Origin: Diphasiastrum complanatum
Taxonomy: Eukaryota; Streptophyta; Lycopodiopsida; Lycopodiales; Lycopodiaceae
DNA length: 64,000 nucleotides
Assembly (NCBI GenBank): GCA_029204225.1
Contig: CM055092.1
Coordinates: 61,937,535 to 62,001,534, forward strand
Reading direction: 5' to 3'
Shown: positions 1 through 64,000 of the stretch, one piece after another
Layout of the letters: the number at the start of each line of letters is the position of its first letter
How positions within the stretch are numbered: position 1 is the stretch's first letter
Notes under the pieces: model-generated
The model's database searches: none
Told to the model about the DNA's origin: nothing
Seen by the model: the letters and a program-made list of their open reading frames with translations, nothing else
Program-made: the position numbers and the translations under genes

Positions 1-785
1 TTGAAATTGTTTTTATTACAACCCATTGTGAGGTCATACAACATTCTTCACAAGAACATATGGAAGCTTACATATATGATTATAACAAGGAATGGAAAAT
101 TCTAATAACATGGAAGAACAATTATGAAATAGACGTGCTCAAATTGCTATAATACAAAATCTTTAAGTGACAACACATTCCAAAGACATGTAGTCCATCA
201 GAGAGATAAAGATTCATGAAACCAAAATAAGATAATTGTAATATTTGAAGAATTTCAATGCAATATAGTGTCAAATTTGTTTTTCCTCTTCTAGATGTGG
301 CTTATCATCCAGTCTGAGTTGCATTTATGTTGTTGTGTAAGAATCTCTTTCTCCCTTAAGGATCCAAAACAAGTGAATCCTTCTTCTTCCTTGATTGTAT
401 GTATGCCCCAGATACACCAATGAAAAGTAAGTATTGCCATTTCCATATGGAGTTTTAAACAAAAATAGCTCTATGCTATCTAACAAACTTGTGACACTTG
501 TAGTAATGAGAGAGAACCTTCACTAACATCACCATCATTTCCACATGAAGATGGAACTTGGCATAGAGGACTATAATATCATTGTTTTTGAAACTCTTTA
601 AATAGTGAATGAGGACACCATCTTAAAAAATTCGAATTTAGTACTTTGCCGATTGCCCGCCTCAATGCATCGTGCAAACTTATTGTTGGGGATGAATGAA
701 TGATTACGGTGGTGGCATGTAATGAGAAGCCGAAATGACAATACTCCACCGATCCCTCGGTGTGTGCACAATGTCTACCCACTAG
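1..785. other. Unassigned AT-rich sequence
   Basis: No gene, repeat or element end is recognised here. A 67-codon frame on the minus strand at 579-782 has no recognisable motif and is treated as chance. The gypsy homology that begins at about 790 does not extend into this stretch, so an insertion or deletion boundary probably lies near 785. Confidence 0.4.
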
Positions 786-787
786 AA

Positions 788-1250
788 GAGGTGCTTTGCA
801 AAAGCGTAATGAATCAGTTCAGCTCAGGTTCGCACTCAGATCTGAGACGTTTTACCAGTTTCATGTAATCTCGAACCATTTATCGCTTTCCCATTTTAAT
901 TTTACTTAAAAGTAGAAAAGGGTCTTCCATAAACTTTCGAGGTCTGAACCGTGTGATAAGGGCTCATTTAACAGTCTCCCAATCTATACGTTCAGTTTCA
1001 TCTTAGTTGTAGTACCAATCTTGCGTTGCACTTGTTAAGGCCATAGGAAAGAGCTTAAGTTTATCTTGGGAAAAAACTTCGCCATAAACTTCACAAGATT
1101 TAGAATAGATTTGAAGAAATCTAACTAGATCTGTTAATCCATTGTATTTGGGTAGATCTAAACGAGGTGCTCTTCTAACAATGATTGGATTGACTTCCTG
1201 AGGAGCAACTCCAGGATCTAGATTTTCAATCAAAACTATCTCAGATCAGA
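788..1250 (-). pseudogene. Gypsy G1 gag fragment
   Basis: The frame at 1003-1233 reads LPKYNGLTDLVRFLQIY and ends near TQDWYYN, the pattern of a Ty3/gypsy capsid (Retrotrans_gag) domain. Homology to the second G1 copy at 46.7-47.06 kb continues in broken frames down to about 790. A stop follows WYYN and frames shift after it. No protease, RT or integrase follows, so only the 5' end of an element is present. Its LTR lies upstream on the same strand at 2413-3159. Confidence 0.75.
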
Positions 1251-2388
1251 TTTGCTAGATCTTTATCACTTGACAAGAATCAGATTTCTATATCATGAAA
1301 AAAAATTTGAAAATCAACCAATCAATACTTCTAAAAAATGAAAATATTCTCAAAATCAAAATCAAACTGTATCAGATTTGATCCAAAATTTGACAAGGAC
1401 TTGATCTGAAAAATCAAAACCTAAAAATAGAACTAGCGAAGGTTCTGTAGGCGAAGATTCACTCGGCAAAGATTCAACAGTGTTATTTTTGGTAAAAACT
1501 CTCTGATCAAACTTTTTTGACAAATTCTATGCAAATAACATTCGCCGAATTCTCAGAACGAATCTGACACAAAAGCTAGGGTAGAACTAGCGAAGGTTTC
1601 TGGCACACAAAAACACAGTTTCTATAGATTGACAAGGGTAAAAATAAATATTTTCATCTGGATATAATGAATGTTTGTCGAACTCAAAAATAGTAAATTA
1701 CTATAAATAGAATGATCTGGAAACTCGACGAAGGTTCTGGCGAAGAATTAAGAGTAATACTGGTATTTTTGCAAAAAAAAAACTTTTTTTGACAAAAATA
1801 TGACAATATGACAACTGATCCTCTGAGAAACCTTCTTTTTCAGAAATAATTCTTTGTTGACCTGGCAATAGATAGATCTGAATCACACCTATGCATAGTG
1901 AATCGGATGAAGGTTCTTTTTCTGTATTTTTAGGATTTTGGTGATTTTTTTGGTGTTTTTGGTGTTTTTTGATGGTTTTTCTGATGTTTCTGAAAATCTG
2001 CTAGGAAGGATTGTTTTCCCTTCAAAATGAAGGCTTTGTGATCAAAACCAAAGGTGCTTGCAACTCGGCGAACCTTTCTTGAAAGAGGGCAAAAAGTTAT
2101 CAACTCTGATGATGATTTTTGTCGTCTTTTGACCAAAATCTGGCATATTTGACCAATTTTTGTTATTTTTTCTGATATCTCAGATCCAAATGAATCCCAA
2201 GATCGGTTATCTGAATAGCTTTCCCTGTTCCAAAATCAAATTAGATTTCAAATAAGCAAATCCACTCAAATCAGACAAAATCACTCCCAAACTAACCATA
2301 AATGCAGATTTAACATTCATGCCACGACAAGATGCCTAATGTAAGCTAACCATCTAACAAACATGTTGCAAACTGAAAAATTGGCATA
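1251..2388 (-). other. Gypsy G1 5' untranslated leader
   Basis: This stretch lies between the primer-binding site and gag. It is AT-rich, with repeated phrases such as GCGAAGGTTC and TTTTTTTGACAAA. No supported coding frame is seen; the short frames at 1701-1886 and 1930-2136 have no recognisable motif. The second G1 copy has similar text at 47.1-48.0 kb. Confidence 0.5.
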
Positions 2389-2408
2389 GCTCCTCAGCAA
2401 CGGTGCCA
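2389..2408 (-). other. Primer-binding site of gypsy G1
   Basis: On the minus strand this reads TGGCACCGTTGCTGAGGA, a variant of the TGGCGCCGTTG site (tRNA-Asp-like) used by many plant gypsy elements. It sits 4 bp from the LTR edge at 2413, which fixes the element orientation. Confidence 0.7.
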
Positions 2409-2412
2409 AAAT

Positions 2413-3159
2413 TGTAGTGGGTTTCTTTCCTTGCTTATCCTCAACCCAAGATCTAATCAATCTAGCATCGAGGAGATGAAGTTAGTTGTCACGCGTAGAT
2501 TCGTTCCCATGAGAGCGATATCATATCTCATAATTTAGCATGAATGGAAGATTCACATCTAACTCTACCATCCACTAACCCTAAGCATTAACACTACATC
2601 CATTAACACTAGATCCACAATGAAGATAGCTTACTCTTTCTCTCTCTCCCTTCTCTCTCATAAAAAGTATAAAAACATGCAGTCCCAATAACAATCGAAT
2701 CCAACAATTAGCAAAACACAATAAAAGCATGAGAGATGGAGGAAAAGTGATAGAGAGCAAGGACATTCATAAATCCATTTCACAAGAGAACCAATATGCT
2801 TTATTGAAATGAAGATATGTACATGTGTAGCAAACTTGAGTTGGTCTCTTTTTATAGTAGAGAGGAGGACCCTGGCCTCTGAATCCTATTGGTCCATTTT
2901 TGCCTCCCTAACTATTCAAATTTAAAAAAGAGTGGGAACCATTCAAATTGGAGGGAAACCCAGCTTTATTCACTAACTTGACATTTAGGCCCTGCGACAT
3001 TAAAAGTCCCGCAAAAAGGCCTAAAGTCCTTTTATTAACTTTCTAATTAATCAAATAACTATGTGATCATCGGGTTGGACTTACACACGCAGGGTGCCAA
3101 ATCCCTCTCACTTATTAACTAGGGTTAGGGTTGCCTTGGGATCCATAAACCCTCCAACA
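2413..3159 (-). repeat. Gypsy G1 5' LTR
   Basis: The interval begins TGTAGTGGG and ends CTCCAACA on the plus strand, so it has TG...CA ends. It lies directly against the primer-binding site. On the minus strand it runs TGTTGGAGGGTTTATGG inward. No second copy exists in the window, so LTR identity cannot be tested. Confidence 0.65.
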
Positions 3160-3789
3160 AAAAGTCCTATTCAAAATTCAAATCAAGATGCGACAACAGA
3201 TGGTGAAAACCAATATTCAGATGAAAATTTGGATTCAGATTAGGATGCAAGGACAGATAGAGAAAATCTAGACTCAGATCAAAGGGCATTCACAGATAGT
3301 GAAAGTTTTAACTAAAACAATGAGGATCAAGATTTATTTTTGGATCCAGAATTTGATCAAGAGAATGATGTTGCCAAAGCACTTGTTGGTAAGTTGGAAG
3401 CGCAAATTTCAGATGCAGTTAAAAGTCAATTGGATGATTTAACTCTTGATCAAGAAAAAATCCAAGAATCAGTTGATAATCAATGGCAATTGGAGCAACC
3501 TAACGTTCCAGACAAGGTCCAACTTCTTATTGAACATCCTTTTGAGTCTCACTTCAACCATCAAAGTCAGGAACATGGCCTACATCAATGTCTTAATCTG
3601 ATCAATGGACAAGCGACTATGGGCCATCAAATTGAGAATATTGTTATGCTCAAAGAAACTCAATCAAGGCATTCACCAGATTTTCAAAACATGGCACCGA
3701 TATTCTATGGATTGAAATTGAGTGGCTATTATGAGAATGGAATAGAGATAAACTCACAGGGATCTCAAGTTTCTAAGAAAGATAAAAAG
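3160..3789 (+). pseudogene. Unknown acidic reading frame, broken
   Basis: An open frame from 3340 to 3819 (159 codons) continues upstream in the same frame to about 3165, interrupted only by two stops (about 3241 and 3313). The upstream part is acidic with a repeated SDENLDSD / RENLDSDQ pattern. The downstream part contains DPEFDQENDVAKALVGK and many Gln, His and Asn residues. The last 10 codons belong to the neighbouring LTR. I do not recognise the family. It sits between the G1 LTR and the G2 LTR and could be a retrotransposon accessory frame or a relic of a host exon. Confidence 0.35.
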
Positions 3790-4620
3790 TGTCGTACTAT
3801 ATCAACAAGGTTAATATAGATTTTGTAGTAAATAATATCGTCCCCTCAGAGGACAGCGTTAGAAAGTTATGTTTTTGGTACAATTTATGATAAGTGGTTT
3901 TGAGTGTTATTCTGGTTGTCGACAAACATTAAAAAGTAACCAGTATTACTTATGTTTGGGAAATGTAATGTTAATAATACCAAAACAACAAACTGGCCTC
4001 TATCAAATCAAATAAAACGTGTTCTACAGATGAGATGTTATCAGAGTAGTATAGCAGTGCTACACTCTGGCTGATTAAGGTGTCAACAGAGAATCGAGAA
4101 GCGTTTGATTTTTTTGCGACTATGCAGACAATTAATTAATCGCGTTCGCGAACGGTTTGTTTCTAGACAGAAGTCCTCAACAACTTAAGTCCAATTTAAT
4201 GGTTAAAGAGCATGAATAGTTTTAGAGCACGTTAGAAACTTATGTCAGTTATGGTCAAAAAAACTGATCAAATACTCAATTCTTCAAACAGGGACTGTCA
4301 TCTCATTTGTATACATACAGCTTTATTCAATGATTGTGCTAGATTGTACCAAAGATAGTCATTATTCGAGTGCCGAAAAGAAAGTATCCGCGATAGACGA
4401 ATAAGACGATTTTAAGATAGTTCTTTAGAGCATGCTTTACAGATACACGACAAAGGACTGTAATGCACTAGAGAGTCTGTCTGATCAGAGAATAATTCAT
4501 GTAATGTGTTAGAGATTGCTAGTAGACTCAAGATCACTCACACTCAACAGTGTGGAGAACAGAGAGAAGGGAGAATAACTCTCAGAATTCTATTCACTTC
4601 TTCAATCTCTTACATATGCA
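3790..4620 (-). repeat. Gypsy G2 3' LTR (approximate)
   Basis: Positions 3793-3974 match 11217-11400 almost base for base, including the phrase TTTTGTAGTAAATA. This places an LTR at both ends of G2. The inner edge at 4620 is inferred: the text ends in CA and is followed by ACTCTTCTCTCTC, which on the minus strand is a polypurine tract. The outermost 10 bp differ from the 5' copy. Confidence 0.55.
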
Positions 4621-5179
4621 TAAACTCTTCTCTCTCGATGCTCGAGACTGAAGTGTGATGGAGTTCACAAATTCAACAGTGACTTCTGATAAGATTATGG
4701 AAGGGTCCACTTTCAAATCACCCAACCTGCATTGATCCAAAAAGGACGGGATGGATGCCAGGCGGATTCTTGCGCGTGCTTTTCAGATAATAGTAGAACT
4801 AGATCTCGATCCAAAAGCCATTGGTCGACAGCTCCGTAGATCACAAAAGTTCATATGAGAGTGCTGTGATCGCAAAGAGAATGAGCAGAGGAAAGCATGT
4901 AATCGCAGGAAGAAAGTGTAAGGAAGAAAAATGGAAAATAACAATGATATGCAGTAGCGGTGTGGAAGGGATGATGATGTGGCATGTGACATGACATCTG
5001 TCATTTCCATTTATGGAGGACGTGCATGGCTCAGAGTTTGAAACTATGATTTGACAAATTGATCATTTAATGAAGGAACACCGTTTGTGAAAAGAAAAGA
5101 AATAAATTAAGAAGAAACAATATTTGTTTTGATATGTGATCGTACACACATGTGAATAATGATGATCAAGTGGCCATCA
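4621..5179. other. G2 3' noncoding spacer
   Basis: This lies between the presumed LTR edge and the end of the G2 polyprotein. There is no supported coding frame; the 75-codon minus frame at 4783-5010 has no motif. Confidence 0.4.
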
Positions 5180-5690
5180 TCTTTAATGGATGAATACAAA
5201 AAGTAGGTCGAGAGATTTTCGAAAAGATTCTCAAAAATATGCTAGAAAGATTCTAGAAAGTTTCGCGAAACCTTCTCGTGGGATCCTCAAAAATGATACA
5301 GAAACTCACGAAAATTTTCTCAAAAATTTTGGTAAGATACTAGAAAATTTTCTCGAAATTTTCTCGAAAAATAAAAAAATCATAACAATCTCTCAAACGA
5401 AAGCTAGAAAACTTCTCGAAAAATTGGAGAAAAATGCTAGAAAAGATTCTAGAAAATGGTCCATGAAAATTAAAACACGTTTTGATTAACAAATTGAGTG
5501 TCGCGAAAAGTTCTCGAAAATGCTTTGAAAATTTTTGGAAGGTGGTAGAAAATTTCACGAAAATTTCTAGAAAAGATAAAAGAAAAATTGCAAAAAATAT
5601 TAGAAAAGATAAAAGAAAATTCGGTATTAATTCCAGAAAAGTACTAGAAAAGAATAAGAAAAAAAAAATTCTGGTCAAAGGTAGTATTTC
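5180..5690 (+). repeat. Array of TTCNNGAA palindromes
   Basis: About 500 bp consist of recurring TTCTAGAA, TTCTCGAAA and TTCGCGAA boxes separated mostly by GAAA/GATT runs. The densest part is at 5215-5360 and 5510-5575. The spacing from box to box is often about 11 bp. It lies just beyond the stop of the G2 polyprotein. The K/F-rich frames on both strands are by-products of the repeat. Similar TCGCGAA text occurs in the copia D LTR at 44.95-45.3 kb. Confidence 0.6.
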
Positions 5691-6965
5691 TTCAGTCTGG
5701 ACCCATTAATACGTGTAGGTAAAATTCACCTTCAAGTGATTGAAGTTGTACAGAACCATTGTCAAACACCTCTACGACTTTATAAGGTCCAAGCCATCGC
5801 ATGTGGAGTCTTCCGGAGAACTTTTGATGTCGACTGTCATATATCAGTGCAAAGTCATCAGTTTTAAGATCACATTGCTTAATACGACTGTCATACTTCT
5901 TCTTCCTTTGTTTCTGGATTTCCTCCGTTAATTTTTGTAATTTCTCACGAGCTTCAGCTAGTTCTTCAATATTAGTCAACCTTTCGTTTATACATTCTGC
6001 ATCTGTTCATTGAGCTTGAATACAAAAAGTTTTCACCTCAAATTCAGTAGGCAAAATAGGATGCATACCATACGTAAGAAAATATGTTGTCTGTTTCGTC
6101 GTAATTTTCTCTGTATTACGATAAGCCCAGAGAACTGATGGTAGTTTCTGATCCTAATCCGTTGTATGTGCAATAGTAATTTTGTTCAGGATCTTACATA
6201 GAGTTCCATTAGCTCTCTCTGTCAACCCGTTTGCTTTTGGATTATACGGTGTAGTTTTTCTGTGTTTGACCAGAAACTATGTTGTCAGCAACTGTATAGT
6301 GTCATTTAGAAAATGTGTACCTCGGTCACTTACTAGTTCAAGTGGACAACCATATCTTGTGATTATACTTTTGAATAAGAACGTCGCGACAGTTTTCGCA
6401 TCGTTTCGTTTTGTCACCTCTGCTTCAACATTCTTTGTAGCATAATCCGTTGCAACTAGAATATAACGACATTTCGTATGTCGAGTCACAAGTTTGATTG
6501 GTCCGACAAAGTCAATCTCCCACTTCTCGAATGGTGCAAGAGGCAGGATAGGTGTCAACGACCAATTCATTGCTTTGGTAGGCTTACCAGATCTCTGGCA
6601 TGGATCGCACGAACGAATAAAATTTGATACATCCTTGAACATTGTTGGCCACCAATACTTGGCAGTCAATATCTTATTAATTGTGTTCTTTAAGACAAAG
6701 TGTCCTCCAACATCTTCTGAATGTAAGGCTTTAACGACTTTTATAATGTCTTCAGTTTCAAGACATCTTCGTAGCTGATGATCAGCACCAAACTTGTACA
6801 GAACATTGTTAATAATAGTATAAAGTGCTACCTTATATTGAAAAACTATCTTTTGCTCCAAATCATAGCCATCCGGATATATCGGATCCTTGAGATAAAT
6901 AATAATATCAGAATATAACGAATTGGTGGAAGAAATTTCAAATAGATGTTCGTCTGGAAAAGCAT
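5689..6965 (-). pseudogene. Gypsy G2 integrase
   Basis: The integrase joins element DNA to the host chromosome. The HHCC zinc domain shows H near SEDVGGH and CDPC (about 6590). The core shows the first Asp in KWEIDFVGP (about 6510), the second in LVSDRGTHFL (about 6330) and Glu in GLTERANGTL (about 6220). The C-terminal part ends in a chromo-less tail around RWLGPYKVVEVFDNGS. All pieces are in one frame, broken by premature stops at about 6275, 6160 and 6010, each one transition from CAG, TGG or CGA. No frameshift is needed. Confidence 0.85.
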
Positions 6966-8276
6966 CATTAATTGGTTATTCAATTTTTCCAGTGCTGAGT
7001 CGCGATAGATAGTCAGCATTTGTATGATACTTTCCTTGGCAAAGTTCTACTTGATAAGTGAATTCCTGCAGAAGTAGAACCCACCGAGCAATTCGTCCTG
7101 ATAGATCTGGTTTATTTACAAGATGCTTAAGAGCATAGTGGTCAACATGAAAAATAAATACATATCCCAGCAAATAATGTCAAAATTTCTTAACAGTGAA
7201 AATCATGCCAAGTGCTTCCCTATCTATAGCCGAATAATTCTTCTCTGAGGCACTGAGCTGTCGACTCGCATAGAAAATGGGATGATCCTTCTTCTGGTCG
7301 TCCTTCTAGCTCAGACAGACGCCAATAGCAAATGCAGAAACATCAACATAAGTATGAAATAAAATAGCCCAGTTGGGTGGTCTCAGAATAGGAGCATTGA
7401 TCAACCTTTGCTTAAGTTCTTCGAATGCTTTCTGCTATTCATTCGTCCACAAGTATTCCACTTGTTTCTTCAGTAGATGTGTAAGAGAGGCAGCAATAGA
7501 AGCATGATTTTGAATAAATCTCCGTTAATAGCCGACATGTCCTAAGAAAGCTCTTAGTTCACGTAAATTGGTTGGTATTTGGAGATTCTTTATAAGCTCA
7601 ACTTTATCTTTGCCGACTTCTATTCCTCTGTTAGATATCCTGTGTCCGAGTAATATTCCTTCTTTCATATTGAAAAAACATTTCTCAAGATGAAGGGATA
7701 AACAAGTATCTCGACACCGTTGCAATGTTAATTTCAGCTTCTGTAGGTGTGTCCTGATATCACTATATACACAGAAATCATCAATAAATATTTCAAGAAA
7801 AGTTCTTAGGAACGCAGCAAAAATTAATATTATGATTTGTTGCAAAATCACTGGAGCGTTACAAAGGCCAAAGGGCATTTTGTTGTAGGCATAAGTGCCC
7901 CAATCTATAGTGAATGTGGTCTTTGAACGATCCTCCTTTCACACTCCAACCTGATTATATCCAGAAAATCCGTCACAGAAACTGTAACGCTCTTGACCAG
8001 CAACCTGATCTAAGATGGAATCAGTGAAGGGCAGAGGATGATGGTCCTTTCTTGTGGCGGCATTGAGTTTGCGGAAATCCTGGCATATTCGTATTTTGCC
8101 AGTCTTATTCTTTGGGACGACAACAATGGGTGAAACCCATTCACTGCTTAAGACGGGATAGATAATATATGCCTTAAGGTGCTTGTTGAGTTCGTTCTTA
8201 GCCATGAGAGAGTACTTGGAATTGAGACAATACCGAAAACATCTTGATACTCCTTCAATAGTTCAGTAAATTTTGC
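6966..8276 (-). pseudogene. Gypsy G2 reverse transcriptase and RNase H
   Basis: RT motifs in order are VVVPKNKTGKIRICQDFRKLN, CDGFSGYNQV, KMPFGLCNAP and the active-site box FIDDFCVYS (about 7760). The connection LRAFLGHVGY precedes an RNase H with YVDVSAFAIG, SASEKNYSAIDREAL and VDHYALKHL. The frame is continuous from about 8276 to 5689 apart from stops at about 7936, 7522, 7430, 7307 and 7174, mostly CGA/CAG changes. One frameshift near 8210-8275 separates it from the protease frame. Confidence 0.88.
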
Positions 8277-9560
8277 TAGCTCTGATTCTCCAAGTGACTT
8301 GAAACATGCACAAATCTGCGAGGTGCAAGTTCAATTAGTTCAGTAGAATCTGGTAATATGATCCCTTTTGTTATACTAGCCTTGGTATGGCCATGAATTT
8401 CGTGCATGGTTGACTCAGTAGATGTATTCTTGTTGTCAACCTGGTTCTTGTTACCAAATTTGAATTCAGATTCGTCACTTGAATCATCAAACTCTTTCGA
8501 GTTCATGTCTGCAACTTCAATTTCTTCATACAAAACATCTGCTTCAGTGTTGCAGGCATCGAAGAATTATTTTTCGTCAGCATTTTCATAACATTCAAAG
8601 TACTGTACTTCGATGTCAGATGCATTGGAAAAAATATTTAAGGCATAAGAAGATTCTTCTGAGGTAAAACTGGTGTCAGACAAAGGAGTTTCACCTTCAT
8701 ATTTGTCACGACTCCAAGTGATTATTTGTTCTACTGGCTTACCTCAATTATTGGTCTCACCAATCTGAAATCTCAGCTCTTTGGATTTCCAATGAACACT
8801 TGCATCTGATTGATAAAGCCAAGGCCGTCCAATCAGCACAAAATAAGATGACAAACCGAGTGGTTTGGTAACTATGAAATTCATTGTGAATGGCTTGGCT
8901 TGAATGTAAACAGTGACATCCTTTAGTTCTCCAACAGGTCTTTGTCGCGTTGAATCAGCTAACTTGATGTTTCGTTGTGTCGGTTGAATGTCAGTCAGCC
9001 CCAAATCATGAGCTGTGTCTTTTGTTATTATGTTTACACTGGAACCAAAATCAATTGGCACTTTTTTTATCAGGCATCCCGCAATGGTAACATCAATTTC
9101 AGGTGCACCGAGATCACCTAAATCAATAGACAAAATACCAGCATCTGGCAAAGAAACTTTTTTCTTCTTTTTGGGAGCAAAAAGACCTTTTAGTTGCTTT
9201 CTGTAATAAGTGTTGTCTGCCAATAGTTATTCAAAAGTAATGTTCGGACGAAGAGATCCAATATCAGTCACGATGTCATAGTCCTTCATCTTTGATTTTG
9301 TGATTGGCTTGTCGATAACAACACTAGACAATTTAGACTTTGTGATTTCTCCGTCCCCTTCCTCGAAAGTGACCACCTTCTCTGCAGCAGCTGACTGAAG
9401 TTCAGTGTTGATAATTTCCTTGGCTTCTGCTGATATATCTTTTGCAAATAACTTTGCAGCATCGCGGTCATAGTCAAGGTCATCTTTAAGATCTTCTGTA
9501 GTCGTAGACTTGTTCGTTGACTTGCTAGAAGATTTCTTTTTCGAGAATAATGTGCGCTTC
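8277..9560 (-). pseudogene. Gypsy G2 aspartic protease region
   Basis: The retropepsin core is in the 159-codon frame at 8744-9223: VPIDFGSSVNII carries the catalytic Asp, and YFVLIGRPWL is the C-terminal conserved box. The first motif is D-F-G-S instead of the usual D-S/T-G. Upstream (9227-9562) is a Lys/Ser-rich, acidic linker and downstream (8276-8533) an acidic Asp/Glu/Ser-rich linker. All are in the gag frame, separated by stops (about 9228, 8741 and 8570) that one C-to-T change each would explain. Confidence 0.8.
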
Positions 9561-11140
9561 ATCGAAGATTTCTATTCAAGTTTCGAGGAGCTTTTACTTC
9601 TCGTTGTGACTTTGAAAATCTTCTCCACGTCACTTGGCTAGGACTGGTCTTCTGTCTTCGCCAATTTTTCTTCAATAACGTCAATTCTCTGCACAACAGC
9701 ATCAGTCGAAGATTTCGCTTTCGTGTCTGCAGCAGCTGGTGTTGCTACATACTGATATTTGGGTCGTGGCTTCTAAGGCTGAGGGCAATCAGGATACTTG
9801 TGGCCAAGCTCTCTGCAATTCAAGCATAACAGTACATAACCCATCGGCTTTCGTGGTTGAGGACAGTCAGGAGAAAAATGTCAGTTGCCCGAAACTGGTT
9901 TAGTCGCGATTCCAGACTTCGCTGGTCCAACAAATTCAGGAGGATTATGTCTTCTTGGTGCGAACTTAGGTCTGTCATGTTGGGCTGATGCTGCAATACC
10001 TTGAACATAGTTAGTAGTCGCATCATTCTGAAAAATAGAAAGTACCTCCTGGGTAGGATCTTCAATATATTTTACATTCACAGTGGTGCAATCCTCCTTA
10101 GTGTGCGCAGAAGTTCCACATTTTGTATACCACATTCTTGAGTTGGAAGAAGACGCTTTTGGTCTTTTGTCTGCAACTTCAGAGATCTGCACTTTCAAGT
10201 CATTAAACTTTTTATTAAGGTCAGCCATATTACTCTTCCAAAGCTTTTTAACTTTAGAAGTTGACGACTTATCCTCGACAACTTTTGTGTCATCCTTTCA
10301 TTTGGTTCGTCGTTTATTCTTTCTTTCTCCTTTATCAGCTTCTGATTCTGATGAATCACTGGTTTCAGATTTTGAGCTTGAAAAAATGGTACTTGAGTCA
10401 GAATCTGAATCATCGTTATCACTGGAATCAGTTTTAGATTTTCGAGATCTTTTAGTTGAGCGTCTCTTTCGTGCTAGTTTCGAGGTCTCGAAATTTTCTG
10501 CACTAGCTATTACTGCTACTAAGGAGGTCATGTCCCCTTGTCTGCAATACCGATCAATCTTTGGTGGTAAACCAGCCAAAAACCATTCGATTTGCATATC
10601 AATGGGATATACACCGATTAGTTTTCCTATAAGATTTTTAACCTTTTGTGTATATTTGCGAAGGGATTCTTTACTCTTCTTCAGAACATTGTTCAGACGT
10701 TCGAGAATTCTAGATTTTTAACTGATTTCTCTGAACTGGTTCAAAAACGCATCTTTCAGCAGGTACCAGGTTCCTACACAGCCTGGTTCAACCTGATTGT
10801 ACCATATGCGCGCCTGCTTTCTTAGCAGACTAGGGAAGATTTGTAGTTTATCTACATCAGTTCCTTCGTTATTTGCATTAGCGATTGACTCGAATTGTGA
10901 GACATAGCTATCTGCATCATCAGAAGAAGCCCCTTTAAAATAACCGTACTTAATTTTTAAGATAGAAGTGAAACGTACAGCAAGACCCTCCATATCGAAG
11001 CTAATTAGGAGTTCAAGTAACAGGGCAATGATTTCGTCTAGATTTCTTCGACTAGTACTCTCACTCTGTCTTCGTAAAAATTCCTCTCTAAGCTTACGGT
11101 ATCGTTCTAATTTGGATTCTCTATCTGAAATACACTGGAG
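9561..11140 (-). pseudogene. Gypsy G2 gag
   Basis: The capsid-type core lies at 10718-10993 (DADSYVSQFESIANAN, WYNQVEPG) and continues through MQIEWFLAGLPPKID. A Ser/Asp-rich KTDSSDNDDSDSDSS hinge follows. Nucleocapsid boxes follow: one (about 10120) has lost its first Cys (WYTKCGTSAHTKEDC), one (about 9870) is cut by a stop (HFSPDC), one (about 9820) is intact (CLNCRELGHKYPDC). The frame upstream of the first ATG is open to about 11135. Stops at about 10718, 10298, 9881 and 9777 interrupt one shared frame. Confidence 0.82.
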
Positions 11141-11183
11141 ATGCAGATGGATGCGTCAGATTTCTTATAACTTTTCTAAACTA

Positions 11184-11201
11184 TCCCCGACAACGGCGCC
11201 A
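11184..11201 (-). other. Primer-binding site of gypsy G2
   Basis: On the minus strand it reads TGGCGCCGTTGTCGGGGA, the tRNA-Asp-like site of plant gypsy elements. It is separated from the LTR by 5 bp. Confidence 0.85.
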
Positions 11202-11206
11202 AAAAT

Positions 11207-11400
11207 TGGTATATATTGTACTATACCAACAAAGTTAATATAGATTTTGTAGTAAATAGTATCGTTCCCTCAAAGGACAACGTTAGAAAGTTATGTTTGT
11301 GGTACAATTTATGATAAGTGGTTTTGAGTGTTATTCTGGTTGTCGACAGACATTAAAAAGTAACCAGTATTATTTATGTTTGGGGAATGTAATGTTAAAA
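11207..11400 (-). repeat. Gypsy G2 5' LTR, truncated
   Basis: It begins TGGTATATATTG on the plus strand and matches the 3' LTR for about 185 bp. The match ends abruptly at about 11400, where an unrelated gypsy integrase scrap begins, so most of the 5' LTR is deleted or displaced. Confidence 0.75.
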
Positions 11401-11713
11401 TTGAACAATTTTTCATTTGAGGTGGCTTGCTATTCCAGAATGGAAAACTTTGTGTACCAGCGGATGATGAAATAAAGAAGAGAATTCTTTATGAATTGAA
11501 GAAACTTGAAGTTTCTACCTACAAAGCACTTCCAGCTTATGATCCAAAACTTGCTGAAAAACCCGCAGAAAGCCAACAGGCTTTGCCTATAGAAATACAT
11601 GAAAACCTGCACAGACAACAGTGGCATCAACACCACAAAGCACACAATCGCAACCGAAGCATTGGAGTCCTACATGGACTTGTAAATGAGTATAAGACAA
11701 TAGAGCCCTAACA
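11401..11713 (+). pseudogene. Gypsy integrase N-terminal scrap
   Basis: The plus-strand frame contains NGKLCVPADDEIKKRIL, resembling the pre-integrase segment of gypsy elements (compare YRDRVCVPNSEDYRQQVL at about 51.15 kb). The following Gln/His-rich codons have no recognised motif. It is a short fragment from an element not otherwise seen in the window. Confidence 0.5.
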
Positions 11714-11940
11714 TGCAATCAGCATGCGACCAAGGCAACGTATCGCAAGCCAACCCCAAAGGAACTGCATACTGCTAAGGCACAGCCTGATCAACCACAA
11801 GATACCACCAAGGATCGCACAGACTCCACATGAGTTTCACATTTGGTCTGTATGCGGTCAACGAGCAAAGACTACAACTTGACCCCATGAAAAATTGCAA
11901 AGAAGGCAAATCGTTAAGGCAGAGAATACCTACCGCAAAC
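11714..11940. other. Short unassigned stretch
   Basis: It lies between the integrase scrap and the copia A1 LTR. It is relatively rich in CA and CAA. No element or gene is recognised. Confidence 0.3.
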
Positions 11941-12588
11941 TGTGAAAGATCTCAGATCTTTAAGATCCAATCTACTTAAATGATCTTTGGTTAGAAAGAG
12001 AAATACACTACCAATCTCACCAATGTAGAAAAATCAGCATCTGCACACAAAATGAGATGCAAACACTAATAGAATTTGATCAAACTTGAATGAAATGATA
12101 AAGTACTATTGATTTTGATACAAAACCAGCAAGCTACTGTATTTCACATGTGTGGATCCAAAAATACCAACAAATGATCATTCTACACATCGAATTGCAA
12201 GCAATCACCAAGATAGTGCACCAATGGATAGTAGAACCCTAGAGAACCATGTATAAGCATGAAATGAGATAGAGAAGAGAGAAGATTGCTCTCTCCATGA
12301 GTTACATCCTTCTATAGCAGGTCCAAATTCTATTTGACCACTTGGCCTTCCCACCAAAATGCTAACCCTACTATTTTTGGGTCTAGATTCAATGTACCCA
12401 ACTATTCAAATTTGAATCTACTCAAACTCGCATTCTAACATTCCCACACTATCAAAAAGTGTTTATTCAAATGACATTTAGACTGATGAACTTTGAAAAG
12501 TCAATCTCTAAATCTAAAACAAGTTTTGGCCTCCATATGCCAAATATGAAAATATAGCAAAATATGATGAAATTAGTTGAATCTTTCA
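11941..12588 (-). repeat. Copia A1 3' LTR
   Basis: This 648-bp unit starts TGTGAAAGATC and ends ATCTTTCA on the plus strand. It matches the LTRs at 34461-35101 and 61002-61576 over nearly its full length. Shared landmarks include CACCAATGGATAGTAGAACC and AACCCTACTATTTTTGGG. The next bases are the polypurine tract of the element. Confidence 0.9.
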
Positions 12589-12602
12589 TACTCTCTCTTC
12601 AA
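12589..12602 (-). other. Copia A1 polypurine tract
   Basis: The plus strand reads TACTCTCTCTTCAA, so the element strand has a purine run GAAGAGAGAGTA directly against the LTR start TGAAAG. This is the expected second-strand primer position. Confidence 0.75.
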
Positions 12603-14370
12603 CTAGTTTTAGCATAGACTTTGATAACACTCCAAGTGAAGTTCTATGCTTCATGAACAAGTCCTTTCCCAATGCTTTGGTGAAGATATCAGCTACACAT
12701 TCCCTTGAAGACACACGTTGAAGCTCCACCTCCTTTGCAATGACTTGCTCCCTCACAAAGTGATATTGTATCTCAATATGCTTGCTCCTAGCATGAAAGA
12801 TAGGATTGGATGTCATTCTTTGGGCTTATTGATTGTCACAAAAGATGATTGGGCTCTCCAAAAAATCCAACAAGTGAAGATCCTTGATCATCCTCTTGAT
12901 CCATACCATCTCCTTTGTGCAATGTGTAAGAGCTTTGTACTCGGCCTCATTAGATGACAATGAGATAGTGGCTTGTTTCTTCGACATCCATGATATAGCT
13001 CCATCACCTATGAAAATACAATGAGTACTAATGGATTTCCTATCCATTACATCTCCAGCATAGTCCAAATCTGAAAATACAAAAATATCAGGTAATGGTC
13101 CCTCATACAATATGCCAAAATCTCGAGTTCCAATGATGTACCTCAAAACTCACTTTCCTAGCTTCCAATGCTCCTCACTAGGATCTTGCATGAATTGACT
13201 CAATCTTCCAACAAAATAGCTTAGATATGGTCTAGTAATGGTTATATAGATGAGTGAACCAACTAGCTTCCTATAGAGAGTAATGTCCTCGAAGGATCTT
13301 TCATTACCTCTTATAGTTAGCTTTACATGAGACTCCATAGGTGTATCAATAGCTTTTGCATCTACCATATGAAATCTTTCTAGAATAGAATTAGCATACT
13401 TCTATTGACAAATGAAAGTAGATTTAGAAGATCTAATTACTTCTATTCCCAAAATGTAATGCAAATTACCAAGATCATGCACCTCAAACTCCTTCTTAAG
13501 AGCATTCTTGATATCCTCCACATCTTGATTGTCTCCACCACTCAAGATGATATCATCCGCATAGATTAGCAAGATGGTAACATCATTTCCAGCAAACCTA
13601 TAATAAAGTGAATGATCATACTCACTCATAACAAAGCCTTGAGAGAGTAAAAAAGTGTTAAGCTTAGCATACCAACTCCTTGGTTCTTGCTTAAGGCCAT
13701 ACAAACTCATTTGTAGAAGACACACATGATTTGGCTTTGTTGATGAAATTATAGCTCTTGGGTTGCTCCATGTACACTTCCTCCTCAAGATCGCCATTCA
13801 AGAATGCATTTGAAATTTCCATTTGCCATAGATCCCATCCATAAAGTGTAGCAAGTGAAATGATGACTCGAATGCTTACCATCTTTGCCACGGGTGCAAA
13901 GGTCTCATCATAGTCAATCCCTTGTTGTTGAACATATCCTTTTGCCACTAACCTTGCCATGTACTTGTTGATAGATCCATCTTGGTTTGTCTTCACCTTG
14001 AACATCCATTTGTATCCAATAGCTTTCTTGTCTTTAGGCAACTCCACCAATCTCCATGTTCCATTCTTCATAAGAGCTTGATACTCAAGATCCATTGCTT
14101 GGATCCACTCCTCTTCTTTCCTTGCTCGATCTATACTTGTAGGCTCATCCAAAGAGGTTAGGAAAGCAACATAATTTCCAAAAACTACTTGCTTACCCTT
14201 TTGATCATATGTGAGCCTTGAAGGTACTTGTCTTTCTCTTGATGTTCTCCTTGGCTTTTGACTTGATGAAGGTCTGTCATCATCACCATCCAAAGTAGGA
14301 TCCTTCTCATCAACATAAAAAATGTTAGATCCATCCACACTACCATCAATCATGCTTGAAGACACTTTTG
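12589..14370 (-). pseudogene. Copia A1 reverse transcriptase and RNase H
   Basis: RT begins around GTWRLVELPKDKKAIGYKWM (about 14050), has QMEISNAFLNGDLEEEVY where the usual catalytic Asp (D-V/I-K-N-A-F) is Glu, and keeps LLIYADDIILSGG (about 13560). RNase H shows SDLDYAGD, SSNEAEYKAL and FCDNQ, ending in VADIFTKALGKD. Lesions are visible by comparison with sister copies: TAA for Ser after CDNQ (12828), TGA for Arg after LGK (13149), TAG before KYANS (about 13404), and a frameshift near 13700-13790. Confidence 0.9.
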
Positions 14371-15340
14371 GAATGTTCCCCTCATAAAAATGACATCTCT
14401 ACCAACGATCACTTTGTTAGTAGAAGGAATGTAAACCTTGTAGGCTTTACTCACCTCACTATATCCAACAAAATACCTCTTCTTGAAGATAAATCCTTCT
14501 TGGTCCTATCATCAAGAGTAATGTTGACATAGCATGTGCATCCAAAGGTTCTTAGAAAGATGACACTCGGCCTCCTCTTGAATAGCATCTTAGAATGTGT
14601 CCTTCCATCCAAAATAGCACTCGGCCACCTATTGGACAAGAAATTGGCACACAACAAAGCTTGATCCCAAAATGGTTTTTCAAGACTAGCACTTAACCTC
14701 ATAGCTTTATCACTTTCACATAAAGTCCTATTCTTCCTTTCAGCCACTCCATTTTGTTGTGGGGTCCTTGATGTTGTATACTCCCTCTTGATTCCATGCT
14801 CATCACAAAAGGCCTTGAACTTGTTAGATATGTACTCACCGCCGTTGTCACTCCTCAAGCACTTGATCTTTGTGGAAAATTGGTTCTCCCTTGCATTCTT
14901 GAACTTGATAAGGACATCATACACTTCATCCTTGCTCTTTAGTAGATAGATCCAACAAAATCTACCAAAATCATTGCATCAATGAATGTTGCATACATCT
15001 TAGTTCCACTATTGCTAATTGTAGTAGATCCATGAATATCTGAATGTACAAGCTGAAAAGGCCTTGTAGATCTAGAAATAGATCTAGTATAAGGTAGTCT
15101 ATGTGACTTAGATAAAGCACAAGACTCACAAACATGCTTGATATCACTTAAGGAACTTGGAAGACCAATCACAACCTTCCTTGCCATTACCTCCAATGAC
15201 CTGAAGTTGAGGTGTCCCATCCTTTTGTGCCAAACCTCTTGAATAGGAATTTGCTCCCTTGCAACACATCCAGCTTGGTTAGCAATAACACAAGCATCTA
15301 GTTTGAACAACTTCCCTTGCCTTTTACCTTTTCCAACCAA
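14371..15340 (-). pseudogene. Copia A1 integrase
   Basis: The zinc domain is present as WHKRMGHLNF (H-x3-H) and CESC. The catalytic triad is visible: HSDIHG (about 15035), LRSDNGGEY (about 14850) and VAERKNRTL (about 14735). A stop or frameshift at about 14925-14940 separates the zinc half from the core. The fragment after the core (FGCTCYVN) runs to about 14451, then the frame changes into the linker before RT. Confidence 0.88.
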
Positions 15341-15780
15341 GACATCCTTCCTTTTGCATCTCCATCAAACTCCACCTTGAGGCCTTTACTTATCATTTGG
15401 CTCACAGTAAGCAAATTCTTGGTAGTAGATGGAATAAACAAGACATCCTCCAAATGAATATTCCTATTTGTAGAGAGAGAATTAGGAATTTTGCCAATCC
15501 CTTTGATTGCACACTCACCATCATTGGTCGTGTAGATCACCCTCTTGTCATCTCCATATGCCAACAAAGAAGTGAAGTACTCTTTGTGAAAGGTCATGTG
15601 TGAACTTGCTCCACTATCAATCCACCAAAGATCTAGATCCCCATCATTAGCAAGCATACATGAAGACATCACAAAAGCATCATCATTTGCATCTTGAACA
15701 TCCAAACCATCCTCATCAAGAGTAAGATTATCTTGCTTGTCTCCTTGATCTCTCTTCTTCTTGTAGCACTCACTTGCAAA
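15298..15780 (-). pseudogene. Copia A1 protease and zinc knuckle
   Basis: The protease motif WWIDSGASSHMTFHKEYF is intact (about 15615). Upstream the nucleocapsid knuckle CFYCGIK-stop-HFASEC carries a TGA where Gly is expected, so gag and protease are separated by a nonsense change. The frame ends in LFIPSTTKNLLTVSQM and overlaps the integrase zinc domain out of frame. Confidence 0.85.
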
Positions 15781-16500
15781 GTGTCATTTGATGCCACAAT
15801 AGAAGCACTTGAGCTTTGATCTGTCCTTCCACTTGAAGAAGCATCCACTTGATCTTGCCCTTTAGACCACTTACCTTTGGTTTTCCCTTGAATTTGCTCT
15901 TTGTGAACATAACATCCTCTTGAAGTGTCGATGTAGATCCACCTCTTGCTTGAAGCCTATATTCCTCATTGATCAAGATCTCTTGAAGATCCATCAAACT
16001 TGGCAAAGTCTTTTGAATAGCAATACTTTGAACAATGTTAGCATGAGTATCCAACAAGCCATTAAGAATTACTTGAATAAGCTCTCCTTCCTTAATGCTT
16101 TCATCAAAACAGGCCAACTCATCATTCAATGCTTTCATTCTCAAAACAAAAGTACTTAGACTTTCTTCATTCTTTTGCAAACAAGAAGAGATTTGCCTTC
16201 CTAGAGCTAGCACTCTAGAAGTAGACTTGGATTCATAAAGCTTCTTCAATAAATTCCAAACTTCCAAAGATGATGTGCACTTACCAACTTCCTTGAGAAG
16301 TTCATTGGTAACATTCATCTTTATCATGTGTAGTACCTCATTTGATCTTGTTGTGTTGCTGGTCTCTCCTCCAAACCTACAACAATATCCAAAACATCAT
16401 TCATCTCAAGAAGTGACTCCATCCTCACTTTCCACAATGAGTAGTTACTTGAGGTAAGCCTATCATTGGCTTCCAACATGACTCCAATTGAGGTTGCCAT
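15770..16500 (-). pseudogene. Copia A1 gag
   Basis: This is a UBN2-type copia capsid. It starts at about 16498 (MATSIGVMLEANDRL), with SSNYSLWKVRMESLL near 16440. It continues after a frame break in the 185-codon frame at 15770-16327 (TNELLKEVGKCTSS, KLYESKSTSR, ILNGLLDTHANIVQS). The 5' leader and 5' LTR are missing: at about 16503 the text switches to another copia fragment. Confidence 0.88.
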
Positions 16501-16503
16501 GTA

Positions 16504-16856
16504 GCAGGCTGCGATGATGCTTCTTCTTGAATTTCTCTAGGTCTGTTCGAGCTGGCTTGGTCTGATCTGATGACAGGTACTGTCAGCTACTCGACTACTG
16601 TAGCTGTAGCTGCAGGTTCTATAGAAGAAACATTATCGTTGGAAGATTCCATGCTACATAAAATAGGATGAAATGACATAGCATCGTTTATAGATGGTTG
16701 TTTGAAATCATAGTATGTATGTTCTTGAAATATTACATCCCTAGAGACAAATACTACCTTGGTGGATGGATCATAAACTTTGTAAGCTTTATGTTCATCA
16801 GGATAGCCAATGAAAATACATTTATTTGTCCTATAATCCAGCTTCTTCGATCAGAG
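16504..16856 (-). pseudogene. Copia fragment, integrase C-terminal part
   Basis: On the minus strand it reads KLDYRTNKCIFIGYPDEHKAYKVYDP then VVFVSRDVIFQEHTYYDF, the conserved stretch after the copia integrase core. It is open for about 85 codons. It belongs to a family different from copia A and joins gag of A1 directly, so it marks a recombination or insertion breakpoint. Confidence 0.75.
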
Positions 16857-17378
16857 TGAGTGAACAAATGTAATCAAACAACAATGAAGTGCATTCAAAT
16901 TACAACAAGCATTCATCTACGTTATACACAAATAGAAAAACGTGCTACTGCTATATTACACTGAAGCACAACAAAATAGTAATTACAACCAGAATGAAGG
17001 CGTAACTGGGAGGCTCAAAATCATTCGTCTCATGGACAGAGCATCACGTAGAGTGTTCTTGGATGATCTATTTATAAATTTCATCTATGTATCAATTACA
17101 ATAAATATTTGTCACCTAATTAGATAAGCCGTTGCACTTGGAAGTATTTGGCTTTTGTGAGAACTATACATGGTATATACGTTCAACGAATCAGAGAATG
17201 CTGACGCTGACAAGGACGGTACAAATCTCTCACTTTGCATTTTATGTAAAGTGCCTTTCTCTCACTTCGCAAATTCTGGGAAGTGCTTGGAGCATTTGTC
17301 GTTGAAAATAGACGACTGTCGGGATTTTCCTCTCTCTTCAAGATTTTGCAAAAAAAGCCGACAGTGCTTGTAAAAATG
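16857..17378 (+). repeat. Large inverted repeat, left arm
   Basis: This arm is the reverse complement of 20111-20735, with roughly nine in ten bases shared by eye. Landmarks are GATCAGAGTGAGTGAACAA at the outer edge and CTTGTAAAAATG at the inner edge. The left arm holds only TTCCTCTCTCTTCAAG where the right arm holds a 108-bp (GA)n array. The arms look like LTR copies in opposite orientation. Confidence 0.75.
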
Positions 17379-17539
17379 TGAAGGTGCCCTTAAAAAGGCG
17401 ACAATGTCTTTAAAATAGCTTAACTTCTTCAAAATAGTTGAAAGGAAGAAGCTTAACCCAAGTGTGGCATTTTTTGAGAAAGTGCGAAAAAGTCGACATT
17501 GTTAAAAAATAGTTGAATTGTTGAACTATGATGTAAGTG
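17379..17539. other. Spacer with related AAGCCGACA text
   Basis: It contains diverged copies of the motif seen downstream (AAAAAGGCGACAATG, AAAAAGTCGACATTG). No coding frame is supported. Confidence 0.4.
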
Positions 17540-17655
17540 TCGCATTTCGGGAAAAGCCGACACTGTCGCATTTCGAAAAAAAGCCGACACTGTCGCATTT
17601 CAGAAAAAGCCGATGTTGTCGCATTTTAAAAAAGCCGACACTGTTAAAAACATAG
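17540..17655 (+). repeat. Tandem GCCGACACTGTCGCATTT repeats
   Basis: Four units start near 17555, 17583, 17608 and 17633. Each carries the dyad CGACA-n-TGTCG followed by CATTT and an A run; two of the four dyads are perfect. The period is 25-28 bp. Related text occurs in the LTRs at 28.5-28.7 kb and 58.85-59.18 kb. Confidence 0.75.
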
Positions 17656-18145
17656 TTCATTTCTGCAGACTGTTGCGACACTTAGTGTATTTCTGCAAAG
17701 TTGTTCTAAATGCTAATTTGTGGAAGTTCTTGAAGATGGCCAAGTCTTCATTGATCTTCAAATTATTGAACTTAACATCTGAACTTGAAATATGATAGGA
17801 TTGGTTATGAGATCAACCGAAAGCCTCTCGTAGACGTTCTTCAAATAATTTGGTTGTCTAGGTTATGATTCTTGCAGGTGTCAGATGAGCAGACGTAGAA
17901 CCAATTGGTTTCACCTAACCCTAGATCAACGATCAATAAACGTGCAGGAAGAATCTTGAAATAGAAATAGTCATTCACCAAGGAGACAATTGTGGACTTA
18001 ATTTCCAACAAGACCTAGCAAGCAAAATCCCAAGGCTCACATTCACAAGGAGGAAGCTAGAAGCTCTCACTTGCAAATGAGCCAAAAGATTCAAAAGTTG
18101 ATGTCTCTTGCCTAGTTATAGACAATGCTCTAACTTAACTAAACA
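17656..18145. other. No recognised feature
   Basis: This is AT-rich text between the dyad array and the copia RT scrap. No element end, repeat or motif-bearing frame is seen. Confidence 0.3.
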
Positions 18146-18149
18146 TAAC

Positions 18150-18530
18150 GAGAACACAAGGTATGCAAGTTGCAAAAAGCTCTTTACGGGCTGAAGCAAG
18201 CTCCAAGGGCTTGGTTGATAGAATCAATCGATGCTTGTTGCAACACAACTTTACTTCAAACTCTGCCGACTCTAATGTTTATCTCAAACACAGAGGTTCA
18301 AGCTATGTTATAATAGCTCTGTACGTTGATTCAACAACAATTCGAATCAGTTACTACAAGAGACAAAGTCTCTATTGTCGAAGGAATTCGAAATGATCGA
18401 TTCACGCCCAGTGCATTACCTCCTCGAGATCGAGATAACTAGAGACAGAACAAACAGAAGGATTGCGAGAAGCCAAGAAAGGTATCTAATCAGTGTACTC
18501 TACAAGGCTGACAAGATTATGATTATTTTT
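18150..18530 (+). pseudogene. Copia reverse transcriptase scrap
   Basis: Read across two frames, it shows KALYGLKQAPRAW, then RINRCLLQHNF and SADSNVYLKH, then IIALYVDSTTI where the usual box is LYVDD. The second Asp of YVDD is Ser here. The remnant ends near VHYLLEIEI. There is no flanking LTR or other domain. It resembles the family of the fragment at 56.9-57.5 kb. Confidence 0.7.
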
Positions 18531-18539
18531 TAGAAAAAA

Positions 18540-18860
18540 TATCAAGGGTATATGGGCGAGCAATATATATTTTTAAAAATAGAAAGTTAAAATAGTAAGT
18601 ATGAAAAATTGGCTAGTAATGAGCTTTTTGTTTTTTTTTAGTATCTGTGACAAATTGTCAAAAATTGACAAGTAATGAACTTTAAAAAAAAAAAATCAAA
18701 AAATAGAAACTATGAGAAAATTAGAAGGGAAAAAAAAATAGTCACTATGAAAAAAAATGAACGAGTAATGACTTTTCGGAAAATAAAAAGTTTTTAAAAA
18801 TAGTAGTTATAAAAAATTGGCTAGTAATGGCTTACGAATTTGAAAATAGGTGAAAAAAGA
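18540..18860 (+). repeat. Degenerate AT-rich tandem repeat
   Basis: Four diverged units share the phrase AAAAATTGGCTAGTAATG followed by CTTTT (about 18607, 18668, 18756 and 18818). Spacing is about 60-90 bp. The region is more than 75 percent A+T. Confidence 0.5.
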
Positions 18861-20110
18861 CCACACATGCGAGTAATTTTTTTTAAGCACTGAAACTTCA
18901 TATTGAAGTGCTCAAAAAAAATCACAAAGAAATAAAATTTCAAATGTGAAGAAGTGAAGTGTTTCTCTCCCAAATTTCCAAGAAAAACTAGAAATGAACC
19001 TACTCTTCATAACTTTGTCAAATTTTAACAAAATTGGCTAAAAATTGGTGCAAATCAAAGTTGAGATAGAGACCTACAATTTATAAAATTATAGTAAAAA
19101 AAACAGCCAAAAGTAAGGCCAAAATGGAGAAAATAGACTGTAAAAAATAGTAAGCTCAACTATGATTGTACTATTAGTGTAGTTTATAGTTGTTATGTAT
19201 TGTTTCATTTTGGTAGGTAGGCTTTAGTTAAGAAGCCAGCTCGAGGACTTGTCTCGAGCCAATAACGAGAGTTTATATGTATATAGAGGCCAACAGTGAA
19301 ATTTAAGCATTTATTAGGTATATCCCACGTGGTGTCCCCATGCAAATGGGACCTTTACTTGTATATGTATCATTCTCTTTGTAATGAAGATGCTTTTGCT
19401 TTGTGAGCTCTTTACTTTATGTGAGCTCCTCCATCACTCTATAACTTGTGGTTGCTGCTTATGGTTTCGATGGTTGGCAATTAGTCAGTGATTGCATCTC
19501 TGATCTGCACTCTCCACTAAATCCGAATTTCTACATAGAATGTTAACTGCCTTAGCTATGCTTTTTTTTTCATTGCTTTTCGATGGATGCCTTTCAAGCT
19601 TATTGTTCATAGTATTCTACAAAAATGAATGTCACATGCATTGTTTTGCTATGTTAGAGGTTTACAATGTGGCTATGAACTGATGTACTTTAGTTCATAG
19701 CAACTTTAAACCCGATTTTCCAAGAACCTGTTTGTGAATAAAAAAGTGTCAAAAATGTATGCCTACACTGATGCTTAGGCTTTCATGATGTCAGCTTGCT
19801 CACTATCAGAATTGTTAGCCTATCATAGTAATTTTTATAATTGTATCATAACCCAAAGGCAACATCTATAGCTGGATCACTATGAATGAAAGCTTCGAAG
19901 CCTCTTTAGTGACTGTGTACTATGTGATGCTCATGCTTACGGAATTGCTTATTCCATTGCATGTAGTTATCAAGAGCTATCAATACTACGTACATGTTAC
20001 AACTAAATTACTTATGCCAATATAGCATGATGTGGTGTGGTGATACATTATTGCTGGTATATGTGGAAATGATTACAAGGATGGTAAAAGAATCTATACA
20101 CAGCATTTTT
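18861..20110. other. Noncoding stretch, possible solo LTR
   Basis: No gene is seen. At 19180-19520 the text has LTR-like character: a TATATGTATATAGAGG promoter-like box, a TGTAATGAAGATGC stretch that could hold a polyadenylation signal, and CTCTTTACTTTATG repeats. No matching copy exists in the window to confirm it. Confidence 0.3.
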
Positions 20111-20735
<625 letters not shown>

Positions 20736-22223
20736 ACGTCTACGACTCCTCAGTTTCTGATCAGACGATGATTGTCTTTGACGCCCGAGGAACTTGCACT
20801 GTCATACTGCTCTTTCAATCTATTTCAGAACTAAACTTCTGATTAAATCCTTTTTTAGTAATGCCACACACAAACCATTTCTAATCTCTTCGGTGGACTG
20901 TACTCATTTCTGTTTTTGTGAGTATGAACTAATTTATAAGATCCTGTTGGGCAACAGAACATTTAAGCTGTGATTATACTTAGCATAAATATTCTATTAG
21001 ATTATTTTTGCATCTAGTAGCCCATTGCAACGAGAGAGCTATTCCGCAAATATTCCAGCTCTCTTCTCCGTTCACGTTCTCCATACTCCCTTGCATGTGC
21101 CTTATCTACATGAATCCATGCTCTCTTTTATTGCTATGTACTCATCCTTCCACTCCTAATGTGATTCCATTGAGATCCTTATGTTTCTAGCTTCCTATGG
21201 ATATGCTATCTTGAATGCTTTGTTCTTTTCTTGCTCTTAGCTTTGCTTCCATTGTCATGGCTACTTGCTTGGATTTGGCACATGACATTACTACCATCAA
21301 CGAAAAGGTCAACCCAAACAGAACGTTGAGGATTTTTTTGAACGACCACACATATACATAGTCTAAAACTGAATCCTACAAATGCTTACCTTGAAAACCA
21401 ACGAATCTTTAAAAAATTTGCAAAACTTTTCCAAATGTTGTCTACGCAAGCATGAATCTTTCAAAAGCGCATGTTTCTCAATACATGTACATCATGGCAT
21501 TGTGATCACACACAATGAGACTGACCACATCCCAGAAATTCATATCTTGATAAGCGACGAATTTTCAGAGATTTCCCAGATCTTTTCAAAAAGTTCCCAG
21601 ACAAGCATGAACCTTTCACAACCACGCGATTCTCAATACGCATACATCAAAAAATCGAAAGTGCAACCATCAAAATGAGGATTGGCAACTGAAACTAACA
21701 AAAGCTGCAAAAAATACACAGTGGACCATACCTTGCAAAAACCAAAAACCTTCCAACAATATACAAACTGGCCACAATTGAATAAAAGCACAAGAAAATG
21801 AAAAACATGGAAACCACTCTCGCACTAACCGTAATGCTCAGAACCAGAATGCAATGCCCAGACAACACATATGTGAATCTCATGCATGCGTGTCAAGCAT
21901 CCATTTTTAATCCACCTCATGCTCCATGTTGACATAACCATAGCATGTAGCATGACAATGTAGCAGCTGTCTAGAAAGAAGGAGACCATGCACCTTCTCA
22001 TGAAAAACACTTGCCTCTCTCAATGAAATGAGAAAGTGATGAAAGGCACCCACCATGCATGCTCTTGAAAAACAAAAACACCATATGTGCAAGAACTCGT
22101 TTTATTCAAAGAAAGAAGGAAGTGAAACCCAAGGCCCAAGCAGTTGTTTACAAAGGAGGATGTAGCAATCCTTGAGCTAATACATGGCCATTACTATTTT
22201 ATTTTATTTTATTTTGATTTGAT
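20736..22223. other. No recognised gene
   Basis: Mixed intergenic text. Short frames at 21008-21190, 21382-21678 and 21695-22092 show no motif. I see no element ends. Confidence 0.35.
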
Positions 22224-22322
22224 GTGGGGGGGAGGCCTTGCCCCGAGGGCCTTCCGTGCTGGGAGGGCGGGAGCCCGAGGGCAGGGCCCGACCTGCACGA
22301 AAGGCCCGAACCCCTGCATAAT
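22224..22322. other. GC-rich island
   Basis: About 100 bp are about 70 percent G+C in an AT-rich region, with GCCTTGCCCCGAGGGCC and GGGCAGGGCCCGACC. It starts abruptly after a TTTTATTTTATTTT run. I cannot identify it; a fragment of a GC-rich transposon or of organellar or ribosomal DNA is possible. Confidence 0.4.
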
Positions 22323-22664
22323 GACAGGTCTAAGATTCTCATCCCTCATGGATTCTGGCATAATCCTTCATGCGTTTATTCAAGAAGGAGAATTCTAAAC
22401 AAAACTACTGCTTACTTCATATGCAAGTAAAGTCCACCTCTGGAGGTGCATCACAAATACAAAGGAAAATAAAAGACTTGGCATTACGAGGAAAAAAACA
22501 TTTTGTCCCCAAAGGACCAGAGCGCTGCCAAGTTAACAAAAATAGGAACGCTCCAGCTATCTCTACCATAATGGCAAGGAAAAAAACAAAATAGGTCTTA
22601 GGTATTGGCCATTGGAGAGTGGAGGAGTAGTTGGAAAAGGGGAGAGAGAGAGTCAATGTGGTTC

Positions 22665-22702
22665 TATAAAGGTTGAGAGAGTGAATGAGAGAGAGACACG
22701 TG
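22665..22702 (+). promoter_or_regulatory. Putative lipase promoter: TATA box and G-box
   Basis: TATAAA lies at 22665-22670 (context TTCTATAAAGG) and a CACGTG G-box at 22697-22702, within a GA-rich stretch. The TATA box is 426 bp upstream of the chosen start codon. The G-box would lie just downstream of the expected transcription start. Position only; no expression evidence. Confidence 0.4.
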
Positions 22703-22760
22703 TTGATAAGCGGAGAGACGGGGAGAGAGAGAAAGAGGCATGAAAGAGTGAATGACTCGG

Positions 22761-22884
22761 GGAGTCGGGAATGCTTCTTGGTTTCCAAGGGGAGGCTCGA
22801 ACCTGGGACCAAAGAAACTTTGGATGCGAAGCTAACCAGTTGAGCCAACCCCGTTGAGTGGGAGTCGGGTGGGAGTCGGGAATG
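22761..22884 (-). mobile_element. tRNA-derived SINE with target-site duplication
   Basis: On the minus strand an RNA polymerase III A box TGGCTCAACTGG (22836-22847) is followed by a B box GGTTCGAGCC (22794-22803), spaced as in a tRNA. A 13-bp direct repeat GGAGTCGGGAATG flanks it (22761-22773 and 22872-22884), giving a core of about 98 bp. The tRNA cloverleaf does not pair well, so a short SINE or retroposed tRNA relic is more likely than a working tRNA gene. It sits in the leader of the lipase gene, in antisense. Confidence 0.7.
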
Positions 22885-23090
22885 ACTGAGCGAGAGAGAG
22901 AGAGAGAGAGAGAGAAAGAGGCGTGAAAGAGTGAATGACTGAGCGAGAGAGAGAGAGAGAGAGAAAAGAGCGAGTGATAGTGGGAGACGAGAGAAGGGAG
23001 AGTGACAGAGGAGAGAACGAGAGAGAGATGGGTGGCAGTTCAGCTTCTTCGCTTGCAAAGAACGAGAGAGACGCCACGAAACAGAGAGAC

Positions 23091-24296
23091 ATGGTTGCTG
23101 GTTCAGCTTCTTCGCTTGCAAAGAGATGGAGAGAGGTGCAAGGATCTAGGAACTGGCAAGGGCTGCTGGATCCTCTAGATGTGGAGCTGCGCAGAGAGAT
23201 CATAAGATATGGCGAGTTTGCTGGAGTGCCTAATTGTGCTTTCGACGACGAGCCTCGCTCTCGTAACCTTGGAAACAGTTATTTTAGCAAGCCTGAGCTG
23301 CTCCAACGCTGTGGCCTGCCAAGTACTGGCTACACCATTACCCGCTATATCTATTCCCTCTCAACGAACGTAGACCTCCCACAGTTTATTGTCAAATCCG
23401 TGGCTCAAGACCCTTCTGGCCGAAGCAAAGAATCGAACTGGATTGGATTCATCATGGTGGCGACTGATGCGCAGGAGATACAGAGGCTGGGTCGCAGGGA
23501 CATTGTTATCGTTTGGAGGGGCACCCGCAGAAATCTGGAGTGGTTGGAAGTCATTGAAGCGGAATTGATCCCCATCTCTGCCTCAATTCCGGACCTGAAG
23601 GCGGAAAAAGGATTTTGGAGCTTGTTCACTGACAGTGAGGCCAAGTCCTTGTTCAATAAGAAGAGTGCTGCTCAGCAGGTAACTGAAGAAGTTCAGAGGC
23701 TGGTGGAAACATATAAGAACGAAGAGCTGAGCATCACTTGTGTGGGCCATAGCCTGGGAGCTGCACTGGCTACATATAGCGCTTTCCACATTGCCGAGGC
23801 CAAGAGCAACACCACCTCACAAGCTTCTGATCATCCTGCTTCCATTCCCATAACCGTGTTCACCTGGGGTGGTCCAAGAGAAGGAAACAAAGAGTTCAAG
23901 GACAAACTTGACTCTTTGGGAGTGCACTGTTTGCGGGTTAGAAATGTGAAAGATATTCTGACAGAGGTTCCACCCTCTGCACTGGGCTACATCCATGTGG
24001 GCGTGAAGCTGGAGGTGGACTATGATAAATCTCCTTATCTCAAACCCACTACAAACACAGGAGACTGGCACAATCTTGATGCTTACCTGCACTTGGTTGA
24101 CGGCACTCATGGGCCACAAGCCGACTTCTCTCTGGAGGTCCACAGAGACTTGGCTTTGCTCAATAGGAGTGCTGATCTCTTACTTGACAGCTATTCGGTA
24201 CCAGGCATATGGTGGCAAGTACAAAATAAGGGTTTGGTCCAGGCTAAAGATGGCAAATGGTCTGAGCCTGAGTTAAATCTTGAGCTTTACATCTAA
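23091..24296 (+). CDS. Class-3 lipase, phospholipase A1-II type
   Basis: This is the only intact host-like gene: one exon, 401 residues from the chosen start. PLA1-II enzymes hydrolyse the sn-1 acyl bond of phospholipids and act in the cytosol; no transit or signal peptide is seen here. Evidence in order: AKRWREVQGSRNWQGLLDPL at the N terminus, DIVIVWRGT before the lipase core, the nucleophile elbow GHSLG with Ser221, Asp288 in RVRNVKDILTEVP, and His327 in DWHNLDAYLH (or His334). The C terminus has VNRD-like VHRDLALLNRS and a W-W motif. The family is about 400-420 residues, so this is full length. In-frame ATGs also exist at 23028 and 22935. I prefer 23091 because family homology starts there; upstream codons derive from GA repeats. 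An internal duplication of GGTTCAGCTTCTTCGCTTGC precedes the start. Confidence 0.93.
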   Translation: MVAGSASSLAKRWREVQGSRNWQGLLDPLDVELRREIIRYGEFAGVPNCAFDDEPRSRNLGNSYFSKPELLQRCGLPSTGYTITRYIYSLSTNVDLPQFIVKSVAQDPSGRSKESNWIGFIMVATDAQEIQRLGRRDIVIVWRGTRRNLEWLEVIEAELIPISASIPDLKAEKGFWSLFTDSEAKSLFNKKSAAQQVTEEVQRLVETYKNEELSITCVGHSLGAALATYSAFHIAEAKSNTTSQASDHPASIPITVFTWGGPREGNKEFKDKLDSLGVHCLRVRNVKDILTEVPPSALGYIHVGVKLEVDYDKSPYLKPTTNTGDWHNLDAYLHLVDGTHGPQADFSLEVHRDLALLNRSADLLLDSYSVPGIWWQVQNKGLVQAKDGKWSEPELNLELYI

Positions 24297-25410
24297 TCTG
24301 TATCTCCAAGCCCAGCTAGTTTCTTTCAAAATATCAGGTAGTTTTGGTTTATGCAGGTCCGTTGTTTCGATACGCCACAACTGTGGTTTGCTCACGCTTG
24401 CCAGGTAGAGCTATTGAAAGTGGATCTGTTTATTGTGGATTTTCCTGTGGTCCTTCCATAGGTCAAAAAGCAGCACTATATTGAGTATAGGTATTACATC
24501 TATTTGTAGAAAGGCATGAACATCAGTTTGATGGAAAAGTGAGTGATAGCCCAACGTTTTATAAACCGTATATGCTTTTAAAGCCTTTTCTTATACTATT
24601 TATGGGATGCAATTTGCTTCGAATTTTTTCGTGAACTTGTGTATGCATTCATAGTAAACGCCTACCTAAAAAGTCGGGATAACACTTTACTTACTATTAT
24701 CCAAAGTGATCCTTGGTTTGTATTACTCGCTGTACTAGTGATTTCTATTAAAAATGCTAACAACTTTCAAGTTCCTGTCTAGGTTAGATGCATTCAATGC
24801 CACAAAAATTCAAATATGTCATTGACCATATAGCTTGGCTGATAGATCCTGTCCTACTAATTCATGAAATTAAACAGTTGTATTTCATCCTGAATTCGTC
24901 TGCATTGTTTGGAAAGATGATAACTTTTTTCTAGAACAGGTGTATTTTTTCCCACTAATAAGTTCTATAGACAACAAATTGTCTTCAAAAGCTCCCTCTT
25001 GCTATAGATGCAAGAAACTTGGTCAGAGAATTGCATATTGTTCTCTTTCTCCTAGAACAGTCCCTCACAGAGAGAGTAAAAAAGACTACTGAGTCTTAAA
25101 TAGCTTATTTTTGAGCCATCATTGCTCAACTCCTTAAAGTCTTTCCCCGTCCATCAATTCCTTAAGGAAGTGGATAATCCTCTACACAGGTATTTGCTCC
25201 CATCAACAACAACTCCTCTCAATATCCTAGATTCTTGCCCGCCTGGCACAGTCTTCTGCTTTGGTGACCATGTGCATATCTCTCAAACAATTTCCTTGAA
25301 ATTAGAAGACAACTTTGTGCTAGGAAAGCCAAAAGCAACGGAAACAACTTCGTCGTCTAGGCAAGGCTTATAGAAGACTCCTTTAAATTAATCTCACTCT
25401 CTTTCAAATG
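24297..25410. other. Lipase 3' flank, no further gene
   Basis: The 3' untranslated region and intergenic DNA. A plus-strand frame of 83 codons at 25122-25373 has no motif and is not supported. Confidence 0.4.
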
Positions 25411-25419
25411 AATACATAT

Positions 25420-27220
25420 TTGCCGTGGACGAATGGGTGATTTTCACCCAATCGTGGCCCAATTTATCTTGTTCCACATTAATTTATCTTGTTCCACATT
25501 AATTTTTGGAACATTGTTTTGGGATATGGCACTTCCATACCAATATCAAAAGAATATGCACTATGTTCAACTCATGTGATTTCAATAGGAAATGAGTAAA
25601 GATCTAAAAAAATTTGTTGGAGAATATAGAGGAAATGAGATTCATAACATATTTGTTTTTGCAGAAACACTTAAAAAAAAAATGCTTTGACCGTATATGA
25701 GGGTATAACACAGGGCTAGCAGATGGGTGGAAACACATATCTGAAAGGGAACCACCATGACTCTGCTGTGCTCTCAATAGTGGAGCTCCATGCACAGTGG
25801 CTCAATATTTCCCCAACGAAAGAGTGAAATAATTTGAAGCTGTGGCGCCCATCATGAATTTTTCTGTTTTGTGGTATGTGTTAAAATTTCTGGAGAAAAA
25901 GGTCGTGGTATTCTGTTGATATGGGTGATCACAATACCAAAAGAAAAGGTGTACACTAGATTCTAGTTCTAAAGCCAGCTTCTGTATCTGGCTAAAAGAT
26001 GATATGAAAAAGACTGCCAAAGCAAATGCAGAAAGCTGATGAAGGTTTGTTGATCGTTCAACCATTTTATAGCTTTTGGCAACTTTGGCTTTGACGTAGA
26101 TCCCTTGTCAGAGCTATGATCTACAATACAAAAACACAGGCCTATTGGAAAGATCTCCACCATTTTTGGATTTATCTTTGAATTACTGGTTAGAGCTTGG
26201 AGGGCACTTTTTTCCATCTCTTTATGTGACAGATTTGTGAAAACGTTGGCACGGTTAATTAAAACAGCATGCGGCATCGAAAAGTTGTTCTGAAGGTCAG
26301 GAAGCTTATCCAACTCCAAGCAATCGATTAACTCCAACTCCAAGAAGTGGCTCATCTCTGTCAACTAAATGCATAACTGCATCATCACGATGATGGGAGG
26401 AGGAAAGAGGATGATAAACTGTGAGGATGGTTGGAAGGTAGAATTGGAGAGCTAAGTGGAATGGAAATCACGTCATTTATGCTAAGAGGTGTTGAAAGAG
26501 CAAAATAAAACGAGGCCATGGGTGTGTGAGCATCACCTATCTGTTAGCAAAATGGGTGATTTTTATCTTCACTCATCTGTGGCCTCATTCTACTTTTCTC
26601 CACAGAGATTTTTGGAACATGGATTTGAGATATGGAGCATCCAAACCATTATGAAAGGGCACTATGATTGACTCAAGTGTGGGACGAAGGAAATTAGATT
26701 CAAAACATTTTTTGGCAGAATTCTAGAAACCCTTCACGTAAAGTAGTTCACAAAGTCCACAAGGTGGAAAACACCCAATTTCACTGGCAGATGGGTGTCT
26801 TCCACCCCCCCTTCTGGATTACCATCAGTGAAGATTTTTTAAGATCTGTATTTGTATGTATGTGTTTTTTGGAATGTACCTTTTATTCTTTAAGCTGAGA
26901 AATGCTAAAATAGACATGGTAAATGGGATATGAAGCTTCCACACCAATAGTCAAAGAAACTGAAAAAAATCCCCTTTGCAGTCCCTAAGATAAAAAAAAA
27001 TTGAAGTTATGTATGCTCTTTAAAGCCATTTTATCAGCTCATTGGTTGTACTAGTATCTTGCAATCAAACTTTTCTGGGCTACTCAATATCATGACTTTT
27101 ATGAGCAACATAGAATTGATGCTAAGATATATCGACATACTGATCACAAATCTATTGAAATCACCCATTTGTGACTAATGGGTAATTTTATCCTATTTAT
27201 GGCATTTTTTATACTTTGTT
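25420..27220. repeat. Diverged dispersed repeat, three to four copies
   Basis: The phrases ATGGGTGATTTT...CACC, TTTTTGGAACAT and GAGATATGG...CTTCCA recur at about 25430-25700, 26545-26780 and, more weakly, 26900-26960 and 27160-27230. Each set keeps the same order. A 21-bp tandem duplication (ATTTATCTTGTTCCACATTA) lies at 25459-25502. The minus-strand frames at 25802-26364 (131 and 87 codons) have no recognised motif. Confidence 0.45.
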
Positions 27221-27830
27221 TCATTTAGGGATTGAGTTTCTTACATCTAACCTCCATCTTAGTTTCTCTTTTCCACTATGTTGCTAAACAAGAATCTTCA
27301 AACAATTGACTAGTGATATTTTTGTCATTCATAGGAGCAACCAAAGAAGGAGGGTGAAGTAGTCGTGTTCAATGTGGTGGTGGAAAGTAATAACCTACCA
27401 TTGCGTTGACTCTTGAACAAATGTCTCTTACCATCGAGGAACAACGAGAGGAATGGCTACCAATACAAGTGAGGGAACAATTTAGAAGCAATATAACAAA
27501 ATCGTAGGGGATCTTGATGACAACTATGATCGATAGGTACCTTCTACCAAAATGCTGAATATTATAATTAGTACACTCAAGTTGAAACAAAGAGGGCATT
27601 GGGAGATGGAAGATACATGAATAAAAAAAATGAATATGCATATCAAGCACTAGCCTAGTTTTTAGTGTGATGTTTGCATCCACGATTGGATGATCTCCAC
27701 CGTCAAAGTATGCTTGCTCACAATCCAACAATGTGGAACACATTCGTGCACTGAAACAGGCTCTTGGAGATGCGGGACACATTTTTACGTTAAGTTCACA
27801 GTCACGTTGGGCACGCAAACAGCCTGCGAC

Positions 27831-27832
<2 letters not shown>
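27221..27832. other. No recognised feature
   Basis: Intergenic text before the (GA)n array. No element end or coding motif is seen. Confidence 0.3.

Positions 27833-27907
<75 letters not shown>
27833..27907 (+). repeat. (GA)n microsatellite
   Basis: An uninterrupted GA run of about 37 units. Reading frames crossing it (193, 104 and 76 codons) are artefacts. Confidence 0.98.
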
Positions 27908-27909
<2 letters not shown>

Positions 27910-28227
27910 ATGGCGTCCATGGGAGAATAATGAATCTGATTCTCCACCATTCTTCACAGAAATTAGTGCTCTTTGTGTGCCCTCAGATCGTGTCCCACCA
28001 TTAGCTGTATGTGCTGAAAATTTTGCTTCCAATGGTGCACACTACACGTCTTCCTAGCAAGCTATTGCTTTTTGACAAGGTAGCCTTCTTCCAGGCTTTT
28101 CTCATAACTTGCTTAGTCTTTTTTTAAGACGATTGTTGCTCCTAGGTCGCCCTACCTCCACTGTTGCATTCAAGCTTCAGATCATGCATTTTGCTAGAAT
28201 TGATTGAGTTTGAAGCTACCTTTGTTA

Positions 28228-28243
28228 CGTCGTCGTCGTCGTC

Positions 28244-28320
<77 letters not shown>
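28228..28320 (+). repeat. (CGT)n followed by (CT)n microsatellite
   Basis: About six CGT units (28228-28245) run directly into a CT array to 28320. The LTR at 28380 begins 60 bp downstream. Confidence 0.95.
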
Positions 28321-28322
<2 letters not shown>

Positions 28323-28379
28323 AAAAACAGTATTTACAGATTGTTTTCTCACCTTTATTCCATCATTGCATCTTTTTGA

Positions 28380-29123
28380 TGTTGGATTATTCTCTTTCTT
28401 ACTAATCGACTAACCGATTTTAATCCTCATCCATTGTTTATCCAATTCTGCGGATTTTCCCGTGTCTTTACACAGTCTGCAGATTTACAAGTGTTTTTAC
28501 ACAGTCTGCAAAAATACATGGAGTTTGACAACAGTGTCGCATTTTTCACCTGTCAGGAATTGCAGAGTCGCATTTTTCGCATTTTTCAAAGTGTCTCAAA
28601 TGTTTAGAAAATGACTCTGGCAAAGTGTGGGGCTACCCCAATATTAAAGAAATGAGATTTTATGACATTGTCGTCTTTTTTGCAAAAAGCCGACATTGTT
28701 GCCTTTTTGCGACACTCTCACCTGTGGCAGTTTTAGTCCATTTCTGTAGAGTGACAGTTTTAGTTCAATTATGCAGACAGACTGTTTACGCCCAATTTTC
28801 ACCGCTTATTAGCAATCAATTTCTGAGAAGGAACTGGATGAATGCCAGCGGACACCAGCCAACTAGGAATCACATTTGACGACCTAATTACTTAGTATAA
28901 ATCAACTGTTCATACATCTCTTTTTAAATTCTGAAGTTTTTTATCAATAGATCAACAAGTATTGAATAGTTAGCTCTCTCTCTCTCCCAAGCTTGCAAGC
29001 TTGAACACTCCTGAGCATTCTAGCTCACTTCTTAGAGTTGTTTAGAGATTGTTATTGCGCTTACTGCTTATCAGCACTGCGCTTAATTCAGACTTTCATT
29101 TTAGCCGCTCAGAGATAGCTTAG
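28380..29123 (+). repeat. LTR of family B, copy 1
   Basis: It starts TGTTGGATTATTCTC and matches 58693-59308 over about 540 bp. It has a TATA-like box in TTAGTATAAATCA (about 28900) and several GTCGCATTTTT / AAAAGCCGACA blocks upstream of it. After about 28930 copy 2 diverges. A MITE interrupts the text at 29127. The true LTR end and any internal domain cannot be seen. Confidence 0.65.
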
Positions 29124-29126
29124 CAT

Positions 29127-29499
29127 TAGAGGAAGTTTGAGCTCAAAAAGGGCCTCATATAAATTCGTGCCAAGATCTCTTTTGCATTTTGTCACTATTT
29201 TTAACCAATATCTTTGAATCGATGTAACCGTTTACTAGTAGCTTAGAAGTATGACATGCAATATATAATTGGAAAGCGCTTGTCAAGCGCTTTCCAACGC
29301 ACCAATTTTTGTCGCATTTTGATATGGCAATCAAAAGTTATGTCATTGTTAGTGTAGACTCAAAATGTGACTCAAAGAAGTAACGTTACGTTAGAGCCAC
29401 TACGTCAAGAAACTATTGGGCCGCATGTACAAAAGAAGTGAATAAAAAATGAAAAAAGAATCTTGACAAAAGGCCCTTTTTGTGTTTAAACTTCCTCTA
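29127..29499. mobile_element. MITE with 26-bp terminal inverted repeats
   Basis: The ends GAGGAAGTTTGAGC... (29129) and ...TTTAAACTTCCTC (29497) pair at 23 of 26 positions, giving a 369-bp element. It is flanked by TA on both sides, as in Tc1/mariner-type insertions. There is no coding capacity. Inside, 29269-29297 is a perfect palindrome with 14-bp arms (TTGGAAAGCGCTTG) around one base. It appears to have inserted into the LTR B region. Confidence 0.75.
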
Positions 29500-30610
29500 A
29501 TGAGTACGCGACTTCGATCCGCAACTTATTGTACTTATTTACTTTTGTTTCGTTTTCATACTGAATCAATACTATATTTTATTGAGTTCAGGTTCGTCTC
29601 AAAATGTATGCATTTCTGTAGTTCTTCGTGACTAATTATTTTTCTAATAATTCAATGCATTATTGTTTGGCTACGTAGTCACTGTAGTACTGAGACCACT
29701 TGGTTGAGCCATTACCATAAATAATCAGGTATGATTTCAAAGTTAGTTACTATAAGATCGAACGTGATTTCTATCACTATTGTTTTGTTCAAAATTGATA
29801 GTCGTAATCATGCATGAAGAAAGAGGAAGATAGTTTATTCCGCTGCGCACGATAAGGTTTCTTTCTTGTCGTTCGAATTCTTTTTATTTGAATCTTATTC
29901 AACCTATCTTTCACATACCTCTTTCCGACATTTGAAGCTACCAACCAGGCATGGAAGATTAGGATTGGAAGATTCGGCAAAGTCTCTTGACATGATGCAG
30001 AATGAGGAACAGAATAACAGTACAGATGAACAGTTTAGTATTGTGTTTGGCCAAAAAGGTCAAATAGGCAATTTTTTTTGCAAAATAGTGAGTTTGGGCA
30101 AGAATCTGGACAAGAGTAAAAGTCGTAGACAGGCTGATTAAGTATAATATAGTACTCACAAATTTTGATAGAAAATTTTCACTGGCAAAATACTGATATT
30201 TTATTTTTTTTGGAATTTTTTGTAAAGAAAAAAAATTGCAAAGGATGTAATTTGTCAAAGTTTCAGACTGTGAGCAATTTCATGGGATGGTTGACAAACT
30301 CTGAAACTGTAGTTTTGTTGACAAACAAGTTCAATAGTGAAAAAAATGCTTGTTTGACAAAAAACAGAGTAAATATCTGAGACAGAATTCGTAGAGCTAC
30401 CAAAAGATTGATCTTTCATAGATCTAGCCTCAGTAGAACTGGCAGATTCTAAGATGAAGATTTGGCTAGAAAACAGAGGGATTTGACAGTAATACATAAT
30501 CTGAATAGGGTCTGAATTCTAGAGGTGATAGGCTAAAAAAAAATGTTTTGTTAAGGGTGCAGACAGATCATCAAATGATGACAAAAAATGTCACTTGGAT
30601 CACTTCTTTC
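29500..30610. other. Continuation of LTR B region and unassigned DNA
   Basis: No gene is seen. Text at 30040-30500 has TTTTTTTTGCAAAA and TTGACAAAC phrases recalling the G1 leader (1.5-1.8 kb), possibly a diverged piece in the other orientation. Frames of up to 99 codons carry no motif. Confidence 0.35.
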
Positions 30611-31192
30611 AGAGAAAATGCCCAAGTTGACACTTTTGCCAAGTATGGAGGACATGCAAGAAATCTTGGTGAATGAGGAGTTTAGGATTCTATCAAGAGG
30701 AAGATCATCTTCTACATCGCAAGTTGGAGAGGAGGAAGCTATGTTCTCGAAAGGCAATTTCAAGGGCAAAGGCAAAAGCAAGTGGTAAAAGAATTAAGGG
30801 GAGCCTTCTACTTTTGTTGGCAAAAAGAAAGATAAATCCAAGCCAAATTGTTTCTATTGCGGAGTCAAAGGACATTTTGCTAGTGATTGCTTCAAGAAAA
30901 AGAGAGATCAAGGTGAGAAGCAAACCAACCTAACTCTTTATGAAGATGGTGTTGATGAACAACTTTCAAATGATGTTTTTGTTATGTCATCTTGCTTGTT
31001 GGGTAATCATGGAGATGTTGATCCTTGGTGGAGCTACATCACATATGACATATCATGAGGAGTATTATTCATCATTGATGGCATTTGAAGGTGACAAGAA
31101 GGTGATCTACATGGCCAATGATGGTGAGTGTGCAATCAAAGGAATTAGCACAATTCATATTTCCCTCTCTACTAATAGGAATGTGTGAATTT
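30611..31192 (+). pseudogene. Copia A fragment: gag end and protease
   Basis: Reading shifting frames gives LPSMEDMQEILVNEEFRILS, then CFYCGVKGHFASDC (an intact CX2CX4HX4C knuckle at about 30860), NLTLYEDGVDEQ, then WW where IDSGAS is lost by frameshift, and NDGECAIKG. It is the plus-strand counterpart of 15.4-16.0 kb. It ends at about 31190, where unrelated DNA starts. Confidence 0.8.
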
Positions 31193-31337
31193 GACGAGAG
31201 TCATGTTGAGCTAGCCACATAAAGAATGATTTTGCATTGAAGAATGTGTACAATCCACAACTAACACAATCTGTTTGTTGAGAGGACTGCCCAAACAAAC
31301 GTTACAGAGAAAAATGTTTTAATGAACTAGAATATAA
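31193..31337. other. Boundary stretch of the H3-like block
   Basis: This is unassigned DNA between the copia fragment and the palindromic repeats. No motif is seen. Confidence 0.3.
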
Positions 31338-31510
31338 TGAGATATTGTTTCAGCGTGCGAGGTGATGAACGAAATTCTATAAATGTTACAAGTGCGCATT
31401 GAATTGATATTAGAAATCGTAAAGAAAAACAATGAGATATCGTTTCAACGTGCGCCGTTCAAGTCAATTATTTACAAAACAATAAAACGCGCGCTGAATC
31501 AATATCAGAT
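31338..31510. repeat. Palindrome-armed repeats, left pair
   Basis: There are two units. Each starts with an arm ATATCGTTTCAACGTGCG (31340 and 31434) and ends with its inverted partner GTGCGCATTGAATTGATATT (31392) or GCGCGCTGAATCAATATCAG (31489). Units start 94 bp apart. The same arms occur on the other side of the H3-like gene at 33.25-33.58 kb. Confidence 0.7.
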
Positions 31511-31813
31511 TTTAAAATAAGAAAATCACATTTGCATCAATCATCTCCAGTTCCTTGTATGTCATTGCACCCGACATTGAAAAGATTTCAACTAACTTAT
31601 GTACAGGTTTTTTTGCATCTGTGTATGTGCATGATCAAATTCATTTTTATGCACACTGGGTTGCATATGTCATCGTTATTTACATATAATGACAAAACAT
31701 ATAAACTCCAATGGCCATTGCAATGACAAATTGGCAGGTGAGTCTGAATTAAAGTCTAAACAAAATATCTCAAGAAATATAGCATTAGCTAATTTGTGAT
31801 AAAAAAAGCTTAC
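31511..31813. other. Sequence beyond the H3-like coding remnant
   Basis: No supported coding frame. On the minus strand the codons just upstream end AAG-TAA, but the same bases (AAGTAAGTAAGC) resemble a splice donor, so the gene could have continued here in spliced form. Confidence 0.3.
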
Positions 31814-32230
31814 TTACTTGATTATGCATGGTGCCATAATCAACGCTGCTTTTGTTGTCACATTTCTCACGTATCCATCAATATAAGATTTTTGAAAAGC
31901 GGAATAGTGAATACTATTTAGAAAATGGATAGGCGATAGTTCTAATTCTACAAAAATTGGTGTCTGATAATATTCTAGAAAAATCCAAGTAATCCCCACT
32001 CCAACATCGTCCCCTAACATTTTATCTTTATTTTTTAATTCCGATGTGTCTAGCGCAGTCAGGGTATGATTGATTTTAGTACAAAGAGATTGAAAAATGT
32101 AATGCTTGCCGAAAGATTTTAGATAAGTGAAAAGTAATTGATTGTATTGTACATACTTATTAGAATCTACAAAAGTTAATTGAGGAGGGGCGGGAAGAGA
32201 TATAACAGCACGTTTGGAAAAAAAATATTG
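31814..32230 (-). pseudogene. Unknown C-terminal domain of the H3-like gene
   Basis: About 134 codons are open without a stop, ending APCIIK. Readable stretches are LTFVDSNKYVQYNQLLFTYL, LDTSELKNKDKMLGDDVG and FLEYYQTPIFVELELSP. The composition is that of a folded protein, with spread hydrophobics, aromatics and few repeats. I recognise no family. It continues the SPxK-rich frame after a frameshift in one of two poly-T runs (about 32221-32252). It has no ATG of its own near the start, which suggests it is the C-terminal part of the same gene. Confidence 0.5.
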
Positions 32231-32249
32231 ATCTGCACATTAAAAAAAA

Positions 32250-32690
32250 AGTCTAATTCTTCATTAGTAGGACGAGGTGGAGAAGAGAGTTGTGTGGACT
32301 GTTCAATAGATTTGGGAGGAGAGTCAGGAGAGGATTTAGAAAATGATTTTTGTGTCTTGGGAGGAGATTTGGAAGGGGATTTAGAAACTAATTTCTGAGG
32401 AAATTTAGAAAGTGATTTGTGTCTTGGGAGGAGAATTGGAAAGGGATTTAGAAACTGCTTTTTGAGGAGAATTGGAAGGGGACTTAGATAGGGATTCAGA
32501 AATTGCTTTCTGAGGAGAATTGGAAGGGGACTTGGATAGGTATTTAGAAACTGATTTGTGAGGAGATTTAGAAAGGAACTTCAAAGAGTAAGAGAAAGAA
32601 GAGGAAGAGGAAGAAGAAGAAGAAGAAGAGAAAGAAGAAGGGGATGAAGAAGAAGCTAATGGCTTAAGAATAGCCATCACTTTCTTTGGA
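32250..32690 (-). pseudogene. Ser-rich S-P-x-K tail of the H3-like gene
   Basis: The 91-codon frame at 32405-32680 has a Ser run, then repeats such as SKSPHKSVSK and SKSPSNSPQKA. After a shift near 32430 the pattern continues to about 32255 with KSPSKSPPKTQKS and SSPDSPPKS. S-P-x-K occurs at least five times. Such motifs bind the DNA minor groove in linker histones and some H2B tails (established); function here is inference. At DNA level it is an imperfect tandem repeat of about 50-60 bp. It overlaps the end of the histone-fold frame by four bases (TGATG region). Confidence 0.55.
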
Positions 32691-33251
32691 GGTTCTGAGG
32701 ATCTGTTTTGACAACAACATGTTGAACGGTTGTTGGTAGCCTCTTTGGTTCAACCTGTTTCCTCTTTCTCCCTAAAGTGGTGGCAGCAACAGGTGGAGTA
32801 GAACAAGGTGGCCGAAGATTCTGTGCAAATATATCGTACAAATCCCTCATATGAAATATCAACACAAAATCTTTTTGTCTTATTGTTACCCTTCTACCAT
32901 GAACTACAGCTACAACACAATCTGAAAAGAATTTTATTTGAAAATCTTCATAAGCTTTATGTGGTGTTTCAGCTATAGTCACAATCCACCTTACATCTGC
33001 TAAAATATCCCTAGTCCTCTGCTTGATACATCTTTGCATGCGAGCCTTGGGGATCATGAGGTTCATCATTTTTTGAAACCTTTTTAGCCATGCAGGATCT
33101 CTGGGATGACCCACTCTCTTTGGTGCTGCTTGTTGTCTATGAGATGAAGGTGGAGATCAGGTGGTGGTGGAGGTGGTGTTCTTTGTCTAGCAGCACCATG
33201 TATAGGCACTCCGTCTGAGCTGAGCCTTGTTGTCTGCTTAGTCCGTGCCAT
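32677..33251 (-). pseudogene. Divergent histone H3-like gene
   Basis: The frame starting at 33251 begins MARTKQTTRLSSDG; its first seven residues are those of histone H3. K4, R8 and S10 are present, K9 is Leu, and in the later AARQR the K27 position is Gln. After a frameshift in the CCA-rich Pro run (about 33150-33180), a second frame aligns ungapped with the H3 fold: FQK = Y54-Q55-K56, IPK = 62-64, QR = 68-69, D77, D81, R83, F104, D106, H113, then RRVTIRQKD = 115-123, and R131 (about 32847). H113, R116 and D123 of the H3-H3' interface are kept. The length of loop 1 matches H3, not CenH3. A basic GRKRKQVEPKR follows. It looks decayed, with at least three frameshifts at homopolymers or short repeats. 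Confidence 0.78.
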
Positions 33252-33582
33252 GTATTGATTGAACGTGCAAGAGTGTTGTCCCTCGCATGCGAACTGCCTT
33301 TTGTGCATTGAAACGATATGAGAAATCCAATGTCAAGAAGAAGCTTTGGGCAGTATCGATTGGGTGCGCAGAGAAGCTCTAGGCAGTTATGGAGAAAGCA
33401 ATGTGCCCGGTGATTCAATATATGTGTGGAATATCGATTGAACGTGCAAAGATGTTGATAGTAGTGCGGGAGAAAATGGTGTGCACGGTGATTTGATATC
33501 TGGCATGGAGTATCGATTGAACGCATAGAGAGGCTGATGGCAGTGCAAGAGGAAGCAGTGTGTGCACTGAATTGATATCACG
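33252..33582. repeat. Palindrome-armed repeats, right array
   Basis: Four units start near 33253, 33354, 33431 and 33510 with TATCGATTGAACGTGC or close variants. They end near 33320, 33423, 33500 and 33579 with the inverted form GTGCACTGAATTGATATC or variants. The first unit touches the ATG of the H3-like frame, so the array occupies its upstream region. Spacing is about 77-101 bp. Confidence 0.7.
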
Positions 33583-34085
33583 AGTGAGAGAGTGATCAAA
33601 CAAGGAGGTCGTAAAAAAAATTAGGACAAGAATGAGGGTTATAATAGGGAGGATCGGACGCGTTTGCAATCATTAACCTCTATACAATTTGAAATCATGA
33701 CTAGGTACGTGTCAGGTCATATCAGTCTCGAATTTGATGATCATAAATTCTAGGATATCATGGAAATCTGATAATTCTTTTTTAATTTTATCTTGAAATC
33801 ATTACTACCTAGGTGTCATTTCATGAGAGTCTCGACATCGGTGCTCGTAAATAACGGAATCTTGTGCCAATTTTTGTCATGATTACTATTAAATGATCAT
33901 ATTTTTTACCCCACATGTACCTAAATGATGGGTTTTTGTAAAGTGACATAACCTATCCGTTGAAAATCTGTGTATGGCTGCAATTTAATAACGACACCTT
34001 CATATACAAATGAAGAGACAACTCGATTCTTTTTCAGTTTGCAATCTATTTTTCTCTCAGCTTTCTTCCTTTCGGTTCTCCTTCC
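33583..34085. other. Unassigned DNA with a ~115-bp diverged duplication
   Basis: GAAATCATGACTAGGTACGTGTCA (about 33691) recurs as GAAATCATTACTACCTAGGTGTCA (about 33804) with related text after it (AGTCTCGA...). On the minus strand, TATTATAACC near 33640 could be a TATA box for the H3-like gene, but this is weak. Confidence 0.35.
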
Positions 34086-34460
34086 TTGTGGCTATAAGAT
34101 TGCATATCAATATTTGAGCATTTGCATATAGATTTTGAAATAATTAATTTTTTATTTTTATTTTGTCAAAACCTAATTTTGATTGGATATCTAGATAGTG
34201 AGATTACTAGACTTCATTTGAGAGAATTGAGGAGTTTCAAATCTTTGTGATTTCTTTTGAAGGCATTTGTTGTTGTTCAAAGGAGTGCTTTGTGCATTGA
34301 AACAGGTTGAAAGAGAAGATTAGGTCATTGCTACATGGCAACATCAAGTGGAGTCATGTTGGAAACCAATGATAGGCTTACCTGAAGTAGCTATTCATTG
34401 TGGAAAGTGAGGATGGAATCACTTCTTGAGATGAATGATGTTTTGGATATTGTTGTAGGT
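34086..34460 (+). pseudogene. Copia A leader and gag start
   Basis: The leader text (AAACCTAATTTTGATTGGAT, TGCATTGAAACAGGTTG) matches the reverse complement of 60.42-60.7 kb. Gag starts at 34337 (MATSSGVMLETNDRL, then a stop, then SSYSLWKVRMESLLEMND). After 41 codons it runs into the LTR of another copy in the opposite orientation at 34461. Confidence 0.8.
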
Positions 34461-35101
34461 TGTGAAAGTTTTAAGATCCTTAAGATCCAATCACTTGAAA
34501 GATCTTTGGTTAGAAAGAGAAATACACTACCACCAATGTAGAAAAATCTGCATCTACACACAAAATGAGATGCAAACACTAATAGAACTTGATCAAACTT
34601 GAATGAAATGATAAAGTATTGTTGTTGTCTGTACAAAACCAGCAAGCTACTGTATTTCACACATGTGGATCCAAAAATAGCAACTATAGATTATTCTACA
34701 CATAAAATTGCAAGATATCACAAGTAGAGTGCACCAATGGATAGTAGAACCCAAGAGAACCATGCATAAGCATGAAATGAGATAGAGAAGAGAGAACATG
34801 ACTCTCTCCATGAGTTACATCCTTTTATAACAGGTCCAAACCCTATTTGGCCACTTGGTTTTCTCTCCAAAATGCTAACCCTACTATTTTTGGGTCTAGA
34901 TTCAAGGTACCCAACATTCAAATTTGAATCTACTCAAACTCGCCTTCTAACTTTCCCACACTTTCAAAAAGTGTTTATTCAAATGACATTTAGACTAATG
35001 AACTTTGAAAAGTCAATCTCTAAGTCTAAAAACAAAGTTGGCCTCAATATGCCAAATATGAAAATATAGCAAATATGATCAAACTAGTTGAATCTTTCGC
35101 A
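34461..35101 (-). repeat. Copia A2 3' LTR
   Basis: It begins TGTGAAAGTTTTAAG and matches 11941-12588 over its length. The inner edge has TTTCGCA where A1 has TTTCATA. It is followed by a CTCCCTCTTCAA polypyrimidine run, the complement of the polypurine tract. Confidence 0.88.
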
Positions 35102-35739
35102 CTCCCTCTTCAAATAGTTTTAACATGGACTTTGATAACACTCCAAGTGATGTCCTATGCTTCATGAACAAGTCTTTTCCCAATGCTTTGGTGAAGATAT
35201 CAACTACACATTCCCTTGAAGACACATGTTGAAGCTTCACCTCCTTTGCAATGACTTGCTCCCTCACAAAATGATATTGCACCTCAATATGCTTGCTCCT
35301 AGCATGAAAGATAGGATTGGTTTCCAACCTTTGGGCTGATTGATTGTCACAAAAGATTATTGGGCTCTCTGAAAAATCCAGCAAGTGATAGTGGCTTGTT
35401 TCTTCGACATCCATGATATAGCTCCATCACCTATGAAAATACAATGAGCACTAATGGATTTCCTATCTATTACATCTCCAGCATAGTCCAAATCTGAAAA
35501 TCCAAAAAAATTAGGTGATGATCTCTCATACAATATGCCAAAATCTTGAGTTCCAATGATGTACCTCAAAACTCGCTTTCCTAGTTTCCAATGCTCCTCA
35601 CTAGGATCTTGCATGAATTGACTCAATCTTCCAACACAATAGCTTAGATCTGGTCTAGTAATGGTTAGATAGATGAGTGAACCAACTAGCTTCCTATAGA
35701 GAGTAATGTCTTCGAAGGATCTTTCATTACCTCTTATAG
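35102..35739 (-). pseudogene. Copia A2 RNase H and RT end, internally deleted
   Basis: It encodes FCDNQSAQRLETNPIFHA and VVDIFTKALGKD, then after a break WMSKKQATI, SDLDYAGDVIDRKS and MSQFMQDPSEEHWKLGKRVL. Compared with A1, about 108 bp are missing between AAGTGA and GATAGTGG, removing the EAEY motif; TGA microhomology lies at the joint. Homology stops at 35739. Confidence 0.88.
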
Positions 35740-36180
<441 letters not shown>

Positions 36181-36273
36181 GATCTCTAACTCTGAGGAGT
36201 CAAATACTGTGAAAATCAATTTTGGTCGTTTGTCTCTGTCTGTGTTGTATCGGGTCTGGATTGAATTTAATTG

Positions 36274-36277
<4 letters not shown>

Positions 36278-36329
<52 letters not shown>
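36278..36329. repeat. (TA)n microsatellite
   Basis: A pure TA run leading directly into the 30-bp tandem repeat. Confidence 0.97.
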
Positions 36330-36331
<2 letters not shown>

Positions 36332-36745
36332 TATATGTATATATATGTAGATATATATAGATATATGTATATATATGTAGATATATATAGATATATGTAT
36401 ATATATGTAGATATATATAGATATATGTATATATATGTAGATATATATAGATATATGTATATATATGTAGATATATATAGATATATGTATATATATGTAG
36501 ATATATATAGATATATGTATATATATGTAGATATATATAGATATATGTATATATATGTAGATATATATAAATATATGTATATATATGTAGATATATATAC
36601 ATATATCTACATGTATATGTAGATATATATACATATATCTACATGTATATGTAGATATATATACATATATGTATATGTATATGTAGATATATATACATAT
36701 ATGTATATGTATATGTATATATATATACATATATGTATATGTATA
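36330..36745 (+). repeat. 30-bp TA-rich tandem repeat and derivatives
   Basis: Nine near-perfect copies of a 30-bp unit (key text GATATATGTATATATATGTA) span 36330-36600. Less regular units with CTACATGTATATGTAG follow to 36745. Because 30 is divisible by three and the unit lacks stops in several frames, long Tyr/Ile frames (147, 188 and 111 codons) arise; none is a gene. Confidence 0.95.
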
Positions 36746-36875
36746 TATGATGTTGCAGATCAGCAACTATAGTATGATGGAAATAATCAACTTCATGTGT
36801 TACCTAGAAGATCTTCAAGGAGTAGCAGACCACCTAACTAGTATATCAATGAGTCTGCAGTTTATCTTGTTCAAG

Positions 36876-36877
<2 letters not shown>

Positions 36878-36932
<55 letters not shown>
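36878..36932. repeat. (TA)n microsatellite
   Basis: A pure TA run ending 4 bp before the putative start of the G5 LTR. Confidence 0.97.
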
Positions 36933-36935
<3 letters not shown>

Positions 36936-36940
<5 letters not shown>

Positions 36941-38158
36941 AATGACCTTGTGTTATTCTAGTTTACAATTACAAGATCATTAATAGCTGTTAATTGATTA
37001 ATAGATCGGATATTGATAGAGCGTGAAGACGTAGACAGGCTGTACGCAAAATGTTGTGTAAATCTGTAGTTTGTCTTATCTTTTCTCACTCTTGGTTTCT
37101 CACTTTGCATTTTCTCTCTCTCTCTCTTTGATCTCTCACTTCGCATTTTCTAGAAGTCGAACTTTGTGGAGGCCTATATTTCCACATTTTCCAAATAAAT
37201 TGTTATATGTTGTAAATTGCACATGTAAATATGCGATAGTGCCTAATTCCATGTAAAGGCCTATTTGCACTTTAGTAATTCATTGTATTAAAGACTCGCA
37301 ACATTTTAAAGCGACATCTTAGAACAACATGTAGTTGTTCCCAACCAATATCCTAACGGTTGGTGAGCGACACCTTGAGCCTGATGTACGTCTCTATAAG
37401 AGCGACACTCAGCGCCATTGTACACACGTAGATTTTTATTATCAATAGAGGAGAGAGAGCCAGTTTTCCTTATGCTTGTGCATTCCTTTTCTCTGACTAT
37501 TACAACTACACTTCTTATCAATTGAGCGAACACACTCTGAGCTTTTCTGTAACTGTTCTTATACATGTCTGTCTGCGGCACTCCTTTCATTGTGTACCGA
37601 ATTTCAATTGCTACCGTGGATTTACAAGCGACATCTGTGGAGATACAATTCTAACTGATTGTGTGCAAGGAATCGGCCGAAGCTATTAAGCATTTACATA
37701 ACCAGGATTTCTATTATTTTTGAATGAGTTTACGTGCTTGGATAAAGAACAAAATTGTTGTTCTTTCTTTACTACTTTCTAGTGATCTTGTGCTCATCAA
37801 GAGAAATCAATTGCCTACTAGATTCTGTTTTGTGGGATCTATTTGCTTGTCTCTAACAGATAATTGCTTAATGTTATCGTGTTGCCTGGAAGATAACGTA
37901 CCTCTCTAAAATTTCAGACCTTGACCAAATAGTTTCATGTTGGTGTTTTTGGATGCCAATCTACACAATATCTTTGGATAACCATATATGTCATTGTAGT
38001 ATGTGATTCTGGATATTACATTCTTCACTCACTCCATTACCCTTTCTACACTTATCAATCCAAAAGAGCAAATTTGTCTCTCTCTTGGGGAACGATAAAC
38101 CTTTTATATTACACATTTTACAGATTTTGTGGAAATCTATAACAACTAGGCTACCACA
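36936..38158 (+). repeat. Gypsy G5 5' LTR (approximate start)
   Basis: The right end, CTACCACA at 38158, is fixed by the primer-binding site 5 bp further on. The left end TGTTGAATGACC is inferred. Inside, CTCTATAAGAGCG (about 37393) is a good TATA box, and GCGACA and GAGCGACAC phrases recur. No second copy is in the window. Confidence 0.55.
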
Positions 38159-38163
38159 TAATT

Positions 38164-38181
38164 TGGCGCCGTTGCCAGGGA
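38164..38181 (+). other. Primer-binding site of gypsy G5
   Basis: TGGCGCCGTTGCCAGGGA is the canonical plant gypsy site on the plus strand. Confidence 0.85.
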
Positions 38182-38246
38182 GACGAATTTGCCCTTGTGA
38201 TTTTTGTTTAAGTGTACTAAGTCTTTGAATCTTCTTCATGTAATGC

Positions 38247-38527
38247 ATGCCAAAAGATCAGCCACAAGTAACTCTTGAACAGAAACGTTTAGAACGCGCT
38301 TAGCGATTAGAAGCTTATAGCAATTTGGAATATTATGTAGGCATGTTGGAGTTCTACCAATACAGAAAGACATCAGGATAGCTCCAGTGCAGGAGGAATC
38401 AGGACCAGCCATTGAAGTTGGTGATTCACTGTTGGAGACTTTAGACTCTTCATCCACCGAAGTAGCGATGTCATCATCATCAACGCAGCAGAATGAGAGT
38501 TCTGCCAACTAGTCATCATCTTCATCT
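38247..38527 (+). pseudogene. Gypsy G5 gag start
   Basis: It starts MPKDQPQVTLEQKRLERA, then a stop, then RLEAYSNLEYYVGMLEFYQY, and later a Ser-rich frame (VAMSSSSTQQNESSAN). The position just after the primer-binding site supports gag. Copia C inserted at 38528 cuts it off; the preceding 5 bp, CATCT, would be the target-site copy. Confidence 0.5.
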
Positions 38528-39194
38528 TGTCAAATTTCAGAGAAAAGGACTTATTTTGATCCACAAATGATCAATAAGAGTGATTGGTAGCTTGGAATCT
38601 TGATCTATATCAAGACTAGCATCCAATTCTAGCTTCTACTTGACAATTTCTAGTGACCCAAGCAAGGACAATAAAAAAAAATGATCCAAATTCTTCACAC
38701 GTGTGAAGTACTATCACTGTACGGCCTGCTAACAAAAAACATGTTTACTCAAAAAATACAAAGCATTCATTCACAACGAATTAGCTTAAGAGAGTGAAAA
38801 CACAATGATAGCTCCCAAATCAATGTTTCTCGAGATTAACCTCACAAATGGATCCATCATGGATCAAGTACACAATCATCATAGTCTCTCTCTAGGCTAC
38901 TTCTAGCACGTGTGGGATAGCTCATTGTACTCATCCATATCCACTTTGGATAAGATCTATCTAATTTTCCACATCATCCATTGGTGGTTTGTGTTGACCT
39001 TCTAGATTTCTACAATCTAGGAGATAACTCCTACAATTTAGGAGATTTCACATTTGACTCAAATAAAATCTAGGTATAATGGATCTGAATATTACAAGTG
39101 TTATTTTACACATGTAAATAGGTCCTATACGTGTGGATCCACATAGATACCAAACAAATTGCTTAAACCATGTGAAAATTGCTAAAATCTAACA
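38528..39194 (-). repeat. Copia C 3' LTR
   Basis: This 667-bp unit starts TGTCAAATTTCAG and ends AAATCTAACA. It aligns with 43592-44012, with roughly one difference per 10-12 bases by eye, so the insertion is old. It includes repeated ACACGTGTG boxes. Confidence 0.92.
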
Positions 39195-39208
39195 CTCCTC
39201 CTCAATTT
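39195..39208 (-). other. Copia C polypurine tract
   Basis: The plus strand CTCCTCCTCAATTT gives AAATTGAGGAGGAG on the element strand, directly before the LTR start TGTTAGATTT. Confidence 0.85.
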
Positions 39209-40615
39209 TTACATGATACATCTGTCTACAACTCCTAAGGCTAATTTTAACTTGATAAATGAAGCCTTTGGCAAGGCTTTAGTGAGTAGATCAGCAAGGC
39301 AATCTGAAAAAGGTACATGATGTAGCTTGATCTCCTTTGCTTGAACCTTTTCTCTTTCAAAGTGGTGAGCAATCTCTATGTGCTTGCTCCTTGCATGGAA
39401 TGTGGGATTGGTTGCTAATGCTTGGCTTGATTGGTTGTCACACTATATGATTGGCTGCTCCTTGACCTCCATGACTTGTAAAAGCCTCTTCAACCACAAA
39501 ATCTCCTTGGTTGTTGATGTTAATGCCTTGTATTCCAACTCGGTTGAAGATAGAGAAATTATGTCTTGCTTTTTGGAAAGCCAAGACACTATGCTATTGC
39601 AAAGAAAGGTAACAAAATCACTTGTGGACCTCCTATCCACCTTATCACCTGCAAAATCAGCATCCGAATATGCCCTCAAAGCAAGATTAGATCCACGATA
39701 CAAAATGCCAAATTTCTTGGTGGCCGAGATGTACCTCAACACCCTTTTTGCATTTTTCCAATGACAAACCAATGGATTTTGCATAGATTGGCTTAGCTTA
39801 CCTACACTATAACCTAGATCAGGTTTAGTTATAGTAAGATAGATTAGAGAGCCTACAAGTTTTCTATATAGTGTGATGTCCTCAAAGGATGTTTCATCAC
39901 ATTTTGCTCCATAGGAGTATCTACTCCTTTACAGTCTTTCATTTCAAAATTTTCTAAGATAGAAGAAGCATATTTGGATTGACAAATAAAACACAAATCT
40001 TTGCCTCTTGGTACTTCTATTCCTAGTATGAAGTGAAAAACACCAAGATTCACCATCTTAAACTCTTTAGACAATGCTATTTTCACTTCTTGTATACCAT
40101 CATGATCATTTCCACTAAGGATAATGTCATCTACATACAAAATAAGAATGATGACTTTACCATCATTAAATCTTAAGTATAAAGAAGTATCATAAGCACG
40201 TACAACAAAATTTATAGAGTTATACTTTTCTTTCTTGATCTTCTTTGATGAAGCCCTCGGGTTGCCTCATAAAGATCTCCTCTTCCAAATAGCCATTCAG
40301 AAATGCATTAGTCACATCAAGTTGAAATAGAGGCCAATTGAAAGTAGTTGCAAGAGAAATGATCAACCTTATGGAAATTAGTTTAGCAACATGAGCAAAA
40401 GTTTCATCAAATTCTACTCCTTGGTTTGCAAGAATCCCTTTGCCACTAGCCTTGCCTTGTATTTGTTGATTCTTCCATCTTGGTTGTCTTCAATCTATAG
40501 ATCCATTTGCACTCAAGTGGTCTTCTTCCATGAGAAAGATCCACAAGTTTCCAGTATGATTCTCCATAAGAGCATCATACTCTTTTTGCATGGCATCCCT
40601 CCATTCTTGTGACTC
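39209..40615 (-). pseudogene. Copia C reverse transcriptase and RNase H
   Basis: RNase H: YSDADFAGDKVDRRST, SSTELEYKAL, then a TAG where Tyr is expected before CDNQSSQALATNP (39446), and DLLTKALPKAF at the end. RT: MYVDDIILSGNDHDG (about 40130) with LGIEVPRGKDLCFICQSKYA. The N-terminal RT half (40141-40615) is broken across frames but shows residues typical of the fingers/palm region. Multiple frameshifts are present. Confidence 0.88.
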
Positions 40616-40985
40616 CATAGCATCTTCAAAGCAACTCACTCATCAAACATAGATGTTTGAAAAGTATAATAGGTAAGTGAATGGAGATCTTTCCTTTGTT
40701 CACCTTTGTCAAAATAGGTGAGCCTTGATGACTTAGCCTTCCTTCTTGTAGACCTTCTTGGAGCACTCGGATCTTGAGTTGGATCCTCAAGATCTTGTTC
40801 ACATGTAGGCTCCTCCTCAAATCTTGCAAGATCCTTGACATAAGATGGATTAGAAGTACTTTCATTCAACTTGTAGTAGTTATTTTCATCAAATGTAACA
40901 TCTCTACTCACTAAAATCTTTTTAGTGATAGGATTATAGACTCTATATCCCTTGCTATTTTTAGCATAACCAACAAAGATTCCCT
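40616..40985 (-). pseudogene. Copia C integrase-RT linker
   Basis: A 91-codon frame starts [18 protein letters not shown] and contains an acidic stretch [20 protein letters not shown] then RRSTRRKAK. This is the usual acidic-then-basic linker between copia integrase and RT. Confidence 0.75.
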
Positions 40986-41810
40986 TTAGGATGTAGGATC
41001 ATCCTTCTTTCTTGTATCTAATGATTGAAAAACATAGCAAGTAGATCCAAAGATTCTAAGATCTTTGAGATTTGGCTTCTTACCAAATAGAGCCTCATAA
41101 GATGTTATGCCTCCAATGGGCTTACATGGCAATCTATTACATGAGTAAGTTGCACAAATAATAGCCTCTCCCCAAAAAGACTTAGGTAGAGATGAATCTA
41201 GCCTTAAAGCCTTTGCACACTCAGAAAGAGTTCTATTTATTCTCTTGGCTATACCATTTTGTTGAGGACTATAAGTACATGTAAGCTCTCTTTTAATACC
41301 ATTGGATTTACAAAACTCTATCATCTTAGTGGAGATATACTCTCCACCATTAGCACTCCTCAATACATTTACCTTAGCATCAAGCTGATTCTCAACTTGA
41401 GTTTTAAACTTTACAAAAGACTTAAACACTCTACGTTTGGAATCCAAAAGTTCAATCCAAGTGTATCCAGAGTAATCATAAATAAAAGATACATACATTA
41501 ATGCGCCTCCATTAGATTCTTGAGAAAAAGAGTGCACATCACTATGAATGAGATCTAATGCTTTAGTAGATCTAGTGGAAGAGTTAACAAAAGGTAGCTT
41601 GTGTGCCTTTGAGAGGCTACAAGCTTCACATATTTTTCCACACTTTGAGAGTGTCTTTGGAAGGCCGAGAGCAAGATCCTTGGTGCATAGCATCTCCATT
41701 GATTTGAAGTTGGGATGGCCCAACCTCTTATTCCAAAGCTCCACTTGATTGAGCTCCTCCTTAGCCATGTTCACACTTCCAAGAAAAACATTAGCATCTA
41801 GCTTAAAAAA
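40986..41810 (-). pseudogene. Copia C integrase, open but catalytically altered
   Basis: A 262-codon open frame covers the zinc domain and core. The first catalytic Asp is kept (LIHSDVHSF). The second is Ala in LRSANGGEY, where LRSDNGGEY is expected, and Glu is Lys in GIAKRINRTL. The zinc-domain His is Asn in LWNKRLGH. The CEAC pair remains. The frame is open but the DDE triad is broken at two positions, so it should be inactive. Confidence 0.9.
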
Positions 41811-42505
41811 CCTTCCTTGCTTGAATCTCTTGACAATGCAGTATCATTCATCATTATGGAGCAAACACCTTGCTTAAAATGGACATCTAAGCCATCATCC
41901 ATCATTTGTCCTACACTTAGAAAATTCTTAGTGAGTGTAGGAACATAGAGTACATTTTGAAGATCTACTCTTTTGGAGGATCCAAGACTTAAGGGAATAG
42001 TTCCCTTTCCATCTATTCTACATTCTTGATCACTTGTTGTTAGAATAGACTTCTTACAACCTATAAAAGGTACAAGAGTTGAGAAAGAATCTTTTTGGAA
42101 TGTCATGTGGGAGCTAGCCCCACTATCAATCCACCATGTGTCATTGGAGTAGCTCTTGGATGTTGATGTAGATGCCATCAAGGATGAATCCACTTCATCC
42201 TCCTCTTTGTCTAGGGTGAGGTTGACTTGCTTGCTCTCACCTTGTGCATTCTTCTTCTTGTAGCACTCGGATGCAAAGTGCGCCTTCTTCCCACAAAAGA
42301 AGCACTTTAGTTTGGCCTTGTTCTTCTTTCCACCTTTAGATCTTGATGCTTGATCATCACTCATGGTCTCATTTTGTTGTATCTTCTTCTTGGACTTTGC
42401 CTTGCCTTTGCTTGAGAAGTTGGCCTTCTCATCTCCATCATGTAGCTTCAAGGAACCAATCCTTTGCTTGACATGAAGGATTCTACTCTCCTCGACCACA
42501 AGCAC
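41798..42505 (-). pseudogene. Copia C nucleocapsid and protease
   Basis: A 235-codon open frame has the knuckle CFFCGKKAHFASEC (intact CX2CX4HX4C), a linker NLTLDKEEDEVDSS and the protease box WWIDSGASSHMTFQKD with its catalytic Asp. It ends with FLSVGQMMDDGLDV. It is one of the better preserved retroelement frames here. It overlaps the integrase reading by a few codons at 41798-41810. Confidence 0.88.
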
Positions 42506-42970
42506 ACTATGGATCTTGTCAATAGAAGGTAGAGAATCTTGAACTACAAAGCTTTATTGAGAGATTTTATTCTCAAGACATAATCTTGATCGCTCTCATC
42601 ACTACGTCTAATGCTTTGAAGAACTCTATTCCTTAGCATAAGCAACCTAGAGGTATTTTTAAATTCATGGATCCCCTTTAAGGAGTTCCAAGCCTCCTTT
42701 GCCGAGGTACAAGATGCAACTTCTTTTAGAAGTTCATTACTAGCGTTTCTTTTAAGGTAATGCTAGCCTAGATCTTTTATTGTACTTCACTAGATCTTGT
42801 CCTCCTTGACGATCTTCCTCTTCCCACAAGATCTTCCTCTTCCCCAAGGACAAGATCATACAAATCTTGGAGTACTAGAAGTGACTCCATTCCTACTTTC
42901 CATATTGAATAATTACTTGAATTTGGCCTCTCACTAGTTTCAAGAAGATAGGCTCCAATTGAACCCATTT
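42506..42970 (-). pseudogene. Copia C gag N-terminal part
   Basis: Gag starts MGSIGAYLLETSERPNSSNY with SIWKVGMESLL, interrupted after 63 codons by a GGTCGTG-rich insertion and stops, then resumes as NASNELLKEVASCTSAKEAW and LMLRNRVLQSI in another frame. UBN2-type capsid. Confidence 0.82.
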
Positions 42971-43576
42971 TTAACTAGTAACAAGTACAACAAATGTACT
43001 ATTCAAGACTTTGCCTATTCACTTTTCAGAATTTAGCCTCAAGGCTCCTCTCTTGAATCTCTCTCAACTCAAGAAGCAAGATATACAATGGTGTTAAACT
43101 CAAAGGAACATGGGAATCAAATCCTACACAAACTATTCCATTGAAAAACTCGGATTTGACTCTTGGAAGTGCCAATGCCTTCCTATGGTGTTTAGAATGG
43201 ATTTTAGGTTCACTCTTGAACTAAAAACATAAGCCTCAAAAGTCACTCTCAATGATTTGAAGAATTTAATAAACATATAACACCATTCCATGTCAAATCT
43301 ACAATGAGATCAATGGATTTTCACAAAGCAAATCACTAGTTTCACTCTTCACAACTTGTTTGAAGCACAAATATCAAAAAATCACTAAGATATGGTGAAA
43401 GTACAACTCTAGCAGCCTCTCACACGTGTGAGAAGTACACTTGAACTTTGCACACTAATTTGAACTTAAACTTCTCAAGTAAAAAATTGGTTAAGGTTGC
43501 CCTCCTTCAAATTGATTCTAGCACCAATGCTTTTAGCAAAATGAAGAGAATTGGATCATCATCAAAGCTCTTAGAC
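42971..43576 (-). other. Copia C 5' leader
   Basis: Noncoding sequence between gag and the primer-binding site. The 68-codon plus-strand frame at 43448-43654 runs into the LTR and is not a gene. Confidence 0.6.
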
Positions 43577-43591
43577 TTGGCTCTGATACCA
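43577..43591 (-). other. Primer-binding site of copia C
   Basis: The minus strand reads TGGTATCAGAGCCAAG, complementary to initiator tRNA-Met, directly abutting the LTR. Confidence 0.93.
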
Positions 43592-44012
43592 TGTCAAATT
43601 TTAGAGAAAAGGACTTATTTTGATCCACAAATGATCAACAAGAGTGATTCATAGCTTGGGATCTTGATCTATATCAAGACTAGCATCCAATTCTACCTTC
43701 TACTTGACAATTTCTAGTGATCCAAGCAAGAAGAATAAAAAAAGATGATCCAAAGGCTTAACACATGTGAAGACTATCACTGTATGGCCTGCTAACAAAA
43801 AATATGTCTACTCAAGAAATACAAAGCATTCATTCACAAAGAATTAGTTGAAGACAGTGAAAACACAATGACAGCTCCCAAACCAATGTTTCTTAAGATT
43901 AACCTCACAAATGGATCCATCATGGATCAAGTACACAATCATCATATACTCTCTCTAGGCTGCTTCTAGCACGTGTGGGTCATTATATTCATCCATATCC
44001 ACTTTGGATAAG
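43592..44012 (-). repeat. Copia C 5' LTR, truncated
   Basis: It matches the first 420 bp of the 3' LTR and stops at GGATAAGATTG, where copia D DNA begins. Some 250 bp of LTR and the right target-site copy are lost. Confidence 0.9.
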
Positions 44013-44460
<448 letters not shown>

Positions 44461-44478
44461 CTGTATGCTCTGATACGA
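44461..44478 (-). other. Primer-binding site of copia D, mutated
   Basis: On the minus strand TCGTATCAGAGCATACAG; the canonical site starts TGGTATCAGAGC. One or two early bases have changed. It sits against the LTR end CCAACA. Confidence 0.7.
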
Positions 44479-44479
44479 T

Positions 44480-45448
44480 TGTTGGAAAAATAGTAATTAT
44501 TCTTCCACAGAGAACATGATGTAAGGTTGAATAAATCAAACTTATATCAGTGTCTTCAATCACAATTTTATCCGATCTATGTACCAATAGAACAATATTT
44601 GTTCTGATTGAATATGTGTGTGACAATTATATGTGGAAGTAAGAGACAACTTAAGACTGTTTAGACAATAAAAAACTATTGATCAAAACGAATTTTTATA
44701 ACTCTGAATCTGATTCATCAATATACATCTCTTGTTGTCTTATCTCGTTGTTGTGTCTCTGATTGAGTGAGTGTGTTACAACGAGCAGTGCATATGTATT
44801 TATATTGCCTTTTGGCCTTTTATTTATAGGTCTTTTGGCCTTTCAAATTTGTAACAGTAGATATCTAACCATTTATGACGGTTGATATTCAAATAGACGC
44901 TCTGGTTCCAGGCTCAAATAAAATCTATTCGAGAATAATTTGTGATAGTTCATCTCTTCATCTCAGTTTCGTGTTTTGCGAATTGTTCACGACACTTGTC
45001 TCTTCGCGATATTTTTGTCTTTTGTGGATTGTTCATGACAGATGACAATTCTTGAGCTTGACGAAGAAATCCAGAATATTTCGCGAATTGTTTGAGATAG
45101 TTTTGCAATAGGTGAGCTTGAAGAACAATCCAGAAGATTTTGCAAATTGTTCACGACAATTTCGCAACATCTGAGGCTAGAACAAGAAACTAGAAAAAAT
45201 TTGTGACAAGGTTCTGTTCACAAATCTTTCGAGCTTCAACGAGAAAGCCACGAGCTTCTACAAGAAACTGTTTCGCGAATCTTTCAAGTTGACTGCAAGA
45301 TAAATTTTGTGAATCCTTTGTGAGTCTTTTCAAGTTGGTCACGAATAGATATGTTCCGAGTTCACATTCGTTTCTTTCTCATCCTTTGTCAAGTAAACTG
45401 TGCGCTTTGTTGATAGAATCAAGATCTATCTGATCAATTGTTCTACAT
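44480..45448 (-). repeat. Copia D 5' LTR
   Basis: The plus strand starts TGTTGGAAAAATAG and ends near TTCTACA. On the minus strand a TATAAATACATATG promoter box lies at about 44800. Upstream of it, toward 45.3 kb, are repeated TCGCGAA / TTTGTGAA boxes. The outer edge abuts a gypsy G1 gag, into which it probably inserted. Confidence 0.6.
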
Positions 45449-47090
45449 GGTGAGCCTGCTTGTGGTATTGGTTCTTCAGCAACAAGAGGTTCTGCAGATA
45501 TGTCTCTTGCTTGAGGCTTTTCCTTCTCTTGCGCCTTCTGCACCCAATGACACATCTTGTGATACTGCCTGCCCTCTTCCCATTTGGATATAATCTTGCG
45601 GTTGAGGGTTGATAATCAAATATTGATGGGGGTGGTGAGAAAGCCACTTCCTTCCGCTTTTGTGCTCGTGTAACTGCTAGAACTAGGGCATGGAAGTGTT
45701 GCTTTTCTGGTGGCATCCCTCTTGGAACTATTGTAAGGTGTACTGTGATTAGATTCAAATATGCACTAGTTCTTGGTCTTAATGGACAATTCTTGTAGCA
45801 GTGTCCAATAACCCCATTCTCGGCAGAAGGATGTGTATTGTCCCTTGTAAGGACATTCTACAATTCGATGGCCTTCGTTGCATCCGTAGTAGCCATAGTT
45901 TCTGCCACCTTGACGCTAAGGTTGAGTTGCATAGGTTACGTAATACTCGTTAATGGCTGGATCCACAAACATCTCGTCCCCGTCCCGTACCATTGCTGCT
46001 GCTCAATTTGAGGTGGTGCTAGTACTTCTTGTTCCACTACTGCTAAATTCACATGAGCCACTTGGTTGTTAGCTGGCCCTGGTGGTGCAGGTAAGGCCAT
46101 GCGATGCTGATTGTTTGGCGCGCCATACCTCGGTGCCACATTGGGTGCCCCTTGATGATAAGGATAGGAGGTCTGATAAGGACTCCTCTTCTGCTGTATG
46201 ATCCGGGGTTAAATGGGCAAAAAGCCATCTCGTGCGATGATGCGTTGCATAGATGGCAAAATCTTTGTGTCAATCTTAGATTTTGCTTTAAGACTGGACA
46301 CTCATTAGTTGTATGGTTTTGAGTGCAAATTGAACACCATACATTTTTTCGGCTGGGATACTACAGCTGGTTCTGCTTCGGTGGATTTGGATTTGGTGCT
46401 ACAGCTCCCTGCAAGGCCTTTAGTTTCTGATCAAACTGAGCCGTTAGTTGTTCCATCTGTTGCTTGTTAGCTTTGCCATTTGTTCCATCAGCAGCTCAGT
46501 TGACAGGTTGGTTGCGTTGGATGATAATGCTATCAAAGGAGTTGGAGTGTGGATGGTTGGATAGGATTCATCGTCTGAACCCTCGTCTTCCTCCCTAATG
46601 GCATCTTCCATTGCCTCTTGCAAAGTAGCGTACTACTCCCGTTGTTTAAGTTCTCTTCTGATACTACGTGGCAACCCCGTGAGGAACCACATAATAATTG
46701 CATGATTGGGAGTTAGAGTTGCATTGCACTCGGATCTTAGATGCTTGACTCGTTCGATATAGTCCCTGATCCATTCTCTTTTTTCCATATTTACTTTGCT
46801 CTATAGTAGAAACAAATCTTCCAGGAACTTTCTGGGTTTAAAGCACGTGATGAGAGTTGCTTTAACTGCTTCCCAAGTAGTTTTCTCTTCTTTCGATAAG
46901 TTGAAGTACCAATATTGTGCAACTACCACTAGAGACATCAAAAACAACATCAATTTCTTTGCTGGTGTTCGCTCGCCGTAGATTTCACAGGCTTGCTCGT
47001 AGATCTGGAAGAATCTGATAAGATCTGATGACCCATCATATTTAGGTATTTCCATTCATGGTGCCCTCATGACTGCTTGCAATGGTGCGA
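45449..47090 (-). pseudogene. Gypsy G1 gag, second copy
   Basis: The capsid core is at 46801-47055: MEIPKYDGSSDLIRFFQIYE and FKPRKFLEDL. It continues in broken frames (46.5-46.8 kb). A knuckle CHLCNASSHEMAFC (CX2CX4HX4C) lies at about 46240. A Pro/Gln-rich linker follows, and a basic frame ends at 45426. It is the best copy of the family whose first copy is at 0.8-1.25 kb. Confidence 0.78.
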
Positions 47091-47995
47091 CAGTACATGT
47101 TGACCCATTGGTTCCATTGGCATTGGTTTTGGTTCTGCCTCGATATGCGTAGATGCTACTTTGAGAAGGGTTGGTGCTTGATTTACTGTTCTTCTTGCGA
47201 TTGATCATCCGGATCTCGGATTTATTTAGCGATAGGCTGATGTTGGATCTTGTTGGTACAGTGGAATGTAATCTAGTTAGGGAATCAGATCAATTTGATA
47301 GGCCGATAGTGTGATTTTAAGGCCTCCTACGGTGGTTTTTCCTTGATAGCGTTTTGATCCTTGTTCCGATTGGCCTGATATTTTCACAGTAGTTGAATCT
47401 GGTGCAGATCTAACTACTGATCTGATTTAAGAAGGTTATTCGTGTGAGGGCTGGCTGTGAGAAGGTTTTTTTCACTAATTTCAGTCAAAAAAACTTGATT
47501 TTTCAAAAATTACTAGAAATTAACTCTCGCAGGGTTTATAGGAGCTGTATCTAGTACTGATCTAGCTCTGAAAATCTCTGCAAGGGTTAACTCTCACAGG
47601 AAGTAGAAATTTCTCCATCTACGAGGGTTTAGAAATACTTTCTTGATCTGATCTTCACCAATAATTTGTACTAACTCTCACAGACTTCATCACTGATGTA
47701 AAATGACATTCTGAAGCCAATGGTAGGGTATATGAGAGTTAGTTCTGTGAGGATTTGATGGATCTTCTGATTGCGTGATCTTTGGTGGTACTCCTTGGGG
47801 CGTGAGCATTGAACGGATTTTGTTTACCTCGTCTGCTTTCTTTCGTACTAGACCGTGAAGGAATCGTGTTTGTGGATATTTCGTGTTTGCAAACCGTTCA
47901 TCTTCGTCTCCATTGACTTTCGTGTTCACAAAACTCTTCGTGTTTTGTGTCTCCAGATGTTCGAGTTAGCGAACATCTTCGTCAGACGAAGGGCT
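47091..47995 (-). other. Gypsy G1 leader, second copy
   Basis: AT-rich text with AACTCTCGCAGG / AACTCTCACAG phrases and TTCGTGTT...GTTCGCGA-like boxes. No LTR or primer-binding site follows on the right, so the copy is 5' truncated. Confidence 0.45.
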
Positions 47996-48009
47996 GAAAG
48001 CTAGCAAGG

Positions 48010-48671
48010 CTTTGTAATCAGAAACATTTTGTTTCTTCAAGCTTATTTCATTTAGGTGTTGCTAAAGGTAACAATATCACTTTACCAGTGCACTATAAAT
48101 CTTATTTATCCGTATAAGCCATTCTTGATAGTGGCTCTAGCGTGAATATTATCGCCTGTCCTTATCAAAGACATGGGGAATATCCACATTGGAAAAGCCT
48201 AAGTACAAATTATGTATGGTTGACCAACGAATGACGACACCTGCCGGTCACATAAGCAATTTGCCAATCAAAATTGCTGGTTTGATTTTTACCATATAGT
48301 GTGTCGTACTAGATTTTCCTGATGAATTGCACACCTATCAATTCCTTCTTGGAACACCTTGGTTAGCAATGGCTAGAAAAAGATTGGAAGAAAAAAAAAA
48401 TTGTTTTTTGGCAACAGAGATAGAAGAATCTCTGTCGATGCCACCGGAAAGATAAAGCCTACACCCGTTGAAGATGATTGGTCCTCAACTATCTATGGTT
48501 ACCCCGATAGTATTGATTCCACCATAAAGGGTCGTTACGTGCAGAGTACCAATATCATCAATTGGGGACATGCCTTACTGACCATCGATTGTGTCAATGC
48601 CACTCTCTGTGCGCAAGAAGTTCACCAAGAAGACCCAATTGAAATCACTATACACACCATAGATATCAAAT
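48010..48671 (+). pseudogene. Gypsy protease fragment (G4)
   Basis: Read in shifting frames: AILDSGSSVNIIAC (retropepsin Asp box, about 48115), TPAGHISNLPIKIAG, and YQFLLGTPWLAMA (about 48350), the closing protease motif. A 90-codon frame follows to 48673 with a short acidic Trp/Tyr-rich part. It differs from the G2 and chromovirus proteases and ends exactly where the chromovirus knuckle begins, so this is a recombination joint. Confidence 0.65.
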
Positions 48672-48810
48672 GATTTTGAGAAAGCCAAACAAGAACGTTT
48701 GTGCTTTGTGTGTATGGGCAAGGGACACACAGTCAGACAGTGTCCCAAGGGGCTTTTCACTGAAAAAGATAAGAAAGATAAAAAAACAAGTTCATCTTGT
48801 TCAGACTGTA
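48672..48810 (+). pseudogene. Chromovirus gag zinc knuckle
   Basis: A frame at 48672 reads [17 protein letters not shown] (CX2CX4HX4C), then [14 protein letters not shown] and a stop. The protease frame follows shifted relative to it. It is the only remaining part of this element's gag. Confidence 0.8.
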
Positions 48811-50931
48811 CGTTTCCCCAGTGACTCGGCAGCTTCCGAGATCAAAGTGTATCATGAAGATCATGAACACTGTTGCCAGCTGACCTCTGCAATGCTAGCG
48901 AGACCCTTCAATTTTGGGCCGCATGACCTAGTATGTATGCATGGGAAAGTTGGTGACCAGTCAGTAAGAGTCATGGTTGATGATGGGGCAACCCATAATT
49001 TCATCAACCACACCCTGGTTAAAAAGCTTAAACTAACAGAAGTACCTAGTCAGCATAGGTACATAGTTTCATTAGCTAAGGGTGAAGATAAAAAAATATG
49101 GGAAACTATGGTAAGTAAGTTAAATCTTGGTATTCAGGGGTACCAAGATGAGATAAACTTTCAGATAATGCACCTGGATCGAACATACATTGTTCTCAGG
49201 AGAGATTGGCTCTACAGTTTAGGACCTTCCCTCCACAGAAACTATCAGGAGAACACCCTCAGCTTTCAGCATAGGGGCCGAGGGATCCAGTTGCATGGGG
49301 AGCATGATGTTCCCAACAGCCCTATGGTCTGCAGTTCAGAGCTATGTCAGCTAATCGGAGACGAAGACCATCAGGTATTCTTATGTGACTTTCAGTTTAT
49401 TCCTGAAGTTTCTATTTCCAGTTCTATTCAGCAGAAAATCAGTAAATTAGAAACTTTGTTGTCTAAATTTAAAGATGTTTTTCCTGAAGATTTACCACAT
49501 GGTTTACCACCTAGCAGAGAGGTAGATCATGTAATAAACCTAGTACCAGGTATAGCACCTGTTTCTAAACCTCCATATCGGGTTAGCCGAACAGAGGATG
49601 AAGAAATAACTAGGCAGTTAATAGACTATCTTGGGAAAGGCCAAATTCAGACCAGTAGTTCACCATGGGCCTCACCAGTCCTATTGGTGAAAAAGAAAGA
49701 GGGGTCTATGCGTCTTTGCGTAGATTACAGAGACCTCAATAAAGTCACAATTAAGAATAAATACCCTATGCCTCGGGCAGACGAGTTGTTTGATCAACTC
49801 GACGGGGCTAAGTTTTTCAGTAAAATAGACCTCAGATCGGGATATCATCAAGTCCATATAAAATCGGAAGATGTCTCGAAAACAGCTTTTAGGACTCGTC
49901 ACGGTCATTATGAGTTTAAGGTGATGCCATTTGGGCTCACAAATGCTCCAGCTACCTTTATGACCTTGATGAACAGTGTCCTCAGACCATACTTGGGTAA
50001 GTTTGTAGTCGTATTTTTAGATGACATCCTCGTATACAACAAAACGAGGAAGGAGCATCTAAAGCACCTCAAAAAGGTGTTTCGACTGCTCAGAAAGCAT
50101 AAGCTCTATGCTAAACAATCCAAGTGTGAATTCTTCGTTGAAGAAGTAGCATATTTGGGTCACACTATCTCTTCAGATGGGATTAAGATGGACCCAAATA
50201 AGGTTAAAGCCATACTCAGTTGGCTGAGACCTCAGAATATTTTGGAACTTCAAATCTTTCTTGGTCTGGCGGGATATTACAGACGATTTGTCAAGGAATA
50301 TGCTCAGATAGCAGTCCCTATGACAAATCTCCTTAAGGGGAAGGAAAAGGAGTTCATTTGGGAGTCCGCACAACAGGAGAGCTTTGATGCTCTCAAAACA
50401 GCCTTAGCTACAGCACCAGTTTTAAAAGTCGTCGACCCCAATCAGCCATTTGTGGTCGAAACAGATGCTAGCGACTTTGCAGTAGGTGCTGTGCTAACTC
50501 AGGGTGGACGACCAGTTGCGTTCGAGAGTAAAAAACTCGAGCCAGTTCAGACTAGGTACAGTGCCTATGAAAAGGAACTCTTTTCTATAGTCCATGCCCT
50601 TAAGACTTGGAGGCATTATTTGTATGGTGCCAACTTTGAGGTCTTGACAGACCATGAGAGTCTCAGATACCTTTGCAATCAACCTGAGCTTAGAGGTCGG
50701 AAAGCTCGTTGGGCAGACTTGATACAAGAGTTTGACATGTCTATCACATATAGGCGTGGAAAATTCAATACAGTAGCAGATGCCCTTAGCAGAATGCCTA
50801 TGATAAACGAACTGAGTTTTACTCAGATTCGTAATGAGTTACTCGAGTCCTTGAGAGGGAAATGCCAGCATGATGCATTCTTCTCTACTATCTGGAACTC
50901 AGTCCAGAGCAGACAGTTGCAAACTCCATAA
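48790..50931 (+). pseudogene. Chromovirus protease, reverse transcriptase, RNase H
   Basis: The long open frame extends from about 48670, with native sequence from about 48800. Protease: [16 protein letters not shown] (about 48980). [48 protein letters not shown] and [11 protein letters not shown] (about 50020), all key Asp residues present. RNase [15 protein letters not shown] (about 50460), [12 protein letters not shown] and [10 protein letters not shown]. It ends at a TAA (50929) in frame with the integrase, probably one change from a sense codon. The element is 5' truncated. Confidence 0.93.
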
Positions 50932-51964
50932 CCAGTTCCCGGGGCTGGTGCCAGTTCATCCAAGAATATGGCAGCTTCCGTTGAGGATGATGATGAGTCC
51001 AAGTATACGTCGTCAGATGACATTGAGGATTCGGAGCTTGTATTACCCAAGCAAACCCCAGTGGTTGAGGGTCAGCTGACTCAAGGATTCAAATGGAAAC
51101 TGTATTCCATTCAGGATGAGTACTTGCTCTATAGAGATAGAGTATGTGTCCCCAATTCAGAGGATTATAGGCAGCAAGTCCTATATGAATGTCATGACAA
51201 TCCTAGTGCGGGACACGTAGGCATACAGAAGACCTATGAGCTTCTTCGTAGGCAATTTTTCTGGCCCAGTATGGAAAAAGGACGTCCACCAGTATGTAAC
51301 CAGTTGCCAGAAATGTCAAGTAAATAAAGCAGAGCGTTTGAAGGCAGGAGGGTTGTTGCATCCCTTAGAAATACCAGCTGGTAAATGGGAGAGTATCTCC
51401 ATGGATTTTATAGTAGGCCTGCCTAAAACCCAAAAGGGTAATGACGCTATATGGGTCATAGTTGACCGTCAGACCAAAATGGCTCATTTTATTCCGACCA
51501 AAACAACCGTTAGAGCTCCAGAGTTAGCGAGGTTGTTTGTAGACGGGCTATTTAAATTGTACGGTCTACTTTCCGGCATAGTCAACGACCGGGATAGTAA
51601 GTTTACTGAAAATTTTTGGAGGGCAGTATTCCATCATCTCCATACTAAACTTAATATGAGTACCACCGACCATCCACAGACGGACGGTCAAACAGAAAGG
51701 GTAAATCAAGTGCTGGAGGATATGCTTCGTGCATACGTCAGCAAGAAGCAAACTAATTGGGAGGAGTATCTCTCGATATTAGAGTTTGCCTACAACAGTA
51801 CCAAACATTCAGCTACGAGATATAGCCTATTTACGCTGATGTACGGTTTTCAGCCACGCTCACCCACAGCTGTAGGGTTTAAACAAGAAAAAGTTGAAGC
51901 AGCCAGAAACTTTTTAGAGGACCTAAACCAGATGATAGAACATGCTAAGCGTAGCATTAGATAG
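50932..51964 (+). pseudogene. Chromovirus integrase
   Basis: The N-terminal part (50932-51300) shares the RT frame: CVPNSEDYRQQVLYECHDN, with the His pair in CHDNPSAGH. A frameshift at about 51260-51300 separates it from CQKCQVNKAERL. The core has SMDFIVGLP, VNDRDSKF and GQTERVNQVLE, so the D-D-E triad is complete. A TAG at 51962 interrupts SIR-stop-SQDRARHYAD. Confidence 0.92.
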
Positions 51965-52459
51965 TCCCAGGATCGAGCCAGGCATTATGCAGATCCACAC
52001 AAACGGGATGTGCAGTTCTCCACTGGTGAGAAAGTCTACTTGAGAGTCCCAGTTGACTCTAAAACCCTCAAATCAGGAGTGTGTGCTAAGTTGTCTCCAA
52101 GGTATTGTGGTCCCTTTACCATCAGTAGGAGACTAGGCGAGGTCACCTATGAACTAGAACTCCCACACAACAGTAAGGTTTTTCCAGTCTTTCATGTAAG
52201 TCAGTTACGAAAAGCCTTAACCAGATCAGACAATTGGGTAAGGGACAATGTTCTAGTTCTCCCATTGGATCCTCAACAACCTCCACATGAACCAGAGGAG
52301 ATTCTTGATAGTAGAGAGACGCAGACTCGTCATACTCTATACCGAGAATATCTGGTTAAGTGGAATGATCAGCCTGTTGAGAATGCCACTTGGGAAAGAG
52401 GCAGCGTCCTTCACAGGATTTTTCCAGACTTTGTCTTAGAGGACCAAGACGGTTCTTAA
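51965..52459 (+). pseudogene. Chromovirus integrase C-terminus with chromodomain
   Basis: After the TAG the same frame continues: GEKVYLRV, LSPRYCGPFTI (GPY/F module) and VFHVSQLRKAL, then a chromodomain REYLVKWNDQPVENATWE at about 52345-52400. Chromodomains steer integration toward particular chromatin (established for chromoviruses). The 149-codon frame is intact. Confidence 0.92.
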
Positions 52460-52470
52460 GGGGGAGGGAG
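52458..52470 (+). other. Chromovirus polypurine tract
   Basis: AAGGGGGAGGGAG overlaps the stop codon of the polyprotein and abuts the LTR start TGTTACG. Confidence 0.9.
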
Positions 52471-52850
52471 TGTTACGAGCTCGTAACCAGTGCCGAACCC
52501 TAGAGAACACAGATAGGTCAGATACCACAGTGTACATGACCAACAGGGCAAGACAGTGTGAGTAGTGTGCCCTAGCACGGTCCATAGCCATGGCGGGCCT
52601 AACACAGCCTAGGGACCCTGTCAGCAGGATAGGGCTCCCAGTTGGCTCCCGACGTGCAGTCGGCCACGTGGCCGACACTTGGCAGTAGCATGCTACCAGT
52701 CCTCACACTGGGCTAGGAGGGGCTTACTCTATATCAGGGAGTAGGCAAGATTGGGTGGATCAGTTAGTGTTTGCCCTACTGTGGTGTTAGGATCTATTAC
52801 AGGAGCCACCCTACAGGAGAATCAAATTCTACTATGGTTAACTCTAATAG
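52471..52850 (+). repeat. Chromovirus 3' LTR (end uncertain)
   Basis: It begins TGTTACGAGCTCGTAACCAG; positions 52472-52487 are a perfect 16-bp palindrome. A TATA-like CTCTATATCAGGG is at about 52728. Without a 5' copy, the end cannot be placed. Confidence 0.6.
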
Positions 52851-52994
52851 GAGGTAAAAAGATTGGTCTTGTTTTTACAAGAGGGATATGTAGTATGATG
52901 AAGAGGGAGAAGAAAGGTAGGCCTAGTTTGGCAGTCTTTCTAGCCAAGAGTGTCAAATTTGAAAGCATTGCAAGTTGTTGAGTTCAAGATCAAA

Positions 52995-53290
52995 ACGTCA
53001 TTGTTCTTGCAATTGTTGACTTGGCTTTACATGCATGCAATGTATTAAGAACTCTAGTTTATGTGTTGACTTGGCTTTACATGCATGCAATGTATTAAGA
53101 ACTCTAGTTTATGTGCACGTATTGGGAATAAGATGAAGATCTAGAAGTGGCTACAATTTTCTCGAAAATGAACAAAACGTCATTGTTCCTGCAATTGTTC
53201 ACTTGGCTTTACATGCATGCAATGTATTAAGAACTCTAGTTTGCGTGCACATATTGGGAATGAGATGAGGATCTAGAAGTGGCCGCAAAT
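52995..53290 (+). repeat. Tandem duplications around GACTTGGCTTTACATGCATG
   Basis: A 51-bp unit (53022-53124) is repeated back to back, and a larger block of about 170 bp (ACGTCATTGTTC...GATCTAGAAGTGGC) recurs at 53172-53285. The innermost phrase thus occurs three times. Confidence 0.85.
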
Positions 53291-56200
53291 TATGCTATGG
53301 ACTTGGTGACCCATCAGTGATGAAGCCTGCAAGAGTTAGTTTTGAGATTTGATGAAGATCAAGCCAAAAAAGTGGTTTTCAACTCTCGCAGAGAGTGAAA
53401 TTTACACTTCTTGTAACTCTCGCACAGAAGCAAGGAGGAAGGGAATGCAAGGTATCTATCTAGATGCCCTTCTTAGAATTACCACGCCACAGCGATAATG
53501 ATAAACAGCAGAGAGCTAGGCAGCAAGAGAAAGAAATTAGAAAGGGTATATCGTTTACAATTCATCCGATCGGTGAGTCCTTTTGCAATATTTAGCTATG
53601 TCATAGCCTGATCCCTTGGCATCTTCAGAATGGTATGCTCATTTTCATCGCAAGAGATCACATCAATAAACTAGAGAGATCAACGTCAAACGTGTCAGGA
53701 TCGTCTTATTTTAGAGACACTGATTTTCTCTAAGTTCTATTAAACTTGCACTTAGAATTTGTGTGTCACTACCATCCTCACGAGTTTTCAGCATCCAGAC
53801 GTGAGTGAGCAATTTCATCGTCTGCTTCAGTACTTTCTATGGTTTCAGGTGTGCTATGCTGTGTGGCAGCGCCTAGTAAGGACAGCCAAGCATTTCAAGC
53901 TTCCTTACGTGCTATTTTCTTCTTTGTGGCGGGATTCTCGGTACAAAGATAGGCATTTAGTTCTGTTCATGGATGACGTTCCTCTAAACACATTGTCATT
54001 TCCTGTTTTAGAGGGAGCACAATTCGAAGACATTTGCAATCTTCTTTTGCCTGGAGCTTTTCTGTTGATCAGGCTATGAAAGGCTATACCTTGAGGAGCT
54101 GCGCCTGCTTCTTTGATCACAGCTGAACAGAATTGATAAATCAGAATTTCCTGACATTCGCATCGATGTGGCCATTATTGCTTCAGGCCAAACACATGGA
54201 TATTTTGGTCGGCAATGCTCAGTGTGGCCGTCATTTTACTAGATGTGTTCTCTTTTTGCGCTAACAAAGCTTGGAACTTTGTCCATTACTAGTTGTCAAG
54301 ACTCATAAAGTGGATCATAGCTCGGTTCTCAAACCGCAGATCTCGACAGTTTTTACACAATTTAATGTCCACCATATCCACACAATTTGAGACTAGAATT
54401 TTGTGACTGATGAGGCCTCTGTGAAAGGCATTAAAGGTTTCCAATAATCGTGTCGAAGTTCACATTAGATAAGCACAAAATTCTAGCAATTCTCCCGCTC
54501 CCACTCGTTTTGAAGGATTGGATATACGTTTCAGTTGATGATCAATCACTTCCAAGATGTCCCAATAAACTATTTTTCCATGGCGATGCAGATATGGCTT
54601 ACTTCTGTGGAGTTCTCAAAATTTGTGAGGAATGTGGTGTATCTCCGATTAAAGCTTTGGACACACACAATGGGTATTGTTGCAATTTGGAGCAGGTGTG
54701 CGCGGTGTGAAGGATAGAAGATTTGTGGTCTGTGAGTTGAAAGAAAAACAGAGAATTTATGTTACATAAGATAGCATCCTCCTTCTCCTCCCCTCCTCCT
54801 AGCCAATAAATAATAGGAGCAGCATTAACCTTCTCGTTTAAGACCGAGAAGAAGAACAAGAAAATAAGTGTTGATTCTATATAGAAGCTATTGTACAAGA
54901 AGCTTAGAAAGGTCTGTGGTTATATTTTCCACCTTCTGTTATAGTTTTATAAATGTGTTTGTAAAATGTGGAGAAAAATCATTGACTACATCATCATGGT
55001 TACCTGTTTTGTATTAACTACTCTTCTTTGATTGAGCTGAATGTATTTGAAGGTGATAGTGAATCTGAAACTTGAAACATATCAAGATTTGTAGCTTTTT
55101 TTACTAATCATGTATAGCAAACTTGCAAAAGCTTATAATCATAGAGCTATGAATACCGTTATGATGGTCCTCATTTATAATCCTGTTTGAAGATTGACAT
55201 CTGATCAACAATGTTCTTGACTGAGTGCTAACCCTATGGATGTGGATTTTTTTCTCTTTATCAAAACTAAAATCATGTGACTCTTCCTTCAAGTCACATG
55301 AGCAACCAAACATTTTTTATTGGGAAACCAAATGTGTTTGAAACAACATCCCCCATTTCAAACATCTCTAACTCCCCCCTTCATTTCATCTTTGAGAATA
55401 TTAAAAGAAAACCCTTTCTTATACAACATGAACAATATATGAGATAGGTATACAACCTCAAGTAGCTTGTTGCCTACTACTACATGTTAGAAATGAATCC
55501 TCAAAGGATTTTGTTACAACCACAAAGCTTAGACTACACTTGAACCTTGATGCTTTCGATTTTTTTGTTTCTAGTGTTTTCTTAATCGCTTTCAACTTTT
55601 CTCCTAAAGTTTTTGTAAACATTTTACAATTAGATATATCCAAACAATCAATTAGTATTTATTGTGACCACATGTGGATACAATTCTCCTACTCTCCTTT
55701 GAGCACTATTCTTTTGATGGGATTAAGTGCTATATCTATTGTAGCTTACTTCATTATCTAGTTCAATTGAATTGTCTCTCTTAGCTTGATCCACTTAGCT
55801 ATCTTTATCACACATACTTATGTATTTTTACCATTTCCTTGCTTTGCACCAAGATAAATGCAATTTATGAGTTGTTGGCGATATAGATAAAGACAACATG
55901 TTGCGCTAAAAACATCACAATACTACACAATACCAAAGAAATGAATTTTCATATTGCTAAACTTCATAATGATACGGTGTCCTCTATTTAAGTGATTTAT
56001 GGCTATATATTAGTTGAAAGCATACTATTTGAAAGTAATTCAAATGATTAAAATAGACTGCATACTAATGATCAAGAAACAATAAAATAACTAGGAGAAC
56101 TGGATAAATTGTTTCACACAAAAGAAGTTCATATTGGATACGGATTTTCAAAAAGACTAAGCAAATGAAGTCAAACTCCTTTTTGAAAACATGAAAGTAA

Positions 56201-56890
56201 TTTGTAAACCATCACTATTTAGAAGACAAATGCTAGAGCTACATAATGGAAAAAATAACTAATAGGTAGGCAATAAACATTTTTATAACTCTTTTGCATA
56301 CAAGCTGTGACATTGAAAAACCAACAATTTAAATACTCCTTTGACATAGGATGTTTTTCTCAACAACAAAAGATTGGAGTTTGCTAAAACATTATCCATT
56401 GGAAAACCATAAACTACTCAATGAAAATTGCTGAGTAGGCACAACTACTTCACAGATGTATGAGGTGAGTCACTGTGGAATCAAAACATACCTTTCAACA
56501 ATGAAATATATGACTCTTCTTGTACTGAATGACAAAAAAATAGACCAAAGTGTACATGTCTGATACATTGCCGTCCTAACACCTTGTTATACACTAATGA
56601 TAAATGAACCATGAAAGTGTATGCAATATTAAATTGTGACACACAGAAAAAAGGCATCAAAGTGTTATGTTTTATGTGTGTGCATAGGTGATTAAAAAAG
56701 AAATGAGGAAATCCAAGAAAGATCTCTCAACTGCTTCTCAAAATGATGAATAGAGACGTAAATACTTCTTGTGCATAGATTGTGTGCTAGAATATCATTT
56801 CTAAGGGAAAGGATACTTTCTCAACATATGATGTTTACATAATGAAAATGACCAGTTCAATACTTCAAGTAATAGACTTACACCAGGATT
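53291..56890. other. Region without recognised genes
   Basis: Two frames are worth noting. One is 53759-54079 (106 codons, with HPDVSEQFHRLLQYFLWFQ, then FSSLWRDSRYKDRH). The other is 54450-54710 (86 codons, Cys-rich end KICEECGVSPIKALDTHNG). Neither matches a family I can name. No LTR, primer-binding site or RNA gene is seen. 54.9-56.9 kb is AT-rich with only short frames. Confidence 0.4.
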
Positions 56891-57540
56891 AGTCATAGAC
56901 TGACTTAAGGAATTGACTACAAAAGCTATGTCTAGTCTGGTACAGATCATTGTACATAAGAGATCCTATTATCGAATGATAAAGATACTCACCATTTTCT
57001 CCTCTTCAACTGTCTGAGGACATTGGTCCTTCGATATCTTGAGTCCAGGGGTCCATCGGCGAGTGAGCTAACTTGAAATTCATCAGATTATATCTGATTA
57101 GCATATTGTGAATGTATCTTTACTGAGTGATATAGATCAACTTTTGCTCTCTATCTCTTTGAATTTAAATACCTAAACAGTAATGAGCTTCGCCCATATT
57201 AGTCATGTCGAATTCTGATGACAACATTGATTTAGCTTCTTTTATTAGATCAATATTGTTGTTGAAAAGTAGTGTGACATCCACATACGAAGTGATGATA
57301 ATAAAAGCATGTTGCACTGACTTGAAATAGAAATTAGAATCTGAAGTGCTTGGTTTATAGCCGTGATTGATAAGAAAACTGTTGATCCTTTGAAACCATG
57401 CTCGAGCACCTTGCTTCAAGTCATAAAGTGCTCTATGGAGTTTACATACCTGATTTTGTTTGCCTTCGATATTATAAGCTTTGGGTTGCATCATGTAAAT
57501 ATCTTCTTTTTTGATAACTCCATTAAGTGTTTTAGACTTA
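56890..57540 (-). pseudogene. Copia reverse transcriptase fragment
   Basis: The frame at 57165-57494 reads MMQPKAYNIEGKQNQVCKL, RALYDLKQGARAW and IIITSYVDVTLLFNN, where YVDD has become YVDV. It continues in broken frames to LGIQIQRD and YHSIIGSLMYNDLYQTRHS. The active-site change and stops show it is dead. Confidence 0.85.
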
Positions 57541-57738
57541 GGGATGCATTTACCTCATGACCCAAAAATGCGAACTGTGCGACAAAACAGTTAAAAAATG
57601 CAGACTGTGCGAAACATAGTTCAAAATGCACAGTCGCAAAAAATAGCAAAGGAAAAACTAAGAAAAAAGCTAAGCCTTTGAAAGATAGAAACTCTTAGTT
57701 TCTTCAGCTCCCTCTCAAAGCTGGTATTTTTCTGATTC

Positions 57739-58048
57739 CTAAGCTTGCACGCTGCTTCTCAAAAATTGCTTGTCAAGAGGCTTCATGAAGATATCAGCCA
57801 CCATCTGTTTCATTGGAACAAATTCGGTCTTCAACATGTCTTTCTCAACTAGATCTCTTATCAGATGATATCTGATAGCAATGTGTTTCGTCCTGAAATG
57901 AAACACTGGATCATGCGTCAGATGAATGGCGGATGTGTTATCCATGAACAATATCAGCGGCTCTCAGTCTGTCAAGGAACTGTTTGAGCCATGGAAGCTC
58001 ATTCGCCATCTTGGCTGCTCCAACATACTCTACTTCGTTGAATTTATT
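57739..58048 (-). pseudogene. Copia RNase H fragment, out of order
   Basis: It encodes EVEYVGAAKMANELPWLKQF, then after a break MFMDNTSAIHLTHDPVFHF, RTKHIAIRYHLIRDLV and ADIFMKPLDKQF. In an intact element on this strand RNase H would lie at lower coordinates than RT. Here it lies at higher coordinates, so the two pieces are rearranged or from two copies. Between them, 57560-57640 has repeats of AATGCGAACTGTGCGA. Confidence 0.85.
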
Positions 58049-58276
58049 GCTATTTTTGGTTTCACACATGTGAAATATAGTAGGCTACTGTAATTGTACG
58101 GACAACAACCAAAATTTATGTTTTGGTTTATGTTTGATCAGTATTTCTTAGAGTTTGCATCTCATTTTGTATGTAGATGCTGATTTTTCTACATTGACAA
58201 GATTGTTGGTTTGCTCCTTTTCTAACAAAGATCAAGGACACGGATTTGGATCTTGAATGACCTAAAATCCTTCACA
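58049..58276 (+). repeat. Copia A-like LTR, right part
   Basis: It matches the reverse complement of the copia A LTR (CTATTTTTGG, CACATGTGAAATA, GCATCTCATTTTGT) and ends AAATCCTTCACA against the primer-binding site. Confidence 0.75.
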
Positions 58277-58288
58277 TGGTATCAGAGC
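58277..58288 (+). other. Primer-binding site of copia A (plus copy)
   Basis: TGGTATCAGAGC, perfect initiator tRNA-Met type, immediately after the LTR end CACA. Confidence 0.9.
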
Positions 58289-58692
58289 TATTGTGTTTCA
58301 GATTATGAAAGGATCAACCACATTTATCAAAGATTTGGAGGAGTTACCAATGCTAGAGCATGCTAGATTGATTTGTACTCAATCTCTCCATTTTGCGTAT
58401 GTAGAATTGAACCTTTGTAGGCCAAAACTCAATAAAGGTTTATATACTTGATCAACTCTAATTTCACACCTGCTTTACTCGAATTAGCCGATTTTTGGTG
58501 CATTAAGAAGGTCTCATTGTAAGCTACAAGATGATATATTAAGTTTTTAAAAATTGCATGTAGAATTTGACATATTCATTTTTTTGTGATTTTGTCAAAA
58601 CCCTAATTTTGATTGGATCTCTAGTTTTGTGAGGTTACTGAACTTCATTTGAGTGTGTTTCAATCTTAGGAAGTGGCAAGAATCATTAGATT
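58289..58692 (+). other. Copia A leader (plus copy), interrupted
   Basis: It carries leader phrases (AAACCCTAATTTTGATTGGAT, GAACTTCATTTGAG) shared with 34.1-34.3 kb. It ends at 58692, where LTR B copy 2 begins. Confidence 0.7.
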
Positions 58693-59308
58693 TGTTGGAT
58701 TATTCTCTTTCTTACTAATCAACTAATTGGGTTTAATCCTCATCCATTGTTTATCTAGTTCTGCGGATTTTTTCGTGTTTTTATCCAATCTGCAGAATTA
58801 CAAGTATTTTTACATAGTCTGTAGAAAGACACGGAGTTTGACAACAATGTCATATTTTCTCTCTCTACAACCCCGACAATGTCGTCTATTAGAAATTACG
58901 GCTAAAAATACAGTATCATGATTTTGCATTTTTGCGACACTGTCGCCTGTTAGGAATCTCTTGTAAAAATGCAATGTCGTCTTTTTCGTATCTTTTGCAT
59001 GTTAGGAATTATGAGTAAATATGCAGAGTCGTATTTTTTGCATTTTTCAAAGTGCCTCAAATGTTAAGAAAATGACTCTGGCAAAGTGTGGAGCTACCTC
59101 AAATATGAAGAAAATGAAATTTTAGGTCATTGTTGCATTTTTCGCAAAAAGTCAACAATGTCGTCTTTTTGCAACACTGTCGCCTGTGGTAGTCAGCAAG
59201 TAACTTCTGAAAAGAACTGGATGAATGCCAGCGAACTCCAACCAACTGGCAATCGCATTTGAAGACCTAATTACTTAGTATAAATTAGTTGTTCATGCAT
59301 CTCTTTTA
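58693..59308 (+). repeat. LTR of family B, copy 2
   Basis: Direct-orientation match to 28380-28930, starting TGTTGGATTATTC. It has the same TTAGTATAAATTA box (about 59277) and GTCGCATTTTTCGC phrases. Truncated on the right. Confidence 0.7.
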
Positions 59309-59359
59309 TGATCTAAAATGTTATTGTGAATTGTAAAAGAGTTGAGTGTTATTACACAA

Positions 59360-60420
59360 TGCTTCATATATGGAATGAACAAAACATCCTCCAAATGAAC
59401 ATTCCTATTTGTAGAGAGAGAAATAGGAACTGTGCCAATCCCTTTGATTGCACACTCACCATCATTGGCCGTGTAGATCACCCTCTTGTCATCTCCATAT
59501 GCCAACAAAGAACTGAAGTACTCTTTGTGAAAAGTCATGTGTGGACTTGCTCCACTATCAATCCACCATGGATCTAGATCTCCATCATTAGCAAGCATAC
59601 ATGAAAACATCACAAAAGCATCATCATTTTCATCTTGAACATCCAAACTACCCTCATCAAGAGTAAGATTACCTTGCTTGTCTCCTTGATCTCTCTTCTT
59701 CTTGTAGCACTCGCTTGGAAAATTTGATGCCACAATAGAAGCACTTGAGCTTTGACCTATCCTTCTTTTGCCATTTGAAGAAGCATCCACTTGATCTTGC
59801 CCTTTAGAGCACTTGCTTTTGCTTTTGCAGCCTCCTCTCCAAAATGGGATGTTGATGAAGATCCACCTCTTGCTTGAAGCCTATATTCTACATTGATCAA
59901 GATCTTTTGAAGATCAATCGAACTTGGAAAAGTCTTTACTTTGAACAATGTTAGCATGAGAGTCCAACAATCCATTAAGAATAACTTTAACAAGCTCTCC
60001 TTCCTTAATGCTCTCATCAATGCAAGTCAACTCATCACTCAATGCTTTCACTCTCAAAATAAAAGTATTTGGACTTTCTTCATTCTTTTGCAAACAAGAA
60101 AAGATTTGCGTTCTTAGAGTCAACATTCTATAAGTAGACTTGGATTCATAAAGCTTCTTCAATGAATCCCAAGCATCCTTTAATGAAGTACTCTTACCAA
60201 CTTCCTTGAGAAGCTCATTGGTAACATTCATCTTTATCATGTGTAGAGCCTTCTTGGCCCTCTTGTTATGCATACTTCACTTGATCTTTTTGTATTTACA
60301 ATATCCAAAACATCATTCATCTCAAGAAGTGATTTCATCCTCACTTTCCACAATGAATAGTTACTTGAGGGAAGCCTATCATTGGCTTCCAACATGACTC
60401 CACTTGATGTAGCCATGTAG
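59360..60420 (-). pseudogene. Copia A3 gag and protease
   Basis: Gag: MATSSGVMLEANDRL near 60413, TNELLKEVGKSTSLKDAWDS and VILNGLLDSHANIVQS. The knuckle CFYCGIK loses frame before SECYKKK. Protease: WWIDSGASPHMTFHKEYF (about 59570) and VHLEDVLFIP, after which homology ends at about 59365. It is close to A1 (15.4-16.5 kb). No integrase or RT is present. Confidence 0.9.
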
Positions 60421-60987
60421 CAATGACCTGATCCTATCTTTCAACCTGTTTCAATGCACAAAGCACTCCTTTAACAACAACAAATGTTTTCAAAAGGAAA
60501 TCACAAAGATATGAAACTTCTCAATTCTCTTCTAGCACTTATACCAAGCAATCAACACATAGAATCATGAGATCTTGATCAACCTATGATCTATCATCAA
60601 TCTAATGACTCTTGCCACTTCCTAAGATTGAAACACACTTAAATGAAGTCTAGCAACCTCACTATCTAGAGATCCAATCAAAATTAGGGTCTAGACAAAA
60701 TCACAACAAAACTTGATTATTTCAAAATCTACATGCAAATGCCAAAAACTTGATATGCAATCTATTAGCCACCACTTAGGCTTTTACAATGCTCTAACAA
60801 TGGGCCAAATCCAACATGAAATGTGAGAAATCGAAATTGATCAAGATTATAATTTGATCTACAAAATATCCAATCTACATATGCAAGAAACTCGATTTTG
60901 GTTTAGAATCCAATATAGCATGATCTAGCATTGATATCTTCTCCAAATAATTGATAGATGTGATTCATCCTTCACGACTTGAAACAA
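60421..60987 (-). other. Copia A3 leader
   Basis: Noncoding leader between gag and the primer-binding site, matching the plus-strand leaders at 34.1 and 58.6 kb in reverse. Confidence 0.75.
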
Positions 60988-61001
60988 AAGCTTTGATACC
61001 A
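60988..61001 (-). other. Primer-binding site of copia A3
   Basis: Minus strand TGGTATCAAAGCTT; one G-to-A change from TGGTATCAGAGC. Confidence 0.85.
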
Positions 61002-61576
61002 TGTTAAAAATTTTAGATCATTAAGGTCCAAAATATCCCCTTGATCTTTGGTTAGGAAAACAAGCAACTCACCAATCTTGCCAATGTAGAAAAATCAGCA
61101 TCTACACTAAGAATGAGATGCAAACTCTAGTGCCCTACTGCATTTCACACGTGCGGATCTGAAAATAGCATTTAATGAGCATTCTACAAATAGAATTGCA
61201 AGATATCACAAGTATAGTGCACCAATGGATAGTAGAACCCAAGAGAACCATGTATAAGCATGAATGAGATAAGAGAGAGAGAGAGAGAATGTTACATCAT
61301 TTATAGCAGGTCCAAAACCTAAATTGCCACTTGGTTTTCCTCCAAAATGTAAACCCTACTATTTTTACGACTAGATTCAATGTACCCTATATTTGAATTT
61401 AAATCTACTCAAACTCGACTTCTACATTTTCCACCCTTTCAAAAAGTGTTTATTCAAAATACTTTTAGAATAATATAACTTTGAAAAGTCAACATCTAAG
61501 TCTAATATGAAAATTTGGCCTTAATTGCCAAATATAGAAATGTAGCAAATATGACTAAACAATTGAATTTCTCACA
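61002..61576 (-). repeat. Copia A3 5' LTR
   Basis: 575 bp, starting TGTTAAAAATTTTAG and ending TTTCTCACA. It matches 11941-12588 throughout but lacks about 70 bp around 61130. The outer edge abuts a plus-strand copia LTR end. Confidence 0.9.
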
Positions 61577-61660
61577 CTTTTGTCTTGAAATTGTGTAGAA
61601 TGATAGTTTCATGTACAATCACATTGATTTGTGTGTCCTCACACGTGTGAAAAGTACACA
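61577..61660 (+). repeat. Copia F LTR, last 84 bp
   Basis: It ends CCTCACACGTGTGAAAAGTACACA directly before a primer-binding site. The rest of the LTR was displaced by copia A3. Confidence 0.65.
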
Positions 61661-61673
61661 CGGTATCAGAGCC
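61661..61673 (+). other. Primer-binding site of copia F
   Basis: CGGTATCAGAGCC; the first base of the usual TGGTATCAGAGCC is changed. Confidence 0.75.
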
Positions 61674-63400
61674 ACTTAAGGTGTGATGAAATGCATCTAT
61701 GATCAAGATTTGAGAGTGAGAATCAAGGCTAAGAGGCCGATAGAGGATCTTGACTAGCTTCCAAGGAATTTTGGCTTCAAGAGGGGCCAAAATCATGATG
61801 ATTTGGATATGAAAAGTACAGTATGGACTATTGTGCTCATAGCATGTGTGGGATTCCCCCACTTTAAGGATTTATTGTGTTCTATGTGGTGATCCAAAGT
61901 GTGCAACGAAATACTTGTTGGAAAGCAATTTGAGGTACATTTAGGTGAAAGAGATCTCAAGTGAATTGGTTCACTATAGGTCAAGTTATTGGCATTTGTT
62001 TGGAGGTAGGTTGGGCACCCAACCTGGTGACTTTTGCCAAAGAACACCAAATCATGGTGGTTGTATAAAAAAACTCAAGGCATGCCTTGTCAATCTAGGT
62101 TTTGAGAGTTCTAGATGAGATTTTGAGATCCTAGTCTCATAGTTTCACTCCTACTCATAGTTCTTGAGTGTTTTTTTTGGTTTGAAATAGAGTCATATAG
62201 CTATGTGAAACTCAGTTGTGGTGTGTGATCCAAATTATTTTGGAGTTCCTTCATTTTTGAAGGCAAAATCTAGTAACTCAAGATGATTGACATTGATGGA
62301 GATATTGATCTCTCCTTTGTGATCAAGATCTTACTAAGTGGATCGAGCTCTTTGAAGCACACATCTTAGTGAAAATTCCTTTAAAAAACAAGATTTTGAG
62401 AGCTAGTTTGGACATAGTTTGCAATCAAGTGGACTTTCAGATCCAAAGGGATCAAAATTATGATGAGTACTATACGGACTAAGGTGCTCAGACATGTGTG
62501 ATATCACCAAAATTTGGATGGTTGGTGTTAATCCAAGGTAGATCCAAATCTAATGTATGATTGCTTGTTGAAAATTTAGTGAAGTCTAGTTTGAAATGCA
62601 ATATTTTTCAAGCCAAAAGGACTTGACTTAAAAAAGTTATTGGCACTCAAATGAAGGTGGGTAGGCACCCAACCTGGTGAGACATGCCAAGGAAGGCTCA
62701 CAATTAGCTTAGATAATAAAAAATTCATGATTTTGCATTGTCAATCTAGTTTGTCTGTGATCTTGATGAGACTTTGGTGCCATAGCCATGTAGTTTCAAA
62801 CAAATCCATTGTGTTTGAGTTGTTTGTGAAGTCCTTGAGTGTTTTCAAGTTTTTTGGAAGCTCGTGGAAGAAGTTGGCTCAAGTCTTGGAGTTCTTCATC
62901 TTTGGAGTGAAGCAAAATCTAGATACAAGGAGATATTGACATTGGTTGTGAGCTTGATCTCACATCATGTTTGCAAGACCTCATAAGGAGTTGACTTATT
63001 GAAGTATCATTACTATAGAGAGAGAGAAGCAATAAATTTGAGTGGAAAATAGACAAGTCCTATTTGTTTTTCCAAGAATCTCAAGTTATGAGAGATCTAG
63101 TCAAGTTTGGTGGAAAACTAGAACATTGTTTGTAATGAAATAATTTCAAATCCATTCCAACTCTCAAGAGGTAGAGTCATTGGTCTTGGTTGAGTCCAAT
63201 AGGTGTAATTGGGTCAGTTTTGGTGTGATTTGATTCAAATTTAATGTCCTTAATCTTTGTGATCTAGGCAAGCTCCAATATCCAAGGTGACTAGTTTGTT
63301 AGGTGAAGATTGATTCTTAGATTTGTGATCTAGATCTTTTGTAGATCTTTCTATGTTTTTGATGTGTTCAAATCTAGTGTCTTGAGAGTTACAAAATCAC
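61674..63400 (+). repeat. Copia F leader with a ~650-bp imperfect duplication
   Basis: Blocks at about 61740-62390 and 62400-63000 carry the same phrases in order: ATCATGATGA, GTGCTCA.AG.CATGTGTG, GTTATTGGCA, and CACCCAACCTGGTGA (62018 and 62669). A partial third block follows at 63020-63230. Frames are short and no gag motif is seen, so most of this is leader or heavily decayed gag. Confidence 0.6.
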
Positions 63401-63790
63401 GTTGAAGAATCATTTCACAAGTTTGTACTTTGTTTACAAGTACTTCTTACCATGGCATCAATGGAGGCAAATGGAAGGTCCAAATCAAGCTGCTACTTAT
63501 TGTGGCAAGATGGGGCATTTGGCCTTCAAGTGCTACAAGAAGAAAAAGGATGAAGGAAAGAAAAAGAAAACGCAAGTATGCTGCTGTAATCAAGGTGGAG
63601 ATGGCTTCATTAAGGAGAAGTCTCTTATGGCATCCATGAATGCACCAACAATTTCTATGGAGGAAATTCCTTGGTGGATTGATATTGGGACAACGTCATA
63701 TATGAAAGGGAAACCACTGCTTACAAGACAAAACAATAGAGAACACATTGTGGAGGAACCTCCCAACCAAGTAGAAGCATCTGATTAATC
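63401..63790 (+). pseudogene. Copia F nucleocapsid and protease remnant
   Basis: A 128-codon frame reads AATYCGKMGHLAFKCYKKKK (the first Cys of the knuckle is lost), KSLMASMNAPTI, then WWIDIGTTSYMKG, where the protease box should be IDSGAT. It jumps at once to VEEPPNQVEASD, typical of the linker before RT, so integrase has been deleted. Confidence 0.75.
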
Positions 63791-63816
63791 TCCAGAAGCT
63801 TTACCTCCGTGCCAAA

Positions 63817-63898
63817 GAATAGGAAGCAAGAGTAGAGTGAGAGATCTTGGAAATGAGTAGGAAGCAAGAGTAGAGTGAGAGATCCTAGAAATGAATCA
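63817..63898 (+). repeat. 38-bp tandem duplication
   Basis: TAGGAAGCAAGAGTAGAGTG... occurs twice in succession, differing at few positions. Confidence 0.85.
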
Positions 63899-64000
63899 CC
63901 AAAAGAATGGTCGAGTAGAGTGAGTTTTTCCATCTTATATAGACCCAAGACCACCCTGTGCATGCAGTAATGAAAGGTCGAGACTCCCCTATAGATAGAT
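63899..64000. other. Window edge, likely copia F linker
   Basis: This short stretch shows no clear motif. It may continue the integrase-RT linker into the next window. Confidence 0.3.

Follow-up and report, generated by a model that had tools for sequence, protein, structure and literature searches.

The closest described case of a histone carried by a mobile element comes from Dothideomycete fungi, in which an H3 gene without introns was taken up by a hAT transposon and now stands in hundreds of copies. In the available excerpts of that source, 784 H3-like sequences are given for P. fijiensis, and the H3 amplification in Pyrenophora tritici-repentis is said to have left many transcriptionally active copies (PMC6710886). 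A Helentron in Culex is described as carrying broken histone H4 and H15 gene fragments (PMC4067079). With H3 capture published for fungi and H4 and H15 fragments for a mosquito, as far as these excerpts go, histone capture is not in itself new; the open-licence PubMed Central literature, in the portions available, yielded no plant case of a transposon-carried histone. Two further systems are relevant for their noncoding repeats. CACTA elements, as excerpted, have repeats of 10-20 bp near their ends, in both orientations, which the element's TNPA protein binds, and they often capture host sequence (PMC8195511, PMC2613891). VANDAL elements are described as having arrays of short motifs in their noncoding parts, which are bound by the element's own VANC protein, a remover of silent marks (PMC5735166, PMC10398659, PMC13317346).

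Here we describe an unusually built gene derived from H3, genuine but apparently decayed, that is bracketed by arrays of paired sites (Table 1). It lies on the minus strand of the window, by which we mean the whole 64-kb stretch of DNA that was analysed. An earlier note on this DNA had reported an ATG-started MARTKQT tail and, one frameshift away, an ungapped match of about 78 residues to the H3 fold. Frame translation bears out both, with tail and fold one frame apart and H3 positions 54-131 aligned without gaps to the 159-aa frame at 23/78 identical residues.

Table 1. Coordinates of the gene pieces and flanking sites in the window.
Feature	Position	Strand	Motif sites	Remarks
ATG and H3-like N-tail MARTKQTTRLSSDGVPIHGAARQRTPPPPPP	33160..33251	minus		ATG at 33251-33249; frame open as far as 33087
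159-aa open frame	32680..33156	minus		H3 fold (residues 24-104), then basic stretch GRKRKQVEPKR
Continuation in a different frame	32408..32689	minus		Ser run and four SPxK motifs
Continuation after another frame switch	32251..32418	minus		three SPxK motifs
141-aa C-terminal open frame	31814..32239	minus		TAA stop (31814-31816)
Upstream dyad module 1	33250..33321		33250 (-), 33302 (+)	touches start codon
Upstream dyad module 2	33351..33423		33351 (-), 33404 (+)	
Upstream dyad module 3	33429..33501		33429 (-), 33482 (+)	
Upstream dyad module 4	33508..33580		33508 (-), 33561 (+)	
Downstream dyad module 5	31340..31412		31340 (-), 31393 (+)	
Downstream dyad module 6	31435..31507		31435 (-), 31488 (+)	
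Putative TATA-like site TATTATAA	33639..33646	minus		upstream of right-hand array, by eye

The H3 descent of this broken coding sequence is evident from several comparisons. A phmmer search of the PDB matched the 159-aa frame to its best solved H3 chain at E 3.8e-9, with the alignments shown ungapped, and the Pfam histone profile (PF00125) agreed at E 6.2e-5, although its 23.7 bits fall below the Pfam cut-off of 26.4 bits. The comparison of the shifted frame with shuffled sequence, preset as a test, gave scores of 110 against H3.1 (best shuffle 54) and 122 against Arabidopsis CENH3 (best shuffle 59), using reference histone sequences that were, here and in the tree below, entered by hand; neither score was matched by any of 2000 composition shuffles, the best of which reached about half. 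Fold residues retained in the H3 alignment are K56, K64, R69, D81, R83, E97, F104, D106 and H113, followed by R116-I119, K122, D123, L126 and R131, and thus include all five that had been named as conserved (R83, H113, R116, K122 and D123). Leu stands at the K79 position, and the alphaN helix (RPGTVALREIR) and the C-terminal RRIRGERA are unrecognisable in the same alignment. Single-sequence structure predictions had mean pLDDT values of 41.9 and 29.3, too low for use.

As read from its letters, the H3-like tail is shortened and keeps ARTKQTxR and AARx. Aligned by eye on these motifs, ARTKQTTR corresponds to ARTKQTAR and AARQRTP to AARKSAP; K4 is retained, K9 is replaced by Leu and K14 by Val, and AARK27 reads AARQ, in agreement with the earlier reading of K4, K9 and the K27 equivalent. 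The survival of ARTKQTxR is notable beside so diverged a fold. That the product would have been unable to carry K9 or K27 marks is true by the letters. However, no lysine lies between K4 and the Gln of AARQ (by eye), so K9 and K27 were lost as part of a wholesale loss of tail lysines, which gives no support to selection against just these two marks.

The gene continues well downstream of the fold. Open frames reach 31817, which is 860 bases past the end given before, and ATG to stop spans about 478 codons, a path that changes frame four times and meets no in-frame stop. The extension contains seven SPxK motifs in frame translation. Its 141-aa C-terminal piece had no match in Pfam, NCBIfam or the PDB; a single NCBIfam hit (E 0.16) was at chance level. 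In the 1461-bp region, the four longest open stretches (159, 141, 134 and 114 aa) all belong to the minus strand and together cover what follows the tail, with the 134- and 114-aa stretches overlapping. In 1000 dinucleotide shuffles the longest frame reached 159 aa in nine cases and the third-longest reached 114 aa in one. GC by codon position is 0.50/0.42/0.30 in the 159-aa frame, and third-position GC is 0.21-0.32 across the five pieces, in four of them lower than at either other position.

Both flanks of the gene bear arrays of a 20-bp motif, approximately TGCRCGTTGAATCGATATCN. All 12 sites in the 64-kb window fall within 31340-33580 (8 upstream and 4 downstream of the gene) and score at least 18.8 with a matrix trained inside the locus, against 14.4 for the next site. 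Motif orientation alternates strictly and forms six inverted pairs, spaced 52-53 bp from start to start in 6/6 modules. Since modules 2-4 lie within one 78-79 bp tandem repeat of three copies, their common spacing is not independent evidence.

A matrix made from the eight upstream copies ranked the downstream copies as the top sites of the window (22.5, 20.3, 19.6 and 17.3; next 14.8). The best site of each of 100 shuffled windows scored 13.5 at the median and 19.3 at most, and five of these windows reached at least 17.3, never with two sites per window; the weakest downstream copy is therefore within chance and the other three are beyond it. Because the eight upstream copies had first been gathered with the help of the downstream ones, we repeated the search using only 20-nt slices of the upstream three-copy tandem repeat as matrices (n = 55). 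Eight slices, at offsets 0-3 and 51-54 and thus over the motifs, placed downstream copies among their top four sites outside the repeat, and with slice 54 the top three were all downstream copies. The remaining 47 slices gave a weak match (11.3) near 31347-31350 in two cases and none in 45. Against the specificity of the arrays, a site outside the locus at 37515-37517 was best for slices 51 and 52 and second for slice 53. Between the upstream and downstream clusters the motif is 57-60% identical and the spacer 25%; within the upstream cluster the plus-strand motif (40% identical, ungapped) scores below the spacer (46%), as three of the four modules are one tandem repeat.

Folding of the modules as single-stranded DNA paired the outer arms in 3/6, and none clearly outperformed shuffles (z -1.22 to 0.78), which makes candidate paired protein-binding sites a likelier reading than stem-loops. 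Past the TATA-like site, at 33689-33852, are two 60-nt direct repeats 104 bp apart and 75% alike, which might be part of the same element's end. Further along, a long AT-rich array with 10-bp periodicity forms long inverted repeats (36145-36750).

The arrays resemble the subterminal repeats of CACTA elements or the arrays targeted by VANC, which favours the view that the gene was mobile-element cargo. We tentatively read the locus, at somewhat less than an even chance, as the decayed copy of a gene of about 478 codons that encoded an H3-headed chromatin protein and was most likely carried by a mobile element with dyad arrays in its noncoding ends. The idea of a captured H3 in a mobile element had been put forward before; arrays on both flanks and the fungal precedent speak for it, and the missing element ends speak against it. 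A search for terminal inverted repeats with target-site duplications of the CACTA, hAT, MULE, PIF and Tc types found none. CACTA termini sought between 30400-31345 and 33575-34700 gave three weak pairs that all lacked a matching 3-bp duplication, and no convincing pair of hAT termini with an 8-bp duplication was present around the gene. Pfam recognised no transposase domain in the five gene pieces, and the 64-kb window contains no second copy of the H3-like gene. The locus is not assigned to any element family, and we infer the element's mobility, the protein that would bind the dyad sites and an effect on silencing.

Relatives were also sought among proteins, in a database that includes plant proteins. 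The core drew 27 candidates, none at E 0.001, and the C-terminal piece three, none of which was accepted; these searches covered lengths of 0.55-1.75 times the query, which shuts out full-length relatives near 478 aa and makes the absence of relatives weak evidence. An alignment search scored the 7988 candidates with most words in common, all of them below 1e-5. Among the best 120 of these, the six sequences that were read proved to be canonical H3 in tandem pairs, and the top 15, ranked by similarity to the core and not to the extension, contained none that stood out.

A host-lineage H3 variant that diverged, gained the C-terminal extension and died, with the arrays as promoter and 3' regulatory repeats, is possible but unlikely. 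The TATA-like site seen by eye upstream of the right-hand array would fit such a promoter, and neither a transposase nor terminal repeats were found in the searches above. However, an inverted-pair module of equal spacing on both flanks is unusual for a promoter, and the low identity of the fold and the unmatched 141-aa piece are unlike a host H3.

The histone from which the head derives could also have been centromeric CENH3 and not canonical H3, a derivation that we consider doubtful. In bit scores the core is closest to Arabidopsis CENH3 (39.4), with which it has IP, RW, FSD, HxRRVT and KDF in common, and lower values were obtained for Arabidopsis H3.1 (33.5) and H3.3 (31.4). Yeast H3 is equal at 39.3 bits, however, and human CENP-A (22.9) and maize CENH3 (18.0) score least. 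The best tree, built with nine references entered by hand, places the core by plant CENH3, and the AU test on the same set gave p = 0.66 for plant CENH3, 0.51 for human CENP-A and 0.14 for H3, yet retained every placement. The longer loop 1 of the CENH3 type is absent from the core, whose loop is two residues shorter than in Arabidopsis and maize CENH3 and equal in length to that of H3. ARTKQTxR and AARx in the tail are likewise missing from the hand-entered Arabidopsis and maize CENH3 tails. This H3-length loop together with the H3-like tail favours canonical H3 ancestry.

The four frame changes are present in the DNA sequence here, and the gene is presumably intronless. We think it quite improbable that the gene is intact in the organism, with the frame changes being assembly errors or partly introns. 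The path free of in-frame stops would agree with an intact gene. The stretch of frame change 4 contains a run of 8 A and borders a run of 9 (plus strand), whereas the overlaps of changes 1 and 2 are without a run of five or more identical bases and that of change 3 has one run of just five. Homopolymers, which the earlier note had wished to see checked as a source of the frameshifts, are thus confined mainly to change 4, and assembly error could explain this change but hardly all four. By eye, a branch-point-like TACTAAT and an acceptor-like TGCAG lie near change 4 and a GTAAGT overlaps the stop codon, and there may be an intron there. At change 1, by contrast, a tail of near-H3 length (by eye) leaves little space for one.

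Copia-like remnants occur on both sides of the gene, which had been described as lying among dead retrotransposons, but these are not one enclosing element. Self-comparison of the window located such pieces to the left (28380-28924 and 30624-31184) and right (34088-35739) of the gene, related to elements at 12-16 kb and 58-61 kb; the copia label is a reading of frames, and two such pieces compared with Pfam had no match. These related pieces on both flanks could indicate that a cellular H3 was carried by an LTR retrotransposon belonging to the adjacent remnants. We regard this as very improbable, as the pieces conflict in orientation on either side, similarity is 70-72% for the nearest left piece as against 85-96% for the right pieces, and the self-comparison revealed no LTR pair enclosing the H3-like gene. 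Within 34221-35388 there is a junction at about 34453-34461, where a copia-like 5' part in one orientation meets a 3' part in the other, and copia-like matches also break at 11941, 58276 and 61002.

Other genes were recognised in the window. A plus-strand retrotransposon (48643-52459) has an aspartic protease, reverse transcriptase and RNase H in one long frame and a chromodomain at its 3' end (PF00385, 2e-8), and comprises four frames split by two in-frame stops and one frame change. An open 453-aa frame on the plus strand (22935-24296) encodes a class 3 lipase domain (6.1e-30), with an ERERER stretch at the N-terminal end; it was the only host-type gene recognised, in the course of a survey that was not systematic. 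Gene types such as these, along with the view of the earlier note, suggest that the window is plant DNA. Some large DNA viruses carry histone genes, yet the viral capture raised by the earlier note finds no support, and derivation of the H3 from an integrated large DNA virus is extremely improbable given surroundings of retrotransposon and lipase genes; viral contigs, scanned three times with 2, 7 and 125 pattern matches, yielded no confirmed relative, weak as such scans are for so divergent a protein.

If the gene was indeed cargo of a mobile element, its product could have acted against silencing. Paired with a host H4, the product would join chromatin by way of its H3 fold and hold on to DNA with its SPxK tail. 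An element protein, either the H3-headed product or a lost partner, would bind the dyad sites, and the element's ends would thereby be kept in chromatin unable to bear K9 or K27 marks. In its strongest form, to which we assign a low probability, a mobile element of plants had a functional histone of its own: a captured H3 would have become an element-specific, SPxK-tailed protein at the dyad arrays, forming particles that keep K4, are without the K9 and K27 methylation sites and resist silencing. Plant anti-silencing factors of the VANC type bind the motif arrays of their own element and remove silent marks. A histone supplied by the element, if real, would be a different anti-silencing route that alters the nucleosome itself, and the novelty would lie in a rebuilt H3 with an extension, flanked by dyad arrays. 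The motif and the geometry of its pairs make sister copies directly searchable.

Compared with known systems, the head resembles canonical H3 (H3.1 and H3.3) in its ARTKQTxR and AARx tail, its ungapped fold and its R83, H113, R116, T118, K122 and D123. It differs in the low identity of the fold (23/78), in the replacement of K9, K14 and K27 with no other lysine before K27, and in a broken gene with a long C-terminal extension in which the alphaN and C-terminal end of H3 are unrecognisable. To plant CENH3 it is tied by a similar score and by the IP, RW, FSD, RRVT and KDF of the Arabidopsis protein, and is set apart by a loop 1 without insertion and an H3-like tail.

Likenesses to CACTA (En/Spm) elements, as these are excerpted, are a bidirectional motif of 10-20 bp, copy numbers that differ between the two ends, portions rich in GC and in AT, and capture of host sequence (PMC8195511, PMC2613891). 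The 12 motif copies here, arranged as 6 inverted pairs over the two flanks, may be subterminal, though no element ends were found to place them by; the locus also differs in that the searches gave no CACTA termini with a 3-bp duplication and no transposase domain in the five gene pieces, and its stem-loops are no better than shuffles. With VANDAL and VANC it has in common noncoding motif arrays, growth by tandem repeats and tandem repeats within the protein (PMC5735166). VANC21 motifs, in contrast, are 9 bp long and in a single orientation, whereas those here are 20 bp and strictly alternating, and the available text does not describe VANC as a histone (PMC5735166).

The Culex Helentron is similar in holding broken pieces of histone genes within a mobile element in several copies, but these are H4- and H1-type fragments, 83-84% like their parents, in an element family that has been described (PMC4067079, as excerpted). 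A C-terminal extension and dyad arrays are absent from the published transposon histone captures compared, to the extent of the excerpts available. The fungal hAT-captured H3 comes closest, with H3-derived, broken, intronless copies in a mobile element (PMC6710886). In the portions of that source at hand, the fungal elements are documented with a hAT transposase, with terminal repeats and with 8-bp duplications, and their copies consist of nothing but H3 and are mostly truncated (PMC6710886), whereas here neither element ends nor a transposase were found and the gene has a C-terminal extension and dyad arrays.
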